A stretch of 64,000 nt of DNA, taken from NCBI GenBank assembly GCA_026390815.1, contig JAPLFH010000007.1, positions 124,001 through 188,000 on the forward strand, given 5' to 3'. Under the pieces are notes generated by a model. The model worked only from the letters and a program-made list of their open reading frames with translations. It was not told the DNA's origin and made no database searches. Positions 1 to 64,000 of this stretch are shown here, in pieces. The DNA is from Ignavibacteriales bacterium. GTDB lineage: Bacteria > Bacteroidota > Ignavibacteria > Ignavibacteriales > SURF-24. A program made the translations under genes and the position numbers. How positions within the stretch are numbered: position 1 is the first letter of the stretch; every line of letters begins with the position of its first letter.

Positions 1-1
1 T

Positions 2-1435
<1,434 letters not shown>

Positions 1436-1451
1436 AAAAGGAAATTTTATT

Positions 1452-2387
1452 ATGAAGTATTTTGGATTTCGCCTTTTAAAAATATTTATTTCAATAAGTT
1501 TGTTCTTCTTACTCACATCGAATGTAAAAGGACAGGTTAAAACCATACCCGTTTGGTCGAATGGAATTCCGGGTGCGATAGAAAATAATGATTATAAAGA
1601 GGGAACTCTAAAAACTTCAATAGATCATATTGCAAAAGTAACTGAGCCAACTATTTCAATTTATTCCCCACCAAAGGATAAATCAACAGGAGCGGCAATA
1701 ATTATTTGCCCTGGTGGGGGATATGCTATGCTGGCAAATGGACACGAAGGTAAGGATATTGCAGCATGGCTTAATGAATTAGGTATTACTGGAGTCTTAC
1801 TTAAATATCGTCTGCCAAGCGATGAAATCATGAAAAATAAAAGTATTGGTCCGCTGCAAGATATTCAGGAAGCAATTCGTATCATAAGACGCAATGCAAA
1901 AGATTTTGGGATTGATGTTAAGAAAATTGGTGTTATAGGTTTTTCTGCTGGCGGACATCTTGCATCAACAATAAGTACGCATTATTTAGAAAAAGTTTAT
2001 GAATCTGACACAACAAGCTGTCGCCCCGATTTCTCTATTTTAATCTACCCTGTCATTTCAATGGAATCAAACCTTACTCATTCTGGTTCAAGAGAAAACC
2101 TTTTAGGTAAAAATCCAGGTAAGGATTTGATAGATCATTTTTCAAATGATCTTCAGGTAGATGAAAACACTCCTCCTGCTTTTCTTGTGCATTCTGCCGA
2201 TGATAATGTTGTTTCTGTGCAAAACAGTATCAATTACTTTTTAGCTTTGAAAAAATTCAATGTTCCAGTAGAACTTCATCTTTATGAAAATGGTGGACAT
2301 GGTTTTGGTCTTGCAAAAAATGGAGGAACAGAATCTACTTGGGCTGAATCATGTAAAAACTGGCTAAAAGCAAGAGGAATACTTTAA
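1452..2387 (+). CDS. secreted alpha/beta hydrolase (acetyl-xylan-esterase-like)
   Basis: This is a predicted exported carboxylesterase. An in-frame ATG exists at 1425 inside the end of pgi, but 1452 is preferred because it follows an 'aaaaagga' ribosome site and starts a clean signal peptide (MKYFGFRLLK, hydrophobic stretch, cleavage near 'NVKGQ'). The alpha/beta-hydrolase features are all visible: an oxyanion-hole loop 'CPGGGY', the nucleophile elbow 'GFSAGGHLAS', an acid in 'SADDNVV' and the catalytic His in 'GGHGFGL'. The closest family by eye is the xylanase-associated acetyl esterase group (BD-FAE/AXE-like). That substrate fits the GH9 and xylose genes elsewhere in the window, but it is an inference. 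It could deacetylate other carbohydrates. Confidence 0.85.
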   Translation: MKYFGFRLLKIFISISLFFLLTSNVKGQVKTIPVWSNGIPGAIENNDYKEGTLKTSIDHIAKVTEPTISIYSPPKDKSTGAAIIICPGGGYAMLANGHEGKDIAAWLNELGITGVLLKYRLPSDEIMKNKSIGPLQDIQEAIRIIRRNAKDFGIDVKKIGVIGFSAGGHLASTISTHYLEKVYESDTTSCRPDFSILIYPVISMESNLTHSGSRENLLGKNPGKDLIDHFSNDLQVDENTPPAFLVHSADDNVVSVQNSINYFLALKKFNVPVELHLYENGGHGFGLAKNGGTESTWAESCKNWLKARGIL

Positions 2388-2494
2388 TTATTCGCAAATA
2401 GAAGGGATTTAGATCTTAATATTCGCTTTAAATGTTGATGTGATCAAACTGATGAATTAAATATTGATGATACAATTTCTTTTTCAGGCAATAA

Positions 2495-2524
2495 TTGACT
2501 TAACCGCATAACTTTTCGTATATT
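2495..2524 (+). promoter_or_regulatory. sigma70-like promoter of rplU-rpmA
   Basis: TTGACT at 2495-2500 and TATATT at 2519-2524 are separated by 18 bases. The element lies about 35 bases before the rplU start, in the gap after the esterase gene. The layout matches a vegetative promoter and resembles the stronger element at 44081. The assignment is by sequence match only. Confidence 0.55.
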
Positions 2525-2558
2525 TAACACTCAAATTTTAGAAAGTGGAGGAATATTA

Positions 2559-2867
2559 ATGTTCGCTGTGGTAGATATATTAGGGCAGCAGTTTAAGGTA
2601 ACTGAAAAGACAAAATACTATGTGCCGAAGCTTAAAGCCAATGTTGATTCAGAAATTGAATTCGACAATGTTTTGTTACTAACTGATGATAACGGAACCA
2701 AAGTAGGCACTCCAACCGTTACTGGTGTAAAAGTAACTGCAAAAGTTTTGGAACACTTGAAAGATGATAAAGTTATTGTTTTCAAGAAAAAAAGAAGAAA
2801 AGGCTACAAAGTAAAAAAGGGTCATAGACAGCAATTATCAAGAATTGAAGTAACTAAGATAGCATAA
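2559..2867 (+). CDS. rplU: 50S ribosomal protein L21
   Basis: Large-subunit ribosomal protein that binds 23S rRNA. The 102-residue length is standard. It begins '[14 protein letters not shown]', with the basic run '[17 protein letters not shown]' near residues 74-92 and the usual C-terminal 'IEVTKI'. A strong ribosome site (gtggagg) precedes the ATG. It is followed 11 bases later by rpmA, the near-universal L21-L27 operon order. The promoter is at 2495 and the terminator follows rpmA. Confidence 0.98.
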
Positions 2868-2878
2868 AGAGGTAATTT

Positions 2879-3133
2879 ATGGCACATAAAAAAGGACAAG
2901 GTTCATCCAGAAACGGTCGTGATAGTAACTCACAACGTCTTGGAGTAAAGCGTTTTGGTGGCGAATTAGTTTCTGCTGGATCGATTCTGGTTAGACAAAA
3001 AGGTACAAAATTCCATCCTGGCGAAAATGTTGGAAAGGGAAGCGATGATACTTTATTTGCAAAGATTGAGGGTAAGGTTAAATTCGAAACAAAAAAAGCC
3101 GATCGAAAATATATCAGCGTTTACGCTGCTTAA
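2879..3133 (+). CDS. rpmA: 50S ribosomal protein L27
   Basis: Ribosomal protein near the peptidyl-transferase centre. The sequence is the standard 84 residues, starting directly '[29 protein letters not shown]' in pieces ([13 protein letters not shown], then [15 protein letters not shown]). It has no cleavable N-terminal extension of the Firmicutes type. 'aagaggtaattt' precedes the ATG. It is the second gene of the rplU-rpmA unit and is closed by the hairpin at 3138. Confidence 0.98.
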
Positions 3134-3137
3134 ATAA

Positions 3138-3166
3138 AAAGTCCACCTTTCGGTGGACTTTTTTTT
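3138..3166 (+). terminator. rho-independent terminator after rpmA
   Basis: The stem GTCCACC / GGTGGAC (3141-3147 and 3152-3158) has a TTTC loop and is followed directly by a run of eight T. An A-run precedes the stem, so it could also work for the convergent mdh transcript. Confidence 0.93.
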
Positions 3167-3255
3167 GTAAAAATTAGCAAAAATATTTCTCCATTTACAA
3201 CTCGAATTATTAGAAACTAAAAATGCCCAGTTTATTAAATTTTATTAATTGAGTT

Positions 3256-4221
3256 TTACAATCCTAACCTGTTCATATCTTCAACTAACTCTTTAACTGA
3301 TTTAACAGAATTATCAAGAGCAGCTTTCTCTGTTTCATTAAGACTAAGCTCAATTATCTTTTCTACTCCATTCGAACCAAGGATGGCAGGAACTCCAACA
3401 TAAAATCCGCTAATTCCAAATTCACCACTTAGGAAAGCACAAACTGGGAGTAATCTTTTTTCATCATATATTATTGATTCAGCCATAGCAATTGCTGAAG
3501 AAGCTGGTGAATAGAATGCCGAACCAGTTTTTAGTAATTTTACTATTTCACCACCAGCCATTTTAGTCTTTTGCACCATTGCTTCCATAACTTCTTTAGC
3601 TTTTATTGCATCGTTATATTTTCGTTCAAGCATTTCCATAACGGGAATACCATTAACATTTGCATATCTAACCAGCGGAACCATTGTATCTCCGTGTCCG
3701 CCAAGAACCATGGCATTAATATCTTTTACAGAAACACCTAATTCCCAGGCAATAAAAGATGCAAAACGAGAGGAATCAAGAACTCCTGCCTGACCGATAA
3801 CATGGTTTGATGGAAATCCAGTAATCTTTTGAAACAGTGTAACCATCGCATCAAGTGGGTTGGAAATAATAATTGCAATTGAATCCGGAGCATATTTCTT
3901 AACTCCTTCAGCAACATCTCTCATAATCTTTGCATTTGTTACTAATAAATCATCACGACTCATTCCAGGTTTTCTTGGTAAACCTGCAGTAACAATTACA
4001 AGATCAGCTCCCTGAACATCAGAATACTGGTTTGTACCAATCACGTTTACATCAAACCCATCAATACGGGAAGCCTCAGCAACATCAAGAGTTTTTCCCT
4101 GCGGTAAATCTGTTACGATGTCAAAAAGAATTACATCAGCGAGCTGCCTTTGCGCAATTAACTGAGTTAAAACACCACCAATCTGTCCACCACCAATTAA
4201 AGCAATTTTTTTCCGAGACAT
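3256..4221 (-). CDS. mdh: malate dehydrogenase (LDH-like type)
   Basis: NAD-dependent oxidation of malate to oxaloacetate in the TCA cycle. It has 321 residues, normal for the LDH-like MDH group. An N-terminal Rossmann motif '[10 protein letters not shown]' and the acidic 'LFDIV' indicate NAD preference. The substrate loop '[14 protein letters not shown]' carries Arg at the malate-discriminating position, and 'NPLDAMV' and catalytic '[10 protein letters not shown]' follow. A good ribosome site (aaaggaggg) precedes the ATG. A possible promoter lies about 40 bases upstream (TTGCAT-N18-TATTTT on the minus strand, 4289-4260). The gene is convergent with rpmA and seems monocistronic. Confidence 0.96.
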
Positions 4222-4259
4222 TCTGCCCTCCTTTTAGTATTTAAGTTTTATAATGTTGA

Positions 4260-4289
4260 AAAATATAAATAAAATAAATGGGAATGCAA
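4260..4289 (-). promoter_or_regulatory. possible mdh promoter
   Basis: On the minus strand, TTGCAT (4289-4284) and TATTTT (4265-4260) are 18 bases apart, about 40 bases before the mdh ATG. It is weaker than the elements at 2495 and 44081, and AT-rich background could produce it by chance. Confidence 0.35.
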
Positions 4290-4337
4290 AAAATTTACGA
4301 AGAATGTTCAGGTAGATAAAAAGAAAAAATTAAAAAG

Positions 4338-4748
4338 CTAAAGTTTCATCACAAGAAATAGTTCAGTTCCTTTAGGTGTAAAATTATAGTTAACCACATC
4401 CATACAAGTATTCATAATATATAAACCGCGCCCGCTTTCTTTATAAAGATTTTCTGGTTCGGTAGGGTCCGGTACCTCTTTGGGATTAAAACCATTGCCT
4501 TCATCTTTAATTACGGATTTAATTTCAGAATCAGAAACTGAAATTGAAATTTTTACTTTTTTTTCAAAATTACCTTTATTACCGTGCATCATTCCATTTG
4601 TAGTTGCTTCGTTAATCGCAAGGACCAGGTTGTTTTGCTTAGTCTTTTCAATATTATTTTCAGTGCCAATCTTTTGTAAAAATTCCTCTATTTCCGGAAG
4701 GTAGTTTGGATCACTATGAATTTCTATGTAATATTCTTTTACAGACAA
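4338..4748 (-). CDS. RsbW/SpoIIAB-like anti-sigma regulatory ATPase
   Basis: Small stand-alone GHKL ATPase of the anti-sigma-factor serine-kinase family. The N-box is 'LAINEATTNGMMHGNKG', the G1 box 'DEGNGFNP' and the G2 region 'GRGLYIMNTCMD'. There is no His-phosphotransfer domain. Such proteins usually bind a sigma factor and phosphorylate an STAS antagonist, or act downstream of a PP2C phosphatase; no partner is adjacent here. The frame is open up to a TTG at 4808. The TTG at 4748 is preferred because GGAG sits five bases upstream of it and the protein then begins 'SVKEYYIEIHSDP', as family members do. That gives 136 residues. Confidence 0.82.
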   Translation of the reverse strand: MSVKEYYIEIHSDPNYLPEIEEFLQKIGTENNIEKTKQNNLVLAINEATTNGMMHGNKGNFEKKVKISISVSDSEIKSVIKDEGNGFNPKEVPDPTEPENLYKESGRGLYIMNTCMDVVNYNFTPKGTELFLVMKL

Positions 4749-4891
4749 AATTTCTCCGTAACTATGTATTAGGTGTGTGAAAAATAATAAAAATATTTTA
4801 CTTTTCAATCTTTCAATGCTAACAAGTCTGTCGTTCTCAATTATAGAAAGTACACCGCAAATTTAATTACATAAATGGTGATAAAATTTTT

Positions 4892-6925
4892 CTACAAATT
4901 CCAAAACATCTGAACATTTAAATTTGCTAATTCGCGTCTTTTATTATCTGTCTTGATAAATTCATACCAACCATATAATCTTATATTTAATTTTTTTAAA
5001 ATAATTGAAATTTCTGCAAGTGGGCCCACACTTCTATAGTCGGATTCTTTTGATCGTAAATTACTTTTATACATATAAGTTTTAAGAGTTAAATACCGGA
5101 TACCTATTCCATAAAATAATCCTAAAATCTTTACATTAAGTTTAGGCTCAATATAAATTTCTTCAAGGTCCCTAATAGGTCTTCCAGAAAAATTTGTCCA
5201 TTTGAAATCACCTTGTTCAGATAATTTAATATAGCCATAGAAATTAAAAAATAATCTATTTGTTAATCTGATTGATGATGAGTCCTGGTACGATAGCTGC
5301 CGGAATGAAAAACTTCTATAATTTGGATTCAAATCCTCAAAATCATATACAGTATAATTGGATGAAACCTCAAAAAGATTTCTAGAAGAAATATTTTTAC
5401 CATTATAATTACCTCCGCTGCCCAACCTAATTACCCGCTGATAATTATTATTTGAACTTCTTTCAGAATAGATGTAGACAATATGATTAAGACTTCCCTC
5501 AAGATTTATAAAAACATCAAAGAACGGATTCAATTTTCTTATGTAATATAATCTAACAATTGAAAGCAATTCATCTCTATCGTCAAAATTATTTTTACTG
5601 GGTGTATCGTATTGTAATTTGTTATGGAGCAAACTAAAAGATAAGGTGTCAACAGTGGAAATTCTATATCTGCCACTTAATGAGATTGAAATTCTGTCTG
5701 CCCGATTATTCTTTTCACTTTCTGTAGAGGATCTTTCCTCAAAAGCTTTTTGTCTTTCATCAAAAAGGAATACATTTGATTCACCGAAATTTTTGGTTAA
5801 ATGTCTTTCATCTCTTTCAGAATACATTAATCTGATATTGCCATCGAAATCTGTTGATTTAATATTTCCAGTTGATTCAAATTCCAACCTGAATTCATTT
5901 ACTTTAACATCAAAAATTGAAGATGAGATATTTGCTACCGAGCGATACCTGGTGTCCCGATCAATATCTCTCCAAACAACTCTGCCTATTAAATCAAAAG
6001 AAAATGGATTTGTTGAATTATAAAATGCAATTTTGTCCTGAAGAAAATAGTTCGATTCAGTTCTTGATTGAATGTTATTTGTTATATTAAAATCATTTGA
6101 TATGGCTGAATCTGCTTTAAAATAAAAATCCTTTCTGCTCTGCTGAAAACTTGAACTAAGTATATTTCTGAAAGATTCATCAAAACTGTTGGAAAGATTT
6201 AGATTAAAATAGCGTAAAGTATTTTTGCGTGGAGAAATGTCATCGTTAAGAAATTTAAAAGTGGAATGAATTTCAAAATCTGATATTGTTAGAGATTTAA
6301 CGAGTGCTTCGGCACCATATAAATAACCTGCATCATTTTCTCCAATTTGTCTATTGATTGAATAACCGAAGTGTGGTGCTATAGTAACACTATCATAGGG
6401 TCTCCACCTTGTAAAAAAGGAAGCACTGAAAATTGATGCCTCATTTAATCCAAGTTTTCTATCATCCGATAAAATATTATTATTTAAGAATATTCCTGTT
6501 TGGAAATTATTATGCAAAGAATATTCAGTTATGAAAGAGAAGTATTGTTCATCTTTAATGCTTTTAGGATTTAACTTGATTAAAGTTGAAAAATAATCTT
6601 CGTAAAGACCAACAAAATAATTTCCAAAGTTTTCATTTAGATAAAGTGAATTTCTGAGATTATAGGTACTTAGTTGTTTGTCAAATCTAGTAGAAAAAAT
6701 GTTTGCTGGTCTGTTGGTTGAAGCAAAAATTAAACTATCACTTCGTATTTGTGCGTAGCTAAATTGCCCACCTAAACAAAAAAAGATCATTACTAAAATA
6801 ATAAAATTTAACTGTCGGTTTATTTTACAAGAAGTTTGTGAAATTGGAATAATGGAAAATAGAAAAATTTTAATAGTCTCAAATTTCGTGATCGCAATAT
6901 TCCAATGTCCCATCATTCTGTTCAC
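4892..6925 (-). CDS. predicted outer-membrane beta-barrel protein of unknown function
   Basis: I do not recognise a named family. The first ATG overlaps the stop of the upstream lipoprotein gene as ATGA, implying translational coupling. A signal-peptide-like segment lies unusually deep, at residues ~38-60 ('IILVMIFFCLGG', cleavage near 'SYAQ'), so the true start may be internal. The rest is rich in alternating polar/aromatic strands, Asn, Ser and Tyr, typical of long-strand outer-membrane barrels. It would then be exported and inserted in the outer membrane. Operon order is beta-CASP nuclease, FnIII lipoprotein, this protein. The lipoprotein and barrel may form a surface complex (inference). 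Confidence 0.6.
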   Translation of the reverse strand: MNRMMGHWNIAITKFETIKIFLFSIIPISQTSCKINRQLNFIILVMIFFCLGGQFSYAQIRSDSLIFASTNRPANIFSTRFDKQLSTYNLRNSLYLNENFGNYFVGLYEDYFSTLIKLNPKSIKDEQYFSFITEYSLHNNFQTGIFLNNNILSDDRKLGLNEASIFSASFFTRWRPYDSVTIAPHFGYSINRQIGENDAGYLYGAEALVKSLTISDFEIHSTFKFLNDDISPRKNTLRYFNLNLSNSFDESFRNILSSSFQQSRKDFYFKADSAISNDFNITNNIQSRTESNYFLQDKIAFYNSTNPFSFDLIGRVVWRDIDRDTRYRSVANISSSIFDVKVNEFRLEFESTGNIKSTDFDGNIRLMYSERDERHLTKNFGESNVFLFDERQKAFEERSSTESEKNNRADRISISLSGRYRISTVDTLSFSLLHNKLQYDTPSKNNFDDRDELLSIVRLYYIRKLNPFFDVFINLEGSLNHIVYIYSERSSNNNYQRVIRLGSGGNYNGKNISSRNLFEVSSNYTVYDFEDLNPNYRSFSFRQLSYQDSSSIRLTNRLFFNFYGYIKLSEQGDFKWTNFSGRPIRDLEEIYIEPKLNVKILGLFYGIGIRYLTLKTYMYKSNLRSKESDYRSVGPLAEISIILKKLNIRLYGWYEFIKTDNKRRELANLNVQMFWNL

Positions 6926-7905
6926 TGTTTTATTATAAAGCTGAACAAATTGGTAATACTATTTGGCTCTAAACTGTTTGCTGAATAAGTAGCAATCCTC
7001 CAGTAATAAATTGTATTGGCAGTAATATAATTTGCATCAAACGAAATTGAAATTGTATCATTTACAACAGAGCTTTCAAATTCTTTACTCCAAATTTCTC
7101 CAAAGTATTGGTTGGTTTGAACAACAATTTTATATCTTGTTGGGAAGGGAAGTGCCGTAATTAAAAAATTAGTAAAGTAATTTACAGTGCTGTTATCTTT
7201 AGGAAACAGAATTTTTGGTGTACCTAAAATTAAATCAGAAACTTGCAGGCTGGAGTTACTTTCTAATCCACCTTTATCTATCGCTTTTATTTTAAAGTAA
7301 TAGATTTTATAAAGCTCCAGATTATTTTTATCAGTAAACGAATTTACTTTTGTATTACCAATGAAAGTATTGTTATCTGGATTAAAATCCGGGGATTCAC
7401 TTCTGAAAACTAAATATCCTGCAACATCACTTTCAAAATTCGCATCCCATTTTAAAAATATTGAAATACTATCAATCCAATTCCTCGCATTTATTTCTAA
7501 ATTTCTTGGTGTATCTGGTGCTTTATAATTAATGGGTTTTTCCGAAACAATATTGCTTCTTCTGCTTTCTTTATTTTCATTATCAACAGCAGATATGTAA
7601 TAATAGTAAGTTGAATCGTAGTACAGAGAATCGTTATAGAAATAATCGCTTGATGTAAAATAAATTTTTATAAAATTAGCTGTGTCATTTATACTTCTGT
7701 AAATATTATAACCTTTCAAATCAACTTCACTATTTCTTTTCCATTCCAGACCAATAGTTCCGTCCTGGGCGTAAAAAATATTTAAATTAGCTGGAACCGC
7801 TGGCGGTAAACCATCATCATTAAAATTATTGCTGGTTACTCTATCGCATCCAAAAACTATTGGAAGAATGAATAACAGAAAATATTTTTTAAAGCTTAAA
7901 GACAT
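6922..7905 (-). CDS. FnIII-domain lipoprotein
   Basis: Secreted lipoprotein. The ATG at 7905 gives a compact signal 'MSLSFKKYFLLFILPIVFGC' with lipidated Cys at residue 20. An upstream TTG at 7935 is possible but less convincing. Two fibronectin-III-like modules follow: first 'PPAVPANLNIFY...GLEWKRNSEVDLKGYNIYRS', then 'APDTPRNLEINAR...LKWDANFESDVAGYLVFRS'. After them a C-terminal region looks like a further beta-sandwich. The start overlaps the end of the beta-CASP gene by 17 bases, and its stop overlaps the next gene by four. The partner or ligand is unknown. A similar FnIII lipoprotein occurs at 62914. Confidence 0.78.
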   Translation of the reverse strand: MSLSFKKYFLLFILPIVFGCDRVTSNNFNDDGLPPAVPANLNIFYAQDGTIGLEWKRNSEVDLKGYNIYRSINDTANFIKIYFTSSDYFYNDSLYYDSTYYYYISAVDNENKESRRSNIVSEKPINYKAPDTPRNLEINARNWIDSISIFLKWDANFESDVAGYLVFRSESPDFNPDNNTFIGNTKVNSFTDKNNLELYKIYYFKIKAIDKGGLESNSSLQVSDLILGTPKILFPKDNSTVNYFTNFLITALPFPTRYKIVVQTNQYFGEIWSKEFESSVVNDTISISFDANYITANTIYYWRIATYSANSLEPNSITNLFSFIIKQ

Positions 7906-9286
7906 CACCTTTTTCAGGAATGGTAATATTTGCAAATTCTATAGAATTTAACCTGTCTTTAAATTTTAGCTGCTGATCATAATCTCCGTGTACCAGGAAA
8001 AAGTTTTGAATCCTACTTTTATCAAGCAGCTTGCAATAATCAATAAGTTCATTAGAATCCGCATGTGCACTCAAAGAGTTCATAACAATAACTTCAGCAT
8101 TTAAATGGAATTCCTCACCAAAGATTTTAATTATCGGTTCTCGTTCTACAATCCTTCTTCCAAGTGTGTGTTCAGCATTATAGCCAACAATTAAAATTAT
8201 GTTTTTAGGATCTTCCACATTATTGGCAAGGTGGTGAAGAATTCTTCCAGCTTCAGCCATTCCTGAACTGGCAATAATCATACATGGTCCGTCAATATCA
8301 TTTAGCTTTTTTGAGTCAGCAACATCTTTAATGTATGTAAGTTTGTTGAATCCAAAAGGATCTCTATGTTTTAATATGAATTGAGAAGTTTCATAATCAA
8401 AACATTCCGGATGCAGCCGAAAGACTTCTGTTATGTTTACAGAAAGCGGACTATCTACAAAAACTGGAATTCTTGGAACAGCACCACTTTCAAAAATATT
8501 GTTAAGTGCGTAAACTAATTCTTGTGTTCTTCCAACACTAAAAGCTGGAACAATTATCTTAGCTTTCTTTTCAATCGCTTTTTGTATTACACCCGCAAGT
8601 TTCATTTCTGTTTCATCTGCAGTGTCATGAAACCTGCCGCCATATGTGCTTTCACAAATAAATAGATCAACATCGGGAATTTTTTCCGGATCCTTTAGAA
8701 TTGGCATATTCGGTCTGCCTAAATCTCCGGTGTAACCAAGCTGGATTAATCTTCCATTCTCATTAATAACGATCAAAGTTAAAGCCGAACCCAAGATATG
8801 TCCGGCATCAAAAAAAGTTATTTTTATTTCCGGGGTAATTTCAAACTCGCGATGATAATTTATTCCAACGAAATGTTTAAGCGATTCTTCAACATCCTCG
8901 TTAGTGTAAAGCGGAGTAAAAGGATTTTGTCCATTTTTAATCCTTCTTTTATTTACAAAAGCAACATCTTTTTCCTGAATGTAGGCAGTATCTTTTAACA
9001 TTATTGTTGCCAAATCCCGCGAGGCAAACGTAGTGTAAATATTTCCGGTAAATCCATTCTTACTGAGGTTGGGAATATTGCCCGAGTGATCAATATGTGC
9101 GTGGGAAAGAATTACAAAATCAATTTTGGAAGGATCAAAAAGATCGAAATTTTTATTTAGTTCATAGGCTTCTTTTCTTTTTCCCTGGTACAAACCACAA
9201 TCTAAAAGAAAGGTTGTTCCATTGGTTTTAATCAGATGCATTGAACCGGTAACTGTGCGGGCAGCGCCAATAAATTGAATTTCCAT
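7889..9286 (-). CDS. metallo-beta-lactamase/beta-CASP family RNase-like protein
   Basis: Cytoplasmic zinc-dependent nuclease-type hydrolase of the beta-CASP family (YSH1/RNase group). The 'LSHAHIDHSGNIP' metal motif is near residues 58-70. Also visible are 'TGDLGRP', 'ESTYGGRFH', beta-CASP helix features 'SVGRTQELVYAL', 'SSGMAEAGRILHHL' and the terminal 'SLSAHADSNELIDY' RMMBL His motif. The ATG at 9286 (protein MEIQFIGAARTVTGS) follows 'aaggtga' and is preferred to the GTG two codons earlier. It heads a three-gene overlapping set whose other members are envelope proteins, which is an odd partnership. It diverges from the acyl-CoA synthetase gene. Confidence 0.9.
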   Translation of the reverse strand: MEIQFIGAARTVTGSMHLIKTNGTTFLLDCGLYQGKRKEAYELNKNFDLFDPSKIDFVILSHAHIDHSGNIPNLSKNGFTGNIYTTFASRDLATIMLKDTAYIQEKDVAFVNKRRIKNGQNPFTPLYTNEDVEESLKHFVGINYHREFEITPEIKITFFDAGHILGSALTLIVINENGRLIQLGYTGDLGRPNMPILKDPEKIPDVDLFICESTYGGRFHDTADETEMKLAGVIQKAIEKKAKIIVPAFSVGRTQELVYALNNIFESGAVPRIPVFVDSPLSVNITEVFRLHPECFDYETSQFILKHRDPFGFNKLTYIKDVADSKKLNDIDGPCMIIASSGMAEAGRILHHLANNVEDPKNIILIVGYNAEHTLGRRIVEREPIIKIFGEEFHLNAEVIVMNSLSAHADSNELIDYCKLLDKSRIQNFFLVHGDYDQQLKFKDRLNSIEFANITIPEKGDVFKL

Positions 9287-9472
9287 ATTCACCTTATTTT
9301 TAATTCAAAACTATCTAAAGTTGGTTAGAGATTCAATGATGATATGAAAATTCTTTCAACTATTATCTGGTATTCAACATTCCGAATCCAACATAATCAA
9401 ATGATTTTCTTGTTATAGTCTAACAATATTTTTAATTTCGCAAAGTAATTTCATCAAATAAGGATTTTAAGT

Positions 9473-11389
9473 ATGCCCGAAAGAACAATTCCAGCAATGT
9501 TTGAAGAAAGTGTTCAAAAATATTCCGGCAATGTTTTAATGTGGGAAAAGAAGAATAGTATTTATGAAGGTTTAACTTACAAAGAGATGCGGAAGATTGT
9601 ACACAGTTTTGCTGCTGGTTTAATAAGGTTGGGAATTGGGAAAGGTGATAGACTTGCATTAATTTCTGAAGGAAGAAATTACTGGGTGATGAGTGAATTA
9701 GGAATCCTTTACGCCAGTGCTGTTAACGTTCCTATCTCGGTTAAGATTGATGAGCTGAATGATTTGAAATTCCGCATTTCACATTCAGAGTGTAAGATGG
9801 TTATTGTTTCCCAAAACCAGGTTGCCAAGATTAGAAAAATAAAACGCGAACTTCCTGATTTGCAGAAAATTATTCTTCTTGATAAGCTTGATAGTTTTGA
9901 AGAAGATGAAATTTTTGTTGAGGATGTTTTCAAATGCGGTGAAGAGTTTATAAAAATGCATCCGGAAGAATTTTCCAAAACCTGGCAAGAGCTAAAAGAA
10001 AATGATTATGCAAACATCTGTTATACATCGGGTACAACTGCCGATCCTAAGGGAATAATTTTAACTCACAGAAATTATACTGCAAACGTTGAGCAATCAT
10101 CGGCGCTTCTTGTAATTCCGGAATGGTACACTTCGCTTTTGGTTTTACCATGGGATCATTGCTTTGCACACACCGCCGGCATTTATACATTGATGAAGAA
10201 TGGAGCCAGTATGGCTTCAATTCAACTTGGTAAAACACCGTTGGAGACTTTGAAAAATATCCCAATAAATATTAAAGAAATTAAACCAACTTTTCTTTTA
10301 AGTGTTCCTGCACTTGCAAAAAACTTTAGAAAGAATATTGAAAAAGGAATTAAAGAAAAAGGATTTATAGTTGAGCACATATTTAATGATGGTTTGAAAG
10401 TGGCTTATGCATATAACGGAATAGGTTGGAATAAAGCAAAAGGCTGGCGGAAACTTTTAAAACCATTAATGAAATTCTACGATAAAATTCTTTTCAGTAA
10501 AATCCGTGAAAGTTTTGGAGGCAGATTGGAGTTCTTTATTGGCGGTGGAGCCTTGCTTGATATTGAACTTCAGCGATTTTTTTATGCACTTGGAATTCCG
10601 ATGTTCCAGGGGTACGGACTTTCAGAATCATCACCTGTAATTTCCTGCAATGTTCCATTGAAACATAAACTTGGTTCATCTGGATTTATTGTTCAAGATC
10701 TTGAATTAAGAATTTGCAGCGATAAAGGAATTGAATTACCAATCGGTGAGAGGGGAGAAATAGTTGTTAAAGGCGAAAATGTAATGGCTGGTTATTGGAA
10801 GAATGAAAAAGCAACTAAAGAAACCATTCGTGATGGCTGGCTTTTTACCGGCGATCTTGGTTATTTGGATAAGGATGGATTCTTATATGTTCTTGGTCGT
10901 GATAAAAGTTTGTTAATCGCCAGTGATGGTGAGAAATATTCTCCGGAAGGAATTGAAGAAACAATTACAGAACATTCACCGTACATTGATCAGATTATGC
11001 TTTACAATAATCAAAGTCCTTACACTTCGGCGCTGGTTGTTCCAAATAAGGAAGCTTTAGTACGTATGATAAAAGAAAATCATTTAAGTGTTGATACAAA
11101 GGAAGCGCAGGAGAGAATTCTAAAAACTATTGAAAATGAAATCAACCATTATAAAAACAATGGTAAATATGCAGGAATGTTTCCGGAGAGATGGCTTCCT
11201 TCTGCAATTGCAGTTTTGGAAGAGCCGTTTACTGAACAGAACCGTTTTCTCAATAGTACCCTTAAAATAGTTAGAGGAAGAATTACGGAGCATTATAAAA
11301 GAGAATTGGATTTTCTTTATACTCCTGAAGCAAAGAATATTTGTAACCAACATAATATCGATGTCATTAAAAAATTATTAAATAATTAA
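9473..11389 (+). CDS. AMP-forming long-chain fatty-acid-CoA ligase
   Basis: ANL-superfamily enzyme that adenylates a fatty acid and transfers it to CoA. The P-loop-like A3 motif reads 'YTSGTTADPKGIILTHRN' near residues 184-201. 'GYGLSESSPV' is the A5 motif, 'GWLFTGDLGYLDKDGFLYV' the A7 region and 'GRDKSLLIASDGEKYSPEGIEE' the hinge/A8. At 638 residues it matches the FadD/FAA1-like long-chain ligases with an inserted helical region. The ATG follows 'aaggattttaagt'. It is transcribed divergently from the beta-CASP gene and stands alone. Substrate chain length cannot be read from sequence alone. Confidence 0.9.
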   Translation: MPERTIPAMFEESVQKYSGNVLMWEKKNSIYEGLTYKEMRKIVHSFAAGLIRLGIGKGDRLALISEGRNYWVMSELGILYASAVNVPISVKIDELNDLKFRISHSECKMVIVSQNQVAKIRKIKRELPDLQKIILLDKLDSFEEDEIFVEDVFKCGEEFIKMHPEEFSKTWQELKENDYANICYTSGTTADPKGIILTHRNYTANVEQSSALLVIPEWYTSLLVLPWDHCFAHTAGIYTLMKNGASMASIQLGKTPLETLKNIPINIKEIKPTFLLSVPALAKNFRKNIEKGIKEKGFIVEHIFNDGLKVAYAYNGIGWNKAKGWRKLLKPLMKFYDKILFSKIRESFGGRLEFFIGGGALLDIELQRFFYALGIPMFQGYGLSESSPVISCNVPLKHKLGSSGFIVQDLELRICSDKGIELPIGERGEIVVKGENVMAGYWKNEKATKETIRDGWLFTGDLGYLDKDGFLYVLGRDKSLLIASDGEKYSPEGIEETITEHSPYIDQIMLYNNQSPYTSALVVPNKEALVRMIKENHLSVDTKEAQERILKTIENEINHYKNNGKYAGMFPERWLPSAIAVLEEPFTEQNRFLNSTLKIVRGRITEHYKRELDFLYTPEAKNICNQHNIDVIKKLLNN

Positions 11390-11517
11390 AACAGATTTAG
11401 AATAAAAACCGGAATCAAAGAGAAAAATGCTAAACGATGATTTATGATTTCATATATAAGGAAGAAGGCTAAGCAAAATCAATCTGCTCTTGGAGACATA
11501 TCATTCCTAAAATTTTG

Positions 11518-14109
11518 TTATTTCAGCACCACAAACTTTTTAGTTTCAACAAAACTTCCTGCCTTAAGCTGATAAAAATAAATTCCGCTTGGCAATTTAT
11601 TTTTATCAATTGAGAATGTATAATTATAGTTACCAGCATTTTGTTCTTCATTTACTAAAGTTGCAACTTCTTTTCCTAAAACATCATAAACCTTTAATGT
11701 AATTAAAGTCCCTCCTTGGGAGGGATTTAGGGAGGCAGCTATCTGATAACTGATAGTTGTACTTGGATTAAATGGATTTGGATAATTTTGGGATAGAGCA
11801 AACTCTTCTGGTAAATCATTCCGTTTCTGTTCTTCCACCTCTACAATCTTGGATAAATCGAAGATGCTACCGTAAATATCATAACCACTTCCTTCGTTTC
11901 TTGCATCAGACCAGACAAAGAAAACTTTATTACCGTTTACCACAACTGTTGGCTGTTTTTTGAATGATTGAACGTTGGAATGAATTATAAATTCCTTCGA
12001 TTTTTCTTTCCCTTCGTTTGAAAAAGCTTTTGCAAAAAGCTGGTTATTCTTAATGTAAAGGACAAGGAAATCATTATTTGTTAACGGATAAATATTAAAA
12101 AATCTATCTAAATATCTTTCAATAACATCGCTTACAATTTTAAAACTTTTTACTAAAGTATCCCCAGTAACTGATAAAATAGTTCCATAGCGGTCCCAGT
12201 TATAATATGGGCGGGTTATTTGTAAAAATTTATTGTTTCCTAAGTAAGAATCAAAGGTGAGGTTATATATTTGAGAAATTTGTTCTAAGTCTCTATTGAA
12301 GTATTGTAATTTGTCACCCCATTTAATAAAAAAGGAAGTATCATCAACCGAAAATAATTTCAACTCCTGATCGTAACCAATATCAAAATTTGATTCCTTA
12401 ATAATCTCACCGATATTATTCAACAATCTCATAAATAATCTATTCCCATCTGTGTAATACATAACCATGGAAGCAATAGACAACTTTAAAATATTGGGAA
12501 ATTGTGAACTACCTGTACCAAACTTTACCAAGGTATCTTTCAGCATTATATCCCAATCTTTATCGTATAATGTATAACCTTTGTGTGTAAAAGGAATACA
12601 ACCGGAAATGCCTGAGAAAAGCCAAAAATTATAACAGTTACCATTGGGTAAGATAAAACAATTGCTGCTTTCTAAGTTGACCTGATTACCGATTAAATTT
12701 CCTTTGCTGTTTACAGTTATTCCACTGGATATTGTCTCTCGATTCCAGGAAATAAAAAATGAATCGTCCTTTACCGGAATAATATTGGGCAACTGATCAT
12801 TACTTCCTGAAGTATCATCATTAATTTTTATTATATCATTTGAATATGAAGATAAATTGAAAACTGTTTTAAGAAATACATCTTTTTCATCACTGATAAC
12901 AGTATACAATGTGCTGTCATTAATCTGGAAAAAGTTGCTTGGATAGAAAAGTGATGTTATACCACCAGGACCTAAAACTTTCGTATCAGAATTTTGATGA
13001 ATAAATGTTCCATCCGAATTAAATAATAATAAATAATTATTGAACATATCCCAGCCACCTTGTAAGTTCAATTCAGTGGAAATATAAATACAGAATTTAT
13101 TATCCTTAATTGGGGTAATGGTAAAATTATGTATAAATCTTTCTCCACTAAAAGGAGTAATTGAAATACTTTTAAGACTATCAATAAGATTTCCGTCGTT
13201 ATTAATTAAAGCATAATTTAAAGAAATTGGATTTCCTTCCAGCCAAAATATTTGCCAGCGGTTATTTGCAATACTTGCACATTTAATTGGAGGTGTATTC
13301 CATGGATTGAACTCTGAATTATTGTTTGTTTTAAATTCTTTTATAAAAACAGGTGTAGTATTTAAAGAATCATTGGAATCGAAAATAGCTGCATAAATAC
13401 CTATAGGTATTGAATCATTAAGATTTTCCCAATTAATATTGCGTGCATTAAACCAACATAATATGTAATTACTGTTTAAATCTTTATCACAATCAAACTT
13501 TGATGATCTTCTGTTGAAAATATTAGAAGGGAGAGATTTTTTTCGGATAAGATTTCCATTTATATCATAATGATTTAATACTATTGCACCATCTATACGG
13601 ATGATAACATTAAATCCATCTTTCATACTTATACATTTAAAGTCCATCCCCAGGCAATCAACATCGCAACCACTTAATCCTGCTTGAAAAATATTGAAAT
13701 CAAAGCTTGAAGATCCATCCGGATAATATATTTTTCCATCAATGTAAGTAATATCATCCATATGAGGATAATAATATCCAGTCCATTCATTTAATGATAA
13801 AAAAGAGCCATCCATGTTTATGGCTATATCGTCATCATCTAATATTCTTAAATTATTCCCAACAGATTTCCCAAGCGAATCATACCACTGTGCATAAGTA
13901 GTTGCTTCACCTTCGCGATAATCTTTCCAGGTTGTTAAAAACCTTTTTGTTCCATTACAAAATAATTTGGGAGAATTTTGAATAATTGTTGATGGCGAAT
14001 TGTCTGTACTTATCTTAAAATCTTCGACTAATTTTGTGGGTGAGTATTGAGCACTCATTATGCCCGAAAGGAAAAAGTAAGTCACTAAAAGAAAATTCTT
14101 GCTGTTCAT
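11518..14109 (-). CDS. T9SS-sorted secreted protein of unknown function
   Basis: 863-residue extracellular or cell-surface protein. It has an N-terminal signal peptide (MNSKNFLLVTYFFLSG, cleavage after 'SAQ'). The body has repeated blade-like beta segments of the kind 'NSDGTFIHQNSD' and 'LPNIIPVKDDSFFISWN', perhaps a beta-propeller, with no catalytic motif recognised. The C-terminal ~90 residues are a T9SS type-A sorting domain: 'EFALSQNYPNPFNPSTTISY', then 'LKVYDVLGKEVATLV', 'LPSGIYFYQLKAG', 'TKKFVVLK'. The domain has an in-frame insertion (ASLNPSQGGTL) encoded by a palindrome at 11707-11740. A hairpin lies in the 5' gap at 14131. Confidence 0.85.
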   Translation of the reverse strand: MNSKNFLLVTYFFLSGIMSAQYSPTKLVEDFKISTDNSPSTIIQNSPKLFCNGTKRFLTTWKDYREGEATTYAQWYDSLGKSVGNNLRILDDDDIAINMDGSFLSLNEWTGYYYPHMDDITYIDGKIYYPDGSSSFDFNIFQAGLSGCDVDCLGMDFKCISMKDGFNVIIRIDGAIVLNHYDINGNLIRKKSLPSNIFNRRSSKFDCDKDLNSNYILCWFNARNINWENLNDSIPIGIYAAIFDSNDSLNTTPVFIKEFKTNNNSEFNPWNTPPIKCASIANNRWQIFWLEGNPISLNYALINNDGNLIDSLKSISITPFSGERFIHNFTITPIKDNKFCIYISTELNLQGGWDMFNNYLLLFNSDGTFIHQNSDTKVLGPGGITSLFYPSNFFQINDSTLYTVISDEKDVFLKTVFNLSSYSNDIIKINDDTSGSNDQLPNIIPVKDDSFFISWNRETISSGITVNSKGNLIGNQVNLESSNCFILPNGNCYNFWLFSGISGCIPFTHKGYTLYDKDWDIMLKDTLVKFGTGSSQFPNILKLSIASMVMYYTDGNRLFMRLLNNIGEIIKESNFDIGYDQELKLFSVDDTSFFIKWGDKLQYFNRDLEQISQIYNLTFDSYLGNNKFLQITRPYYNWDRYGTILSVTGDTLVKSFKIVSDVIERYLDRFFNIYPLTNNDFLVLYIKNNQLFAKAFSNEGKEKSKEFIIHSNVQSFKKQPTVVVNGNKVFFVWSDARNEGSGYDIYGSIFDLSKIVEVEEQKRNDLPEEFALSQNYPNPFNPSTTISYQIAASLNPSQGGTLITLKVYDVLGKEVATLVNEEQNAGNYNYTFSIDKNKLPSGIYFYQLKAGSFVETKKFVVLK
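11707..11740 (-). repeat. in-frame palindromic insertion within a T9SS sorting domain
   Basis: TCCCTCC (11709-11715) and GGAGGGA (11719-11725) form a perfect inverted repeat around TTG, followed by a further GGGAGG at 11729. This GC-rich patch stands out in an AT-rich gene. On the coding strand it encodes the 'SLNPSQGGT' segment. The loop between the first two strands of the sorting domain is here 16 residues, against 9 in the domains at 29.6 kb and 47.3 kb. It looks like a small mobile or dispersed palindrome tolerated in a protein loop. Confidence 0.6.
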
Positions 14110-14130
14110 TCTAAGTCCCCTTAAAGTTTT

Positions 14131-14161
14131 GAAATGCCATACTTTTATGATATGGCATTTC
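14131..14161 (-). promoter_or_regulatory. 11-bp perfect hairpin in a 65-base intergenic gap
   Basis: GAAATGCCATA (14131-14141) pairs perfectly with TATGGCATTTC (14151-14161) around a 9-base loop. It lies between the 1020-aa amidase gene and the downstream T9SS gene on the minus strand. No T-run follows on that strand, so it is not a classic terminator. It may stabilise or process the mRNA, or serve as an operator. Confidence 0.5.
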
Positions 14162-14174
14162 TAAAATACAAATA

Positions 14175-17100
14175 TTACATCTTAAGTAAATCAAAAATAT
14201 TTTTCATCACTATATCTCTAATTTCCTCGCTTTGAATTGTTTCAAACGGAAAACCGAAAACAACTACTCCATAATCATTTTTATAAAACGTTGCAGCAGA
14301 AAACTTGTTTTCGAAATATCTTAAGATTGTTTTGCTTCCGCCAAATGGACCAATTGCATCCGGTGCATCAACATGGTAAATATCTTTCGTCAGCTCAGTG
14401 TTGAAAAGGAAGGTCATATTTTTTACAATAAACGAGTTTGATGTTGAAACAACTTTACCAATCTTAGCTGCGTGATCAGAAATCCAATTAAACTTCAGAA
14501 TATCATGAGCAAACTTAATATCGGTGCTGTCTTTTCCTTTGGGTTTGAACAGATCAGTACCAATGTAAGATCCGGAAACAAACAGGTTTCCGCCAGCTTT
14601 GGTAAAGTTAGTTAGCGCCGCTTGTAGTTTTACCGGGAAAGCAACAAACTGAGTTCCGTTCAGTGAATCAACGATTGCTTTCTGCCAGTGAGTTTCTTTT
14701 TCCTTACCAAGAATTAAATCGATGAATTTATATTTTGTTAAATCAACAAAATTATCCCACACTGCTTCACCGCTTGCAGATGAATAAGAATAACCACAGC
14801 TTTTAATGGAATTACCATGAATGAACGGATAATCAAAACTATTTCCGGCGAAAATTAATCCTTCATTGTATGCGTAACTTGCACCGTGTCCTGGTGCATC
14901 ATTAGTTCTGAAATCAGAGACGGGATCAAAGTTATATTGAGTACCGGTAAAATTAAAATCATATTTATCTGGTACACCAGCATCAACAAAATTTGTGAAG
15001 CCGGAAAATTCTTTTGTATCAACTGTTGCTGGTCCGCAGATTCTATCAAAGCCATTAACAATCAATACCGGATCTTTTTTATTGTTCATCCAGCATACAG
15101 AAAGAATTTCGGATGGAAAACTTTCTCCGCCTTCATTTACTGCTGTTACTTTAAAGCTGTATATCTTTCCCGGTTTTAAATTTGGAAGTTTAAAAGAATT
15201 TCCTTCAACCAATATTCCATTATCAAAATCGTTGTCATCCATTCGTGTATATAAAACATATTTAACAGCTTTTGCCGTTGGCTTCAACGGATCATCAACT
15301 GGCTGCCATTTCAATTCAACTCCGCTATTGTTATCAAGTATAGCTTGAAAATGATCGACTGGCAATGGCTGAACTACATAATCGGTTCCGTTTTGTGTTG
15401 AAATGAATCGTAGCATAGCTTTGTAAATTGCACGGGAAACCGTAAATCGGAAACGTGGATCGAGAACATATTTCATATCAAGAAAATTTTGATGTGAAAG
15501 AAGTTCTAACAATACCGAAGGAATGTTTGGTCTGCGCGATTCGCTGTAATCAGCTTCCCGAAGTTGTCTTCTACTCCAGGCAGGATCAAATTTTGCTTTA
15601 ATGTCATCACAAATTTGTGTTTGAACAAGATCAGCTAAATCTCTGTTAGCAAACCTGGAATAACCTGAAGGGAAAACATCTTTCTTATCGTTGTCTTCAA
15701 TTGTATAAATGGAAAGTGTTCCAATCGTTGTATCGTTATGCGTTATTCCTGCATCCGTGTGGAAAGCCATGGTAAGATCAATTGGAATTCCCAACCCTTT
15801 TTCATTCCGGTTTTTATTTGGACCAGATGGTGCTCCGTTTAGATAGTTGGCGTATTCTGCACGACATTGATAATCATCTCTGTAATCATCTTTGTCTTTC
15901 ATAAAACTATAAACTAAAGTATCAGGCATTCCGGAATATTGAAGATTGTAGCGGGCGCTTTCAACATACTTGGGTCTTCCACTGGTGGAACCATTGCGGC
16001 TGATAATTCCCATACCGCCACCAAATCTAACTGCATCTGCTGAAACAATTTTACCTTCAGGATTTTCACCAGTCATATTTGAAAGAAGTACTTTTCCAGT
16101 TGTTGGATTATATCCATTTCCAAACTTGAACTTTCCTAAATAAATCCAAGTACTGCCACCGATTTTTTGATTAACTACAAAATCAGTTATTCCACCTTCG
16201 TGATAAACCGAATAATGGGCATCGGAAATATTTTTATCTGAAGCAGGATAAGAAATATAAACTGCATAGTAACCAGTTTCGGGAATATCCGGAATCCAAT
16301 TTACAAGCGCTGTGGATTTGCTATCAGCCTGAACAAATCTGGCTGTTCCCTTTTTAAATGGATTATATCCTTCCGGATACGGTGGATTACCTACCGCAAA
16401 GCCAGCTTGTTCACTTGTTTTGAAATGATGATTTTTATCTACGTTTGCTTCCAGATATTTTTCATTACCAGCTTTTAATTCATTAACATCATTATCCACA
16501 ACCGCTTCATTTGTCTGTGTATCTCTTTCTCGCGGCATAAAAATGTTAGCTCCGGCATTTTCCAGCATTGGTAAAATGTACGGCAAAACAAAAGATGTTG
16601 GAATTAAATCCTCAACAGTTTGAAACAACCTTGGGCGTTGCCATTCCCAGCGGTCTTCATCACTGCTGTAATACCAACCGTGACTATTCCATAGAACAAT
16701 GTTACGTTGGAATAATCCTTTATCAATTTTAAATGGCTTACTAATATTCTGAACCACAGGCGACGGTCTATCAAATGTTTTAGATGGAAGTCTGGAAAGA
16801 TCAAATTCACTTTTATCTTTTCTAAAGTAATTTGGAATTAGTTGTTCAATTGGTTTGTGTAATGTCTGGATGGAAAATTTGTAATCGCTGTAATCAACTC
16901 CAAAAAAATCTTTAATTGAAGAATAAATTTGTTCTACATTTTCCTGTCGGAATGGAAGATTTGAAAATTCTCTGTTAAAATTAATCTGGATTGATTTATT
17001 CGTTTCGTCAGAAATTACCGTGTCTACTTTAGCTAAAGGAGGTAAAGGAATAGTAAATTGCTTTTTCTTTACAACTTCTCTAAATGAAGCAGCCAGCTCT

Positions 17101-17237
17101 GGAAAAGAAAGTTTTGTTTTTATGTTCTCTTCTTTTTTTTCAAGAGCCTTTTCTTCTTTGGTAATTGATTTGGTGGCACAACCTGTTATGAGTAAAATAG
17201 AAATAAAAACAGTTGAAAGTAAAAATCGTTTTTTCAT
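14175..17237 (-). CDS. lipoprotein N-acetylmuramoyl-L-alanine amidase with golvesin-like and FnIII domains
   Basis: Large (1020-residue) cell-envelope lipoprotein; signal 'LLSTVFISILLITGC' with Cys 19. The Amidase_3 fold is split. Its start is 'IVLWNSHGWYYS' near residue 180, with 'LENAGANIFMPRERD'. After an insert it resumes with 'LTMAFHTDAGI' and 'IPSVLLELLSHQNFLDMKY'. The insert (~residues 300-405) resembles the golvesin C-terminal domain ('GTARFVQAD', 'GYYAVYISYP', 'SADAVRFGGGMG'). A FnIII module follows near 660-725 ('GVELKWQPVDD'). The C-terminal ~280 residues resemble a flavodoxin/GATase-like fold ('ILVNGFDRICGP', 'GGNLFVSGSYIGTDLF'). Homologues in Bacteroidota are often labelled xanthan lyase; amidase activity is more plausible from the motifs. 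Confidence 0.78.
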   Translation of the reverse strand: MKKRFLLSTVFISILLITGCATKSITKEEKALEKKEENIKTKLSFPELAASFREVVKKKQFTIPLPPLAKVDTVISDETNKSIQINFNREFSNLPFRQENVEQIYSSIKDFFGVDYSDYKFSIQTLHKPIEQLIPNYFRKDKSEFDLSRLPSKTFDRPSPVVQNISKPFKIDKGLFQRNIVLWNSHGWYYSSDEDRWEWQRPRLFQTVEDLIPTSFVLPYILPMLENAGANIFMPRERDTQTNEAVVDNDVNELKAGNEKYLEANVDKNHHFKTSEQAGFAVGNPPYPEGYNPFKKGTARFVQADSKSTALVNWIPDIPETGYYAVYISYPASDKNISDAHYSVYHEGGITDFVVNQKIGGSTWIYLGKFKFGNGYNPTTGKVLLSNMTGENPEGKIVSADAVRFGGGMGIISRNGSTSGRPKYVESARYNLQYSGMPDTLVYSFMKDKDDYRDDYQCRAEYANYLNGAPSGPNKNRNEKGLGIPIDLTMAFHTDAGITHNDTTIGTLSIYTIEDNDKKDVFPSGYSRFANRDLADLVQTQICDDIKAKFDPAWSRRQLREADYSESRRPNIPSVLLELLSHQNFLDMKYVLDPRFRFTVSRAIYKAMLRFISTQNGTDYVVQPLPVDHFQAILDNNSGVELKWQPVDDPLKPTAKAVKYVLYTRMDDNDFDNGILVEGNSFKLPNLKPGKIYSFKVTAVNEGGESFPSEILSVCWMNNKKDPVLIVNGFDRICGPATVDTKEFSGFTNFVDAGVPDKYDFNFTGTQYNFDPVSDFRTNDAPGHGASYAYNEGLIFAGNSFDYPFIHGNSIKSCGYSYSSASGEAVWDNFVDLTKYKFIDLILGKEKETHWQKAIVDSLNGTQFVAFPVKLQAALTNFTKAGGNLFVSGSYIGTDLFKPKGKDSTDIKFAHDILKFNWISDHAAKIGKVVSTSNSFIVKNMTFLFNTELTKDIYHVDAPDAIGPFGGSKTILRYFENKFSAATFYKNDYGVVVFGFPFETIQSEEIRDIVMKNIFDLLKM

Positions 17238-17292
17238 TTTAATTTGTTCCCAATAATGAATAAACAGAAATTAGTTTAACCAGCTTAAAACG

Positions 17293-18957
17293 TTAATCTT
17301 TTACTTCCTTTTCTATTTGAAAAACTGGTTTAATGTCTACCGGAAGTTTAACAAGTTTATTACGTAACGTAACCATCGATGGAGAATCCACAGCATATTT
17401 TTCAATTAATTGTTTAGCGCCGTTGTAATCGCCAGTTGCCTGAATTGTTAAAATTATTTTTGCTAATTCTTTTAAAGCTGAATGCACTTTTGCGAAATCA
17501 ACTTTAACTTTTTGAGTTTTAGCATCGTAAACATATCCACCTTTTTCCAACAGGAAGTTATAAATGATTGCACTGCCTGCGCCGTGTGCTTCATTTATTC
17601 CAAATCGAACTGAGCGGAAAATACCAGCTAAGAATGTTGCCCAAATTTGCTTTTCAGATTTTTTTGGATAAACACCTTTATCGACTAAGAAGTTATTGTT
17701 ATACATTCCAAGTATGTCCGCTTTACATTCTTCAATTTTGGAATAAGTTTCCTTTAATTCAATTTTAACTTCTGACTTTAATCCATTCACTGTTATATAG
17801 CCGGGACCTAAGCCATGAGACATTTCGTGCATTAAAGTATGATTAAAGAATCCATCAAATGTAACATAAGGTAATTGGCTTTTATCCATTACAATCTGAG
17901 CGATTGGTTTAAGAAGTTTTTCAAACTTTGCTTCGTGAACATTTTTAATCATTACCTTCTTGGAACCTTTTGCAGAGCGCACTCTTTCATCGTTTGGAAG
18001 ATTGAACGCAAGAGTTTGAACGCCGCGCTTTGCATCACCCGCTGTATAAATTTCGTTTACCACCACTATTGGAGATTCTGAACCGCGATCAAAATTCTTA
18101 TACTTATCATCGTATGGAAGATTTTTTTCCATCTCAGTTAGGTACTGTCCAAACTTCTCAAGTTTTTTACTTTCACCAGGATCTTTGATTGTAAGAAATG
18201 ATTCAAATGATGCTTTATAATTAAACAATCCATCTTCGTAAACTTCGTAAGGTCCAATTACTACTTCAATTTTGCTGTCTTTCAAATCCATCCAAGCCAT
18301 GTCGCTTTCGTAATAATCATTAGTTTCAAATGCCAGGGCACGTGTTAATAAATATTTTTTAAGGGATTCGTTATCACTATAACCAGCGGCTTCTCTTAAA
18401 AACTTTGCGGCTTTGGTTAGCTTATCTCCATAATATTTTGAATATGGGATAGCAATCAATTTATGATCTGTTCTGCGAATTATGGAGAATTCAGAAGTAA
18501 AGCTGTTTTTATCAGAAGGATTATTCTTTATCCAGTTTTCAAATTCTTCCTTTGTCATATCATCAGGATAAAAATTTGCACCAAGAGGTTTTTCTTTCCC
18601 TCCATAAAATGGATCGTCATGGTTTAACCGGTCAAATGGACCGCAGTTTATATTAAAATATTTTAAAGTAAGAAAAGCAAGTTCGTTAGATTGCTTTTGC
18701 AATTCGTTTTTAAGCTCTTCATTTTTTGCATAAACCTGATCAAGAAAAATTTCATCAATAACTTCTGATGCCTGGTATAGTTTCTTAACTACTAATTTTT
18801 CTCTTTCATTAAGCAACTTATGATCATATTTAATTTTAGTTTCGACGTATTGAGAAATCATCTTTTTTAATGTTTTGGTATCCATCTTCTCCTGCCCGCT
18901 TGTTTTAATTGTTGTTAATATTAGAACAACTGATAGAAAATAAATAATAGTTTTCAT
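17293..18957 (-). CDS. exported M49 (dipeptidyl-peptidase III-like) zinc peptidase
   Basis: Predicted secreted metallopeptidase of 554 residues. It has a signal peptide (MKTIIYFLSVVLILTT, cleavage near 'TSGQ'). The zinc motif 'LMHEMSHGLGPG' lies near residue 380 and the second ligand motif 'EECKADILGMY' follows about 35 residues later, the arrangement of the M49 DPP III clan. The shorter length and 'HEMSH' rather than 'HELLGH' match the bacterial and plant short-form relatives. It likely removes dipeptides from peptides outside the cytoplasm (inference). It lies 55 bases upstream of the amidase gene on the same strand, so a peptide/peptidoglycan-processing operon is possible. Confidence 0.82.
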   Translation of the reverse strand: MKTIIYFLSVVLILTTIKTSGQEKMDTKTLKKMISQYVETKIKYDHKLLNEREKLVVKKLYQASEVIDEIFLDQVYAKNEELKNELQKQSNELAFLTLKYFNINCGPFDRLNHDDPFYGGKEKPLGANFYPDDMTKEEFENWIKNNPSDKNSFTSEFSIIRRTDHKLIAIPYSKYYGDKLTKAAKFLREAAGYSDNESLKKYLLTRALAFETNDYYESDMAWMDLKDSKIEVVIGPYEVYEDGLFNYKASFESFLTIKDPGESKKLEKFGQYLTEMEKNLPYDDKYKNFDRGSESPIVVVNEIYTAGDAKRGVQTLAFNLPNDERVRSAKGSKKVMIKNVHEAKFEKLLKPIAQIVMDKSQLPYVTFDGFFNHTLMHEMSHGLGPGYITVNGLKSEVKIELKETYSKIEECKADILGMYNNNFLVDKGVYPKKSEKQIWATFLAGIFRSVRFGINEAHGAGSAIIYNFLLEKGGYVYDAKTQKVKVDFAKVHSALKELAKIILTIQATGDYNGAKQLIEKYAVDSPSMVTLRNKLVKLPVDIKPVFQIEKEVKD

Positions 18958-19181
18958 ATTAATCCCTTATTTATATTTTTAATTCTACTTTCTTTTTGTG
19001 AAATATAAAGAATTTTAAGAAAGTATTTAACTACACAAGTGTAGTAAAAATTGTTATTAGTGTATAAAAAAAACAACAAACCATTTACTAAAACTTCTAA
19101 AAATCACAATAATCAATTCAATCTTTTTGGCATTTAGGTTGAATATAAATGAGAGTGTTAATTAAAAAGCAGAGGTATAAA

Positions 19182-20468
19182 ATGAAAAGGATAATTTTAT
19201 TTGCAGCATTCTTGATTTTTGTTTCAAGCAGTTTAACAAAAGCCAGGACTTATTTTAACGGGGATGTTTCATTTAATTTCTTCTATTCATCTTTGTCACC
19301 TTATGGTGAATGGATTGAAATTGATAATGATCTTTATGCATGGAAACCAGATCGTGTAAGCCGTAATTGGATGCCTTACTCAGTTGGAAGATGGGTTTGG
19401 ACAAACCAAGGCTGGTACTGGGATTCCTACGAACCTTACGGTTGGGCAACTTACCATTATGGAAGATGGTATGATGATGATTATTATGGATGGATTTGGG
19501 TACCAGATTATGATTGGGCACCTGCATGGGTAGAATGGAGATATAATGATGACTACATCGGTTGGGCACCATTACCACCATATGCATCTTTCAGTATAAA
19601 TTCAGGAATTCATTTTTCAATCAGCTGGAACTCTCCACATCATTACTGGAACTTTGTACATTACAATCACTTTTGCGGATACGATATTGACCGATACGTT
19701 GTTGGTGAAAAATATAGAAACAGGATTTACAATAATACGCGTTACAGAAATGATTATGGTTATCGCGATGGTAGAGTAATCAATCGTGGAGTTGAAAGAG
19801 ATTTTGTTGAACGTCGGTCAGGAGGCAAAATTGCTGAACGCGATATGGTTGAAACTTCTAAACTAAGAGATAATGTTGGATCGAGAACAAGGGATGACCG
19901 CAGAGTAGAAGTTTACAGACCAAGTAATGATGATGTTAAAAAGAGCCGAGAGATTAATAAAATAGAAGTGAAACGAAATGACAGAAAAACTTCTCTTGAA
20001 GTTTCAAAGGTTGATATCAAAGAAAGAATGAAACCGGACAGCAGAAAAGTAGAAAGCAGAACTCGTGATGAAAATGTGAAAGCAGTGGAAAGAAATAAGA
20101 TAGAAGTTAAACGGAATATTGATACGCGCACAACAGAACCAAAAAGAGAAATTAAAACTAACACAAATACGGGTAGAGATGTTTTACCTAAAAATGAAAT
20201 TGAAAGGAAAGTAAACCAGAATGAAAACCGAGTAATTGAAAAACCAGTTCGTGTAAATTCGGAACCACCAAAAAGGGAAGTAAGAATTCTGGAGAATAAT
20301 AAACCGAGAAATGAAGCTCCTAGAATTGAAAACCGTTCTTCAGGAAATAAAAATGTTGAAGTACGGGAAAGACCAAAAGTAGAAGAAAGAAAAGTTGAAC
20401 CAAAGAAAGAAACAAGCAGGGATAATAGTTCAAGAAGTTCTAATGGCGGGGGTGAAAGAAGAAGATAG
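19182..20468 (+). CDS. DUF6600-type secreted protein with charged tail
   Basis: Exported protein of about 428 residues. ATG 19182 is preferred over 19149 because 'agcagaggtataaa' precedes it and the signal peptide (MKRIILFAAFLIFVSSS) then starts cleanly. Residues ~25-150 are Tyr/Trp-rich repeats of the form 'YGEWIEIDNDLYAWKP', 'GRWVWTNQGWYWDS' and 'YGWIWVPDYDWAPAWVEWR', the DUF6600/YXWV type. From ~residue 200 the sequence is low-complexity and rich in Arg, Lys and Glu (e.g. 'NKIEVKRNDRKTS', 'RNKIEVKRNIDTRT' as recurring units). The function is unknown. The tail is probably disordered and could bind polyanions or the cell wall. Confidence 0.75.
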   Translation: MKRIILFAAFLIFVSSSLTKARTYFNGDVSFNFFYSSLSPYGEWIEIDNDLYAWKPDRVSRNWMPYSVGRWVWTNQGWYWDSYEPYGWATYHYGRWYDDDYYGWIWVPDYDWAPAWVEWRYNDDYIGWAPLPPYASFSINSGIHFSISWNSPHHYWNFVHYNHFCGYDIDRYVVGEKYRNRIYNNTRYRNDYGYRDGRVINRGVERDFVERRSGGKIAERDMVETSKLRDNVGSRTRDDRRVEVYRPSNDDVKKSREINKIEVKRNDRKTSLEVSKVDIKERMKPDSRKVESRTRDENVKAVERNKIEVKRNIDTRTTEPKREIKTNTNTGRDVLPKNEIERKVNQNENRVIEKPVRVNSEPPKREVRILENNKPRNEAPRIENRSSGNKNVEVRERPKVEERKVEPKKETSRDNSSRSSNGGGERRR

Positions 20469-20487
20469 ATTGTTCAATTACAAATTT

Positions 20488-20540
20488 CGAATTACGGATT
20501 ACGAAGAATTGAAATCCTCTCACTTCGTAATTCGTAATTT
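20488..20540. repeat. inverted AT-rich intergenic repeat between convergent genes
   Basis: The left arm (20488-20505, ending GGATTACGAAG) pairs with the right arm (20522-20540, beginning CTTCGTAATTCG) with few mismatches around a 16-base loop, then a partial third copy 'taattcgtaatttt' follows. It sits between convergent genes and could act as a two-way terminator. The right half resembles the sequence at 41169-41202. Confidence 0.65.
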
Positions 20541-20553
20541 CTAATTCGTAATT

Positions 20554-21537
20554 TTAATTAAACGGTTTTGTGCGGTCAGTCTTAAATTCGGGGCGATAAA
20601 AATTGGTGCTTTCTAATTCTTGTACCCAGCCATTTTTTAATCCATATTTTTCCATCAAACTTAACGCTTTTTCGTATTCAGAAATCCTAAGTGTCCTATC
20701 CAGCAAAATTTCCTTATGAGCATTGTTGGTTGGAAAATATTGGGACATAAGAGAAATGTGAACGTTCGGGTTTAATTCTTCAGCAATAAATTTGAAGACA
20801 TTTTCTGAATCGGAAAGATCGTTTGGCAGAACAAGATGCCTAATTATTAATCCTTTAACCACTACACCATTTTCATAAATTAGTTCATCCCCAACCTGGT
20901 TATACATTTCCTTTATAGCAAGTTTTGCAAAATCAAAATAATTTTCTGCGTTGGAATATGATTTACCATTTTCATTATTTCCATATTTTAGATCGGGCAG
21001 ATAAATATCTATTACATCTTTAAAAAGTTTAAGCATTTCAACAGAATCATATCCATTGGAATTATAAATTATTGGCAGGGATAATCCCTTTTCTACAGCA
21101 AGCAAAATTGATTTTAATATTTGCGGTGCAAAATGCGTTGGAGAAACTAATCCAATGTTATGGCAATGTTTGTCTTGCAGTTCAATCATTATTTCAGCTA
21201 ACTTTTCCAAACTCACTTCATAACTATCCTCTTGCCGCCAGTTCTGACTTATTTCAAAGTTCTGACAATAAATACATTGTAGGTTACAGTTGCCAAAGAA
21301 AATATTTCCGGCACCTTTGGTTCCTGATAATCCTGGCTCTTCCCCGTGGTGTGCAGTATAAGATGAAACAATTGGCAAAGAACCGCTTAAACAAATTCCA
21401 AAGTTATTATTTAATCGTTCGGCTTGGCAATCATGTGGGCAGCTGTTGCAGAATTCTAAAATTCTGTCGGCTTCGGCAACCTGATTCTGTAATTCACCTG
21501 ACTTATAAAGTTTTATATAAGAAGGAATAAAAGTCAT
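20554..21537 (-). CDS. PflX-like radical SAM protein
   Basis: Radical-SAM iron-sulfur protein of the COG1313 group, a homologue of pyruvate-formate-lyase activating enzymes. An N-terminal Cys cluster 'CNSCPHDCQAERLN', then 'GICLSG', is followed by the cluster-binding 'GNCNLQCIYCQN' (C-x3-C-x2-C) near residues 85-96. Other family features are 'SPTHFAPQIL', 'YNSNGYDSVEML' and 'IDIYLPDLKYG'. It has 327 residues, slightly longer than typical. No glycyl-radical enzyme is adjacent, so its client is unknown. The 5' end diverges from the PD40-repeat gene. Confidence 0.88.
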   Translation of the reverse strand: MTFIPSYIKLYKSGELQNQVAEADRILEFCNSCPHDCQAERLNNNFGICLSGSLPIVSSYTAHHGEEPGLSGTKGAGNIFFGNCNLQCIYCQNFEISQNWRQEDSYEVSLEKLAEIMIELQDKHCHNIGLVSPTHFAPQILKSILLAVEKGLSLPIIYNSNGYDSVEMLKLFKDVIDIYLPDLKYGNNENGKSYSNAENYFDFAKLAIKEMYNQVGDELIYENGVVVKGLIIRHLVLPNDLSDSENVFKFIAEELNPNVHISLMSQYFPTNNAHKEILLDRTLRISEYEKALSLMEKYGLKNGWVQELESTNFYRPEFKTDRTKPFN

Positions 21538-21708
21538 ATTGGAATTCTTTCTTTATCATTTTAATTAATTGTACAGCTAAGATAAATAAATATTAAAAGC
21601 AAGAAAAATTTTGGGAGAGATTTTCCTTTCTTCATTACACTAATATTACTTAAATTTCGCTCGACAGTTTTGAAGATATTCTTGTTTAAATTTAGGAGAA
21701 ATATTTTG

Positions 21709-22644
21709 ATGGAAAAAATAAAGTATTTAATTCTGGTACTTATGCTATTATCTGCAGGTGGATATGCGCAGACAGTAAAAGTTATTAATGTGGAAGAAAT
21801 AACAAACTTAACTGACGGTGAATTTTATTATCCCAAATTAAGTCTTGATGGTTCAAAGATATTTTTTACTTCTGCAAACTTTACCGGCTTGTGGTACTAT
21901 GATATGAATTCTAAAAAAATAAATAAATTAGTTTCTGAATTAGGCGCTGGTTATGAATTTACATTTTCAAATGATGGAAAATCAGTTTATTACAGAACCA
22001 GTGAATACAACGAAAGAGGTTTAAGAACTTCTCAATCAATTTATAAAATTGGGATTGACAACGGTAAGAAAGAAATTATTCAAAGTTCAAAATCTCTCTC
22101 TACTCCACAAGTTTTAACTGATGGCAAAGTTGTTTACACTGCTAATGATAAATTGGTTGAAAAAATAATTGATTCAAAACTAAACAAAATTCAGCTTAGG
22201 AATGATTCTTATGTTTGTATAGAAAATCAGAAAATTGCTTTTTACCAAAATGGAAATAAGAAAATTTTAGATCCACTAAATGCTGAAAACTACATTTGGC
22301 CATCGCTTTCACCGGACAAATCCAAATTACTTTTTACGGCAGCCGGCAAAGGAAGTTACATTTCCAATTTAGACGGAGCTATACTTGTAAATCTCGGAAA
22401 AGCAAATGCACCCAAATGGTCATCTGACGGCAAATGGATTTCTTATATGGTTGATAATGATAATGGAGAAGTTGTTACTTCCTCAGATATATTTTTGGCT
22501 TCAGTAGATGGAAAGTTTAAATATCAGTTAACCAATACTTCCAGCATTTTTGAAATGTATCCGGAGTGGTCTTCTGACAGCCAGAGTTTAGTTTACCATA
22601 GCAATGATGGTAAAATTTATATAATGAAATTAAAAGTTGATTAA
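21709..22644 (+). CDS. exported PD40/TolB-like beta-propeller protein
   Basis: Secreted or periplasmic protein. ATG 21709 is chosen because 'ttaggag' lies just upstream and it starts the signal peptide (MEKIKYLILVLMLLSAGGYAQ). WD40-like PD40 repeats are visible as 'YYPKLSLDGSKIFFTS', 'YEFTFSNDGKSVYYR', 'IWPSLSPDKSKLLFTA', 'APKWSSDGKWISYM' and 'YPEWSSDSQSLVYHS', so a five- or six-blade propeller is likely. It is followed 11 bases later by a T9SS-sorted amidase and is likely cotranscribed. The role is unknown; TolB-type propellers often bind envelope proteins or peptidoglycan partners. Confidence 0.82.
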   Translation: MEKIKYLILVLMLLSAGGYAQTVKVINVEEITNLTDGEFYYPKLSLDGSKIFFTSANFTGLWYYDMNSKKINKLVSELGAGYEFTFSNDGKSVYYRTSEYNERGLRTSQSIYKIGIDNGKKEIIQSSKSLSTPQVLTDGKVVYTANDKLVEKIIDSKLNKIQLRNDSYVCIENQKIAFYQNGNKKILDPLNAENYIWPSLSPDKSKLLFTAAGKGSYISNLDGAILVNLGKANAPKWSSDGKWISYMVDNDNGEVVTSSDIFLASVDGKFKYQLTNTSSIFEMYPEWSSDSQSLVYHSNDGKIYIMKLKVD

Positions 22645-22655
22645 CGAGGAAGGCG

Positions 22656-25067
22656 ATGAAAAAATTATTTTTACTGACTTTAGTATTTACTATAAATATT
22701 ACTTTAATTTTTGCGCAAGATTTTACCGGAATAAAAATTTGCATTAATCCAGGGCATGGTGGTCACGATTCCAATGATAGATTTATTGCAGCAACTGGTT
22801 TTTGGGAGTCTGATGGCAATTTAGCCAAAGGATTGTATCTTCGTGATATTCTGAAAAACTACGGTGCTAATATAGTAATGACCAGAACAACCAACACAAC
22901 AAGTGATGATCTTGCTCTATCTGAAATTGTAGCTATTGCAAATCAAAATAATGTTGATTGGATGCACGCCGTTCATAGTAATGCATTTGATGCAAAATCA
23001 AATTATACTCTTTTGCTTTTCCAGGGAAGAAATGCGGCTCCAACTTATCCTGATTGCCTACCAATGGCTAACACAATGGTTGATGAAATTTACAAGGCGA
23101 ACAGAACGACCCAAAAAATGATTGCCGGTGATTTTGATTTTTATGGAACTGGGCAGGCATATTTAGGCGTCTTCAAAGGGCTTCATATGCCTGGAACATT
23201 ATCCGAAGGTTCATTCCATGATTATGTACCAGAATCCTGGCGTTTAAGAAACGCTGAATATAAAAAGAATGAAGCCTGGGCAATTGCACGTTCATTTGTT
23301 TCTTTTTGGAAATTGACTCCATTTACTCATGGCGTTGCTGCTGGTTTGGTTAGGGATAATTCCCTGAAAGTTGATTATTATTACAACCCCAACGCACGAG
23401 ATGGAAATGAATCAAGGAAACCTTTGAATAAGATAAAAGTAACACTTCAACCCGGGAATAAAGTTTACAATGGTGATGAGTTTAATAATGGATTCTACAT
23501 GTTCGATAGTCTTGCTCCTGGAACTTACAAATTATATTTTGAAGCCGACCGGTATTATTTGGACTCGGCTACAGTAAATGTAGTAGCCAATAAGACAGTA
23601 TTTGCAGATGAATATTTGATATATGATACAACCGCTGCTCCAACGTTGCTTTCCCATACCCCGGAAGATTTAGCGACAAATGTAAAAACTGTTAATCCAA
23701 TTATTATTAATTTTAATAAAGAAATGAATCAAGAATCAACTAAAAATGCTTTTTCTATTAGTCCAAATGTTGTTGGTGCTTTTGCTTTAGGTGATGAAAA
23801 TAAAACTTTAATCTTTACTCCAAAAGTTCCACTTGAAAAATCAACTAAATATACTGTTACAATTTCTGCTTCAGCAAAAAGCATTTGGAATGTGCCACTT
23901 GAGAATAGCGAATCTTTTAGCTTTACAACAAATGACCGCAACCGGGTTCATTTAGTGAATTCATACCCAAGAGAAAATCAGTATGATATAAGCAATTATG
24001 TTCTTTTCAAGTTGACTTTTGATGCACCGATTACGGCTTCGCTAGGTAACTTTAAATTATTTGATTTGAATAACAATGAAGAATCATTGACTAATTTCCG
24101 TCTTTCCACTGAAAATGGGTTGGGTGTTGCTTACTTTGAATCTAAAAATGGTTTGGGAATTTTTACAAACTATAAATTAATGATGGATGGTTCAATAAAA
24201 GATAACGAAGGTTATCCTTTAGTTGATACCATTTGGCTTCAATTCCAAACTCTTCACGAAAAATATATTTCTGGTGCTGTTGTAGATAGTTTTGAAACAA
24301 TTGGTAAATGGAAGAATGCAAGTAGAGGTGCAGAATCAACAGGAATTGATACAATTGCTTCTACATTTAAAATTACTTACAGCAAATATTTCCGTGGAAA
24401 AAATTCTGCACGACTCGCATATTCATTTAAAAACGAAAACGATGGGATTTGCCAGTATTTTAATTCTGATAAGTTTAATATTGGAAGCAGTTCTTCTTCT
24501 GAATTTGGAATGTGGGTTTATGGGGATTTAAGTAATAATATTCTTGAATACTGGTTTGATAGTAACGGAATTGGAAGTTCTAAAATATTTGTTGATACAA
24601 TAAATTGGTCTGGTTGGAAACTTAAAAGAATTTCAACTTCCAACATTCCAGTAACTGGCGATAAATTTTTCCACAGTATAGTTGTAAAGCAATCAGCAAC
24701 TGGAACTAAAACTTCTATCATTTATGTAGATGATGCTCAGTATAATATTGTAGTTCCTGTTGAAGAAAATAAAAAAGAAAGCGCTCCTAAAAGATTTGTG
24801 CTTCAGCAAAATTATCCAAATCCTTTTAATCCTTCAACAATTATAGAGTATTCCATTCCGGGTGTGGGGGCAGGATCAACATCAAAGGTACTCTTAAAAA
24901 TTTATGATGTTCTTGGTAACGAAGTAGCAACACTTGTTAACGAAGATAAATCTGCAGGTAACTATCGTGTTGAATTTAATTCGGAAAACTTATCAAGTGG
25001 AATTTATTTTTATAAATTGCAGAGCAATCAAAATATTGAAATTAGAAAAATGATTTTGGTGAGGTAA
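22656..25067 (+). CDS. T9SS-sorted N-acetylmuramoyl-L-alanine amidase
   Basis: Secreted peptidoglycan amidase (Amidase_3) of 803 residues. After the signal peptide (cleavage near 'IFAQD') the catalytic domain has the zinc motif 'INPGHGGHDSNDR', a Glu in 'GFWESDGNLAKG', 'DWMHAVHSNAFDA' and the C-terminal Glu in 'TLSEGSFHDY'. Then come a carboxypeptidase-regulatory-like module (~245-320), a Big_5 Ig-like domain (~325-425, 'ATNVKTVNPIIINFNKEMN'), a second Ig-like domain and a jelly-roll-like segment. The T9SS type-A sorting domain contains 'LQQNYPNPFNPSTIIEY' and ends 'IRKMILVR'. The sorting-domain loop carries 'GVGAGSTSKV', about five residues longer than in the two short versions in this window. 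Confidence 0.9.
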   Translation: MKKLFLLTLVFTINITLIFAQDFTGIKICINPGHGGHDSNDRFIAATGFWESDGNLAKGLYLRDILKNYGANIVMTRTTNTTSDDLALSEIVAIANQNNVDWMHAVHSNAFDAKSNYTLLLFQGRNAAPTYPDCLPMANTMVDEIYKANRTTQKMIAGDFDFYGTGQAYLGVFKGLHMPGTLSEGSFHDYVPESWRLRNAEYKKNEAWAIARSFVSFWKLTPFTHGVAAGLVRDNSLKVDYYYNPNARDGNESRKPLNKIKVTLQPGNKVYNGDEFNNGFYMFDSLAPGTYKLYFEADRYYLDSATVNVVANKTVFADEYLIYDTTAAPTLLSHTPEDLATNVKTVNPIIINFNKEMNQESTKNAFSISPNVVGAFALGDENKTLIFTPKVPLEKSTKYTVTISASAKSIWNVPLENSESFSFTTNDRNRVHLVNSYPRENQYDISNYVLFKLTFDAPITASLGNFKLFDLNNNEESLTNFRLSTENGLGVAYFESKNGLGIFTNYKLMMDGSIKDNEGYPLVDTIWLQFQTLHEKYISGAVVDSFETIGKWKNASRGAESTGIDTIASTFKITYSKYFRGKNSARLAYSFKNENDGICQYFNSDKFNIGSSSSSEFGMWVYGDLSNNILEYWFDSNGIGSSKIFVDTINWSGWKLKRISTSNIPVTGDKFFHSIVVKQSATGTKTSIIYVDDAQYNIVVPVEENKKESAPKRFVLQQNYPNPFNPSTIIEYSIPGVGAGSTSKVLLKIYDVLGNEVATLVNEDKSAGNYRVEFNSENLSSGIYFYKLQSNQNIEIRKMILVR

Positions 25068-25177
25068 AATAATTTTAGAAAAAACGGAATAAATTAATTC
25101 CTGGATTGAATTTTTAATTATTACGAACTAAATTAACCATGAAACAAAATTAATTTAGTTCAAAATTAGTAGGGTAG

Positions 25178-25675
25178 ATGATGACTGCTTATTTGCTTTT
25201 TACTTCAAAGAATGATGAACTTATGTGCAACTATATTTTTGCCGAAGAAGAAATTAAGTTGTTCAGTTTTTCACTTGAAGAAGAATTTATTGTTAAAGCT
25301 GAAGAAACAAAATACAAAACCGTTAAAGAATTGGAAGCTTCTTATTCAGCAAAAAGTAAAACTGCTAAAAGTAAAAAGCAAAGATCAGTTATTGTACGTA
25401 AAGAATATCAGGATATTCGTCAAGCCCTTTACTTCCTTGGAAGCAGTATGGATGACTTTAAGGAAGGAATTCCTGCACATAAAAAATTACCTCAGATTGT
25501 AAATCCGTACGATATGGATTTTGAAGAAGTGGATGATGATTTCGATCCAATTAAAAGCAATCTTAACGATGAAGAATTTAATGAAGATAAACTTTTGGAT
25601 GGTTTGAAAGATTTTCAGGATGATGATGAAGAAAAGAATTTTGATGATCTTGACGATGATGAATACTTCAGGTAA
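25178..25675 (+). CDS. acidic protein of unknown function
   Basis: I do not recognise this 165-residue protein. The N-terminal half is mixed ('AYLLFTSKNDELMCNYIFAEE'), the middle has a basic linker ('SKSKTAKSKKQRS'-like, near residues 57-70), and the C-terminal third is strongly acidic ('DDDFDPIKSN', 'FQDDDEEKNFDDLDDDEYF'). There is no signal peptide or membrane segment, so it is cytoplasmic. Base composition and codon use resemble the neighbours. Two adjacent ATGs (25178 and 25181) could serve. It stands alone between the amidase and YitT genes. Confidence 0.65.
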   Translation: MMTAYLLFTSKNDELMCNYIFAEEEIKLFSFSLEEEFIVKAEETKYKTVKELEASYSAKSKTAKSKKQRSVIVRKEYQDIRQALYFLGSSMDDFKEGIPAHKKLPQIVNPYDMDFEEVDDDFDPIKSNLNDEEFNEDKLLDGLKDFQDDDEEKNFDDLDDDEYFR

Positions 25676-25814
25676 ACATCAACATTAGCTTTCTTTAATT
25701 TGCAAATACTTTCAAACCAATCATCTAATTTTATAAAATTGAGTTGCACTGCAAGTCATCTTAAATTATCTGCATCAATACATTCGCACAATTAAAAAAT
25801 CTAAAGGTGATTAT

Positions 25815-26750
25815 ATGACCGCAAAACTACTGCGTAAACATTTCCTGGTTGATTATTTTTTTATTTCAATTGGCGCAGCAACTATGGCATTGGGTATTGG
25901 GGTGTTCCTGGTTGATGCGCAGGTTGTCCCAGGGGGAGTAAGTGGTCTATCAATGGCTTTTTATTATTTAAGCAATAAAACTATTCCAGTTGGATTGCTC
26001 ATTTGGGTTTTAAATGTTCCATTATTCCTTTGGGGATTGAAAGAGCTTGGCAAAAAATTTGGAATCCGAACATTTTATGGATTTACACTTAATGCTTTTT
26101 TCATAGATTTCTTTCGTGGTTCAATTCCTGGATTCCACTATATCAGGTTGCAGGAAAGCCAAACAATCCGGGATCTACAGCAAAATGATTTTCTTTTTTT
26201 AATTCTTATTGGATCTGTTCTCATCGGAATTGGTCTGGGAATAATTTTTAAGTTCAAAGGAACAACCGCTGGTTCTGATATTGTTGCATCCATAATGCAA
26301 AAAAAATATGGATTCAAGCCAGGTCAGGCAATAATGTTCATTGATTTTTTTGTTATTGCAGTGGCTGGATTAATAATTGAAGTAAAACATTTATCACCAA
26401 ATAGACCTGCAATGTCTTTAACATTATATGCTTTCTTTTTGCTGTTTGTATCCAGCAAGCTTGTGGATATAATTATTGATGGTTTTGATTATGCAAGGAT
26501 GGCTTACATAATTTCTGATAAATATGAAGAAATTGCTAAGGTAATTATGAATGAGCTTAGCCGCGGTGCAACGGGATTAAAAGCACATGGATTGTATAAA
26601 AATATGGAAAGAGAAATTTTAGTTACAGTTGTTACATTACGGGAAGTTGGGCAACTAACAGAGCTGATAAAGGAAATTGATCCAGAGGCTTTTGTTATCA
26701 TTGGAAATGTACACGAGGTATTAGGAGAAGGTTTTAGAAGACGAATTTGA
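25815..26750 (+). CDS. YitT-family membrane protein (DUF161 + DUF2179)
   Basis: Inner-membrane protein with a YitT membrane domain and a C-terminal DUF2179 domain. About five or six hydrophobic segments occupy residues ~15-225. The family hallmark 'QVVPGGVSGLSMAF' is near residue 37 and 'KGTTAGSDIVASIMQKK' near 153. The cytoplasmic domain has 'RGATGLKAHGLYKNMEREILVTVV' in sections and ends 'AFVIIGNVHEVLGEGF'. The 311-residue length is usual. Transport substrate is not established for the family. A clear ribosome site (aaaggtga) precedes the ATG. Confidence 0.93.
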   Translation: MTAKLLRKHFLVDYFFISIGAATMALGIGVFLVDAQVVPGGVSGLSMAFYYLSNKTIPVGLLIWVLNVPLFLWGLKELGKKFGIRTFYGFTLNAFFIDFFRGSIPGFHYIRLQESQTIRDLQQNDFLFLILIGSVLIGIGLGIIFKFKGTTAGSDIVASIMQKKYGFKPGQAIMFIDFFVIAVAGLIIEVKHLSPNRPAMSLTLYAFFLLFVSSKLVDIIIDGFDYARMAYIISDKYEEIAKVIMNELSRGATGLKAHGLYKNMEREILVTVVTLREVGQLTELIKEIDPEAFVIIGNVHEVLGEGFRRRI

Positions 26751-26949
26751 TTCATCTTAAATTTTTTTACCTGGTCAATAATTATAACATTGGAAATTTA
26801 AAAGGATTTGCTATCTTTTATATAGAAATAACTTAAATACATAATTCAAGATTCCTTTGAAGTGCTTTTAAGAAGTTTACTTTTAATAAAATCGGGGACG
26901 CCATGCCATGATTTAGTTAGAGTAACCAGCATTAATAGAGGAGGGCATG

Positions 26950-29847
26950 ATGTGGCTTCGTAGTTGTGTCGTTTATTTACTGATAGTGATATTCCTTGTT
27001 CTTACAATTAATAAATCTTTTGCACAAAATTTTGATTATTCCAAAAGTGTTGAAAAGAAGAACCCTTTAAAAGTTCAGACAAGTAACGCAAATATTAAAT
27101 TGAATTATTTAGAGCAGCCAAAAAAACTAACTGTTGCTGGCTTAAAATCAATTTCATCAGTTTCAGCTAATTCACTTGCAGATATTTTGTTGCTCAACCC
27201 AACCATTTATAACCGCTTAACTGGTTCAAACTCACCAGAAAAAATTTCAACTGCAACAAAATTTTCAGCTAGAGTATGCTCAGATGAGTATGAACCTTTT
27301 TCACTATATCTCCTGGCAAAATCGGATCTTCATAATATTAAAGTTCAATGGACAGATTTAACCGGTGCCGGTGGTACTATTCCATCAAATGCATTGGAAG
27401 CATTTATTGCAAAATCCTGGTACCAAAAAGGTTATGAAATTAATGGACGAGGCTCAAAATGGCTTACTCAGGAATTATTAATTAAAAATGATGACCTGAT
27501 AAAAGTTGATGAATCACTTCAAACAAATTCTCTTTTGGTTCAAAGACCTGATGGATCCAAAACTTACATTATAATAAGCGATCGTACATCTGCAATTCCT
27601 TCCACAGCCAAGATTTTTGATAGCAAAGATTTACTTCCATTTTCTTTAAATACTAATAGAAGCAAACAATTATGGTTTACATTACATACACCTGATAACG
27701 CTATCGCTGGTTTTTATTCCGGTACAGTTACTTTAACCTCAGATGAAGGTGAGTTGTCTATTATTCCAATAGAAATTGAAGTGCTTCCATTCAAATTAGA
27801 TCCATCCAGATTAACCAACGCAATATACTATCACGGATATGTTGATGATAATTATTGGAAAAGGGATCCTTTTACAGCATTTGTTAAAAGCAGTAAACAA
27901 TATTCAATTGAAATGAAGGATTTAAAAGAACATGGTATTCTTTATCCGACAACAAATCAATCTTATTATAGAATTGGCATTGATTTGAATATTAGAAATC
28001 AAGTTGGATTACCCAATGATAAACTTTATTTGAAAACTTTTAGTTCGGGTACACCATCTGCAATACTTGATCTAATTAATTTGAAGAATAAAGTTATTTC
28101 CTGGAAAAATAGAATTGCACAGAGTGGGTACTCAAATCTTTATATTTATGGAATTGATGAAGCAGTTGGAAATCGATTGCTATTGGAAAGACTTGGTTGG
28201 CAGGCAATCCACGAGGCAGGTGCTAAAGTATTTGCTGCCGGGTACTATACAAATTTTAACGCAGTTGGGGATCTGCTTGATGTTGCTAATATTCAAATGG
28301 AACCAATGAAAACACAGGCGGATCTGTATCATTCAGTTAATCACCAGATTTTTAATTATTCCAATCCGCAGGTTGGTATAGAAAATCCAGAAATTTATAG
28401 AAGAAACTATGGCTTACTCTTATGGAAAGCCAACTACGATGGTAGTATGAATTATGCTTACCAGCGAGATTTTGGAAGCATCTGGAATGATTTTGATGTG
28501 GAATTAAATCAATCCAGCCCTTATAGAGATCACTGCTTTACTTATCCAATTACAGAAGGTGTAATTAGCACGGTTCAGTGGGAAGGAATGCGCGAAGCTG
28601 TTGATGATGTTAGATATCTTTCTACTCTTCTTAACAGAATGGATTCTTTAAAATCTCTGGGGAACGACATTTCTTCCTACAAGCAGTTTGTAGAATCAAT
28701 TGATCCTTCTAAGGATCTTGATAATATACGTGCAAATATAATTGACCAAATATTGAAAATAGAAAAAGGTGGAATAAGTGGGGTTGATCCAACTCCGCCA
28801 CAACTTGTTAAAGCAATGTTGTATTCAGCTACAAGTTTAAAAATAACTTTTTCAGAACCTGTTTTATCCGATGCATCAGTTGCCAGTAATTATTCGATTT
28901 CAAATAATGTAATTGTAACCGATGCATCACTAAGCGCTGACCAAAAACAAGTAACTTTAACAACTTCTCCCCATTTACTTTTTAATAATTACGCCATTAC
29001 AGTAATAAATATTAAAGACCTTGATGGAAATCTGATTGCCTCTTCTGCTAATAAGCTAAGCTATACTTATAGCGATAAAGTTTTACGTTTTGCAGAAGAA
29101 GGTATTCTTACTGATAGCAGCCAACTTACAACCATACCCGGTTCATTTGGGACTAATGTTGTTACTTGTAATACACTCGGAACAACAATTACCTTTACAA
29201 TTGATTTTCCTAAAACTGCTGATTGGTATGCCTGGGGTAGATTTTATTTTGGTGGCGGTAAAGAGGAACAGAATTCATTTCTTATTAATGTAGATGATGA
29301 TTCAACTTTTGTTTTTGGTAGTGATAGACGATATTATAAAACATGGCAGTGGGGAAGTGATGGAATAAGGCGTTCTGGTCCGTCTAAAAAATTATTGCTT
29401 GGTAATTATTCTGCCGGACTTCATAAAATTACAATTACTGGAAATGAAGATAGCAATATATTAATGTTGGATATGTTATTGCTTACACCAGATAGCAGCT
29501 TTGTTCCTTCTGATGAAAATATTGTGTTGTTAAAGGATAATAATCATGTAACAGAAAACAATATTGATTTACCAGAATCGTTTGAACTTTTTCAGAATTA
29601 TCCTAATCCGTTCAATCCAAGTACAAGGATAAAATTTGGATTGCCAAAAAATTCTTTTGTTAGCCTAAAGATATTTGATATTCTTGGCAGGGAAGTAACA
29701 ACTTTAGTTAATAAAGATATGGATGCCGGGTATTATGAGATGGAGTTAAATTCAAATGCGATTGGCGGATTAGCAAGCGGTATTTATATCTACAGTTTAA
29801 TAACAAAAGATTTTACTCAGAGTAGGAAGATGATACTTTTAAAATAA
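26950..29847 (+). CDS. T9SS-sorted DUF4091 glycosidase-like protein
   Basis: Exported, probably surface-attached protein of ~965 residues. Two ATGs (26947, 26950) follow 'gaggagg'; the second gives better spacing. A signal peptide ends near 'NKSFAQN'. The N-terminal beta region (~80-290) and the catalytic-like region with 'YIYGIDEAVG', 'GLLLWKANYDG' and 'TVQWEGMREAVDDVRYL' match DUF4091, which is related to GH123-like barrels. A Big_5-like Ig domain ('TSLKITFSEPVLSDA') starts near residue 620, then a CBM-like beta-sandwich ('DWYAWGRFYFGGG'). A T9SS domain with 'ELFQNYPNPFNPSTRIKF' ends 'SRKMILLK'. The substrate is unknown. Confidence 0.82.
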   Translation: MWLRSCVVYLLIVIFLVLTINKSFAQNFDYSKSVEKKNPLKVQTSNANIKLNYLEQPKKLTVAGLKSISSVSANSLADILLLNPTIYNRLTGSNSPEKISTATKFSARVCSDEYEPFSLYLLAKSDLHNIKVQWTDLTGAGGTIPSNALEAFIAKSWYQKGYEINGRGSKWLTQELLIKNDDLIKVDESLQTNSLLVQRPDGSKTYIIISDRTSAIPSTAKIFDSKDLLPFSLNTNRSKQLWFTLHTPDNAIAGFYSGTVTLTSDEGELSIIPIEIEVLPFKLDPSRLTNAIYYHGYVDDNYWKRDPFTAFVKSSKQYSIEMKDLKEHGILYPTTNQSYYRIGIDLNIRNQVGLPNDKLYLKTFSSGTPSAILDLINLKNKVISWKNRIAQSGYSNLYIYGIDEAVGNRLLLERLGWQAIHEAGAKVFAAGYYTNFNAVGDLLDVANIQMEPMKTQADLYHSVNHQIFNYSNPQVGIENPEIYRRNYGLLLWKANYDGSMNYAYQRDFGSIWNDFDVELNQSSPYRDHCFTYPITEGVISTVQWEGMREAVDDVRYLSTLLNRMDSLKSLGNDISSYKQFVESIDPSKDLDNIRANIIDQILKIEKGGISGVDPTPPQLVKAMLYSATSLKITFSEPVLSDASVASNYSISNNVIVTDASLSADQKQVTLTTSPHLLFNNYAITVINIKDLDGNLIASSANKLSYTYSDKVLRFAEEGILTDSSQLTTIPGSFGTNVVTCNTLGTTITFTIDFPKTADWYAWGRFYFGGGKEEQNSFLINVDDDSTFVFGSDRRYYKTWQWGSDGIRRSGPSKKLLLGNYSAGLHKITITGNEDSNILMLDMLLLTPDSSFVPSDENIVLLKDNNHVTENNIDLPESFELFQNYPNPFNPSTRIKFGLPKNSFVSLKIFDILGREVTTLVNKDMDAGYYEMELNSNAIGGLASGIYIYSLITKDFTQSRKMILLK

Positions 29848-29946
29848 GATTAGGATTTTCTTTTTAGATACAATTGGAGATAAGTACCGTAGTGCTATCA
29901 TATTAAAAAAAATAGATGAGGAGTTATTAAAAATTCACTCTTTTAT

Positions 29947-30945
29947 TTATTTCCTCTTGTATCCAAATGATTGGACATATGCTCTTTCAACAACAAAAAC
30001 CTGTCTATTAAGTAGAGAAGTTCCAAAAATTCCTATTCCACCGGATATGTTTGTAAAGACAGATTCATCTAACCTGATAGAATAATTATCCATGTATCCG
30101 TTAACACTTGAGTAATAATTGGAAAGGTTTTGATCAAATTCAAGCAATGTAAAATTGACCTCTCTAATTATATAATTAGATTTATTCGGATCACCCGCAG
30201 AAATTTGCGCCATAGCAGAATCAATCGCAGCAAAATCGTAACTAATTGAAGGTTCCCGGGTATTAGATGGATAAACCGGTTGATTACCTTGAGCATTTTT
30301 TATATACCTCATAGGTATTTCTTTAAAATGGAAATCCTCAACAGAATCCTTAATTATGCTGTATGATAAAATTAATTTTGGAAAGAATAGGTTCCCCTCT
30401 TTTGCATCCCACGAAATTATCCAGCTTTTCCCCCATCGCCATTGATCGATCAATGTAGTTATTCCGTGCACAAATGGATATGAATATTCAAACCCTTTAA
30501 GAGATGGAATTTTGGTTTTTGCTTCAAGTATTTTTCCATCCGGCAGTACTGCATTAATCTGTAGATTTGCATTCTGAGAAAAACCAAAACTTTTTGATTG
30601 CCGATAATAAATTTGTGGTAAATATGGCTCTGTATTGCTGCCTTGCAATGTGATGATCTGCCTACATTTGAAATTCAATTGTGCTACTGTAATCGAAACT
30701 TCAGCATTTGGAATTGGAGGTAACTCATGTATTTTTTGTAATGGTTTGTAACCAGGTAAATCATATAACTTTGTAAGAATTACATTAGCACCAGTTGGTA
30801 AGAATCTCTGTTCAAACTCAATTATACAGTATAAAACATTCTTGTCTTTCAAACTTTCTTTGGGATTAAAATCTTCCTCACAAGAAGTGATGACTAGTGA
30901 AAGAATAATTATTTCCAAAACCAAAAATATTTTTCTTTTCAACAT
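29947..30945 (-). CDS. DUF4249-like lipoprotein (copy B)
   Basis: Outer-membrane-directed lipoprotein with lipobox 'SLVITSC' (Cys ~22). It is a tandem paralogue of the preceding gene at 30989; both share 'HGITTLI/M.RW.WG..W.ISWD', 'AAIDSAMAQISAGDP.KS.Y' and 'NGYMDNYSIRLDES'. The DUF4249 assignment comes from this pattern and from the position right after a TonB-dependent receptor, where such proteins are commonly found. It is likely a surface-exposed partner for receptor substrate capture (inference). It is the last gene of the receptor operon, 43 bases after copy A. Confidence 0.72.
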   Translation of the reverse strand: MLKRKIFLVLEIIILSLVITSCEEDFNPKESLKDKNVLYCIIEFEQRFLPTGANVILTKLYDLPGYKPLQKIHELPPIPNAEVSITVAQLNFKCRQIITLQGSNTEPYLPQIYYRQSKSFGFSQNANLQINAVLPDGKILEAKTKIPSLKGFEYSYPFVHGITTLIDQWRWGKSWIISWDAKEGNLFFPKLILSYSIIKDSVEDFHFKEIPMRYIKNAQGNQPVYPSNTREPSISYDFAAIDSAMAQISAGDPNKSNYIIREVNFTLLEFDQNLSNYYSSVNGYMDNYSIRLDESVFTNISGGIGIFGTSLLNRQVFVVERAYVQSFGYKRK

Positions 30946-30988
30946 AAATCCTGATTATAAAAATTAGAGTAAGGATTTATAAATAAAT

Positions 30989-31993
30989 TTAATACTTCCT
31001 GCTGTAGCCAAAACTGGAGAGGTAAAGTCGATCAACAGAAAATATAACGGAATTCTTCATTGATACACCAAAAATACCAATACCACCATCAACATTTGAA
31101 TAGACAGACTCATCAAGACGAATAGAGTAATTATCCATGAAGCCATTAGTGCTTGTGTAGTAATTAGAAAGTGGGCGGTCAAATTCAATAATCTCCAGGT
31201 CTATTTCTTTTATATAATAATCAGATTTTTTTGGATCACCGGCAGAGATCTGAGCCATTGCAGAATCAATTGCTGCATATTCAAAAGTAATATGAGGTTC
31301 TCTTGTTGGCTGCGGATTGATAGGGTAATATCCATTCGATCCTTTAGCATATTTTAATGGAATTTCCTTCACATAAAATTTTTCCAATGAATCTTTTATT
31401 GTGCTGTATCTAATCCTTAATCGTGGGATAAACAAATTGCCATCATTGGAATCCCAGGAAATCGTCCAATCATTTCCCCACAGCCACCTGTTCATAAGTG
31501 TAGTAATTCCATGTTTGAACTCAAACGAATATTCGAATGTAAGAAATTTGGGCAATCTGGTTTTTGCGGATAGAATTTTCCCATCAGGAAGTGCTGCTGA
31601 TATGGAAAGATCCGCCCCCTGTGATAAGGACATAGCACCATTGGCTAACTTGTAATAAATCTCCGGCATATAAGGTTTAACACTTTTGCCTGTTAGCGTG
31701 TCTTCTAAAAAACTGTATCCGCTACCCATTCCGTTTACCTTCAAACGAATATTTGCTCCAGGGATTGATGGAGCAGTTTTACCATCGTTTGGTGGAATGT
31801 AAGCCGGGTTATCATAATTTTGTGTTAGCATTACAATTGGATTAACTGGCTGTAAAGTCTGCTCAACTTCTATAATACAATAAAGAATATTTCTTTCTTT
31901 AAAATCTTCTTTAGGACTAAAATTTTCTTCGCAGGAAAGATTTAATAATGATAGAATAGTCAGGATTAAAAACAATGAAAGAACTTTTTTCAT
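30989..31993 (-). CDS. DUF4249-like lipoprotein (copy A)
   Basis: Lipoprotein with lipobox 'SLLNLSC' (Cys 21). It has 334 residues, close in length and sequence to copy B (29947). Its ATG overlaps the stop of the TonB-dependent receptor gene as ATGA, so the two are translationally coupled. Both copies keep the N-terminal 'NILYCIIEVEQ' region and a C-terminal 'GGIGIFG' motif. Function as a surface accessory to the receptor is inferred from context. The duplication suggests two ligand specificities or a heteromeric cap. Confidence 0.74.
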   Translation of the reverse strand: MKKVLSLFLILTILSLLNLSCEENFSPKEDFKERNILYCIIEVEQTLQPVNPIVMLTQNYDNPAYIPPNDGKTAPSIPGANIRLKVNGMGSGYSFLEDTLTGKSVKPYMPEIYYKLANGAMSLSQGADLSISAALPDGKILSAKTRLPKFLTFEYSFEFKHGITTLMNRWLWGNDWTISWDSNDGNLFIPRLRIRYSTIKDSLEKFYVKEIPLKYAKGSNGYYPINPQPTREPHITFEYAAIDSAMAQISAGDPKKSDYYIKEIDLEIIEFDRPLSNYYTSTNGFMDNYSIRLDESVYSNVDGGIGIFGVSMKNSVIFSVDRLYLSSFGYSRKY

Positions 31994-34224
31994 AACTCAA
32001 CTCTTAATGTTAATGATGGCAGGAATGTTAGCATATAAACTTTTTCACCTGTATCGCGATTGAAGTAGAAAATATTTTTCTGATTATAAACATTAGTTAT
32101 ACTTGCGCCAACTGTAACATCAGCCATAAACAGACGGAATTTATTTGTAACGCTTAAATCAAGCCTGTGGTAAACAGGAAGCCTTTTTGAATTTCTTTCT
32201 CCCCAGAATGTAACGGGTAAATAATCACCATATAAATAGTTTCCAGCCCAAACATCATTAATCTGAAGTCTGTCGTAAAATCCTGCAATTGGAGTGAACG
32301 GCATTCCGGAGCTTAATGTCCACGATGCGTTTGATTGCCAGCCTTCAGCAAAGCTGTAACCGGTAATTATATTTAAGGAATGTCGGGAATCGTACCTTGG
32401 AAAATATTTTACACCGTTTTTAATTTTGTAAGCCCAGCTTAATGCGTAATTTGTTTTAAAATAAAAGTTCACATCTTTATACTCAACAGAATATTCCAAT
32501 CCGTAAGATTCGCCATTAACGTTTGTAAAATCAGCATCGCGCGAAGAATATTTTTCCTGGTTGATATCAATTAAATCGGTTATAAATTTATAATATCCTT
32601 CCAACTCCATAATAAAATTTTCTGAAAGATAAGTTTTTACACCTACAATAAAGTGGGTTGTTTCTGGCGATGAATTTTTATCGGGAATGATTACCCATGG
32701 CTCAAAAATAGAAATCAATTCGTTTTCATCAGAAAGAGTTGCAACCTCCTGGGAGTATCTGCCAATTGCAGCCTTAAGCGCAAGTGTTGGATTTGGTCTA
32801 TAAGTAAAATTTAAACGCGGCTCAAAAAGGAATGGGCGATACTTTGTTAAAGCAAGCAGCTTGGCTCTTATTCCAATATCTAAACCAATCTGTTCAAACC
32901 GGTAAAATTTGTAGTTGAAATAAATATTCATGTCCCAGCCGCTTTTATCGAACTGGGTTTTTTGTCCAAACAGGTTTACAACATTTAATTTTGTTGACAA
33001 ACCTTTATTCTGCATACCAAAAGCAATCTCATCACCACCTGGATACATGTATGTAAAATCCCAGTTGCTTGTTATATCCACAACTTTATTTGTACGCGGT
33101 TTTGCCTGACTGAAATTTGGAAGTACTTCTGCATCGAATCCACTGTAAGAAAGTGATATGACAGAAAAAAGAGGACTTGACCAGACCTTGTGCCAGTTAA
33201 TTCCACCAATAACATTCCTGATAATGTAATCCTCTTTTAACGGATCATCATTTTTAATTTCATCCCTGCTCAGGAATCCGTGTGCAACAATTTTACTGTC
33301 TTTATCAATATTTGGATTACCATAATTTACTTTAAAGGAAAGATCATAAAAATCGAATGGCGCTTCTTTATCATTTAAATATTTTTTTAGGATTTTAGAA
33401 TACCAGCTTTTTCTTGCGGTAACGATGAATGAACCATCCGGTATTGGTCCTTCAAAAGATGCTTTGCCGGTTAAGAAACTTGCATTTGCTGCAGCATGAT
33501 AATTATTTCTATTTCCATCTTTTGTAACCACATTCAGTACAGATGAAAGTCTACCACCATAAATTGGTGGAAAACCGCCTTTGTTGAATTCCAGAATTGA
33601 AATCATTTCCGGATCAATCACACTAAAAATGCCAAGTGCATGAAAAGGATTATAAACCGTTGCACCATTTAGCAAAACCAAATTCTGATCACCACCTCCA
33701 CCACGGACATAATATTTTGATGTAACATCACCGGTGGATCGAACTCCGGAAGTTGTTTGCAAATATCTGAAAATATCGCTCTCAACACCAGTGGGCATCA
33801 TTTGAATATCCTTTGGAGTAATTCTATCCAAACCAAGATCAGCAGCGTTCTCTCTATCATATCTTTCACCTATTATTGACATTTCCTGAAGCTTTATACT
33901 TGTTGGTATAAGTATGATATCAAGCTGCGTAATTTTTTCTGAGTTAATTATAACCTCAAAATTTTTAGGTTTGTATCCAACGCAAGTAACAATTACTTTT
34001 TGTTTTCCTTCCGGAATTCCGGCAATGAGGTAATAACCTCTTGCATCAGTCGAGGCACCTTTGCCAGTCCCTTTAACAACAATAGTTGCGTAACTAATAA
34101 CTTCTCCGCTAGTGGAATCTGTTACGAAACCCCGCAGATAACCTTTTCCGGCGGCGAAAATAGAAGGTTGATAAATTATAAATACAAACAAGAGGCAAGA
34201 GAGGATAGCTTTTTTTTTCTGCAC
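31990..34224 (-). CDS. TonB-dependent outer-membrane receptor
   Basis: Outer-membrane active transporter of ~744 residues. The GTG at 34224 is preferred: it follows 'acggaaaatt' and starts the signal peptide (VQKKKAILSCLLFVFIIYQ, cleavage near 'IFAAGKG'). The upstream codon at 34299 would add an unlikely 25-residue hydrophobic stretch. A CarboxypepD_reg-like module (~25-105, 'GFVTDSTSGEVISYATIVVKG' split by 'GKGASTDARGYYLIAGIPEG') is followed by a plug ('YYVRGGGGDQNLVLLNG', 'SVIDPEMISILEFNKGGFPPIYGGR') and a 22-strand-type barrel. It heads an operon with two DUF4249 lipoproteins. No SusD homologue is adjacent, so the substrate is not obviously a glycan. Confidence 0.9.
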   Translation of the reverse strand: MQKKKAILSCLLFVFIIYQPSIFAAGKGYLRGFVTDSTSGEVISYATIVVKGTGKGASTDARGYYLIAGIPEGKQKVIVTCVGYKPKNFEVIINSEKITQLDIILIPTSIKLQEMSIIGERYDRENAADLGLDRITPKDIQMMPTGVESDIFRYLQTTSGVRSTGDVTSKYYVRGGGGDQNLVLLNGATVYNPFHALGIFSVIDPEMISILEFNKGGFPPIYGGRLSSVLNVVTKDGNRNNYHAAANASFLTGKASFEGPIPDGSFIVTARKSWYSKILKKYLNDKEAPFDFYDLSFKVNYGNPNIDKDSKIVAHGFLSRDEIKNDDPLKEDYIIRNVIGGINWHKVWSSPLFSVISLSYSGFDAEVLPNFSQAKPRTNKVVDITSNWDFTYMYPGGDEIAFGMQNKGLSTKLNVVNLFGQKTQFDKSGWDMNIYFNYKFYRFEQIGLDIGIRAKLLALTKYRPFLFEPRLNFTYRPNPTLALKAAIGRYSQEVATLSDENELISIFEPWVIIPDKNSSPETTHFIVGVKTYLSENFIMELEGYYKFITDLIDINQEKYSSRDADFTNVNGESYGLEYSVEYKDVNFYFKTNYALSWAYKIKNGVKYFPRYDSRHSLNIITGYSFAEGWQSNASWTLSSGMPFTPIAGFYDRLQINDVWAGNYLYGDYLPVTFWGERNSKRLPVYHRLDLSVTNKFRLFMADVTVGASITNVYNQKNIFYFNRDTGEKVYMLTFLPSLTLRVEL

Positions 34225-34427
34225 AATAATTTTCCGTACAATATTAACTAAGTAAAAAATTTTCGTAAGAAAAATAACAATGTTGAGTATAGATAACAAA
34301 CTTTCATTAAGAATATTTGAAAATGAATTTTAATTAAATTACTTTATCCATAAAGTTTTAGCAGAATTAGATTTTATCGATGGGAATGATCTTAAATATT
34401 GATTAACAGACGATTTTCTTAATTGAT

Positions 34428-34441
34428 ACAATTGAAATTGT
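34428..34441 (+). promoter_or_regulatory. possible operator palindrome upstream of xylA
   Basis: ACAATT-GA-AATTGT is a perfect 6+6 inverted repeat ending 10 bases before the xylA ATG, overlapping the approach to its ribosome site 'taagga'. It could be a regulator site for the xylose genes, but such short AT palindromes also occur by chance. Confidence 0.25.
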
Positions 34442-34451
34442 AAGGAAATTT

Positions 34452-35786
34452 ATGGCAGAAAATATATTAATTGGAAGTAAAGAATATTTCAAAGGAATTC
34501 CTAAAATAATTTTTGAAGGGAAAGATTCAAAAAATCATTTTGCATATAAGTATTATGATGAAGACAAAATTGTGGCTGGTAAAAAGATGAAGGATCATTT
34601 TCGATTTGCAGTTGCTTACTGGCATACCTTCTGCGGAAATGGCGATGATCCATTTGGATCTGGTACAAAAAATTTTTCCTGGAATCAATCCAAAGATCCA
34701 ATACAGCACGCTAAAGATAAACTTGATGCTGCTTTTGAATTTTTTACTAAACTTGGCACTCCTTTCTACTGCTTTCACGATCTTGATTTAGTTGACGAAG
34801 GAAATTCTGTTATTGAAACTGAAAATCGTTTACGCATTGTTGTTGACTATGCAAAAGAAAAACAAAAATCCTGCGATGTTAAAGCTCTTTGGGGAACGGC
34901 AAATCTTTTTTCTAATCCGCGCTATATGAATGGGGCAGCAACAAATCCTGATTTTAATGTTGTTGCATTTGCAGCCGCACAGGTTAAAAACGCAATTGAT
35001 GCAACAATAGAACTTGGTGGAAGCAATTACGTTTTCTGGGGAGGAAGAGAAGGTTATATGTCTTTACTAAATACAAATATGAAACGGGAAATCGAACACT
35101 TTGCAAAGTTTCTTCATCTTGCAAAAGATTACGGAAGAAGAAATGGATTTACCGGAACATTTCTGATTGAGCCGAAACCAATGGAGCCAATGAAGCATCA
35201 ATATGATTTTGATTCGGCTACAGTTATTAATTTCCTTCGCGAGTTTGACCTGATGGAAGATTTTAAGTTGAACATTGAAGTTAACCATTCAACTTTAGCC
35301 AATCATACTTTTCAGCATGAGCTTCAGGTTGCCGCTAATGCTGGTATGCTTGGCAGTATTGATGCAAACAGAGGCGACTATCAAAATGGATGGGATACTG
35401 ATCAGTTTGCAATTAATATTTACGAATTAACAGAAGCTATGCTTGTAATTCTTGAATCTGGTGGTTTTAAAAACGGCGGTGTTAACTTTGATGCAAAGAC
35501 GAGAAGAAACTCAACTGATCTGGCAGATATTTTTTTTGCACATATCGGATCAATTGATTCGTTTGCCCGAGCATTATTAATAGCAAATAATATTCTTGAA
35601 AATTCAGATTACAGAAAAATGAGAAAGGCAAGATATTCTTCTTTTGATTCCGGCAGCGGAAAATCTTTTGAAGATGGAAAATTAACTCTTGAAAATCTTG
35701 GAAATTTTGCTTCTCAATCTGATGAAGCGGAAGTTAGAAGTGGCAAACAAGAATATTTTGAAAATATTATCAATCAATTTATTTAA
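34452..35786 (+). CDS. xylA: xylose isomerase (class II)
   Basis: Isomerises D-xylose to D-xylulose in the cytoplasm. At 444 residues it is of the class II length. Motifs: '[12 protein letters not shown]' (catalytic His and Asp near residue 103), 'FWGGREGY', '[16 protein letters not shown]' (metal-ligand Glu and catalytic Lys), '[16 protein letters not shown]' and '[17 protein letters not shown]'. It is the first gene of a xylA-xylF-xylG-xylH run; xylF starts 12 bases after it. Xylulokinase (xylB) is not in the window. 'taaggaaattt' precedes the ATG. Confidence 0.97.
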
Positions 35787-35798
35787 CGTGAGACTTTA

Positions 35799-36890
35799 AT
35801 GAAATTATTTACACTAAAATTCGCATCAATATTTATTATCATTCTATTACTGTCAAGTAATGGTTGCAAAAAAAATGAAAATGATCAATCAAAAATGAAA
35901 ATAAAAATTGGTTTCCTTATGGAAACATATGATCTGGATAGATGGATACGCGATGAGCAGGCATTCACTCAAAGAGCAAACAAGCTTGGCGGAGAAGTCT
36001 TTCGAGCAGTTGCTGATGGTGATCAGGATAGACAAAACAACCAGGCGGATGGATTTTTAACTAAAGGTGTTAATGCCCTGGTAGTTGTTCCAAGAAATCT
36101 TGGTACAGCAGCCAGAATAGTAAAAAGCGCACACGAAAAAAATGTTCCTGTCGTTGCTTATGATCGATTGATCCGCGACAGCGATGTTGATATGTATGTT
36201 ACTTTTGATAATGAGAAAGTAGGTTACCTTCAGGCAAAAGGAATTTTGGAAAAAGTACCGGAAGGAAATTTTATTCTGCTTGGCGGAGCTGCCTCAGATA
36301 ATAATGCCAGACTTCTACGCGCTGGACAGCTTCGTGCAATTAAGGAATATCAATCATCAACGAAAAAACAAATTAATATTCTTGCTGATCCATTTATGGA
36401 TAACTGGGACCGGGATGACGCCAGAAGAAGAATCAGTTCTATGCTTACAATGTTCAAAGCACAGGGCAAAATTGTTAATGCAATTATCGCTTCTAACGAT
36501 GCAACCGCCGGCGGAGTTGTTGCTGCATTAATGGCAGAACAAATGCAAGGAAAAATTGCTGTCTCCGGTCAGGATGCAGAACTTCAAGCCTGCCAGAGAA
36601 TTGTTGAAGGAACTCAGGCGGTTACAATTTATAAACCTGTTAAACAATTAGCAGAAGTTTCTGCAGAAGTTGCAGTTGGTCTTGCGCTTGGAGAAAAACC
36701 GGAAGCAATTGCTAAACGCTTAGGATTTACTCTTCAAAAAATAAATAATGGTTATAAAGATGTTCCATCAATTTTTCTTGAACCTGTTTTCGTTACAAAA
36801 GATAACATAAATGAAACTGTTATAAAGGATGGTTGGCAAACATTGGAAAAAGTTTACTCAGGTTTGCCTAAAGATCAGTGGAAGAAATAA
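35799..36890 (+). CDS. xylF: D-xylose ABC transporter substrate-binding lipoprotein
   Basis: Xylose-binding component of the import system. The signal 'FIIILLLSSNGC' makes it a lipoprotein (Cys ~23), unlike the soluble periplasmic XylF of proteobacteria. The peripla-BP fold starts 'KIGFLMETYDLDRW' and shows the XylF features 'QADGFLTKGVNALVVVPRN', 'VPVVAYDRLIRDSDVDMYV', 'DPFMDNWDRDDAR' and 'IIASNDATAGGVV'. It lies 12 bases after xylA. The ATPase and permease follow. Confidence 0.94.
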   Translation: MKLFTLKFASIFIIILLLSSNGCKKNENDQSKMKIKIGFLMETYDLDRWIRDEQAFTQRANKLGGEVFRAVADGDQDRQNNQADGFLTKGVNALVVVPRNLGTAARIVKSAHEKNVPVVAYDRLIRDSDVDMYVTFDNEKVGYLQAKGILEKVPEGNFILLGGAASDNNARLLRAGQLRAIKEYQSSTKKQINILADPFMDNWDRDDARRRISSMLTMFKAQGKIVNAIIASNDATAGGVVAALMAEQMQGKIAVSGQDAELQACQRIVEGTQAVTIYKPVKQLAEVSAEVAVGLALGEKPEAIAKRLGFTLQKINNGYKDVPSIFLEPVFVTKDNINETVIKDGWQTLEKVYSGLPKDQWKK

Positions 36891-36989
36891 TCTTTCGCAA
36901 AATAAAATCTTAACGTAGAAGAACATTATTTAATTTGACGTTTGACATTTTTCATCTGACCATTATTGTTTAACCAATTTAATATCAGT

Positions 36990-38507
36990 ATGAATACAAC
37001 TGGCCCATATCTTAAAATGTTCGGGATAACAAAAGAATTTCCCGGAGTTCTTGCACTGGAAAAAGTAACTCTCGAAATTTTTGAGGGAGAAATACACTCC
37101 ATAGTTGGAGAGAATGGTGCTGGCAAATCTACACTTATAAAAATTCTTGGCGGTGTTTACCCAGCGCAATCTTATACAGGCAAAATTATTTTCCTGGAAA
37201 AGGAAATGCAATTCAGAACCATACGTGATTCTGAAAAAGCCGGCATTGCGGTTATCCACCAGGAATTAAACCTCGTTCCATATTTAACTATTACCGAAAA
37301 TATTTTTCTTGGTAATGAATTAGTAAAATATGGCATTCTTGATCGTCACTCGATGATAAATGAAGCGCAAAAATTGCTCGATCAACTCGGACTTAATGTA
37401 TCAGCAGAAACTGAAGTTTACAAATTAGGAATTGGGCAACAGCAATTAGTTGAAATCGTAAAAGCGCTTTACAAAAAAAGCAAAGTATTAATTCTTGATG
37501 AACCAACCGCTGCTTTATCAGTAACCGAATCCGAATTACTGTTTAAGATTTTGAAGAATCTAAAAGAGCAGGGAAATTCCATTGTTTTCATCTCACACAA
37601 GCTGGATGAAGTATTGAATATCTCTGATAGAATTTCTGTTTTGCGCGATGGTAAAAATGCGGGGAGCGATATAGTTAAAAACTGGGATCGTCAAAAACTT
37701 GTGCAAGCATTGGTTGGAAGAGACTTAACGGAGATGTTCCCATATCTATCAGTTAAGCACGGAGGAAAAATTCTGGAAATTGAAAACCTGTCAGTTGAAA
37801 ACCCGGCAATTAAAGGAAAGAATTTATTGACTGATATTTCTTTTTTTGTAAATGAAGGTGAAGTGCTTGGTGTTTCCGGTTTGATGGGTGCAGGAAGAAC
37901 TGAATTGCTTTTAACAATTTTCGGTAATCCACCAGGATTGGTTCTCAGTGGTAATATTAAAATTGATGGTAAAGAAATAGTGATAGATTCTCCTTTGGAT
38001 GCAATTAAATACGGTTTAGCGCTGGTTCCCGAGGATAGAAAAAGTCTTGGGCTTGTTCTCGGAATGTCAATCATAGAAAATATTTCTCTTGTTCATCTGG
38101 AAAATTTTACAAAACTCGGTACGATTGATAATCAGGCTGAAGAAGTAAATTGCTCTTCAATTGCCGGGCAGTTAAATATCAAATCATCTTCGATGTATTC
38201 CGCTGCGGAAAGTTTATCGGGTGGTAACCAGCAGAAAATAGTTTTAGGAAAGTGGCTTCTTAAAGAGCCAAAGGTTTTTTTTCTGGATGAACCAACAAGA
38301 GGAATTGACATTGGTGCAAAAGTGGAAATCTATAAAATAATAAATCAGCTTAAGGAAAAAGGATTAGCGATTGTTGTGGTTTCCAGTGAATTACCTGAGT
38401 TGATAGGAATTTGTGATCGGATAATTATACTTAGAAGTGGCAGGATTACTGGAAATATTTCCAGGGACGAATTTACTCAAGAAAAAATTGCGGAGCTTTC
38501 AGTATGA
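36990..38507 (+). CDS. xylG: D-xylose ABC transporter ATP-binding protein
   Basis: Sugar-importer ATPase with two tandem ABC domains (505 residues). Domain 1 has Walker A 'GENGAGKST' and Walker B 'VLILDEPTAALS', with a signature-like 'LGIGQQQLVEI'. Domain 2 has an unconventional P-loop 'SGLMGAGRTE', signature 'LSGGNQQKI' and Walker B 'VFFLDEPTRGID', as in the RbsA/XylG family. ATG 36990 is preferred to the TTG at 36966 since the family starts near 'YLKMFGITKEFPG'; neither has a strong ribosome site. The stop overlaps xylH as ATGA. A 99-base gap after xylF holds repeat-like text ('tttgacgtttgacattttt'). Confidence 0.95.
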   Translation: MNTTGPYLKMFGITKEFPGVLALEKVTLEIFEGEIHSIVGENGAGKSTLIKILGGVYPAQSYTGKIIFLEKEMQFRTIRDSEKAGIAVIHQELNLVPYLTITENIFLGNELVKYGILDRHSMINEAQKLLDQLGLNVSAETEVYKLGIGQQQLVEIVKALYKKSKVLILDEPTAALSVTESELLFKILKNLKEQGNSIVFISHKLDEVLNISDRISVLRDGKNAGSDIVKNWDRQKLVQALVGRDLTEMFPYLSVKHGGKILEIENLSVENPAIKGKNLLTDISFFVNEGEVLGVSGLMGAGRTELLLTIFGNPPGLVLSGNIKIDGKEIVIDSPLDAIKYGLALVPEDRKSLGLVLGMSIIENISLVHLENFTKLGTIDNQAEEVNCSSIAGQLNIKSSSMYSAAESLSGGNQQKIVLGKWLLKEPKVFFLDEPTRGIDIGAKVEIYKIINQLKEKGLAIVVVSSELPELIGICDRIIILRSGRITGNISRDEFTQEKIAELSV

Positions 38508-39709
38508 AACTTGAAGTTAAAAATCTGAACATCAATTTCCGATTGTTAAGTATGGTAATCATCCTGATTGTAATGTGGATATTTTTCCGAATCCAGGTTG
38601 GTGAATTTTATTTTAATGGGGAAAGCATTGCTAAACTTAGCCGGGATATGGTGAGCTGGACGATATTGGCAGCTGGTGTTACTTTAGTTATTATTTCCGG
38701 TAACATCGATCTTTCCGTAGGTTCATTCCTTGCACTTATTGCAGCGTCGTGTGCATTATTGATTAATAAAGAAGGCGGTTATGGAATTCCAACTGAGTGG
38801 GCAGTTGTAATCGCACTTGTTATCGGGACATTTTTAGGATTTTTACAGGGAGTTTTAACTGCGTACTTCAAAATTCCTTCTTTTATTGTAACACTTGGTG
38901 GGCTATTTATTTTTAGAGGAATTACGCAGCAGCTCAGTGCGTTCGATCCACGTGTTCCTGATTCAAGCTGGATTGTTCAAATTGGTATTGGTTATATTCC
39001 TCCATTCGCTGGTTGGTTGATTGGTTTGGCAGCAGTTGCAGTAATTATTTTTCTTCAACTTAAGTCACGAATGAAAAAGAAGCGAATGAATATAAGCGAA
39101 GAAAAATTAATGTTTTTTATCCTTAAGATAATTTTCATTTCAGTATTGATTTTTCTTTTTATCTACAAAGTGAATGCGTATAAAGGTATTCCAAATCAAA
39201 CTCTAATAATGTTCATCGTTTTAATTTTACTTTACTTCATTGCAAAACACACAGTCTTTGGAAGACATATTTATGCAATTGGTGGTAATGTGCAAGCCGC
39301 AAGGTTATCTGGAATTAAAGTTGAAAGAAAAATTGTAACTGTCTTTGCCTTGATGGGGTTACTAACCGGAATAGCTGGTGTTATTTGGATGGCTCAGAAT
39401 CAGGGTTCAACAAAAAATGCCGGACAATTTTATGAACTGTATGCAATAGCTGCCGCAGTAATCGGTGGAACAAGTTTAATGGGTGGGAAGGGAACAATAC
39501 TTGGGACTTTTCTTGGTGGATTGGTAATGGCAACTGTAATCCAGGGAATGGATTATTCCAATCTGGATAACTGGCTGCAGCTTGTTGTAAGAGGTGCAGT
39601 TTTAGTATTTGCTGTTGGTATTGATATCGCAACCAAAAATCCTCCTCGTTGGATGCAAAGACTTAGATTTAAATTTCAGAATCGGGGAATGCGGGAAACA
39701 GTTAATTAA
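38504..39709 (+). CDS. xylH: D-xylose ABC transporter permease
   Basis: Inner-membrane permease of the ribose/xylose type (BPD_transp_2), 401 residues with about ten hydrophobic segments. Family motifs include '[21 protein letters not shown]', '[20 protein letters not shown]', '[20 protein letters not shown]' and '[20 protein letters not shown]' in sections. It is translationally coupled to xylG. A long hairpin follows at 39751, shared with the convergent kbl gene. Confidence 0.95.
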
Positions 39710-39730
39710 ACAGGCACCAAAACATAAGTA

Positions 39731-39842
39731 CCAAACTCCAAATAAATAACAAATCCCAGTTTCTAAAAAAATATTTTTAGAAACTGGGATTTTGAATTTG
39801 TGTTTTGTTTATTATTCGTCATTTGGAATTTGGTAATTCCTT
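39731..39842. repeat. long hairpin / imperfect inverted repeat between xylH and kbl
   Basis: The core is a perfect 19-base stem (39751-39769 with 39774-39792) around AATA. It contains AAATCCCAGTTTCT and AGAAACTGGGATTT. Outside the core, 'ccaaactccaaat' at 39731 and 'atttggaatttgg' at 39821-39833 continue the symmetry imperfectly, making a ~110-base element. It lies between convergent genes and probably terminates both. The stem itself ends in a T-run too short for a standard terminator on either side. Confidence 0.75.
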
Positions 39843-39856
39843 CACCAAAATAACAA

Positions 39857-41089
39857 TTAAAATGATTTTTTAAATTTATCCAGAACTTCCAACGCATAAT
39901 CAATATCATACTCTGTGTGGTCAGCAGAAATCTGAAAACGAATCTCTTCATCACCTTTAGGAACAACCGGAAAATTTAATCCTGTAGCAAGTATACCATT
40001 TTCAATCAAAAATTTTACGCAATCACTTGTTGTTTTTGTATCCCTTAACATCAATGGAACTACTGGATGCTCACTTTCGATAACTTCATAGCCAAGTTTT
40101 ATCAAACCTTGTTCAAACTGTTTTTCTCTTGCCCGCATAAAATCCAAAAGCTCAATTCCTTTTGCCGAATCAACAATCTCGAGAGATTTCATGGCAGCAC
40201 AAGCTTCAGCAGTGGTAATTGGATTTGAGTAAATGTACATCGGGGAAGATTCTCTGAAATACTCTACAAATTTGGCAGATGAAGTTACGTAACCACCGTT
40301 TACTCCAAATGCTTTACCAAGCGTTCCAATCAGAACATCAATCCCTTTTGCGTTTGTATATTCAACAGTTCCTCTGCCATATTTTCCAAATGCGCCAACA
40401 CCATGCGAATCATCAACTATTGTAATAACACCTTCTTCAAATTCTTTATCAAATTTTTCAGCAATTGAAGAAATTATATCAAGTGGTGCATAATCACCGC
40501 GCATTGAAAAAATTCCATCGGAAATTATTAATAGTCGTTTACCTTGTCCAATTGTTTTCTTTATAATTTCTTCAAGATGATTCATATCCAGATGTTTATA
40601 AACTTCTTTTACTTTTGGGCGGGAAAGTTTAATTGCATTGATTATACAGTTATGGTTAAGTTCATCACTGATGACGATAGTTTCTGTATCTATCAATGAT
40701 GAAATAACGCTCATAATTGTTGCATATGCTGAAGAGAATATCATCGCTGCTTCTCTTCCATGAAATTGAGAAAGTTTTTTTTCGAGGTCGATGTGTGGTT
40801 TATAAGTGCCGCTTATGAATCTTACAGCACCGGGACCTGCGCCATATTTTTTTGCAGCTTCTTCTTCGGCTTCAATAACTTCTTTCCTGAGAGACATTCC
40901 AAGGTAAGAATTGGAATTCATCCTTAGAAATTCTTTTTCGCCAAATCCTTCAATAAAAAACCGGGGACCTTTTTTACCTTCAGCTAATTTAATTCCGGTA
41001 ACAACTTTCTCATTTCCTTTTGCAACACCTCTTGCTTTTAGATCAGCCACCTTATTTGCGAGAACTTTTTCTAATTTTTGAATCGGCAT
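39857..41089 (-). CDS. kbl: glycine C-acetyltransferase (2-amino-3-ketobutyrate CoA ligase)
   Basis: PLP enzyme of the alpha-oxoamine synthase family that cleaves 2-amino-3-ketobutyrate with CoA to glycine and acetyl-CoA. It has 410 residues. Motifs: 'NSNSYLGMSLRKEV', 'GAGPGAVRFISGTYKPHIDLE', 'DELNHNCIINAIKLSR', 'DDSHGVGAFGKYGRG' and the PLP-lysine region 'IGTLGKAFGVNGGYV'. The upstream gene encodes threonine dehydrogenase, which supports Kbl rather than BioF. It is about 10 residues longer than E. coli Kbl. The gap to tdh is 117 bases and contains a repeat copy. Confidence 0.9.
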   Translation of the reverse strand: MPIQKLEKVLANKVADLKARGVAKGNEKVVTGIKLAEGKKGPRFFIEGFGEKEFLRMNSNSYLGMSLRKEVIEAEEEAAKKYGAGPGAVRFISGTYKPHIDLEKKLSQFHGREAAMIFSSAYATIMSVISSLIDTETIVISDELNHNCIINAIKLSRPKVKEVYKHLDMNHLEEIIKKTIGQGKRLLIISDGIFSMRGDYAPLDIISSIAEKFDKEFEEGVITIVDDSHGVGAFGKYGRGTVEYTNAKGIDVLIGTLGKAFGVNGGYVTSSAKFVEYFRESSPMYIYSNPITTAEACAAMKSLEIVDSAKGIELLDFMRAREKQFEQGLIKLGYEVIESEHPVVPLMLRDTKTTSDCVKFLIENGILATGLNFPVVPKGDEEIRFQISADHTEYDIDYALEVLDKFKKSF

Positions 41090-41168
41090 ATTTTACTCCA
41101 TACTTATTTCAATTATAAAAATAATGACAAAAAAATAGACATATTTATTTGAACTGATGTTTCCACTT

Positions 41169-41202
41169 CACTTCGTAATCCGTAACTCATAATCCGGAAT
41201 TC
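41169..41202. repeat. copy of the cttcgtaat-type intergenic repeat
   Basis: 'cacttcgtaatccgtaact' and the following 'cataatccggaattc' match the right half of the element at 20520-20553 at most positions. It lies in the tdh-kbl gap. No full hairpin is formed here, so it looks like a partial or decayed copy. Confidence 0.45.
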
Positions 41203-41206
41203 AAAA

Positions 41207-42163
41207 TTATATTTCCACACCGAGCTTAACAGCTAACTTTTCAAACATATCTTTTGTCATTGTATCAAGATCGTAATCTGGTTTCCAGCCCCATTCCTCG
41301 CGTGCAGCAGTGTCATCAAGTTTGTTAGGCCAGCTATCGGCAATGTTTTGTTTCATAGGATCAACTCTGTAATGCATCTGGAAATTAGGAATGTGTTTTC
41401 TAATTACGGTAGCCAAATCTTCCGGATTTATACTCATTGCCGTAATATTAAATGCGTTTCTGTGTTTCAGTTTTGTAGGATCAGCAAGCATTAACTCAAT
41501 AGCTGCTTTAACTGCATCAGGCATATACATCATATCAAGCTGAGTTTGCGGACCAAGGTAACAGAAATATTTTTTGTGTTTAATTGCTTCGTAATAAATT
41601 TCTACAGCATAATCTGTTGTACCTCCACCGGGCAAAGTTTTATTAGAAATGATTCCAGGGTAACGAACACCACGTGTATCAACGCCAAATCTTTTATGGA
41701 AATAATCGCACAGAAGTTCTCCAGAAACTTTTGAAATTCCATAAATTGTTGTTGGGCGCTGGATTGTATCCTGCGGAGTATTATCAGGTGGCGTATTTGG
41801 ACCGAAAGCAGCAATAGAACTTGGAACGAATACACTGCATTTATGTTCACGGGAAATTTCAAGTACATTATAAAGTCCATTCATATTTAAATTCCAGGCA
41901 AACTGAGGTTTTTCTTCAGCAGCAGCAGAAAGAACGGCAGCCAGATGATAGATAGTATCTACCTGGTATTTTTTAACAACTTCTGCAAGAGACCGGATGT
42001 CTGTGCAATCAACTATTTCAAAAGGACCATCATCCTGTGCTTCTTTTATTCTAAATCGAATATCTGTTGCAATTACGTTTTCAACTCCAAATTTTTCTCT
42101 TAAAGCAAAAACCAACTCTGAACCAATTTGTCCTAATGCCCCGATGACAAGAATCTTTTTCAT
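41207..42163 (-). CDS. L-threonine 3-dehydrogenase, SDR/epimerase type
   Basis: NAD-dependent oxidation of threonine to 2-amino-3-ketobutyrate. It is 318 residues with a Rossmann motif 'VIGALGQIGSELV', a catalytic 'YGISKVSGE' (Y-x3-K), 'VPSSIAAFGPNTP' and the threonine-dehydrogenase-specific 'RYPGIISNKTLPGGGTTDYA' region. This is the short-chain type, unrelated to the zinc-dependent Tdh of E. coli. It is upstream of kbl on the same strand, making a complete Thr-to-Gly pathway. Confidence 0.93.
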   Translation of the reverse strand: MKKILVIGALGQIGSELVFALREKFGVENVIATDIRFRIKEAQDDGPFEIVDCTDIRSLAEVVKKYQVDTIYHLAAVLSAAAEEKPQFAWNLNMNGLYNVLEISREHKCSVFVPSSIAAFGPNTPPDNTPQDTIQRPTTIYGISKVSGELLCDYFHKRFGVDTRGVRYPGIISNKTLPGGGTTDYAVEIYYEAIKHKKYFCYLGPQTQLDMMYMPDAVKAAIELMLADPTKLKHRNAFNITAMSINPEDLATVIRKHIPNFQMHYRVDPMKQNIADSWPNKLDDTAAREEWGWKPDYDLDTMTKDMFEKLAVKLGVEI

Positions 42164-42376
42164 TTTTCCTCCGGTTAATAGATGCTGGAAATAATTTATT
42201 TTATTTCAACGATTCTAAAATAAAAAAATAATTTCACATAACATTGAAAGAATGATTTTCATTCCTTGAATAAATTCGTTTTAGTAATAATTCAAAAATT
42301 TAAAACTACCAGATTGGTCTGTGGTTAATTTAAATTATTTTTTATAATTTATTTCTTGTAATAAGTTTTATTAAAA

Positions 42377-42784
42377 ATGATTAAATCAAAACTTAAATAT
42401 GTAACATTCGTTTTTTTAATCCTTCTGATTGTTGGATGCAGAAAGGAAACTCCGGTTGATGTTGATAATTTAGTAACTGATAATTCTAATGAATTTATTA
42501 CGTTATCATCACCTCAATTTGGGCAAAAATATTCTCCCGGAAATAAATTGGCAATTAGATGGGAAACCACACCTGAAGTAAAAAAAGTAAACATTGATCT
42601 TTATAAAAAGAATGAGTTAAGAGGAGCAATTGCTCATCAAATTTCCAATCAGGGTTCCTTAGATTGGGATATACCTATTGATCTTACACAGTCTGTTCAT
42701 TATAAAATTAAAATTTCCAGCAGCAGTAATTCTGACGTTTTTATATTTAGTGGTGTTTTCAGTATAATTGGTTCAGGTAAATAA
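42377..42784 (+). CDS. small lipoprotein with Kre9/KNH-like domain
   Basis: 135-residue lipoprotein with signal 'FVFLILLIVGC' (Cys ~21). The mature part fits a Ser-Thr-rich/Kre9-like beta-sandwich: 'ITLSSPQFGQKYSPGNKLAIRW', 'VNIDLYKKNE', 'GSLDWDIPIDL', 'YKIKISSSSNSDVFIFSGVFSI'. This small Ig-like module is common in extracellular proteins of this bacterial group. It is followed 26 bases later by an acetyltransferase gene. The function is unknown. Confidence 0.75.
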   Translation: MIKSKLKYVTFVFLILLIVGCRKETPVDVDNLVTDNSNEFITLSSPQFGQKYSPGNKLAIRWETTPEVKKVNIDLYKKNELRGAIAHQISNQGSLDWDIPIDLTQSVHYKIKISSSSNSDVFIFSGVFSIIGSGK

Positions 42785-42809
42785 AATATTTTAAGAACAT
42801 TCGCTTAAT

Positions 42810-43394
42810 ATGAAAAGTAAAAAAACGGAATCAAACTCATTAACGTTTCTTCACCTCAATCCTTCTAACTGGAGTGACTTTGAAACTCTGTTTGGTGAAC
42901 GCGGTGCTTGTGGCGGTTGCTGGTGTATGTCTTGGAGATTAAAAACATCTGAATACAAAAAGAATAAAGGAATTGGAAATAAAAAATTTATGATGGGACT
43001 TGTTGAAAAAAGTGAAGAAACCGGGTTAATCTTTTATATCAATGCCGAACCAATCGCTTGGTGTTCAGTTGCTCCGCGCAATAGTTTTATCAAACTAGAA
43101 AACTCCAGGGTTTTGAAAAGAATAGATGATAAACCGGTCTGGTCAATAGTTTGTTTGTTTATTAGAAAGGATTTTAGAAGAAAAGGATTGTCGGTAAAAA
43201 TTCTAAATTGTGTTGTTGAATATTGCAAATCAAAAAAAGTTGAAATTTTAGAGGCATACCCCATTATTCCTTACTCCTCAAAAATACCTGATGCTTTTGC
43301 CTGGACAGGTTTTCTAACAGCTTATGAAAAAGCTGGATTTATTGAAGCAGCCAGAATAAGTCCTGCCAGACCAATTATGCGTTATTATTTATAA
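42810..43394 (+). CDS. GNAT-family N-acetyltransferase
   Basis: 194-residue acyltransferase. The N-terminal 'GACGGCWCMSWR' Cys motif marks a distinct GNAT subgroup. Acetyl-CoA-binding elements are 'WCSVAPRNSF', 'SIVCLFIRKDFRRKGLSVKIL' and 'LTAYEKAGFIEAARIS', the last near residues 169-184. The substrate is unknown; the enzyme is cytoplasmic. It lies 26 bases after the lipoprotein and 26 bases before the pdxH ATG, so the three may share a transcript. Confidence 0.85.
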   Translation: MKSKKTESNSLTFLHLNPSNWSDFETLFGERGACGGCWCMSWRLKTSEYKKNKGIGNKKFMMGLVEKSEETGLIFYINAEPIAWCSVAPRNSFIKLENSRVLKRIDDKPVWSIVCLFIRKDFRRKGLSVKILNCVVEYCKSKKVEILEAYPIIPYSSKIPDAFAWTGFLTAYEKAGFIEAARISPARPIMRYYL

Positions 43395-43420
43395 CAATCC
43401 GGTAGTATTAAAACTTGAAG

Positions 43421-44050
43421 ATGAATGACAAAACCATAAAATTACTTTCTTCACCTTTACTTGATGAAAATAATGTAAAATTAAATCCGTTCGATCAATT
43501 TGAAATTTGGATGCAAGATGCTACTAAAGCTAAAGTTTTTGTGCCTACCGCAATGACTTTAGCTACATCTACTAAAGAAGGAAAACCATCTGCAAGAATT
43601 GTTTTGTTAAAGAAAGTTGATGAAAGAGGTTTTATTTTTTTTACAAATTATCAGAGTAAGAAAGGGAAACAATTATCCGTAAATCCAAATGCTGCATTGG
43701 TATTTCATTGGAAGGAATTAGAAAGACAAATTAGAATTGAGGGATCAGTTAGAAAAATTTTACTTCAAGAATCAGACGAATATTTTAATAGCAGACCATT
43801 ATTAAGCAGAATTAGTTCTATAATTTCACCACAAAGTGAAATTGTACCGGACAGAAATTGGTTAGTAAAGCATTTTAAAGAAAAAGAATTTGAATCAATT
43901 GATAGATTAGTTCGACCACAAAATTGGGGAGGATACTGTCTAAAACCCACAGCAATTGAATTTTGGCAGGGAGGGATAAATCGTCTACATGATAGAATTT
44001 TATATAAAAAACAAAAATCTGGCTGGAAAATTGTACGGTTAGCCCCCTAA
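43421..44050 (+). CDS. pdxH: pyridoxamine/pyridoxine 5'-phosphate oxidase
   Basis: FMN enzyme that completes pyridoxal 5'-phosphate synthesis. It has 209 residues, as usual for PdxH. Motifs: 'ARIVLLKKVDERGFIFFTNYQS', 'GKQLSVNPNAALVFHWKELERQIRIEG', 'YFNSRPLLSRISS' and a C-terminal 'RLHDRILY...WKIVRLAP' carrying the PLP-binding and terminal R-L-x-P signature. ATG 43421 is chosen over an in-frame TTG two codons upstream. No strong ribosome site is seen. Transcription probably continues from the GNAT gene. Confidence 0.95.
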   Translation: MNDKTIKLLSSPLLDENNVKLNPFDQFEIWMQDATKAKVFVPTAMTLATSTKEGKPSARIVLLKKVDERGFIFFTNYQSKKGKQLSVNPNAALVFHWKELERQIRIEGSVRKILLQESDEYFNSRPLLSRISSIISPQSEIVPDRNWLVKHFKEKEFESIDRLVRPQNWGGYCLKPTAIEFWQGGINRLHDRILYKKQKSGWKIVRLAP

Positions 44051-44080
44051 AAATAATTCTAAATATTTTTCAAAAAACCA

Positions 44081-44109
44081 TTGACAACAGTTTAGATTTA
44101 ATCTATATT
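44081..44109 (+). promoter_or_regulatory. consensus-like sigma70 promoter upstream of a leader ORF
   Basis: TTGACA (44081-44086), a 17-base spacer and TATATT (44104-44109) almost match the sigma70 consensus. The expected start of transcription is near 44116, about 45 bases before the leader ORF and 240 bases before the T9SS gene at 44356. The long 5' UTR holds the ORF and a hairpin. Confidence 0.72.
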
Positions 44110-44160
44110 GCTCGTGAGGTTAAATAAACATTAATTTTTTTAATGACCAAAGGGGGTCAC

Positions 44161-44265
44161 ATGAAAATTTTAAAGAAACTTACTGTTTCTTGTGCTTCTA
44201 TTTTATATTCCGTATTTAAATACGAGAATCCAAATCCATTCATTTCTGAGAACCGATCGCCATAG
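44161..44265 (+). CDS. 34-codon leader ORF
   Basis: A very strong ribosome site ('aaagggggtcac') precedes ATG 44161. The reading frame encodes MKILKKLTVSCASILYSVFK followed by YENPNPFISENRSP and stops at 44265. The first 20 residues look like a short signal peptide with a Cys. It is below usual gene size and could be a leader peptide for the downstream T9SS gene, a small secreted peptide, or the remnant of a lost gene. No homologue is recognised. Confidence 0.45.
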   Translation: MKILKKLTVSCASILYSVFKYENPNPFISENRSP

Positions 44266-44284
44266 AAATCAATTTTTATATCGT

Positions 44285-44306
44285 TGATGATTATTCTAAA
44301 TCATCA
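44285..44306 (+). promoter_or_regulatory. hairpin in the 5' UTR of the FnIII T9SS gene
   Basis: TGATGATT (44285-44292) pairs with AATCATCA (44299-44306) around six bases. It lies after the leader ORF stop and 50 bases before the ATG of the large gene. The following T-run is interrupted, so it may be an attenuator-like or stabilising structure rather than a terminator. Confidence 0.4.
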
Positions 44307-44355
44307 TCTGTTTTAGTATTTAAAAAAGTTTAAAAATTGTAAAGGAGAAAATGTA

Positions 44356-47300
44356 ATGAAAATAAAAAATTTACTTTTAACATTTGTCAGCCTAATATTT
44401 CTGACGATAAATTATGTGAGTGCACAACCAGCGCCGATAACACCAACCAGTGGTGCACCTGGTGTTTCTCTTACTCCTTCATTTACGTGGCAAGACTACG
44501 CACCACCAGGAAATAATTATGATTGGTCGATCTGGACAGATGTTTATACCAATCCTGGGGCAACAATGTTGGATATCAAAACTAATATTACTAATAGTAC
44601 AACTTATGGTGGTGCTACAGCATTAACAAATAACACAACTTATTACTGGTATGTTCAAGACCACGTCACCCCAACATTGTATGGACCTTATACTTTCACA
44701 ACAATCGTTGCAACCCCAAGCTTGTTAACTCCTGGTGTTGCCGCTGCTGGAGTGGCTGTTTCAGGAACAAATTTAATATGGGATCCATTAGCCGCTAATA
44801 CAGCTGGTGTTACACTGAATGTCCAATATCAAGTGAATGGAGCTGGTGCTTGGACAGATGTACCATTTGCAGATCCAACAACCACTTCATGTCTATTACC
44901 TATTCTTTTATATAACACACAATATAATTGGCAAGTACAAGCTATTGGACCAAATGAAACTACAACTTCAATTCCTCGTTCATTTACAACATTAATGCTA
45001 CCTGCGCCTGCGTTAACAACACCAGCCACTACTTTAAGTGGTATTTCAATATTGCCATATTTTGAATGGACATGGTCTGGTTTTGGTGCGGTAACATATG
45101 ACTTAACTATTTATGAGTCTGATGGCATTTCTGTAGTGACAACTAAAACTATCATTACTGAAAAACATTATCAGTTCCTTGAAACTGACTTTGTATTATC
45201 AAATAACCATAATTACAAATGGAAGGTTACTGTTAGACAAGGAACTAATGAAAGATCTTCCACTCTTTCAGAATTTAAGACAACTGTTTCTGCTGTTGCT
45301 TCACTTAGCAATCCCGGAAGTGGAATCGTATATACTTACGCCCCAGTTTTTTTCTCATGGTATCTTAGCACGTCAGTTGGTTCATTAACTTTTGAGTTAC
45401 AATATGTTAAGGACGCTGCGAGTAGCGGAACTCCAGATGCAAGTGATTGGGCAAATGTTGCAATCACAACAACTGTTCCTTGCAATAGTGATTTAACTAA
45501 TAATGATCAAACGTTGGATTCCGGTACGAAATATTGGTGGAGAATAATTACTTTTAGAGATGGAGAAGTAGTTTCGTATGCAACAGCAAGATCATTTACA
45601 ACAAGTGGTGGTGCTACAATTGCAAAAGCAATACCGTCCTGGCCAATTGGCGGAGCTGGAACTAAAGTATATACTAATACTCCAACATTTTATTGGTATA
45701 CAAATAGTGGCGACCTTACTGATATTTCATTTGATTTGTTAATTGATCAACACAGCGGCGATTTAGATGTTGGTAGTGAAGTGCATGTAGTAAATATATC
45801 GGATCTAAGTTATACTTTGGACGGAACAGCCGGTCAACTATTGCTACCTGGAACGGTATATTATTGGAAAGTAAAAACTTATTATAAACGAGGGGTCGTA
45901 GGAATAGAACGAACATATACTCCTACGGCATATGCTTCATTCAAAACAAATGGAGAAGGAACAGTACTAACACCAATCTTATCATACCCAACTGGTAGTG
46001 TGACTGTTTATACAGAAACTCCAACGTTATACTGGTACCTTGGTGGATTAAGTGATGGATTAACTTTTGAGGTTTCGATTAATGGACAATTTTATACAAC
46101 AACAGATTTGTATTTGGATTTATCAACAGTTACAACATCAGCAGGTTTAACCGGAGGGGGCATATATTCCTGGACAGTGAGAGCATATAACGGTAGCGGC
46201 GGAACGATAACTTCTGCACCAGCATCATTTAAAATTGCTGGGGGAACAACACAAGGCAAACCAATCGCTTCATGGCCTATTGGAAATCATCCTACTGTTT
46301 ACACAACAACACCAACATTATATTGGTATGTTTCAGGTTCTACCCTGGGGCTGGATGGGTATAGAGTTGCTTGGTCACAAGCAACAATCGCTCCCAATGC
46401 TGCTTGGTCAGCTGTTGTAACTTATGAAAATATTACAGACCTTTCACAGATGAGTTGCAATACATTCACTGGAAATTATGGTGAATCTTGGCATTGGGCA
46501 GTGGCTTCTTACATAGGCGGAAGTTTTTCTACATGGTCAACTGGTGAATTCACAATAGCAGGTACAACCGGGTCAATAGTTCCGGTTGCCTCCTATCCAA
46601 AAGGTGGTGTAACAATCTATTCAATTTCAGCAACATTGTCCTGGTATGTAAATGGATCAACCACTGGTATCGATCATTACAGAGTTGTATATAGTCGAAG
46701 ATCAGATATGGATGAATCAGATGTTACAAATACTTTCCACGCAGAACCAACTGATCAATATCTTGATGTAACTGATTTAGTTCCAGGTGCTACATATTAT
46801 TGGAAAGTTGCGTCGCATAACGGTACGGGTTTATCAGCATATTCAAATCCCACTGCAATATTTGTTGTTGCACCGACTGCAAGTGCGAGTGTTGTAGTTC
46901 CTTTAGTTGGGAGTCCTAACCATGGTGTTGGTATTCCTACAACTTCACCTATGTTATCTTGGGTAATTCCAACCCAAACTTCAACACAATTGAACTATGA
47001 AATACAATATTCAAAACAACAAGATATGAGCGATGCAATAACAGTCAACGGAATTAAGAGCCCATCTCAAATTGTATCTGATTTGTCAGCAAATCAAGAA
47101 TACTACTGGAGAGTTCGTTCCGTAAATGATAAAGGAGAGGCATCAGCTTATTCTGAAGCTGGTAAATTTGTAGTTAGTTCAGTAACTGCAGTTGAGGATA
47201 AAGAAGTAATTCCGACTAAATTTAATTTATCACAGAATTATCCTAATCCTTTCAATCCGGCAACTACAATCAGGTTTGCGTTACCAGAAGCTTCCCCTGT

Positions 47301-47493
47301 AATAGTAAAAATATTTAATATTCTGGGTAAGGAAGTGAAAACATTAGTTAATGAAAATATGCAAGCTGGTAATCATTTAGTGGTTTGGAATGGAGATGAT
47401 GAATCCGGAAAGACATTGCCAAGTGGAACTTATATATACAGAATAACAGCGGGCAATAACTCTCAGAATAGAAAAATGGTTTTATTAAAGTAA
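44356..47493 (+). CDS. T9SS-sorted multi-FnIII surface protein
   Basis: 1045-residue exported protein. Its signal peptide ends near 'NYVSAQP', and an 'aaaggag' ribosome site precedes the ATG. The body is a string of about nine FnIII/Ig-like modules, each with a 'YYWkV'-type strand. The middle ones share 'xxPTLYWYxxG' (TPTFYWYTNSG, TPTLYWYLGG, TPTLYWYVSGS, SATLSWYVNGS) at ~100-residue spacing. The C-terminal T9SS domain is 'NLSQNYPNPFNPATTIRF', with 'NILGKEVKTLVNENMQAG' and the end 'NRKMVLLK'. No catalytic motif is seen, so adhesion or scaffold is the likely role. It is preceded by a strong promoter, so it may be highly expressed. Confidence 0.87.
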   Translation: MKIKNLLLTFVSLIFLTINYVSAQPAPITPTSGAPGVSLTPSFTWQDYAPPGNNYDWSIWTDVYTNPGATMLDIKTNITNSTTYGGATALTNNTTYYWYVQDHVTPTLYGPYTFTTIVATPSLLTPGVAAAGVAVSGTNLIWDPLAANTAGVTLNVQYQVNGAGAWTDVPFADPTTTSCLLPILLYNTQYNWQVQAIGPNETTTSIPRSFTTLMLPAPALTTPATTLSGISILPYFEWTWSGFGAVTYDLTIYESDGISVVTTKTIITEKHYQFLETDFVLSNNHNYKWKVTVRQGTNERSSTLSEFKTTVSAVASLSNPGSGIVYTYAPVFFSWYLSTSVGSLTFELQYVKDAASSGTPDASDWANVAITTTVPCNSDLTNNDQTLDSGTKYWWRIITFRDGEVVSYATARSFTTSGGATIAKAIPSWPIGGAGTKVYTNTPTFYWYTNSGDLTDISFDLLIDQHSGDLDVGSEVHVVNISDLSYTLDGTAGQLLLPGTVYYWKVKTYYKRGVVGIERTYTPTAYASFKTNGEGTVLTPILSYPTGSVTVYTETPTLYWYLGGLSDGLTFEVSINGQFYTTTDLYLDLSTVTTSAGLTGGGIYSWTVRAYNGSGGTITSAPASFKIAGGTTQGKPIASWPIGNHPTVYTTTPTLYWYVSGSTLGLDGYRVAWSQATIAPNAAWSAVVTYENITDLSQMSCNTFTGNYGESWHWAVASYIGGSFSTWSTGEFTIAGTTGSIVPVASYPKGGVTIYSISATLSWYVNGSTTGIDHYRVVYSRRSDMDESDVTNTFHAEPTDQYLDVTDLVPGATYYWKVASHNGTGLSAYSNPTAIFVVAPTASASVVVPLVGSPNHGVGIPTTSPMLSWVIPTQTSTQLNYEIQYSKQQDMSDAITVNGIKSPSQIVSDLSANQEYYWRVRSVNDKGEASAYSEAGKFVVSSVTAVEDKEVIPTKFNLSQNYPNPFNPATTIRFALPEASPVIVKIFNILGKEVKTLVNENMQAGNHLVVWNGDDESGKTLPSGTYIYRITAGNNSQNRKMVLLK

Positions 47494-47507
47494 TTTATCT
47501 TTTGTTG

Positions 47508-47536
47508 TGCCGGGAATATTATTCCCGGCATATTAT
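47508..47536 (+). terminator. strong hairpin after the FnIII T9SS gene
   Basis: TGCCGGGAAT (47508-47517) pairs perfectly with ATTCCCGGCA (47521-47530) around a 3-base loop, followed by 'tattatttt'. It lies 15 bases after the stop codon. Confidence 0.82.
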
Positions 47537-47582
47537 TTTCCAAAATGTTCTAAAGAAATCAATTTAATTTTTGGGAGAAAAT

Positions 47583-47675
47583 ATGACGAAAGCAACAAGT
47601 TTATTTTTTACAGTTTTATTTATTGTAACAATAGCTTTAGCATTGTTATCTTGCCAGATTTATATTTTGCAATAA
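47583..47675 (+). CDS. 30-codon lipobox-containing micro-ORF
   Basis: ATG 47583 is preceded by 'ttgggagaaaat', a good ribosome site. It encodes MTKATSLFFTVLFIVTIALA, then LLSCQIYILQ, and stops at 47675. The peptide is a nearly complete lipoprotein signal (LALLSC) with only six residues after the Cys. It sits in a 469-base gap, bracketed by hairpins at 47508 and 47717, so it may be its own short unit. It could be a tiny lipoprotein like entericidins or the leftover signal of a deleted gene. The rest of the gap (47741-47962) is AT-rich with repeat-like text but no other gene seen. Confidence 0.45.
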   Translation: MTKATSLFFTVLFIVTIALALLSCQIYILQ

Positions 47676-47716
47676 TAATTCAGCAGCTTTTTTGTATAAA
47701 ATTATTTCATAATCAT

Positions 47717-47740
47717 GCCCCTTATTTTAGGGGCTTTAGT
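47717..47740 (+). terminator. possible terminator after the micro-ORF
   Basis: GCCCCT (47717-47722) pairs with AGGGGC (47729-47734) around TATTTT, followed by 'tttagtatt'. The stem is short but GC-rich and the T-run imperfect. Confidence 0.55.
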
Positions 47741-47962
47741 ATTCAATGATAATAAACAAATAATTTTAGAAGGATTAAATCAAACAAAAAGTAAAAAGAA
47801 TTAAATTACTGTTACGAATAATGAATGATAATTTTTAAATCATTCCCTAAAACTTTATACTTCACAAAACTTAATTGTCAATTCCATAATTTTCATTATT
47901 TCTATTTTCAATTTCTCATTATTTAATTAAATTAGTTCTGAATAAATTAAGAATAATCCAAA

Positions 47963-49186
47963 ATGAAATTCTTTTCGGCAAAAACAGTCTTCCTTTTTAT
48001 TTTTCAATCATTAATTCTAAACTTAACCATAAATCAACTTATGAAAAGTCAGGATAAGGAAAAAGAAATCCAGGGTATAATTGAACAGGTTAAATCCAAA
48101 TACGCACCAGACAAACGGGTAGCAATTTTTAATATTTCTCATACTCAAAAAGAAAATGAAATAATATTAAAAGGTGAAACTAATTTGCCCATCATTAAAA
48201 CCGATTTGAAGCAAAAGCTGGATGAACTAAAATATAAAGTTAAGGATTCCATAAAGATTCTTCCGGCAAAAGATCTTGGAGAAAAAATATTTGGTGTTAT
48301 TAACATTTCCGTTGCCAATATTAGAACCAAGCCTAACCATCCAGAGGAATTAGCTACTCAAGCATTATTGGGAACACCTGTGAAGGTATATAAAAAATTA
48401 CATGATGGTTGGTATTTGATTCAAACCCCTGATGATTATATAGCCTGGGCAGAAGATGATGCGGTTCAGTTGATGAACAAAATTGAATATGAGGATTGGA
48501 TTAAATCCAATAAAATTATTTTTAACGTTAACTACGGAGTTTCATATTTAGAAGCGAATGAAAATTCCCAGATTGTTTCTGATTTAGTTAGAGGTGATCT
48601 TTTAAAAATCCTTGATGAAAGGAATGGTTTTTTTAAAGTTGAATATCCTGATAAACGAACTGCATTTGTTCCGGCTAAAAATTGCCAACGATTTGATCAA
48701 TGGTTAAATAATCTGGATATTAATGAAAGTAACATTGTTCAAACTGCAAAAACTTTTATGGGAATTCCATATTTGTGGGGCGGTACTTCAATGAAGGGAG
48801 TTGATTGCAGCGGATTTACAAAATCGGTTTATTACTTAAACGGAATTTTGTTGCCACGCGATGCATCGCAGCAAGTTAATGTTGGAGAACTAGTTTCCGA
48901 TCAAATTGATTTTGCGAAATTTAAACCTGGAGATTTACTTTTTTTTGGCACTAAAGCTAACAATGGTAAAAAAGAAAAAGCTTCGCATGTTGGTATTTAT
49001 ATAGGTGATGGTAAGTTCATTCACTCATCTGGTTTTGTAAGAATAAATAGCCTGGATAAAAACAGTAAGGATTTCAGTCCTCGCAGATTTAGCACATTTC
49101 TGCGTGCTAAAAGGATACTAACTTCACTGGATAAAAATGGAGTTTACCTGCTAAAAAATCAAAAAGTTTACAACGAGGTTAATTAA
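47963..49186 (+). CDS. NlpC/P60 peptidoglycan endopeptidase with SH3 domains
   Basis: Exported cysteine peptidase of 407 residues, similar in layout to dipeptidyl-peptidase VI/YkfC (gamma-D-Glu-diamino acid endopeptidase). An N-terminal hydrophobic segment (residues ~4-26) should export or anchor it. Two SH3-like modules follow (~110-175, 'ANIRTKPNHPEELATQALLG'; ~180-250), then the catalytic NlpC/P60 domain with nucleophile 'GVDCSGFTKSVYY' near residue 288, 'ASHVGIYIGDG' His near 340, and 'FIHSSGFV'. The next gene, overlapping by one base, encodes a dipeptide epimerase. The pair fits murein-peptide use as in the Bacillus ykf cluster. Confidence 0.9.
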   Translation: MKFFSAKTVFLFIFQSLILNLTINQLMKSQDKEKEIQGIIEQVKSKYAPDKRVAIFNISHTQKENEIILKGETNLPIIKTDLKQKLDELKYKVKDSIKILPAKDLGEKIFGVINISVANIRTKPNHPEELATQALLGTPVKVYKKLHDGWYLIQTPDDYIAWAEDDAVQLMNKIEYEDWIKSNKIIFNVNYGVSYLEANENSQIVSDLVRGDLLKILDERNGFFKVEYPDKRTAFVPAKNCQRFDQWLNNLDINESNIVQTAKTFMGIPYLWGGTSMKGVDCSGFTKSVYYLNGILLPRDASQQVNVGELVSDQIDFAKFKPGDLLFFGTKANNGKKEKASHVGIYIGDGKFIHSSGFVRINSLDKNSKDFSPRRFSTFLRAKRILTSLDKNGVYLLKNQKVYNEVN

Positions 49187-50325
49187 TGAATCAGAGCAGA
49201 AGAAATTTTTTAAAAACTACCGGTGTTTTAACCGGATCAACATTATTTGCCGGTTATCCTAAAAATATTTTTGCCAATAATAATAACAACAATATGAAAT
49301 CAGGAAAATTAAAACTCACGTTCAAACCTTACACTCTCGAACTAAAACATGTATTTACAATTGCAAAAAGCTCCCGCACTACTACACCTGTTATGCTTAC
49401 CGAAATTGATTATAATGGAATAGTCGGTTATGGTGAAGCTTCTATGCCACCATACCTCGGAGAAAATCAGGATACAGCTTCGGCTTTTCTATCAAAAATT
49501 GATTTAAGCAAATTTGAAAATCCTTTTGAACTGGAAAACATACTTAATTATATTGATTCAATTATGGAAGGAAACAAAGCAGCAAAAGCATCAGTTGATA
49601 TAGCTATGCACGATTTGGTTGGCAAGCTTTTGAACCAGCCCTGGTATAACATTTGGGGCTTTGATGAAACGAAAACTCCTTACACTTCGTTTACTATTGG
49701 TATTGATACTGAAGAGGTAGTAAGGCAAAAAACTAAAGAAGCTTCTGAATTTAAAATACTTAAAGTAAAACTTGGTAGAGACACCGATAAAATGATGATT
49801 GAAACTATTCGTTCTGTTACAGATACTCCAATTACAGTTGATGTAAACGAAGGCTGGAAAGATAAAAATTTTGCCCTGGAAATGATTCATTGGTTGAGAG
49901 AAAAGAACTGTCTTTTTGTTGAACAGCCGATGCCTAAAACACAGATAGATGATATGGCTTGGTTGACAGAAAATAGTCCTCTTCCAACAATTGGAGATGA
50001 AGCTGTTCAAAGGCTTGCAGATGTAAACAAAGCTCACGGGATTTATTCTGGAATTAATATAAAGCTGATGAAAAGTACCGGAATGCGTGAAGCTTATAAA
50101 ATGTTATTACTTGCCCGCTCACTGGGAATGAAAGTAATGATTGGTTGTATGACTGAAACTTCCTGTGCAATTTCTGCGGCATCTCAACTTTCACCAATGG
50201 TTGATTGGGCTGATCTTGATGGTGCACTTCTTATAAATAATGATATATTTGATGGAACGAAAGTTATCGATGGAAAAGTAACTTTAACAAACAAACCCGG
50301 TATTGGTGTAACAAAAAAGATTTGA
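49186..50325 (+). CDS. Tat-exported dipeptide epimerase (L-Ala-D/L-Glu epimerase-like)
   Basis: Enolase-superfamily enzyme (379 residues) with an N-terminal Tat motif 'SRRNFLKTTGVLTG'. It probably converts L-Ala-D-Glu from peptidoglycan to L-Ala-L-Glu. Features: the capping domain start 'YTLELKHVFTIAKSSR', catalytic 'KVKLGRDTD' (K-x-K pair), metal ligands in 'TVDVNEGW', 'FVEQPMPK' and 'TIGDEA', and the second Lys in 'INIKLMKSTG'. It starts on the last base of the endopeptidase stop (TAATG), so the two are coupled. A Tat signal is unusual for this usually cytoplasmic family and suggests action outside the cytoplasm. Confidence 0.9.
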   Translation: MNQSRRNFLKTTGVLTGSTLFAGYPKNIFANNNNNNMKSGKLKLTFKPYTLELKHVFTIAKSSRTTTPVMLTEIDYNGIVGYGEASMPPYLGENQDTASAFLSKIDLSKFENPFELENILNYIDSIMEGNKAAKASVDIAMHDLVGKLLNQPWYNIWGFDETKTPYTSFTIGIDTEEVVRQKTKEASEFKILKVKLGRDTDKMMIETIRSVTDTPITVDVNEGWKDKNFALEMIHWLREKNCLFVEQPMPKTQIDDMAWLTENSPLPTIGDEAVQRLADVNKAHGIYSGINIKLMKSTGMREAYKMLLLARSLGMKVMIGCMTETSCAISAASQLSPMVDWADLDGALLINNDIFDGTKVIDGKVTLTNKPGIGVTKKI

Positions 50326-50468
50326 AATTAATATTCAATTAAATTAGCAAATAGGTTATCGATCAATCTTGATTTATTATTCTTAACTTAAAAATACTTT
50401 TTAAGTTTTCACATTCATCATTTTTATTAATCTCTCAGGAATTAATTTAAAGTAAAGAAAGTTAAATT

Positions 50469-51455
50469 ATGTATGAAATAATTATTATTGGTGCGGGACC
50501 CGCTGGAATTAGTATGGCTGCAGAAAGCAGAGTTGCCGGAGTTGAAAAAGAAAATGTTCTAATCATCGAAAAAGCTAATGAACACTCTTTTTCTATTAAA
50601 AAATATTATCCGGATAAAAAAGTAGTTACTGCCAATTACAAAGGATTTGAAGTAGTTTGCACAGGAACAATGTGCATAACTGATTTAACAAAAACTGAAA
50701 CAATATCTTACCTGGATAAATCCATTGCTGAATTTGATTTAAATGTTCATTACAGTGAAACAGTTTGGAAGATTCATCAATCAAAAGGCGAGCAAAGGTT
50801 TTCCATTTATACTGATAAAGGTGCATATGACACGAAAGTTGTTGCCATTGCAATCGGAATTTTAGGCAAACCAAATAAACCAGCATATAAATTACCTATC
50901 ACATTAAAAGAAAAAATTCTATTTGATATTACTTCAGTAGAAATAAAAAACTCTAAAGTTTTAGTTGTTGGTGGTGGGGATTCTGCTTCGGAATATTGTC
51001 AATTCCTTTCGCAGGATGATAATGCTGTTTATCTTAGTTACCGTGGTGATGAATTTACAAGAATGAATGATATAAATAAAAAATCTATACTGGCATTAAA
51101 ACAAAGAAAACTAGTTAAAATATTATATAGTTCTAACATTGCAGAAGTAACTGATATTTCTGGTAAATCAGTTGTTAAATTTGAAGAAAAAAAATATTTA
51201 AGTGAACAGTTTGATTACATCGTTTATGCCCTGGGTGGCACAACGCCGCACAATTTTTTAAAAATGATTGGAATTGAATTTAATGGTGAAGAACCAATTC
51301 TAAAAAAAGGTTACGAAACCAATGTACCTGGCATGTTTCTTATAGGTGATTTAAGCGCTGGTAATAAAGGCGGATCAATTATCTGGGCATTTAATTCTGC
51401 AAATACTGCAATGAAACACATTTGCGAAAAATATCTTGGTAGAAGTTCCAATTAA
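50469..51455 (+). CDS. TrxB/YpdA-like FAD/NAD(P) oxidoreductase
   Basis: 328-residue flavoprotein. It has an FAD-binding 'IIIIGAGPAGISMA' at residues 4-17, an NAD(P)-binding 'KVLVVGGGDSASEYC' near 164-178, and the C-terminal FAD motif 'GMFLIGDLSAGNKGG'. The layout is like YpdA/bacillithiol-disulfide-reductase relatives. There is no C-x2-C redox pair of thioredoxin reductase, and the glycine loop lacks the Cys described for YpdA. The electron acceptor is therefore open. It is nine bases upstream of GH9, perhaps only by transcription read-through. Confidence 0.78.
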   Translation: MYEIIIIGAGPAGISMAAESRVAGVEKENVLIIEKANEHSFSIKKYYPDKKVVTANYKGFEVVCTGTMCITDLTKTETISYLDKSIAEFDLNVHYSETVWKIHQSKGEQRFSIYTDKGAYDTKVVAIAIGILGKPNKPAYKLPITLKEKILFDITSVEIKNSKVLVVGGGDSASEYCQFLSQDDNAVYLSYRGDEFTRMNDINKKSILALKQRKLVKILYSSNIAEVTDISGKSVVKFEEKKYLSEQFDYIVYALGGTTPHNFLKMIGIEFNGEEPILKKGYETNVPGMFLIGDLSAGNKGGSIIWAFNSANTAMKHICEKYLGRSSN

Positions 51456-51464
51456 TCCGAAATA

Positions 51465-53126
51465 ATGAAAGATAACATAAAACAAAAATTATTCTTCCTA
51501 TCCTTTCTATCACTCTTTTTGTTGAGTGGGCACGATATATCTTCAGCAGAAATTTTTATTAGAGTAAACCAGGTTGGTTTCCTTCCTAAGGATTTAAAAA
51601 CAGCAATTGTTTTATCCAATATGGATTTACTTAATCAACCGTTTTCAATCTGTAATGCTGAAGGTAAGGTTGTACTAAAAGACAAAATGGGAGAAAGCTC
51701 AGGCATATTCGGATCTTTTAATTATTCATATCAAATCAATTTTTCTATGGTTAAAAAACCTGGGAAGTACTTTATAGAAATTGAAACTACTAAATCTTTT
51801 ACCTTTGAAATTGGGGAAGGAATTTATAATAGAGTAGTTGATTCCTTAATGTTATTTTTTAAAGTACAACGCTGCGGATATACAAACCCATTGCTCCACA
51901 AAGTTTGTCATCCTTTTGATGCTACAAGTATTATTGATAATGGCAAAGTAATAAATGAAAAACCTGATGTTACCGGTGGATGGCATGATGCTGGCGATTA
52001 TGTGAAGTTTTTAAATACCACTGCATACGCTACTTATATTTTGATTTTTGCTTACGAGTTTGATCCACAAAAATTTGGGTTTGATAATGATAAAAATGGT
52101 GTACCTGATATTTTAGAAGAAGCTAAAATTGGGTTGGATTGGCTTTTAAGATTGAATTATAAGAATCAGAAATTTATTACACAGGTGCAGGATAATAGAG
52201 ATCATGCGCAAGGTTGGCGAAAACCAGAAGATGATCAACTGGCAACAGATAGACCGGCATTTTTAGGTATTGGAAAAAATTTAATTGGGATTTATTCCGC
52301 CACTATGGCATTGGCTGCCCGCACCTGGAATTCAAAAATTAAATTCCCAGAATTCGCTAACCTCTGTTTGACTGCAGCAGAAAATTTTTATTCAATAAGA
52401 AATGAAGTTCCTGATTTAGACACATCAACTATTGCTTATCGAGATGCAAAATTTTTTGGCAAGCTTGGAATTGGTGCGATGGAACTTTATCTTACAACTC
52501 AAAATCCAAAATATTTGAAGGATGCAAAAATTCTGGCAGATTCAACAAACCCAGATTTTTGGTGGAGTTGGGGAGATATTAATTCTATCCTGTACTATCG
52601 ATTGGCAAAAGAAGATTCCAAGTTTCAGAATCATCTTTTAAGCACATTAAATCATTTTGACAAATTAAAAGATAAAAAATTGTTTAACGAAGCTGTGAAT
52701 GATAGCTGGGGATCCAATACTGCATTATTAGGTGTGGCTTTGCAATCAATATTATGGAAGAAATTATCCTACAGCAACCAATTTGATTCCTTGCTTATTT
52801 TACAAAGAGATTTTATATTTGGTCGCAATCAATGGGGTGTTAGTTTTGTTTATAATATTGGTAAAGAGTACTCACATAATTTCCATTCTCAATTTGCCTT
52901 TTTTAATAATGGCTATCTTCCAGGTGCTGTATCTGCAGGTCCCGTTAGCAAACAAAATTTTTCTAAATATAAAATTAAATTTGAGTCCGATGATAGATTC
53001 CAAAAATTTCAAACGGCAGATGCAGTTTACTATGATGACCGAATAGATTTTGTAACAAATGAACCTACAATTACAACAAATGCTACTGCTGTTTTTGTAG
53101 TCGGCTGGTTTTCAAAGCAAAATTGA
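51465..53126 (+). CDS. glycoside hydrolase family 9 (endoglucanase-like)
   Basis: Exported beta-glucanase-type enzyme (553 residues). It has a signal peptide (residues ~8-28, cleavage near 'ISSAE') and a CelD_N Ig-like domain (~28-110, 'FIRVNQVGFLPKDLKTAIVL'). The (alpha/alpha)6 catalytic domain contains 'GGWHDAGDYVKF' (catalytic base Asp), 'DNDKNGVPDILEEAKIGLDWLL' and C-terminal 'DDRIDFVTNEPTITTNATAVF' (proton-donor Glu). No T9SS or dockerin domain is present. It may serve cellulose-type glucan uptake or, given its position next to the polysaccharide-synthase locus, trim the cell's own polymer. Confidence 0.92.
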   Translation: MKDNIKQKLFFLSFLSLFLLSGHDISSAEIFIRVNQVGFLPKDLKTAIVLSNMDLLNQPFSICNAEGKVVLKDKMGESSGIFGSFNYSYQINFSMVKKPGKYFIEIETTKSFTFEIGEGIYNRVVDSLMLFFKVQRCGYTNPLLHKVCHPFDATSIIDNGKVINEKPDVTGGWHDAGDYVKFLNTTAYATYILIFAYEFDPQKFGFDNDKNGVPDILEEAKIGLDWLLRLNYKNQKFITQVQDNRDHAQGWRKPEDDQLATDRPAFLGIGKNLIGIYSATMALAARTWNSKIKFPEFANLCLTAAENFYSIRNEVPDLDTSTIAYRDAKFFGKLGIGAMELYLTTQNPKYLKDAKILADSTNPDFWWSWGDINSILYYRLAKEDSKFQNHLLSTLNHFDKLKDKKLFNEAVNDSWGSNTALLGVALQSILWKKLSYSNQFDSLLILQRDFIFGRNQWGVSFVYNIGKEYSHNFHSQFAFFNNGYLPGAVSAGPVSKQNFSKYKIKFESDDRFQKFQTADAVYYDDRIDFVTNEPTITTNATAVFVVGWFSKQN

Positions 53127-53290
53127 CTTAATTGTAATTAAAAATCACTATGTGTTATATTGGATCAAAGTAAATAAATTTCTCAAAATGGTTCAAAATA
53201 TTTTATGCGATGCTTGGAAAATAGACTATAATGTTAATTTAATACAGGTATACAAATTGTCCTATTTAGTAAAAATTAGGTAAGATTATT

Positions 53291-54601
53291 ATGAAGAGAA
53301 ATATACAGTTAATTCAATCTGGAATTACACTTGTGGACCAGGCATGGGGCGGATTTTATAAAGGTGGTACATATCTTTTACTCGGTCCCAGAAAATCGGG
53401 GCGCACTTTATTAGGTTTACAATATGCACTTCAGGCAGCAAAGCAAAAAGAGATATGCCTTTATTTTACTACTATGCGTCCGAAAGATTTGATGATCCAT
53501 GCTGCATCAATTGATTTTGATTTGCAAAGTTTTATGAATCAAAATTTAATTGTAGTTGTAAGAGTTGCTCCTCCAACAGAAATAAATGATATTAGAAATC
53601 CAGACGAATATTTAATTGAATATTTTAAAGATATTGTAACAGTTGTAAATCAATTTACTCCAAACAGAATAATTTTTGATGAAATTACACCTTACTTAGG
53701 ATTTTCGAATCTTGAATTACTTCGCAATGCGTTCCTCCAAACATTAGAAACAATAGAAGAAAAAGATATTATCAGTTTGTTTATTATTGGCGAGCCTGCA
53801 ACCCCGGTTGCCCAATCTATTGTGGATTCTCTTGCACAATTTGTAACCGGTACAATTTATCTTCAGAAAAAACCATTAGGAAGCGAGGGAAAATACCAGG
53901 GTGGAAGATTAACTATTACACCTAATATAGGGCATACGGAAGGGCAATTTTCTGCAGATTATTTTATCGAACCATATAAAGGAATTGTTGTTGATTTTAA
54001 ACAAAACAATTATCAGCAAAACAGTTTTCAGCAAGGTATGCAATTTCCAACTCAAAATTTTCCTGCACCTCAACCACCATCATACAGTAAAAAGGATTCG
54101 CGCTATTTAAGCTTATCAAGTTTCGAAATTCCTTCGGAACCATATTCATTTTCTAATCTTTATGATTTTAACGACTTTTTGTTGATCCTTAACAATCAAA
54201 TTGCTTTATATAAAAGTACGGGACAAGTATTTAACATTGTATCATTCAAATTAGATGCAGGGGCTGAACAGAATGGGTTACTAACAGTTAACCAACTTCA
54301 GAATGCAATAAGATTAGCTACTGATAAGAAGGATAAAATTTGTGTTAAGGATAATAAAGTTGTTGTTCTAATAGTTCGTGGAGATAAAAAAGGTGTTCAG
54401 GATATGATCTCAAAAATCCAGAATAATTTACCAAATACAAATCCTGATTATGTTAAAGCAGTACTAAATTATATTTCGGTTTTATCTGTGGAGATTGATG
54501 AAAATATTGAGAATGCAGAGTCACTAATGAATTATATTACATCAGATGAAATGATATCGCGCGGTAATTTTGATTCATTTAATAAATTTAGCAGATTCTG
54601 A
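53291..54601 (+). CDS. KaiC/RecA-like protein with degenerate GGDEF-like C-terminus
   Basis: 436-residue cytoplasmic protein. Residues ~1-205 are RecA/KaiC-like: 'GITLVDQAWGGFYKGGTYLLLG', Walker A 'GPRKSGRT' at 32-39 with Arg in place of the invariant Lys, and Walker B 'RIIFDEIT' near 130-137. A Gln/Asn/Pro-rich linker (~235-275) follows. The C-terminal ~150 residues look like a GGDEF fold ('LYDFNDFLLILNNQIALYKSTG' helix, 'FNIVSFKLD', and 'KDNKVVVLIV' where GGDEF should be, then 'NIENAESLMNYI'). Active- and I-site residues appear lost. The layout recalls BcsE of cellulose systems. Its stop overlaps the next ATG (TGATG). Confidence 0.72.
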   Translation: MKRNIQLIQSGITLVDQAWGGFYKGGTYLLLGPRKSGRTLLGLQYALQAAKQKEICLYFTTMRPKDLMIHAASIDFDLQSFMNQNLIVVVRVAPPTEINDIRNPDEYLIEYFKDIVTVVNQFTPNRIIFDEITPYLGFSNLELLRNAFLQTLETIEEKDIISLFIIGEPATPVAQSIVDSLAQFVTGTIYLQKKPLGSEGKYQGGRLTITPNIGHTEGQFSADYFIEPYKGIVVDFKQNNYQQNSFQQGMQFPTQNFPAPQPPSYSKKDSRYLSLSSFEIPSEPYSFSNLYDFNDFLLILNNQIALYKSTGQVFNIVSFKLDAGAEQNGLLTVNQLQNAIRLATDKKDKICVKDNKVVVLIVRGDKKGVQDMISKIQNNLPNTNPDYVKAVLNYISVLSVEIDENIENAESLMNYITSDEMISRGNFDSFNKFSRF

Positions 54602-57498
54602 TGAAGAATTTTTTACTATTACTATTCATTTTCGTCTCATTTCTTTCAACAAATTTACTACCTCAAAATGTAGATGTGTTTAAAAAGGAAGCAATCAAAC
54701 ACATGCAAGCCGGCAGATATGGTGAAGCTATTGATTTGCTGAATAAATACATCTCAGCAGTACCTCATAAAGCAGATGGTTTACATTTAAGGGGATTATG
54801 CTATGAGGGGAGAGGAGAGTATGAATGGGCTGCACTTGACTTAAGAAGAGCGGTAAAACTTGAACCAAATAACAATCAAATCCAAAAAGATCTTGCCAGA
54901 ATTGAAGATATATGGCATGCTTTACTTAACAAGAAAATAGAAGGACATAAAAGAGAGATTGCTATAAATCCAAATATTGCTGTAAACTATCTTGAAATTG
55001 GAAAATGCAAAAAAAATCTTGGAGCATGGAAAGAAGCCGAAGAATGGTATGATGAATATTTGAAAAGAGATGATGCTTCATCTGATGAAGTTATTAGATA
55101 TACGGAAATACTTGCTCATAACAACTCAATTGTAAAAGGGGAAAAAATTCTTAAAAAATACACGGATAGATTTCCGAATGACCAGAGACTTTGGAGCCGT
55201 TATGGATTTTTTACAATGTGGCTTGGAAAAAATCGCATTGCAATAAAAGCGTTTGAAAATGCTCTTGCATTAAAACCTTTTTTTAAGGAAGCACAAGATG
55301 GCTTAGATCAGGCAAAAGGAAAACCATATCTTTTTGAGTGGGTTGATACAACAGCAAGATATAAAAAAGGTCCTATAGCCAAAGAATATCCTATTGATAA
55401 ATATTACCGTTCAGTGCGTAAGAATCCAGATGATTATGAAACACGTTTAGCCTTAGTTGAACAACTATATAAAAATGACAGGATTGAAGAAGCTTATCAA
55501 CAGCTGCAAATTTTGAATAAGGATCATTCTGATATTCCTAAAGTACAACAATATTGGGATAGCGTTACAACCTACAGAGACAAAATTTACAGGGTAAAAA
55601 TAAAAGAGTACGGTGATAGAATTATAAGCAATCCCAAAGATAGGGAGGCAGTTCTTAAGATAGCGGAATACTATGCCCACCTTGCCGAATATGACAGCGC
55701 TTTAGCGGTTTTGGATACTTATCTAAAAGATGTTCCACAGGATAAAGAATTGGAAGTAAGGTTCAGGGATGCACAATATTCAGCCTGGAATTACAATTGG
55801 GAAAAGGCAATCGCTCAGTTAAATTATCTTTTAGCTTCAGATCCAAATAATCTGGATTATCAGTTACTTCGTGCACAAATATCGGTTTGGACAGTTCAGG
55901 ACCTTGATGTGGCAAAAGGTTATTTAATTAATATTGTTGGTAAACAACCGGAAAATTTGAATGCCGTAATTGCAATATCCATTCTTTATGGTCAGCAAAA
56001 GAATTTTGATTCTTCTAAAACTTATTTAGAAATGGCTCGGCAGATTGATCCTAAAAGCAAAGGTGTAGAAGCAGCGCAGAATTTTTACGATGATGCATTT
56101 GCGTTTAATGAAGAAATGAAATTAGTTGAATTGCGTAGAGAAGCTGGAAATCTGGCGATTGGGGGTGATTGCCCAGGAGCTATCGCTAAGTATGAAGAAT
56201 ATTTATCTAAAGTAAGTAACCCGGATAAGTCTGTGCGGCTTGAATATGCAGAGGCAAATATGTGCGACAAAAATTTCATAAAAGCAATAGAAGTTTATGA
56301 TCAGATATTGAATGAAGAGTATGATTATAATGTTTCGCTTTTGAGAGCTAAAGCATATTTGTGGGGCGGAGACTCTACACTTGCGCTTACTGAATTAGAA
56401 AAACTTGTGATAGAAGATTCTTCCAGTTACGATGCCAAATTTTATTTAGCTGAAGCTTATGTAAGGAATGCTCATTATAATGAAGGAAAGGATTTATATA
56501 CAGAATTATTAGACAAAACAACAGACTCCACGCAGATAGATATACTTAAAAAAAGAATTGGCTGGATTCCTGTAACGGGAATTGCAGGAATATTTTCTTC
56601 ATTTCCTGTAGGAGTCGGCATCGCTCCATTGTTTTCTTATTATTCAGATAATTTTGATCTCATCTACAAAATTATTGGAGGAAGAATTGATGTTGGCTTA
56701 ACTGGATATTTATCAATAGGAGGATCCTTCAATAGGGGAATGCTCCAGAGAGATTTTGTTCATCGGAATTATTCATCTCTTAAAGGTGTAATTTCAATTT
56801 GGTTCAATAAATATTTATCGTTTAGTGGTGGATTAGGAAATCTAACTTACGATGGTGCTCACAATCGGACCGTTAGCGACGCTACTTTAAAATATGAAAA
56901 AGAAAATTATTTTATGATAGCCGGTTATTATGAAAACACTGATGCTGGATTAATTTTGTATTCTCCATATTTAGTTGATTATAGTTTTTTAACAGATAAC
57001 AGGATCGATGCGACTTTATATAAAATTATGGGATACTATCAACCAAGACCATCAATAAAATTTTCGGGTCACTTTCATTATTTACAATTATCTGATGGAA
57101 ATGCCGGCAACGATTTACAATTGCGATTAGGAAAGTTATTTGATTTCGGTCTTTGGGCTGGTTATGAATACTTCTATTCCAACTATGCTAGAAAGGCAGG
57201 AAAATCACCGTATGATAACACAAAATTTCTTTATTATTCACCAAAAGATTTCGAATCTCATAGTTTGTGGTTGGATTGGTTTGTTCAAAAAGAATCTTCG
57301 CTAGAAGTAATCATTGGTGGCAAGATTGGTTACGTCCCTCAAAGTGATTTCATTATCAGGGAAGTATCCGCTTCAGTAGCGTATAAACCAATTTCTAATT
57401 TAACAATTACTGCTAAATTGCAGATAGGCAGTACTTACAGATATGATTCATCATACCGTTATTTATCGTCGTCCATATATGCATACTGGAGTTTTTAA
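54601..57498 (+). CDS. TPR protein with C-terminal outer-membrane barrel (PgaA/BcsC-like)
   Basis: 965-residue exported protein. The signal peptide (MKNFLLLLFIFVSFLS) ends near 'NLLPQ'. Residues ~25-640 are at least ten tetratricopeptide repeats, e.g. 'AGRYGEAIDLLNKYISAVP', 'KNLGAWKEAEEWYDEYLKRD' and 'EYDSALAVLDTYLKDVPQD'. The last ~310 residues are strand-rich ('YLSIGGSFNRGML', 'WFNKYLSFSGGLGNLTY', 'LWAGYEYFYSNYAR') and end in aromatic 'YAYWSF', a typical barrel terminus. The TPR-plus-barrel layout matches polysaccharide exporters PgaA, BcsC and AlgK/E. It is coupled to the regulator upstream and sits 139 bases before the SGNH gene. Confidence 0.82.
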   Translation: MKNFLLLLFIFVSFLSTNLLPQNVDVFKKEAIKHMQAGRYGEAIDLLNKYISAVPHKADGLHLRGLCYEGRGEYEWAALDLRRAVKLEPNNNQIQKDLARIEDIWHALLNKKIEGHKREIAINPNIAVNYLEIGKCKKNLGAWKEAEEWYDEYLKRDDASSDEVIRYTEILAHNNSIVKGEKILKKYTDRFPNDQRLWSRYGFFTMWLGKNRIAIKAFENALALKPFFKEAQDGLDQAKGKPYLFEWVDTTARYKKGPIAKEYPIDKYYRSVRKNPDDYETRLALVEQLYKNDRIEEAYQQLQILNKDHSDIPKVQQYWDSVTTYRDKIYRVKIKEYGDRIISNPKDREAVLKIAEYYAHLAEYDSALAVLDTYLKDVPQDKELEVRFRDAQYSAWNYNWEKAIAQLNYLLASDPNNLDYQLLRAQISVWTVQDLDVAKGYLINIVGKQPENLNAVIAISILYGQQKNFDSSKTYLEMARQIDPKSKGVEAAQNFYDDAFAFNEEMKLVELRREAGNLAIGGDCPGAIAKYEEYLSKVSNPDKSVRLEYAEANMCDKNFIKAIEVYDQILNEEYDYNVSLLRAKAYLWGGDSTLALTELEKLVIEDSSSYDAKFYLAEAYVRNAHYNEGKDLYTELLDKTTDSTQIDILKKRIGWIPVTGIAGIFSSFPVGVGIAPLFSYYSDNFDLIYKIIGGRIDVGLTGYLSIGGSFNRGMLQRDFVHRNYSSLKGVISIWFNKYLSFSGGLGNLTYDGAHNRTVSDATLKYEKENYFMIAGYYENTDAGLILYSPYLVDYSFLTDNRIDATLYKIMGYYQPRPSIKFSGHFHYLQLSDGNAGNDLQLRLGKLFDFGLWAGYEYFYSNYARKAGKSPYDNTKFLYYSPKDFESHSLWLDWFVQKESSLEVIIGGKIGYVPQSDFIIREVSASVAYKPISNLTITAKLQIGSTYRYDSSYRYLSSSIYAYWSF

Positions 57499-57637
57499 CT
57501 GTAGTTGATATCTGATACTTCAAAGAATAAATCAGATTCTTTATATTCAAAATAAAAAAGTGAGAACTTGATTTTTAATTTGATTATTTTGTCCTATAAA
57601 ATTTTAAGTACTTTAAAATAATACGGAGGTTTCAGTT

Positions 57638-58924
57638 TTGGTTATCACTAAATTAAATTTTAATTTTTTATGTTTGATGGCAATTACCTTTTTAACTCCC
57701 ACTGTTTTGGTTACTGCAGAACCCTTTTCTGATAATCCAAAAGAATCATTTTTTAATGTACTTGCTGAATCAGTTACTGCAGATAATTTATATTCAACTG
57801 CTACAACCTTATTAGGTAAAAAAATTCCCATCACGGGTAATTTAGAGCAGCTTAAATATTTCTTCGGCGCACTTAAGCAAAGTAAAAATAAGAAAGTAAG
57901 AATTGGTCATTTTGGTGATTCAATAATATTTGGCGATGTAATTACAGAAGGTTTAAGGGAAAATTTGCAGCAATCTTTTGGCGGAAATGGAGCTGGTTTT
58001 GTTTCTATAAATACAGAAGATTATGGTATGAGAAAAACTACGACCGTTTCATTTTCCAACGATTGGAGTGAAGCTTCATTATTTAAAAGAAATGCAAATA
58101 ATTTACCTTTAGGAATCAATGGTTGTGCATTTGTACCAGCAAATGGAAGCTTTGCAAAATTTGAAACCACAAGACTTACAAAAACCCTCAAATCTTTCAA
58201 GACAGTCAGATTGTTTTACAATAATCAGGATGCCGCTTGTTCTGTTAAATATTCCTTTAATAATGGTGCTTCGCAAAGCAAAAAATTAGACGCACTTAAT
58301 AAAGTAAGAGATTTAGTCCTTACTACACCAACCGACGCTACTTCAATCAGATTTGATTTTAATACTTGTCCAAAAGCCTATATTTATGGTGTAAGTTTAG
58401 AGAATGGAAATGGTGTGTATGTAGATAATTTTCCAATGAAGGGACAATCGGGAGTTCAATTAACGGATATTACTTTACCAGTTCTAAAAGATTTTAACGT
58501 TTTATTAGATTATAAATTGATAATTCTTAATTATGGTGTGAATGTAATTTCACCGCAAAATAGTGATTATCAATGGTACGAAACCAAAATGGAAAAAGTA
58601 ATTAATTATTTGAAATCCGCTTTTCCAAATGCGAGTATTTTACTTGTTAGCGTTGGTGATAAAAGTGTTAAAAAAGGAACTTCGTTTGTTACTGATCCAG
58701 GGATTCCTTTACTGTTAAAAGCTCAGAAAAATCTGGCTGAAAAAACTAAAATAGCTTTCTGGAATTTGTTTGAAGCTATGGGGGGTGCTAATTCAATTGA
58801 AGATTGGGTTAATGGAAAACCACAAATGGCTTTAAGAGATTATTGCCATCTTACTTCTGACGGCGGTAATTTAGTAGCTGATCTTTTAACTGAAGCGCTA
58901 ATGAATGAATTTAAAAAACAATGA
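57638..58924 (+). CDS. exported SGNH-fold hydrolase/acyltransferase
   Basis: The start is the TTG at 57638: GGAGG (57625-57629) lies eight bases upstream and the signal peptide (residues ~5-25, cleavage near 'VTAEP') then follows. The SGNH motifs are 'GHFGDSIIFGD' (Ser nucleophile near residue 94), 'NGCAFVPANG' and 'LNYGVN' (block III Asn), and 'DYCHLTSDG' (Asp/His near 405-408). It has 428 residues with a beta-domain insert between motif regions (~180-260, 'KYSFNNGASQSKK'). In an exopolysaccharide locus it is likely an acetyl esterase or O-acetyltransferase acting on the polymer outside the inner membrane, as AlgX/WssF-type proteins do. That role is inferred. Confidence 0.78.
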   Translation: MVITKLNFNFLCLMAITFLTPTVLVTAEPFSDNPKESFFNVLAESVTADNLYSTATTLLGKKIPITGNLEQLKYFFGALKQSKNKKVRIGHFGDSIIFGDVITEGLRENLQQSFGGNGAGFVSINTEDYGMRKTTTVSFSNDWSEASLFKRNANNLPLGINGCAFVPANGSFAKFETTRLTKTLKSFKTVRLFYNNQDAACSVKYSFNNGASQSKKLDALNKVRDLVLTTPTDATSIRFDFNTCPKAYIYGVSLENGNGVYVDNFPMKGQSGVQLTDITLPVLKDFNVLLDYKLIILNYGVNVISPQNSDYQWYETKMEKVINYLKSAFPNASILLVSVGDKSVKKGTSFVTDPGIPLLLKAQKNLAEKTKIAFWNLFEAMGGANSIEDWVNGKPQMALRDYCHLTSDGGNLVADLLTEALMNEFKKQ

Positions 58925-59100
58925 TTATTGATGTGATAGTTAAAGTGTTTTACTTTGTCCATTTTGATTCACATATTGGGATGTGTATAAAAGGAGGACA
59001 CTTTAAGTAACGGTTAATCTAATAATTTGGCTGTTTTGATGTGTTTTGGTGGCACTATAGTTGATTTTATGTTATGATAAGAAATTAAAAAGAGCAATAA

Positions 59101-60501
59101 ATGCCTGATAAAAAAGAAATAGTGAAACGAAAAATTGTTTTGAATAATTATGAAGTTTCATCAGAAATACCTGACCGAGCTTCAAAGCATCTTAAAACAA
59201 TTATAGGAACTGGAGTACTTTCATTAATTCTTATTTTAGTTATCGTTTTTACTCTACCATTAACCGGATTGGCTTTAAATAGCTTGTTTGTATTCTCATC
59301 CATCGTTTCTCTCGTTATTTTTCTTTTTGTACTACTTATCAGATATTTTTCCACCCTATTTATGGCTTACTTTTTTATTACAAGATACTCAGTAAAAAAT
59401 AAAAATTCATATTCACCATTCGTCTCTATCATTGTTCCTGTTTATAATGAAGGCAAAGTATTAAAAGATTCAATTAAATCATTACTTGAGTTAAATTATT
59501 CTAACTACGAAATTATTATTGTAAATGATGGATCAACAGACAATACGAAAATTGTTGGGCAATCATTAGTTGGTATTAGAGATGGTATGAACTCAAAAGT
59601 AAGAATTTCGTTAATCAATAAACCAAATGGTGGTAAATCGAGAGCTTTAAATGCTGGGATAGAATATGCAAAAGGGGAATTTGTTTTATGTATGGATGGC
59701 GATTCTCACTTATCTGAAAACACCTTGAAGTTTGGTATAACACATTTTATAGATCCAATGGTTGGTGCTGTTGCTGGTAATGTAAAAGTGATGAACAGAA
59801 AAAAAATCCTAACCGATCTTCAAGCATTAGAATATCTTGAAGGTTTAAACATGCCCAGAAGTGCACAAGGCTTTTTAAGATTGGTTAATATTATCCCAGG
59901 TCCAATTGGCATTTTCAGGAAAAGAGCTATTCAAGATGCCGGCTGGTACTCAAGTGATACTTTTGCGGAAGATGCAGACATCACTTTAAAAATTCTTGCA
60001 GCCGGTTGGAGGATTGAATATGAACCGAATGCAATTTCCTGGACTGAAGCTCCTGCTACATTAAATCAATTATTAAAACAGCGATATAGATGGACACGAG
60101 GAATTATACAATCAATACGTAAACATAAACGGCATCTATTAAACCCAACTCTAAATTTCTCTAATTCTTTGGTGTTGTGGTCTATGTTTTACGAAGCATT
60201 AATATGGCCCACAATGAATATTTTTGCTAACCTATTTTTTATTATCGTAGCGGTGCTTTACGGTATGTCTAATCTGCTGGTTTTTTGGTGGGCTGGCTTA
60301 GCGCTATTGGATTTAATGACAGCCCTTTACTGCATTGCTGTTGAAAAAGAGGATGCAAGGTTAATTCCTTACGCTCTTGTTTATCGTGTATTTTTTATAC
60401 TATTAATCGATATTACAAAATTTATGGCAACAATAGAAGAATTCCTCGGATTCCAAATGACATGGGGAAAACTTGAACGAGTTGGTGTTGCAAAAGCTTA
60501 A
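59101..60501 (+). CDS. membrane glycosyltransferase family 2 (PgaC/IcaA-like polysaccharide synthase)
   Basis: Processive beta-glycosyltransferase of 466 residues. Two N-terminal membrane helices (~35-90) precede the GT-A domain: 'VSIIVPVYNEGKV', 'IIIVNDGSTDNTK', 'CMDGDSHL' (D-x-D), 'FAEDADITLKILAAGW' (catalytic Asp) and 'LKQRYRWTRG' (Q-x-x-R-W). Two to three C-terminal helices follow. The pattern is closest to poly-N-acetylglucosamine synthase PgaC and related hyaluronan/cellulose synthases. No PilZ domain is present, so c-di-GMP control, if any, must come through partners. Ribosome-site match is weak ('aagagcaataa'). It starts the gene run to 62880. Confidence 0.88.
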   Translation: MPDKKEIVKRKIVLNNYEVSSEIPDRASKHLKTIIGTGVLSLILILVIVFTLPLTGLALNSLFVFSSIVSLVIFLFVLLIRYFSTLFMAYFFITRYSVKNKNSYSPFVSIIVPVYNEGKVLKDSIKSLLELNYSNYEIIIVNDGSTDNTKIVGQSLVGIRDGMNSKVRISLINKPNGGKSRALNAGIEYAKGEFVLCMDGDSHLSENTLKFGITHFIDPMVGAVAGNVKVMNRKKILTDLQALEYLEGLNMPRSAQGFLRLVNIIPGPIGIFRKRAIQDAGWYSSDTFAEDADITLKILAAGWRIEYEPNAISWTEAPATLNQLLKQRYRWTRGIIQSIRKHKRHLLNPTLNFSNSLVLWSMFYEALIWPTMNIFANLFFIIVAVLYGMSNLLVFWWAGLALLDLMTALYCIAVEKEDARLIPYALVYRVFFILLIDITKFMATIEEFLGFQMTWGKLERVGVAKA

Positions 60502-60523
60502 AAGTTTATTAAAGAGGTGACTT

Positions 60524-60991
60524 ATGGAATTAATTCCTATACTATCGTTCATAATTCTTGTAGCAACAATTAGCACATTTATACTGGCTATTGGAGCTTA
60601 CGTTTTATACAAGATAAGGGAAGGTAAAGGCAAACTTGCCACTGCTCCTAAACCACGAGCAGTTGAAGGTGAACTTTATACTCCTGCCCAGGTTGTTGTT
60701 AGACAGGGTGTACCTGTTCAGCAAAGACAGCAAGTTTTTCAAGATCAATTTTATCAGAACGTGCCTTATGAACAACAAGCGCGACCGGGAACTCAACCAG
60801 GACAGCAAGAAAATGTTCAGCAAGGCGAATATAGGCATGGACCTCAACAACGCGCACCTTATCCTCAACAAAATCAGGCTGAAGGTGAATTTGATGAGAC
60901 CCCAGCTGATAAAAAATTCATGAAATACACTTCTGAAGGTTATGTGCCGGTAAATAAAACTAAAACCGGGGAAAACTTAAAGTGGCGGTAA
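60524..60991 (+). CDS. small one-helix membrane protein with Gln/Pro-rich tail
   Basis: 155 residues. A single transmembrane segment (residues ~3-30, 'ILSFIILVATISTFILAIGAY') is followed by basic 'YKIREGKGKLATAPKPR' and a low-complexity Gln/Pro/Gly tail (~60-130, e.g. 'RQGVPVQQRQQVFQDQ', 'RPGTQPGQQENVQQG'). The end is a conserved-looking 'KKFMKYTSEGYVPVNK'. No family recognised. It lies 22 bases after the synthase and overlaps the next gene by ten bases. Position and size recall PgaD, the small partner of PgaC, but there is one helix rather than two and no visible homology. Confidence 0.7.
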   Translation: MELIPILSFIILVATISTFILAIGAYVLYKIREGKGKLATAPKPRAVEGELYTPAQVVVRQGVPVQQRQQVFQDQFYQNVPYEQQARPGTQPGQQENVQQGEYRHGPQQRAPYPQQNQAEGEFDETPADKKFMKYTSEGYVPVNKTKTGENLKWR

Positions 60992-62880
60992 ATCAACCAA
61001 ATAGGATAAAAGTAAACCAGCTTATTATTTTACTTTCCGGGTTAGTTTTATTAACTGCTTCTGTACTTATTCTGCTGCTTGTACTTAAAAATGTTTATGG
61101 TAAGTATGACTTTGCAGAAGTAATACCATCAAAAGATACATTTAAAATATTTAGCTCACAAAAAAAATATAATGTAGGCATTCTTTATTCTAAATATACT
61201 GAGAATATGTTGCCACAGGGCAGCACCTGGTTGAATGACAATATTTCCACCTGGAAAAAATTTTTAGACGCTGAAAAAATTAATTATGAAATTATTAACG
61301 ACCAAAAAATTGAATTAGGTCAGCATTACAAATATGATCTAATAGTTTTACCTGGATCAAAATCACTTAGTGATAAAGAAATATCACAAATAAAAAAGTA
61401 TATTGAAAAAGGCGGAAGCATTTTTTCCACAAGTGGCACAGCATCTTTTTCTGATGATGGCAAATGGAGAGGATGGGAATTTTTCTCAGAAGTTTATGGA
61501 TTAAAATTTACCAAAGAAATTACTCCCGAAGAATTTTCGCGAATTCATACGCTCCGCGGAAACCTTCCACTTACTGCTGGCATTCCAACGGGTTATCCTT
61601 TAAAAATTGCTACCTGGGATAGACCGATTTCCTGCGAAGTCTTGGACCCACGAACAACCCAAGTTAGTTTTTGGTATAACTTTAGAAAAGAAGCTGGATT
61701 AGTAAGGGAAGAAGTAGATAAAAGTGCCGGAATAGTTTATGGTACTTATGGTAAAGGAAGATATGTGTGGTATGGCTTTGAACTAAATTCAGTTATTGGC
61801 GAACAGGAAGATTTTATTAATTTCGAAAAACTATTTAAGAACTCAGTTAATTGGTTAATGTATACACCAACTGTCCTTGTTAAAGATTGGCCTCCAACTT
61901 ACCGAGCAGCAGCCATTATCGTCCCGATGTTAACAAATAAAATTTGGAATGTTAAAAATCTTTTTGGGATTGCTAAAAGTGAAGATGTAAAAATGACGTT
62001 TTTTGTTGATCCTGTTATTACAGATGAAAACCAATCTTTATTGAAAGAATTATATAAGTACGGAGAAGTGGGCGACATTGTTGATATTGGATATTTAGAA
62101 TCAGTAACGGATACTGTAAATAAACTATATGATTACAATACACAGGTAATTCGTTTTAAACAAGGTAAAGCAGGATTGGAAAAAATTCCGAATGTAAAAA
62201 TTAGCGGAGCTTTACCATTATATGGATTATATGATGAAAATAGTGTTCAAGCATTAGTATCCTCCGGTTATGATTATGTTTTAACTGATTCGCTTACCGA
62301 CCGATCCGTACCCCGGACTCTGATTAGAGGAGATAAAAAGATTGTTTCTTTTACTAAAACCGCAAGAGATGATTATGAAGTTATTAGAGATTACGGATTG
62401 AAGGAAAAAAATTTTCAGCTTTATACTTATGAGGAAGATGTTGATAGACTTTTATTTGAAGGTGGATTATACATTTTTAAAATCCATACAGATTATCAGT
62501 GTTCACCGGAATATGTAGAAGTAGTTAGAGATTTAATCAGGTATATGAAAAGTAAAAATGTATGGATTGCAAGTGCTTCAGAAGTTAAAAATTGGTGGCT
62601 TTCTAAAAATAATATGGAAATTAGTACGGAAGTAAGAAGCGCCCGTCGTGTTGCCGTAGAAATTTCTAATCCTGGAAATACTGATGTAGATAATGTGATT
62701 GTACAGGTTAACTTGAACAAAGATGTTAAAAATATTCAAATCTCTTCAGAAATTTTTGGAACTAAAATTCCTAAGTATGAATTTGATAGCCGTACTCAAA
62801 TCCTAAGGTTAAAGATAAAAAAATTAGAAGCAGGTGAATCTGTTTCCTATTATGTTGATTACGATAATCTGAATACATAA
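60982..62880 (+). CDS. membrane-anchored GATase-like / NodB-like protein
   Basis: 632 residues from a GTG start at 60982. One N-terminal transmembrane segment (~13-38) leaves the rest outside the cytoplasm. Residues ~55-300 resemble a class-I GATase/BPL-like fold ('YKYDLIVLPGSKSLSDKEISQIKKYIEKG' in part, 'YGKGRYVWYGFELN'). Residues ~310-540 fit a NodB polysaccharide-deacetylase barrel ('AAAIIVPMLTNKIWN', 'DVKMTFFVDP', 'LVSSGYDYVLTDS'). The TFDD and H-x3-H metal ligands are replaced (VPML; Y/S). A C-terminal beta-sandwich ends it. A catalytically dead deacetylase-like protein that binds the polymer is the likely role, in place of PgaB. Confidence 0.72.
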   Translation: MAVNQPNRIKVNQLIILLSGLVLLTASVLILLLVLKNVYGKYDFAEVIPSKDTFKIFSSQKKYNVGILYSKYTENMLPQGSTWLNDNISTWKKFLDAEKINYEIINDQKIELGQHYKYDLIVLPGSKSLSDKEISQIKKYIEKGGSIFSTSGTASFSDDGKWRGWEFFSEVYGLKFTKEITPEEFSRIHTLRGNLPLTAGIPTGYPLKIATWDRPISCEVLDPRTTQVSFWYNFRKEAGLVREEVDKSAGIVYGTYGKGRYVWYGFELNSVIGEQEDFINFEKLFKNSVNWLMYTPTVLVKDWPPTYRAAAIIVPMLTNKIWNVKNLFGIAKSEDVKMTFFVDPVITDENQSLLKELYKYGEVGDIVDIGYLESVTDTVNKLYDYNTQVIRFKQGKAGLEKIPNVKISGALPLYGLYDENSVQALVSSGYDYVLTDSLTDRSVPRTLIRGDKKIVSFTKTARDDYEVIRDYGLKEKNFQLYTYEEDVDRLLFEGGLYIFKIHTDYQCSPEYVEVVRDLIRYMKSKNVWIASASEVKNWWLSKNNMEISTEVRSARRVAVEISNPGNTDVDNVIVQVNLNKDVKNIQISSEIFGTKIPKYEFDSRTQILRLKIKKLEAGESVSYYVDYDNLNT

Positions 62881-62913
62881 ATCAAAAATGTTTATTTGGG
62901 AACCTCAATAGTC

Positions 62914-64000
62914 ATGAAAAAATTTATTTTTAAAATAATGTTAATCATTATTCCTTTAATCATTTCCGTCGTCGGTTGCGTAGATTCATTGAATTCAACT
63001 GATAAACTACCTCCAAGTGTTTCAGTCTACAAACCAGCAACGAGCGATACAATTTCAGTTGATACTGTTAAAATAAGTTATACTGCTTTTGATGATCAGG
63101 AATTAAGCTCAATAAGTGTTGTGCTGAATGGTATATTCCAGAATAGTTTTAATGCAAAAGAAAATGTTCATCCTGAAGTTTATTTTGTACTGGATTCTAC
63201 ATTTGTTAGTCAACAGATTTCCTATTATTTAATTGCTTATGATGTTGCAGGTAATTCAAAAAAAAGTAACGAAATGACAGGGATTTATATTGTTAAGCAG
63301 TTAAGTAAACCTACTTTTCTTAAATTGGAAATTAAATCAAAGTTACACTTTACACTTACCTGGGATTATATTCCTTCAAACGAATTAGGTTATGAAATTC
63401 ATCGTAAGGAAGGACAGACCGGAGTTTTTAATTATTATAAAACGATTCCTGCTGGAACCAGATCATATGATGTTGTAGAGACCAATGATAAAAAAATCTA
63501 TTATTATAAAGTAAGAGCATATAATAAATATGGATATTCAAATTTCACAAATCAGGTAAGCTCCATCGGAGATCCACCGCAGGCTCCTACAGGATTAACG
63601 GCAATTTCTACTGGTACTAAAACAGTTAAGCTTACCTGGAGAGATAATTCAAACAATGAAACAAGTTTTCTTTTGCAAAGGAAATGGGCTGGTGATGAAT
63701 CTCCTTATATAAATGTGGCTACTATCAATCCGGACATTAGTGAATATATTGACACAAAAAATATTACCGCTGGAACAGGATTTCAATATAGGATTTGTGC
63801 CCAGATAGATACCTTAAAATCTAATTGGTCAAACGAAGTTCAGGTAACAACATTAACTGAAGATATTTTTACACCTACAAACCTTTCGGCTTCGTTTAAT
63901 CCAACTTCTAAGTCTGTAGTTTTAACCTGGGTTGATAATAATGCAAATGATTTATATACCAGAATATTTAGAAAAAAAGATTCAGATTTAAATTTTGGAA
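62914..64000 (+). CDS. FnIII-repeat lipoprotein, 3'-truncated by window edge
   Basis: The open frame starts at ATG 62914 and runs off the right edge (362 codons seen). Signal 'IMLIIIPLIISVVGC' gives lipidated Cys near residue 22. An N-terminal Ig-like module (~30-130) is followed by at least three FnIII modules: 'KSKLHFTLTWDYIPSNELGYEIH', 'TKTVKLTWRDNSNNETSFLL' in part and 'SKSVVLTWVDNNANDLYTRIF'. The gene is 33 bases after the deacetylase-like gene on the same strand and is likely part of that operon. It may hold the polymer or an OM component at the surface. It is similar in type to the lipoprotein at 6922. Confidence 0.8.
   Translation, partial: MKKFIFKIMLIIIPLIISVVGCVDSLNSTDKLPPSVSVYKPATSDTISVDTVKISYTAFDDQELSSISVVLNGIFQNSFNAKENVHPEVYFVLDSTFVSQQISYYLIAYDVAGNSKKSNEMTGIYIVKQLSKPTFLKLEIKSKLHFTLTWDYIPSNELGYEIHRKEGQTGVFNYYKTIPAGTRSYDVVETNDKKIYYYKVRAYNKYGYSNFTNQVSSIGDPPQAPTGLTAISTGTKTVKLTWRDNSNNETSFLLQRKWAGDESPYINVATINPDISEYIDTKNITAGTGFQYRICAQIDTLKSNWSNEVQVTTLTEDIFTPTNLSASFNPTSKSVVLTWVDNNANDLYTRIFRKKDSDLNFG

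Follow-up and report, generated by a model that had tools for sequence, protein, structure and literature searches.

A probable REP-like palindromic element in frame in a T9SS sorting-domain loop, with relatives that flank DUF559 domains in Bacteroidota

Background

Why one loop of a sorting domain should be encoded by a perfect palindrome is the question raised by the gene at 11518–14109 (minus strand) of the window, by which we mean the whole 64,000-nucleotide stretch of Ignavibacteriales DNA analysed here. The gene encodes 863 amino acids with a C-terminal T9SS type A sorting domain, and the initial annotation had inferred from it that short dispersed palindromes land in frame at a tolerant loop, like the palindromic elements in Rickettsia genes. 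Those elements reportedly go back to Ogata et al. in 2000 and 2002, and to our knowledge they have long been a curiosity whose mover is not known.

As described from Rickettsia in the accessible part of one source, these elements are about 150 bp long (PMC10969869). The intragenic GTAG and CGTC REPs are a second precedent; in the portion of the report available to us they are dispersed units of 20–40 bp, single or in inverted pairs, some of which lie inside ORFs, including those for tRNA synthetases and DNA repair genes (Di Nocera et al. 2013, PMC3733652). Coding palindromes are thus already known, and for the DUF559 cassette described below we found no report in the literature.

Results

A palindromic unit in the first loop of the sorting domain

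The C-terminus of the host protein scored above the curated cut-offs of both sorting-domain profiles (44.8 bits against 23 for TIGR04183 and 41.9 against 27 for PF18962), and the domain, at 11521–11799 on the minus strand, was modelled with a mean pLDDT of 81.5. The residues ASLNPSQGGT, read on the minus strand from the complement of AGTCCCTCCTTGGGAGGGATTTAGGGAGGC at 11707–11736, lie between strands 13–20 and 31–39 of this model, where a surface hairpin loop is predicted for the insert, at a lower pLDDT than that of the strands after it. The perfect hairpin TCCCTCC-TTG-GGAGGGA occupies 11709–11725 (no strand assigned; DNA fold −6.7 kcal/mol, z −2.0) and is the single match to this sequence in the window at up to two mismatches, with 0.01 expected. 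The full unit of 32 nt at 11705–11736 (plus strand), AAAGT-CCCTCC-TTG-GGAGGG-ATTTA-GGGAGG-C, exceeds the palindrome, since the hairpin is joined on its outer side by a tail, GGGAGG at 11730–11735 (plus strand), that repeats the hairpin arm, as in the DUF559 cassettes described below. The window copy is a solo unit: no inverted partner or second palindrome match was found beside it in the window, and Pfam identified no DUF559 domain in the host gene. No Rfam family matched L001, L002 or L274.

The loop that holds the unit (loop 1) is 16 residues long. The source genome has at least 150 sorting domains (150 of 245 candidates were scored), and among 92 distinct domains loop 1 is 9 residues long in 73 and reaches 14 or more in 8; the other 11 were not parsed by the regular expression and were excluded from this split. 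The initial annotation, which had described an in-frame palindrome here and a loop of 16 instead of 9 residues, was correct on both points. It had further pointed to a sorting domain near 24.85 kb (24813–25058, plus strand), and the loop 1 of this domain, SIPGVGAGSTSKVL, is indeed a different, 14-residue version; it contains no hairpin, however, and was ruled out as a second palindromic case, so that the domain serves for comparison and is not a member of the family. Separately, a perfect palindrome, TGCCGGGAATATTATTCCCGGCA, is present at 47508–47530, directly past the stop codon of an open reading frame (44356–47493) that also has a terminal sorting domain, and is possibly a terminator.

Copies and other palindromes in the source genome

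The 27-mer core of the element occurs twice in the 4.52-Mb source genome. The second copy, at G000:C43, is identical over all 32 nt and lies in the same loop and frame of an unrelated protein, which we take from its sequence to be a subtilisin-like protease. The two elements are 100% identical, synonymous positions included, whereas identity in the upstream flanks is 53% for the adjacent 30 nt and 65% for 60 nt. The sorting domain at C12 contains a third copy, which has decayed and reads SSLNPSQGGT. Among the eight long loops of this genome, five hold a clear palindrome, one the decayed copy and two none, and the five comprise the GGAGGG element twice together with three other families, CCCTCACC..CCTCTCC/GGAGAGG..GGTGAGGG, CCTGCC/GGCAGG and CCACCC/GGGTGG. 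The CCTCTCC type was found at eight places in the genome (control 0), five in frame in proteins and three beside or between genes. Over a set of 25 extended loops, many of them found via the element itself, a strong hairpin was present in 17, compared to 1.3% of shuffles. We also observed palindromes with GTAG-like and CGTC-like tags, as judged by eye, in loop 1 or 3 of sorting domains (L066, L155, L064, L057, L099 and L362), indicating that several palindrome families use these domains.

Insertion versus descent

A search of 38 other relatives recovered homologues of the window protein in 5. In the nearest of them (L269, same family, 34% identity), loop 1 carries a different palindrome; three (L271, L272 and L273) have a short loop 1, and one (L270) has a longer loop 1 without a palindrome. 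The C43 protease had matches in 37 of 39 genomes, its own included, and the element was absent from all 28 readable orthologues among 29 loci from other genomes; the set of 30 loci included the own gene and one locus read in the wrong frame (L367), and 18 of the others failed the regular expression and were judged short by eye. One orthologue, L362, has another, GTAG-like palindrome in the loop.

On a tree of 118 domains, built with the loop removed, the 13 element-bearing domains require 11 changes, no fewer than 7 of them forced by well supported branches; the tree rests on few columns. The window domain is sister to L241, which carries the decayed copy (support 100/93), and L066 and L068, about 1.4 kb apart, are nearly identical; within each of these pairs the insertion is common through duplication. 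The junction is alike at 13 sites in 7 genomes, reading xIPASLNPS in most, and in Stygiobacter RIFOXYC2 (G035), from the same order as the source genome, all five copies lie in sorting-domain loops.

The initial annotation had stated that many copies at the same loop would support mobility and that a sequence unique in the genome, or an extended loop conserved by descent, would refute it. Both exact copies and the decayed one in the source genome lie at this loop, as do those in G035; the identical C43 copy shows that the sequence is not unique, and the empty protease orthologues, the differing L269 palindrome and the changes on the domain tree show that the extended loop has not been conserved through common descent. 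The unit in the window is inserted in frame in the sorting-domain loop of a secreted protein. The idea of dispersed palindromes landing in frame at a tolerant loop is largely supported, except that some copies are duplicated insertions; what had been missed is a palindrome family that is phylum-wide and also flanks DUF559 domains.

The element across Bacteroidota

Of 395 phylum genomes, 62 contain the pattern CCCTCCN{1,8}GGAGGGN{3,8}GGGAGG, and none contains it read backwards, which served as the control. The exact type was present in 102 stretches from GTDB genomes, nearly all from Bacteroidota in the broad sense and one from Paenibacillus. This last record (L080, Paenibacillus nasutitermitis, a Firmicute) has one exact-type copy, which may reflect transfer, contamination or a related family. 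An alignment of 87 copies gave AAGTCCCTCCTTNGGAGGGATTTAGGGAGGC, with unrelated flanks. When 108 distinct exact-type copies were placed, 10 fell in sorting-domain loops, with strand and frame the same in each; 25 were inside other open frames (at least 150 codons) and 11 at the C-terminus of such frames; 15 were ambiguous, being located in an open frame but not downstream of its first Met, and 47 were intergenic-like. Hosts, named by eye, include MetRS, IleRS, AroA, MetH, histidine kinases and an ABC-F-like ATPase. In Ignavibacteria the exact-type copies are nearly all in sorting domains, a placement that random transposition alone would not predict.

DUF559 domains between inverted palindromes

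The same 31-mer forms the left end of an in-frame DUF559 insert in the MetRS of Chitinophagaceae and in adenine deaminase (names assigned by eye), and the insert ends on the right with an inverted palindrome. The left end has the tail outside and the hairpin inside, and the right end is its mirror image. Cassettes in MetH, LeuRS and HsdR-like proteins also terminate in palindromes of a similar kind, and the source genome has two such cassettes: one in MetH (in-frame DUF559 domain at G000:C30:8285-8599; L209, L274), where Pfam places DUF559 between B12-binding_2 and B12-binding, and one in a type I restriction HsdR-like protein (G000:C16:75606-75923; L199, L308). In MetRS, DUF559 splits the Pfam domain tRNA-synt_1g. 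No splicing (Hint) domain was found in the L112 MetRS or in the own MetH, where Pfam matched DUF559 and, weakly, MTES_1575 REase between the host domains, and the protein seems to retain the cassette. A structure model of MetRS with its cassette had a mean pLDDT of 33.8 and was not used.

Several further palindromes were seen around these genes. The right-hand palindrome of the own MetH cassette holds a second, nested palindrome, CCTGCC..GGCAGG; another in-frame palindrome lies about 70 codons upstream of the HsdR-like cassette (G000:C16:76132-76150), and the neighbouring HsdM-like protein (L309) also has one in frame. In L216, the N-terminus of a HisA-like protein is joined to a DUF559 domain by a palindrome-like peptide, SPSGAGG.

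Hairpins were counted beside DUF559 domains with a criterion of a stem of at least 6, 60% GC and a loop of 3–7, which 11 of 573 background windows met. In the first set of 38 domains, hairpins were present on both sides of 13 and on at least one side of 18 of the 19 embedded domains, and on both sides of 4 and at least one side of 11 of the 19 non-embedded ones. In a later set, the corresponding counts were 4 and 8 of 10 embedded domains, including two (L317 and L322) that repeat first-set sites, and 7 and 16 of 18 others. The criterion also fires near Y1 genes (either side 13/30, both 3/30), so that gene-adjacent hairpins are not specific to DUF559, and it may include terminators, as the hairpin downstream of a standalone DUF559 gene may be. 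Given this lack of specificity, more weight was placed on distance. Among the matches listed, 14 of 111 element-type palindromes, in 9 genomes, lie within 300 bp of a DUF559 domain, compared to 0.084 expected, and the other 97 lie more than 300 bp from any. This test covers, for 31 genomes, the listed palindrome places (the first ones of each genome), nearly all of which were searched for DUF559, and excludes genomes without such a search (e.g. G218, G202, G142, G302 and G267); DUF559 places entered it as 1 of 6 in G357 and 4 of 5 in G160, the omitted ones being off the contigs of the listed palindromes.

DUF559 was present in 31 of 36 element-positive genomes compared to 19 of 36 family-matched element-negative ones, and strong embedded DUF559 in 13 of 36 compared to none of 36. 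Both sets were chosen by hand and matched by family where possible, and the comparison of embedded cassettes is partly circular, since a genome can count as positive on account of a cassette end alone. On a DUF559 tree the cassettes cluster mostly by host gene, with those of MetRS, the MetRS C-terminus and adenine deaminase forming one clade.

Filled and empty alleles of MetH

The MetH gene was found in 58 of 59 genomes, with a longer open frame in nine. Among 30 loci that were read, 6 were filled, 1 held a remnant and 23 were empty, and one genus holds both filled and empty alleles. The distribution of the cassette on the host tree needs five changes, at least four of them forced. A glutamate stands directly upstream of the insertion in all seven filled or remnant alleles and in none of the 23 empty ones, as co-conversion of a short flank would give. 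The filled MetH frames that were read, like those of the sorting domains, are in frame and free of stops; on this sequence evidence, and without protein data, plain translation is a simpler account of how the inserts are tolerated than translational bypassing or splicing.

Discussion

With a probability of roughly 0.8, and on the strength of sequence comparison, we read the unit in the window as a copy, acquired by insertion, of a REP-like palindromic element that is scattered across Bacteroidota and Ignavibacteriota. The mobility of the 32-mer and any role of DUF559 are inferred; transposition itself was not observed, nor was a target-site duplication defined. Copies would arise by transposition- or homing-like events and most would be lost, the survivors being those in tolerant surface loops with a stop-free frame. 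The DUF559 protein, nuclease-like and of PD-(D/E)XK type, may nick or cut DNA, with a hairpin-ended unit then copied in during repair, and solo palindromes such as the window copy may be non-autonomous ends or remnants. That this protein is the mover is a tentative suggestion, for which we would allow somewhat less than an even chance; some unidentified host process is a possibility of the same standing, and a RAYT-like Y1 transposase is a doubtful candidate. That sorting domains accumulate palindromes is probably due to their number and to the tolerance of their loops.

A palindrome arising by chance from the codons of a low-complexity Pro/Gly/Ser loop, with no insertion at all, can practically be dismissed. 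The peptide is rich in Gly, Pro and Ser, which is common in loops, but chance does not account for identity over 31–32 nt across genera, strands and frames, for a backwards control of zero or for the excess of strong hairpins over shuffles in the extended loops (many of them found via the element), and the intergenic and other-frame copies already refute it. More serious, if still improbable, is a single founding insertion that spread among sorting domains by duplication, shuffling and short gene conversion, the 32-mer being immobile in this lineage. The like junction at 13 sites, the sister relation of the window domain to L241, the near-identical neighbours L066 and L068 and the five Stygiobacter copies all speak for it; against it stand the diverged flanks around an element identical even at synonymous positions, the forced changes on the domain tree (few columns notwithstanding), the several unrelated palindrome families in the same loop and the presence of the same element elsewhere in MetRS, histidine kinases, AroA and other proteins.

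It is also conceivable, though we consider it unlikely, that the element is a conventional REP mobilised in trans by a transposase of the RAYT kind (Y1, IS200/IS605-type) and that its link to DUF559 is hitch-hiking. Its size and layout are REP-like, the source genome has six Y1_Tnp matches, and sorting-domain loops can hold GTAG- and CGTC-like palindromes as well, RAYTs being the accepted partners of GTAG REPs in the available part of the report (PMC3733652). The element is absent, however, from all 30 Y1 loci, and none of 66 placed copies lies within 300 bp of a Y1 gene, compared to 6 for DUF559 in the same genomes, and on this ground a RAYT was set aside as the linked transposase; the consensus of 87 copies also has neither a GTAG nor a CGTC tag. 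The Y1 genes themselves (L173, L182, L174, L190 and others) have their own downstream hairpins, CCCACGGCTAAAGCCGTGGG-like, and these units are apparently classical REP/RAYT, distinct from the GGAGGG element.

The inserted, dispersed element that we favour shares traits with several known systems. It meets what would be expected of a Rickettsia-like palindromic element, its units being in frame in many unrelated proteins and also between genes; unlike those elements, solo units here measure 31–32 nt, are found in Bacteroidota/Ignavibacteriota, prefer the T9SS sorting-domain loop and have counterparts at the ends of DUF559 cassettes. It resembles REPs as a dispersed palindrome of 31–32 nt, with only two exact copies in the source genome, and differs from them in lacking a GTAG or CGTC tag, in having no RAYT found at its ends, in an outer tail that repeats the hairpin arm and in its link to DUF559. 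The cassette recalls homing endonuclease genes of inteins and introns, being a nuclease-like gene in conserved hosts with filled and empty alleles and a co-travelling flank residue; unlike them, it has no Pfam splicing domain and its ends are hairpins. The PD-(D/E)XK DUF559 domain is shared with Caulobacter VsrA, a Vsr-like, putative mismatch-repair endonuclease, in whose description, as far as the text is available, neither palindromes nor gene-internal cassettes are mentioned (PMC12907096). A search of titles and the beginnings of abstracts, with subscription papers and most preprints outside its reach, found no literature linking DUF559 to palindromes, or palindromes to T9SS sorting domains.

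Taken further, these observations could describe a class of mobile element in Bacteroidota in which an in-frame DUF559 gene between inverted hairpin ends resides unspliced in the housekeeping enzymes MetH, MetRS, LeuRS, HsdR and adenine deaminase and homes between alleles with co-converted flanks, and whose 30-nt ends spread alone as coding palindromes and colonise the T9SS loop. We regard this as conjecture that may well prove wrong.

Conclusions

The presence of relatives of the element in many unrelated proteins, often flanking a nuclease-like gene, suggests a mobile DNA family that spreads through coding sequence. A free-living phylum here shows a phenomenon comparable to that of Rickettsia, and it offers numerous copies, alleles both with and without an insert, and a candidate enzyme that is physically linked to the repeats, which brings the question of how selfish palindromes enter proteins within reach of bench experiments. 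The phenomenon also accounts for odd loop inserts, in T9SS sorting domains as in tRNA synthetases, which would be taken as adaptive without it.

What the first reader, a model, noticed from the sequence alone, without database searches (positions are those of the whole stretch)
53291..54601. Regulator fuses a lysine-less Walker A with a degenerate GGDEF-like domain, echoing BcsE
Seen: 'GPRKSGRT' has Arg where the Lys that contacts phosphate should be, and 'KDNKV' falls where GGDEF should be, with the flanking strand/helix pattern kept. Known: BcsE, a c-di-GMP sensor in cellulose systems, combines a non-catalytic NTPase-like N-terminus with degenerate receiver and GGDEF domains. Inferred: this protein may link c-di-GMP or another signal to a synthase that lacks PilZ.
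Basis: partly seen in the sequence, partly recalled or inferred. Interest (0 to 1): 0.65.

Follow-up and report, generated by a model that had tools for sequence, protein, structure and literature searches.

The report
Pseudo-KaiC/pseudo-GGDEF exopolysaccharide regulator
A cytosolic protein built from a KaiC-type ATPase domain and a worn-out cyclic-di-GMP-synthase (GGDEF) domain is encoded inside an ancient slime-polymer secretion operon of Ignavibacteria, and it most likely works like the cellulose-system scaffold BcsE, although these bacteria appear to make no cyclic-di-GMP at all.

Summary
The 436-aa ORF at 53291-54601 has an N-terminal KaiC/RecA domain (Pfam E=3.6e-21; predicted-fold Z 23-26 to KaiC) whose Walker A is GPRKSGRT. 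Its C-terminus has a clear GGDEF fold (Z 9.7-11.9; all top 50 structures are GGDEF proteins, PelD included) without the GGDEF motif. 'Lysine-less' is not fixed: Arg in 70/79 and Lys in 9/79 relatives, Arg ancestral, always basic. KaiC's catalytic Glu pair is gone in 79/79. The gene is a core member of an operon conserved across Ignavibacteriales (GH9, this gene, TPR/barrel, processive GT2 without PilZ, small membrane protein, pseudo-deacetylase) and, diverged, in other classes of the phylum; it is lost together with the operon. The BcsE-like architecture is supported; BcsE membership is not (no PF10995 hit, no REC domain, no profile similarity). The c-di-GMP link is opposed for this lineage: I-site Arg absent in 79/79; 59 genomes have no PilZ, no EAL and one GGDEF protein each, degenerate in all 30 inspected. 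Best reading: a pseudo-NTPase/pseudo-cyclase scaffold that assembles or gates the synthase by protein contacts, decoupled from c-di-GMP. No description found in the papers searched. Function is inferred, not shown.

The parts
53291..54601 (+). KaiC-like / degenerate-GGDEF regulator, 436 aa, no predicted membrane segment
53291..53998 (+). KaiC/RecA-like N-terminal domain (aa 1-236)
   Evidence: Pfam PF06745 E=3.6e-21; VIA-align Z 23-26 to KaiC chains, rmsd 2.3-3.6 over 210-236 aa
53384..53407 (+). Walker A variant GPRKSGRT (aa 32-39); R38 replaces the usual Lys
   Evidence: R 70/79, K 9/79; at least 6 state changes on the tree
53468..53491 (+). TTMRPKDL (aa 60-67), at the place of KaiC's catalytic FEE; R63, P64, D66 invariant, no Glu
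53675..53683 (+). Walker B-like F-D-E (aa 129-131), invariant in Ignavibacteriales
   Evidence: 79/79
53999..54154 (+). Low-confidence, Pro/Gln-rich linker (aa 237-288); no receiver domain
   Evidence: pLDDT 36-54 in most of it; variable length in relatives
54155..54544 (+). [quoted passage not shown]
54323..54334 (+). Position of the I-site RxxD: here D345-K-K-D348 (Asp kept, Arg lost)
   Evidence: R at 345 in 0/79; D at 348 in 78/79; register from hhalign to relatives that carry RxxD
54347..54361 (+). KDNKV (aa 353-357) in the beta-hairpin where GGDEF should be (best register DNKVV, 354-358)
51465..53126 (+). GH9 endoglucanase, directly upstream; catalytic DAGD and NEP motifs conserved
54601..57498 (+). 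TPR plus predicted outer-membrane barrel exporter (BcsC/PgaA-like); start overlaps the regulator's stop (TGATG)
57638..58924 (+). GDSL/SGNH-like protein (optional member)
59101..60501 (+). Processive GT2 synthase (NDGS, DGD, TFAED, QRYRW conserved), PgaC-like, without PilZ
60524..60991 (+). Small single-pass membrane protein with a long hydrophilic C-terminal tail
60982..62880 (+). Membrane-anchored flavodoxin/deacetylase-like protein lacking NodB catalytic motifs
62896..63999 (+). fn3-domain surface protein, cut by the window end

Best explanation
The protein is a cytosolic pseudo-enzyme scaffold and regulator of a synthase-dependent exopolysaccharide secretion machine. Shown: the operon genes travel together and are lost together, and are often arranged for translational coupling; the folds are KaiC-like and GGDEF-like (by prediction); cyclase residues and KaiC-type hydrolysis residues are missing. 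Inferred: the KaiC-like domain self-associates, possibly with ATP bound as a structural or slow switch, and docks near the inner-membrane synthase, probably through the small single-pass protein at 60524-60991, as BcsF recruits the NTPase* domain of BcsE. The GGDEF* domain serves as a protein-binding module that presents or gates the GT2 synthase. In this lineage it does so without c-di-GMP, because the I-site Arg is gone and no enzyme that would make c-di-GMP was found.
For: Operon: in 30 loci with full 10-kb flanks, GH9 29, TPR/barrel 29, GT2 28, small protein 28, deacetylase-like 27; stop/start overlap (-1 or -4) with the TPR gene in 33 loci. Near-universal in the order: 56 of 59 genomes match, though one of these (G056) has only canonical KaiC hits. 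Co-loss: 4 of 4 genomes without the gene also lack the operon's deacetylase-like gene; 5 of 6 tested genomes with it keep that gene. Same operon in other classes with full-length homologues (hhalign 100%, E 5e-53). Folds. Active sites: KaiC FEE absent 79/79; I-site Arg absent 79/79. No c-di-GMP machinery; and 11 of 12 genomes of the other classes have no GGDEF hit. BcsE precedent for NTPase*-GGDEF* scaffolding and BcsF docking: PMC11470070, PMC7439463.
Against: No interaction, localisation or biochemical data; no complex was modelled. ATP hydrolysis is not excluded (K in 9/79, invariant D130-E131). RxxD in 7 of 10 relatives of other classes, and one of those genomes with a real GGDEF protein, leave c-di-GMP binding possible in that branch. 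The polymer is unknown.
Confidence: 0.6

Rival explanations
1. It is a c-di-GMP sensor of the BcsE/PelD type that links c-di-GMP to the PilZ-less synthase.
For: GGDEF* fold, PelD among the structural matches (Z 10.9); RxxD in 7 of 10 relatives from other classes; Asp of the I-site kept.
Against: I-site Arg replaced by D/S/N/T/E in the 79 relatives, never Arg. No PilZ or EAL in 59 genomes; one GGDEF protein per genome, active-site motif lost in all 30 inspected. 11 of 12 genomes of the RxxD-bearing branch have no GGDEF hit.
Confidence: 0.06
2. It is a working KaiC-type ATPase with a non-standard P-loop (Arg or Lys, Walker B Asp-Glu) that powers or times assembly or secretion; the GGDEF* domain is only an adaptor.
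For: Basic residue kept at position 38 in 89/89; K35, G37, T39 and D130-E131 nearly invariant in Ignavibacteriales; KaiC-only paralogues in tandem in some genomes suggest ring or hetero-oligomer formation.
Against: KaiC's catalytic Glu pair absent in 79/79; relatives in other classes lose K35, T39 and E131 as well yet keep the operon.
Confidence: 0.2
3. It senses another nucleotide, for example c-di-AMP, through the GGDEF* domain or the P-loop pocket.
For: Diadenylate cyclase is present in 58/59 order genomes and 12/12 of the others; a conserved KKDKxC patch lies where the I-site would be.
Against: DAC is widespread and usually not linked to the operon; no known c-di-AMP receptor has this fold (own knowledge); nothing here tests binding.
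Confidence: 0.1

Closest known systems
BcsE (E. coli Type II cellulose secretion; NTPase*-REC*-GGDEF*)
   Same: Cytosolic fusion of a degenerate RecA/KaiC-like domain with a degenerate GGDEF domain, encoded with an exopolysaccharide synthase, an endoglucanase, a TPR/barrel exporter and a small single-pass membrane protein
   Different: No REC* domain, no RxxD in this lineage, no PF10995 match, no profile similarity; P-loop far better preserved; no PilZ on the synthase and apparently no c-di-GMP; PgaC-like synthase, GH9 instead of GH8
PelD (degenerate GGDEF receptor of the Pel system)
   Same: Degenerate GGDEF fold used by an exopolysaccharide synthase system (VIA-align Z 10.9, rmsd 3.5); sub-threshold PelD_GGDEF matches in 4/10 relatives from other classes
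   Different: PelD is a membrane-anchored GAF-GGDEF protein with a working RxxD site (own knowledge and PMC7439463); this one is soluble and KaiC-fused
KaiC / FlaH (ArlH)
   Same: KaiC fold (Z 23-26); FlaH is also a single KaiC-type domain (Z 23.6) that serves a surface machine
   Different: No catalytic Glu pair, Arg in Walker A, fused to GGDEF*, encoded in an exopolysaccharide operon

Membership tests
BcsE (PF10995) | Match to the BcsE family model | tested here: not met
   No PF10995 match at E<=1; E. coli BcsE scores 757 bits
BcsE (PF10995) | Degenerate receiver domain between NTPase* and GGDEF* | tested here: not met
   aa 241-288 is a low-confidence linker too short for a receiver domain
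BcsE (PF10995) | Profile-level sequence similarity | tested here: not met
   hhalign probability below 1% for both branches; BcsE profile of only 5 sequences
BcsE (PF10995) | RxxD I-site on the GGDEF* domain | tested here: not met
   R at 345 in 0/79; RxxD in 7/10 relatives of other classes
BcsE (PF10995) | Degenerate NTPase-like domain fused to a degenerate GGDEF domain | tested here: met
BcsE (PF10995) | c-di-GMP binding; binding of BcsQ and BcsF | not testable with these tools
   needs protein biochemistry
KaiC domain (PF06745) | Pfam KaiC model above cut-off and KaiC fold | tested here: met
   76 bits, cut-off 26.6; Z 23-26
KaiC domain (PF06745) | Canonical Walker A Lys and catalytic Glu pair (active ATPase) | tested here: not met
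   R38 in 70/79; no Glu at the FEE site in 79/79
GGDEF domain (PF00990 clan) | GGDEF fold | tested here: met
   Z 9.7-11.9, all top 50 rows GGDEF-type
GGDEF domain (PF00990 clan) | Pfam GGDEF match above cut-off | tested here: not met
   none for the window protein; sub-threshold in relatives
Diguanylate cyclase | GG[DE]EF active site | tested here: not met
   KDNKV/DNKVV instead

The most novel reading that the evidence does not exclude
A whole bacterial order (and members of other classes of its phylum) runs a BcsE-like, cyclic-di-GMP-independent exopolysaccharide secretion system in which a KaiC-type P-loop switch fused to a relict GGDEF domain replaces second-messenger control, assembled independently of BcsE.
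Probability: 0.4. Interest if true: 0.8.

Novelty: new variant of a known kind. Interest (0 to 1): 0.6.

Why it matters
Synthase-dependent exopolysaccharides in model Gram-negative bacteria are commonly under c-di-GMP control. Here a lineage that seems to have no c-di-GMP keeps a GGDEF-fold subunit as a near-universal, co-inherited part of its secretion operon. That separates the structural role of such degenerate domains from ligand sensing, and offers a natural test of whether BcsE-type scaffolding came before, or can outlive, c-di-GMP control. It also marks an uncharacterised, order-wide polymer secretion system, probably for a beta-glucan, since an intact GH9 endoglucanase gene is almost always next door (inference).

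Tried and rejected
BcsE homology by profile: no significant match. BcsE was not among the 50 rows shown by VIA-align, which does not exclude it. hmmsearch of both C-terminal profiles against PDB sequences gave only chance hits, and hhalign against the order's own GAF-GGDEF* family gave none, so the GGDEF call rests on fold plus weak Pfam-clan matches. Two genomes (G002, G004) carry a second DAC gene about 9-11 kb from the regulator; the genes between (kinase, TPR, DNA polymerase nearby) look unrelated, so no c-di-AMP link is claimed. E. coli GGDEF loci could not be searched by handle. Paper searches for KaiC plus GGDEF plus exopolysaccharide, and for Ignavibacteria plus cellulose or c-di-GMP, found no description of this system.

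Full report
What was checked. The ORF lies exactly at 53291-54601 on the + strand and encodes 436 aa. Pfam finds a KaiC domain (PF06745, E=3.6e-21) at aa 9-196 and nothing above cut-off in the C-terminal third. Relatives show that the window comes from an Ignavibacteriales genome: 56 of 59 genomes searched give a match (in one of them, G056, only canonical KaiC matches), and named relatives are Melioribacter, Stygiobacter, Ignavibacteriaceae and uncultured Ignavibacteria.

N-terminal domain. The AlphaFold2 model (79 sequences, mean pLDDT 83.8) matches KaiC chains with Z 23-26 over 210-236 residues (Foldseek E down to 1.6e-15). Walker A is GPRKSGRT. Position 38 is Arg in 70 and Lys in 9 of 79 relatives. 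A careful tree needs at least six changes of that state, and the sister branch from other classes is Arg in 10 of 10, so Arg is most simply ancestral and Lys has come back several times. The site is thus always basic. The catalytic Glu pair of KaiC (FEE, present in four KaiC paralogues, two from this genome and two from relatives) is replaced by T-x-M-R-P-K-D in essentially all 79; D130-E131 after the Walker B strand is invariant. Inference: KaiC-type hydrolysis is lost or rebuilt; nucleotide binding may remain.

C-terminal domain. Predicted alone (pLDDT 84.0, pTM 0.79) it returns diguanylate-cyclase/GGDEF-type structures: Foldseek E 2.4e-5 at best, TM about 0.6, VIA-align Z 9.7-11.9 for all 50 rows shown, PelD at Z 10.9 and rmsd 3.5. 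The hairpin that should carry GGDEF reads V-K-D-N-K-V-V. By sequence the link is indirect: full-length homologues in other classes (hhalign 100%, E 5e-53; C-terminal domain alone 95.6%, E 1e-8) give sub-threshold matches to GGDEF_2 (9/10), PelD_GGDEF (4/10) and GGDEF (4/10). Those relatives carry RxxD at the I-site in 7 of 10; in Ignavibacteriales the Arg is absent in 79/79 while the Asp stays in 78/79.

Context. The neighbours are a GH9 endoglucanase with intact DAGD and NEP motifs, a TPR/barrel exporter, an optional GDSL protein, a processive GT2 with NDGS, DGD, TFAED and QRYRW and no PilZ, a small single-pass protein, a membrane-anchored deacetylase-like protein without NodB catalytic residues, and an fn3 protein. 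The gene order is conserved, also with the divergent relatives of other classes. The regulator's stop overlaps the exporter's start (TGATG), a -1 or -4 overlap in 33 loci. Four genomes without the regulator also lack the deacetylase-like gene; five of six tested genomes with it keep that gene, the exception (G049) having a decayed regulator P-loop and neighbourhood.

The c-di-GMP question. PilZ: 0 of 59 genomes; EAL: 0 of 59; GGDEF: exactly one protein per genome (the controls rang in known c-di-GMP users). All 30 of these that were translated lack the active-site motif, with residues such as DDRTF or SEKVF instead. In the other classes 11 of 12 regulator-bearing genomes have no GGDEF hit. c-di-AMP cyclase is present in 58/59 and 12/12.

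Comparison. BcsE is described as an NTPase*-REC*-GGDEF* protein whose NTPase* domain is docked by the BcsF tail and whose GGDEF* domain binds c-di-GMP and BcsQ (PMC11470070; PMC7439463). The window protein shares the NTPase*/GGDEF* plan and the operon setting, but fails the BcsE family model, lacks REC*, lacks RxxD and shows no profile similarity. It may work like BcsE; it is not shown to be a BcsE. Paper searches found no account of this system, within an open-access library only.

Verdict. A real, conserved, co-inherited subunit of what seems to be an undescribed exopolysaccharide system: a new variant of the degenerate-GGDEF regulator kind, with the surprise that it persists where c-di-GMP signalling seems absent. 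Predicted fold, conservation and genomic context are shown; scaffolding, docking through the small protein, and ligand independence are inferred.

Noticed in passing
window 60982-62880: Polysaccharide-deacetylase-like protein (with a flavodoxin/ThuA-like part) lacks the NodB TFDD and HxxxH motifs across about 59 relatives: another likely pseudo-enzyme of the operon; some genomes have a second copy (L038, L046, L050, L068, L070).
   Followed up: partly
L180-L209 (one per Ignavibacteriales genome): A conserved GAF-GAF-GGDEF* protein of about 630 aa is the only GGDEF-family protein in each genome and lacks the active-site motif (e.g. DDRTF, SERVF); weak similarity to the GdpP GGDEF model.
   Followed up: partly
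L038:5502; L048:13756 and 14674; L049:12938: Truncated KaiC-only paralogues of 249-285 aa lie in tandem directly upstream of the regulator in some relatives, some with Lys in Walker A.
   Followed up: partly
59 Ignavibacteriales genomes: The order appears to lack c-di-GMP signalling altogether (no PilZ, no EAL, no intact GGDEF seen) while keeping c-di-AMP cyclase.
   Followed up: yes
L032:2074-3528; G004:C17:48942-49298: A second, longer DAC (c-di-AMP cyclase) gene with an extra C-terminal region lies about 9-11 kb from the regulator in one genus of the window's family.
   Followed up: partly
L168, L169, L145: Loci titled Tenericutes MAG22 and Chlorobiaceae BC.017 carry typical Ignavibacteriales versions of the gene; the record titles are probably wrong.
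   Followed up: no
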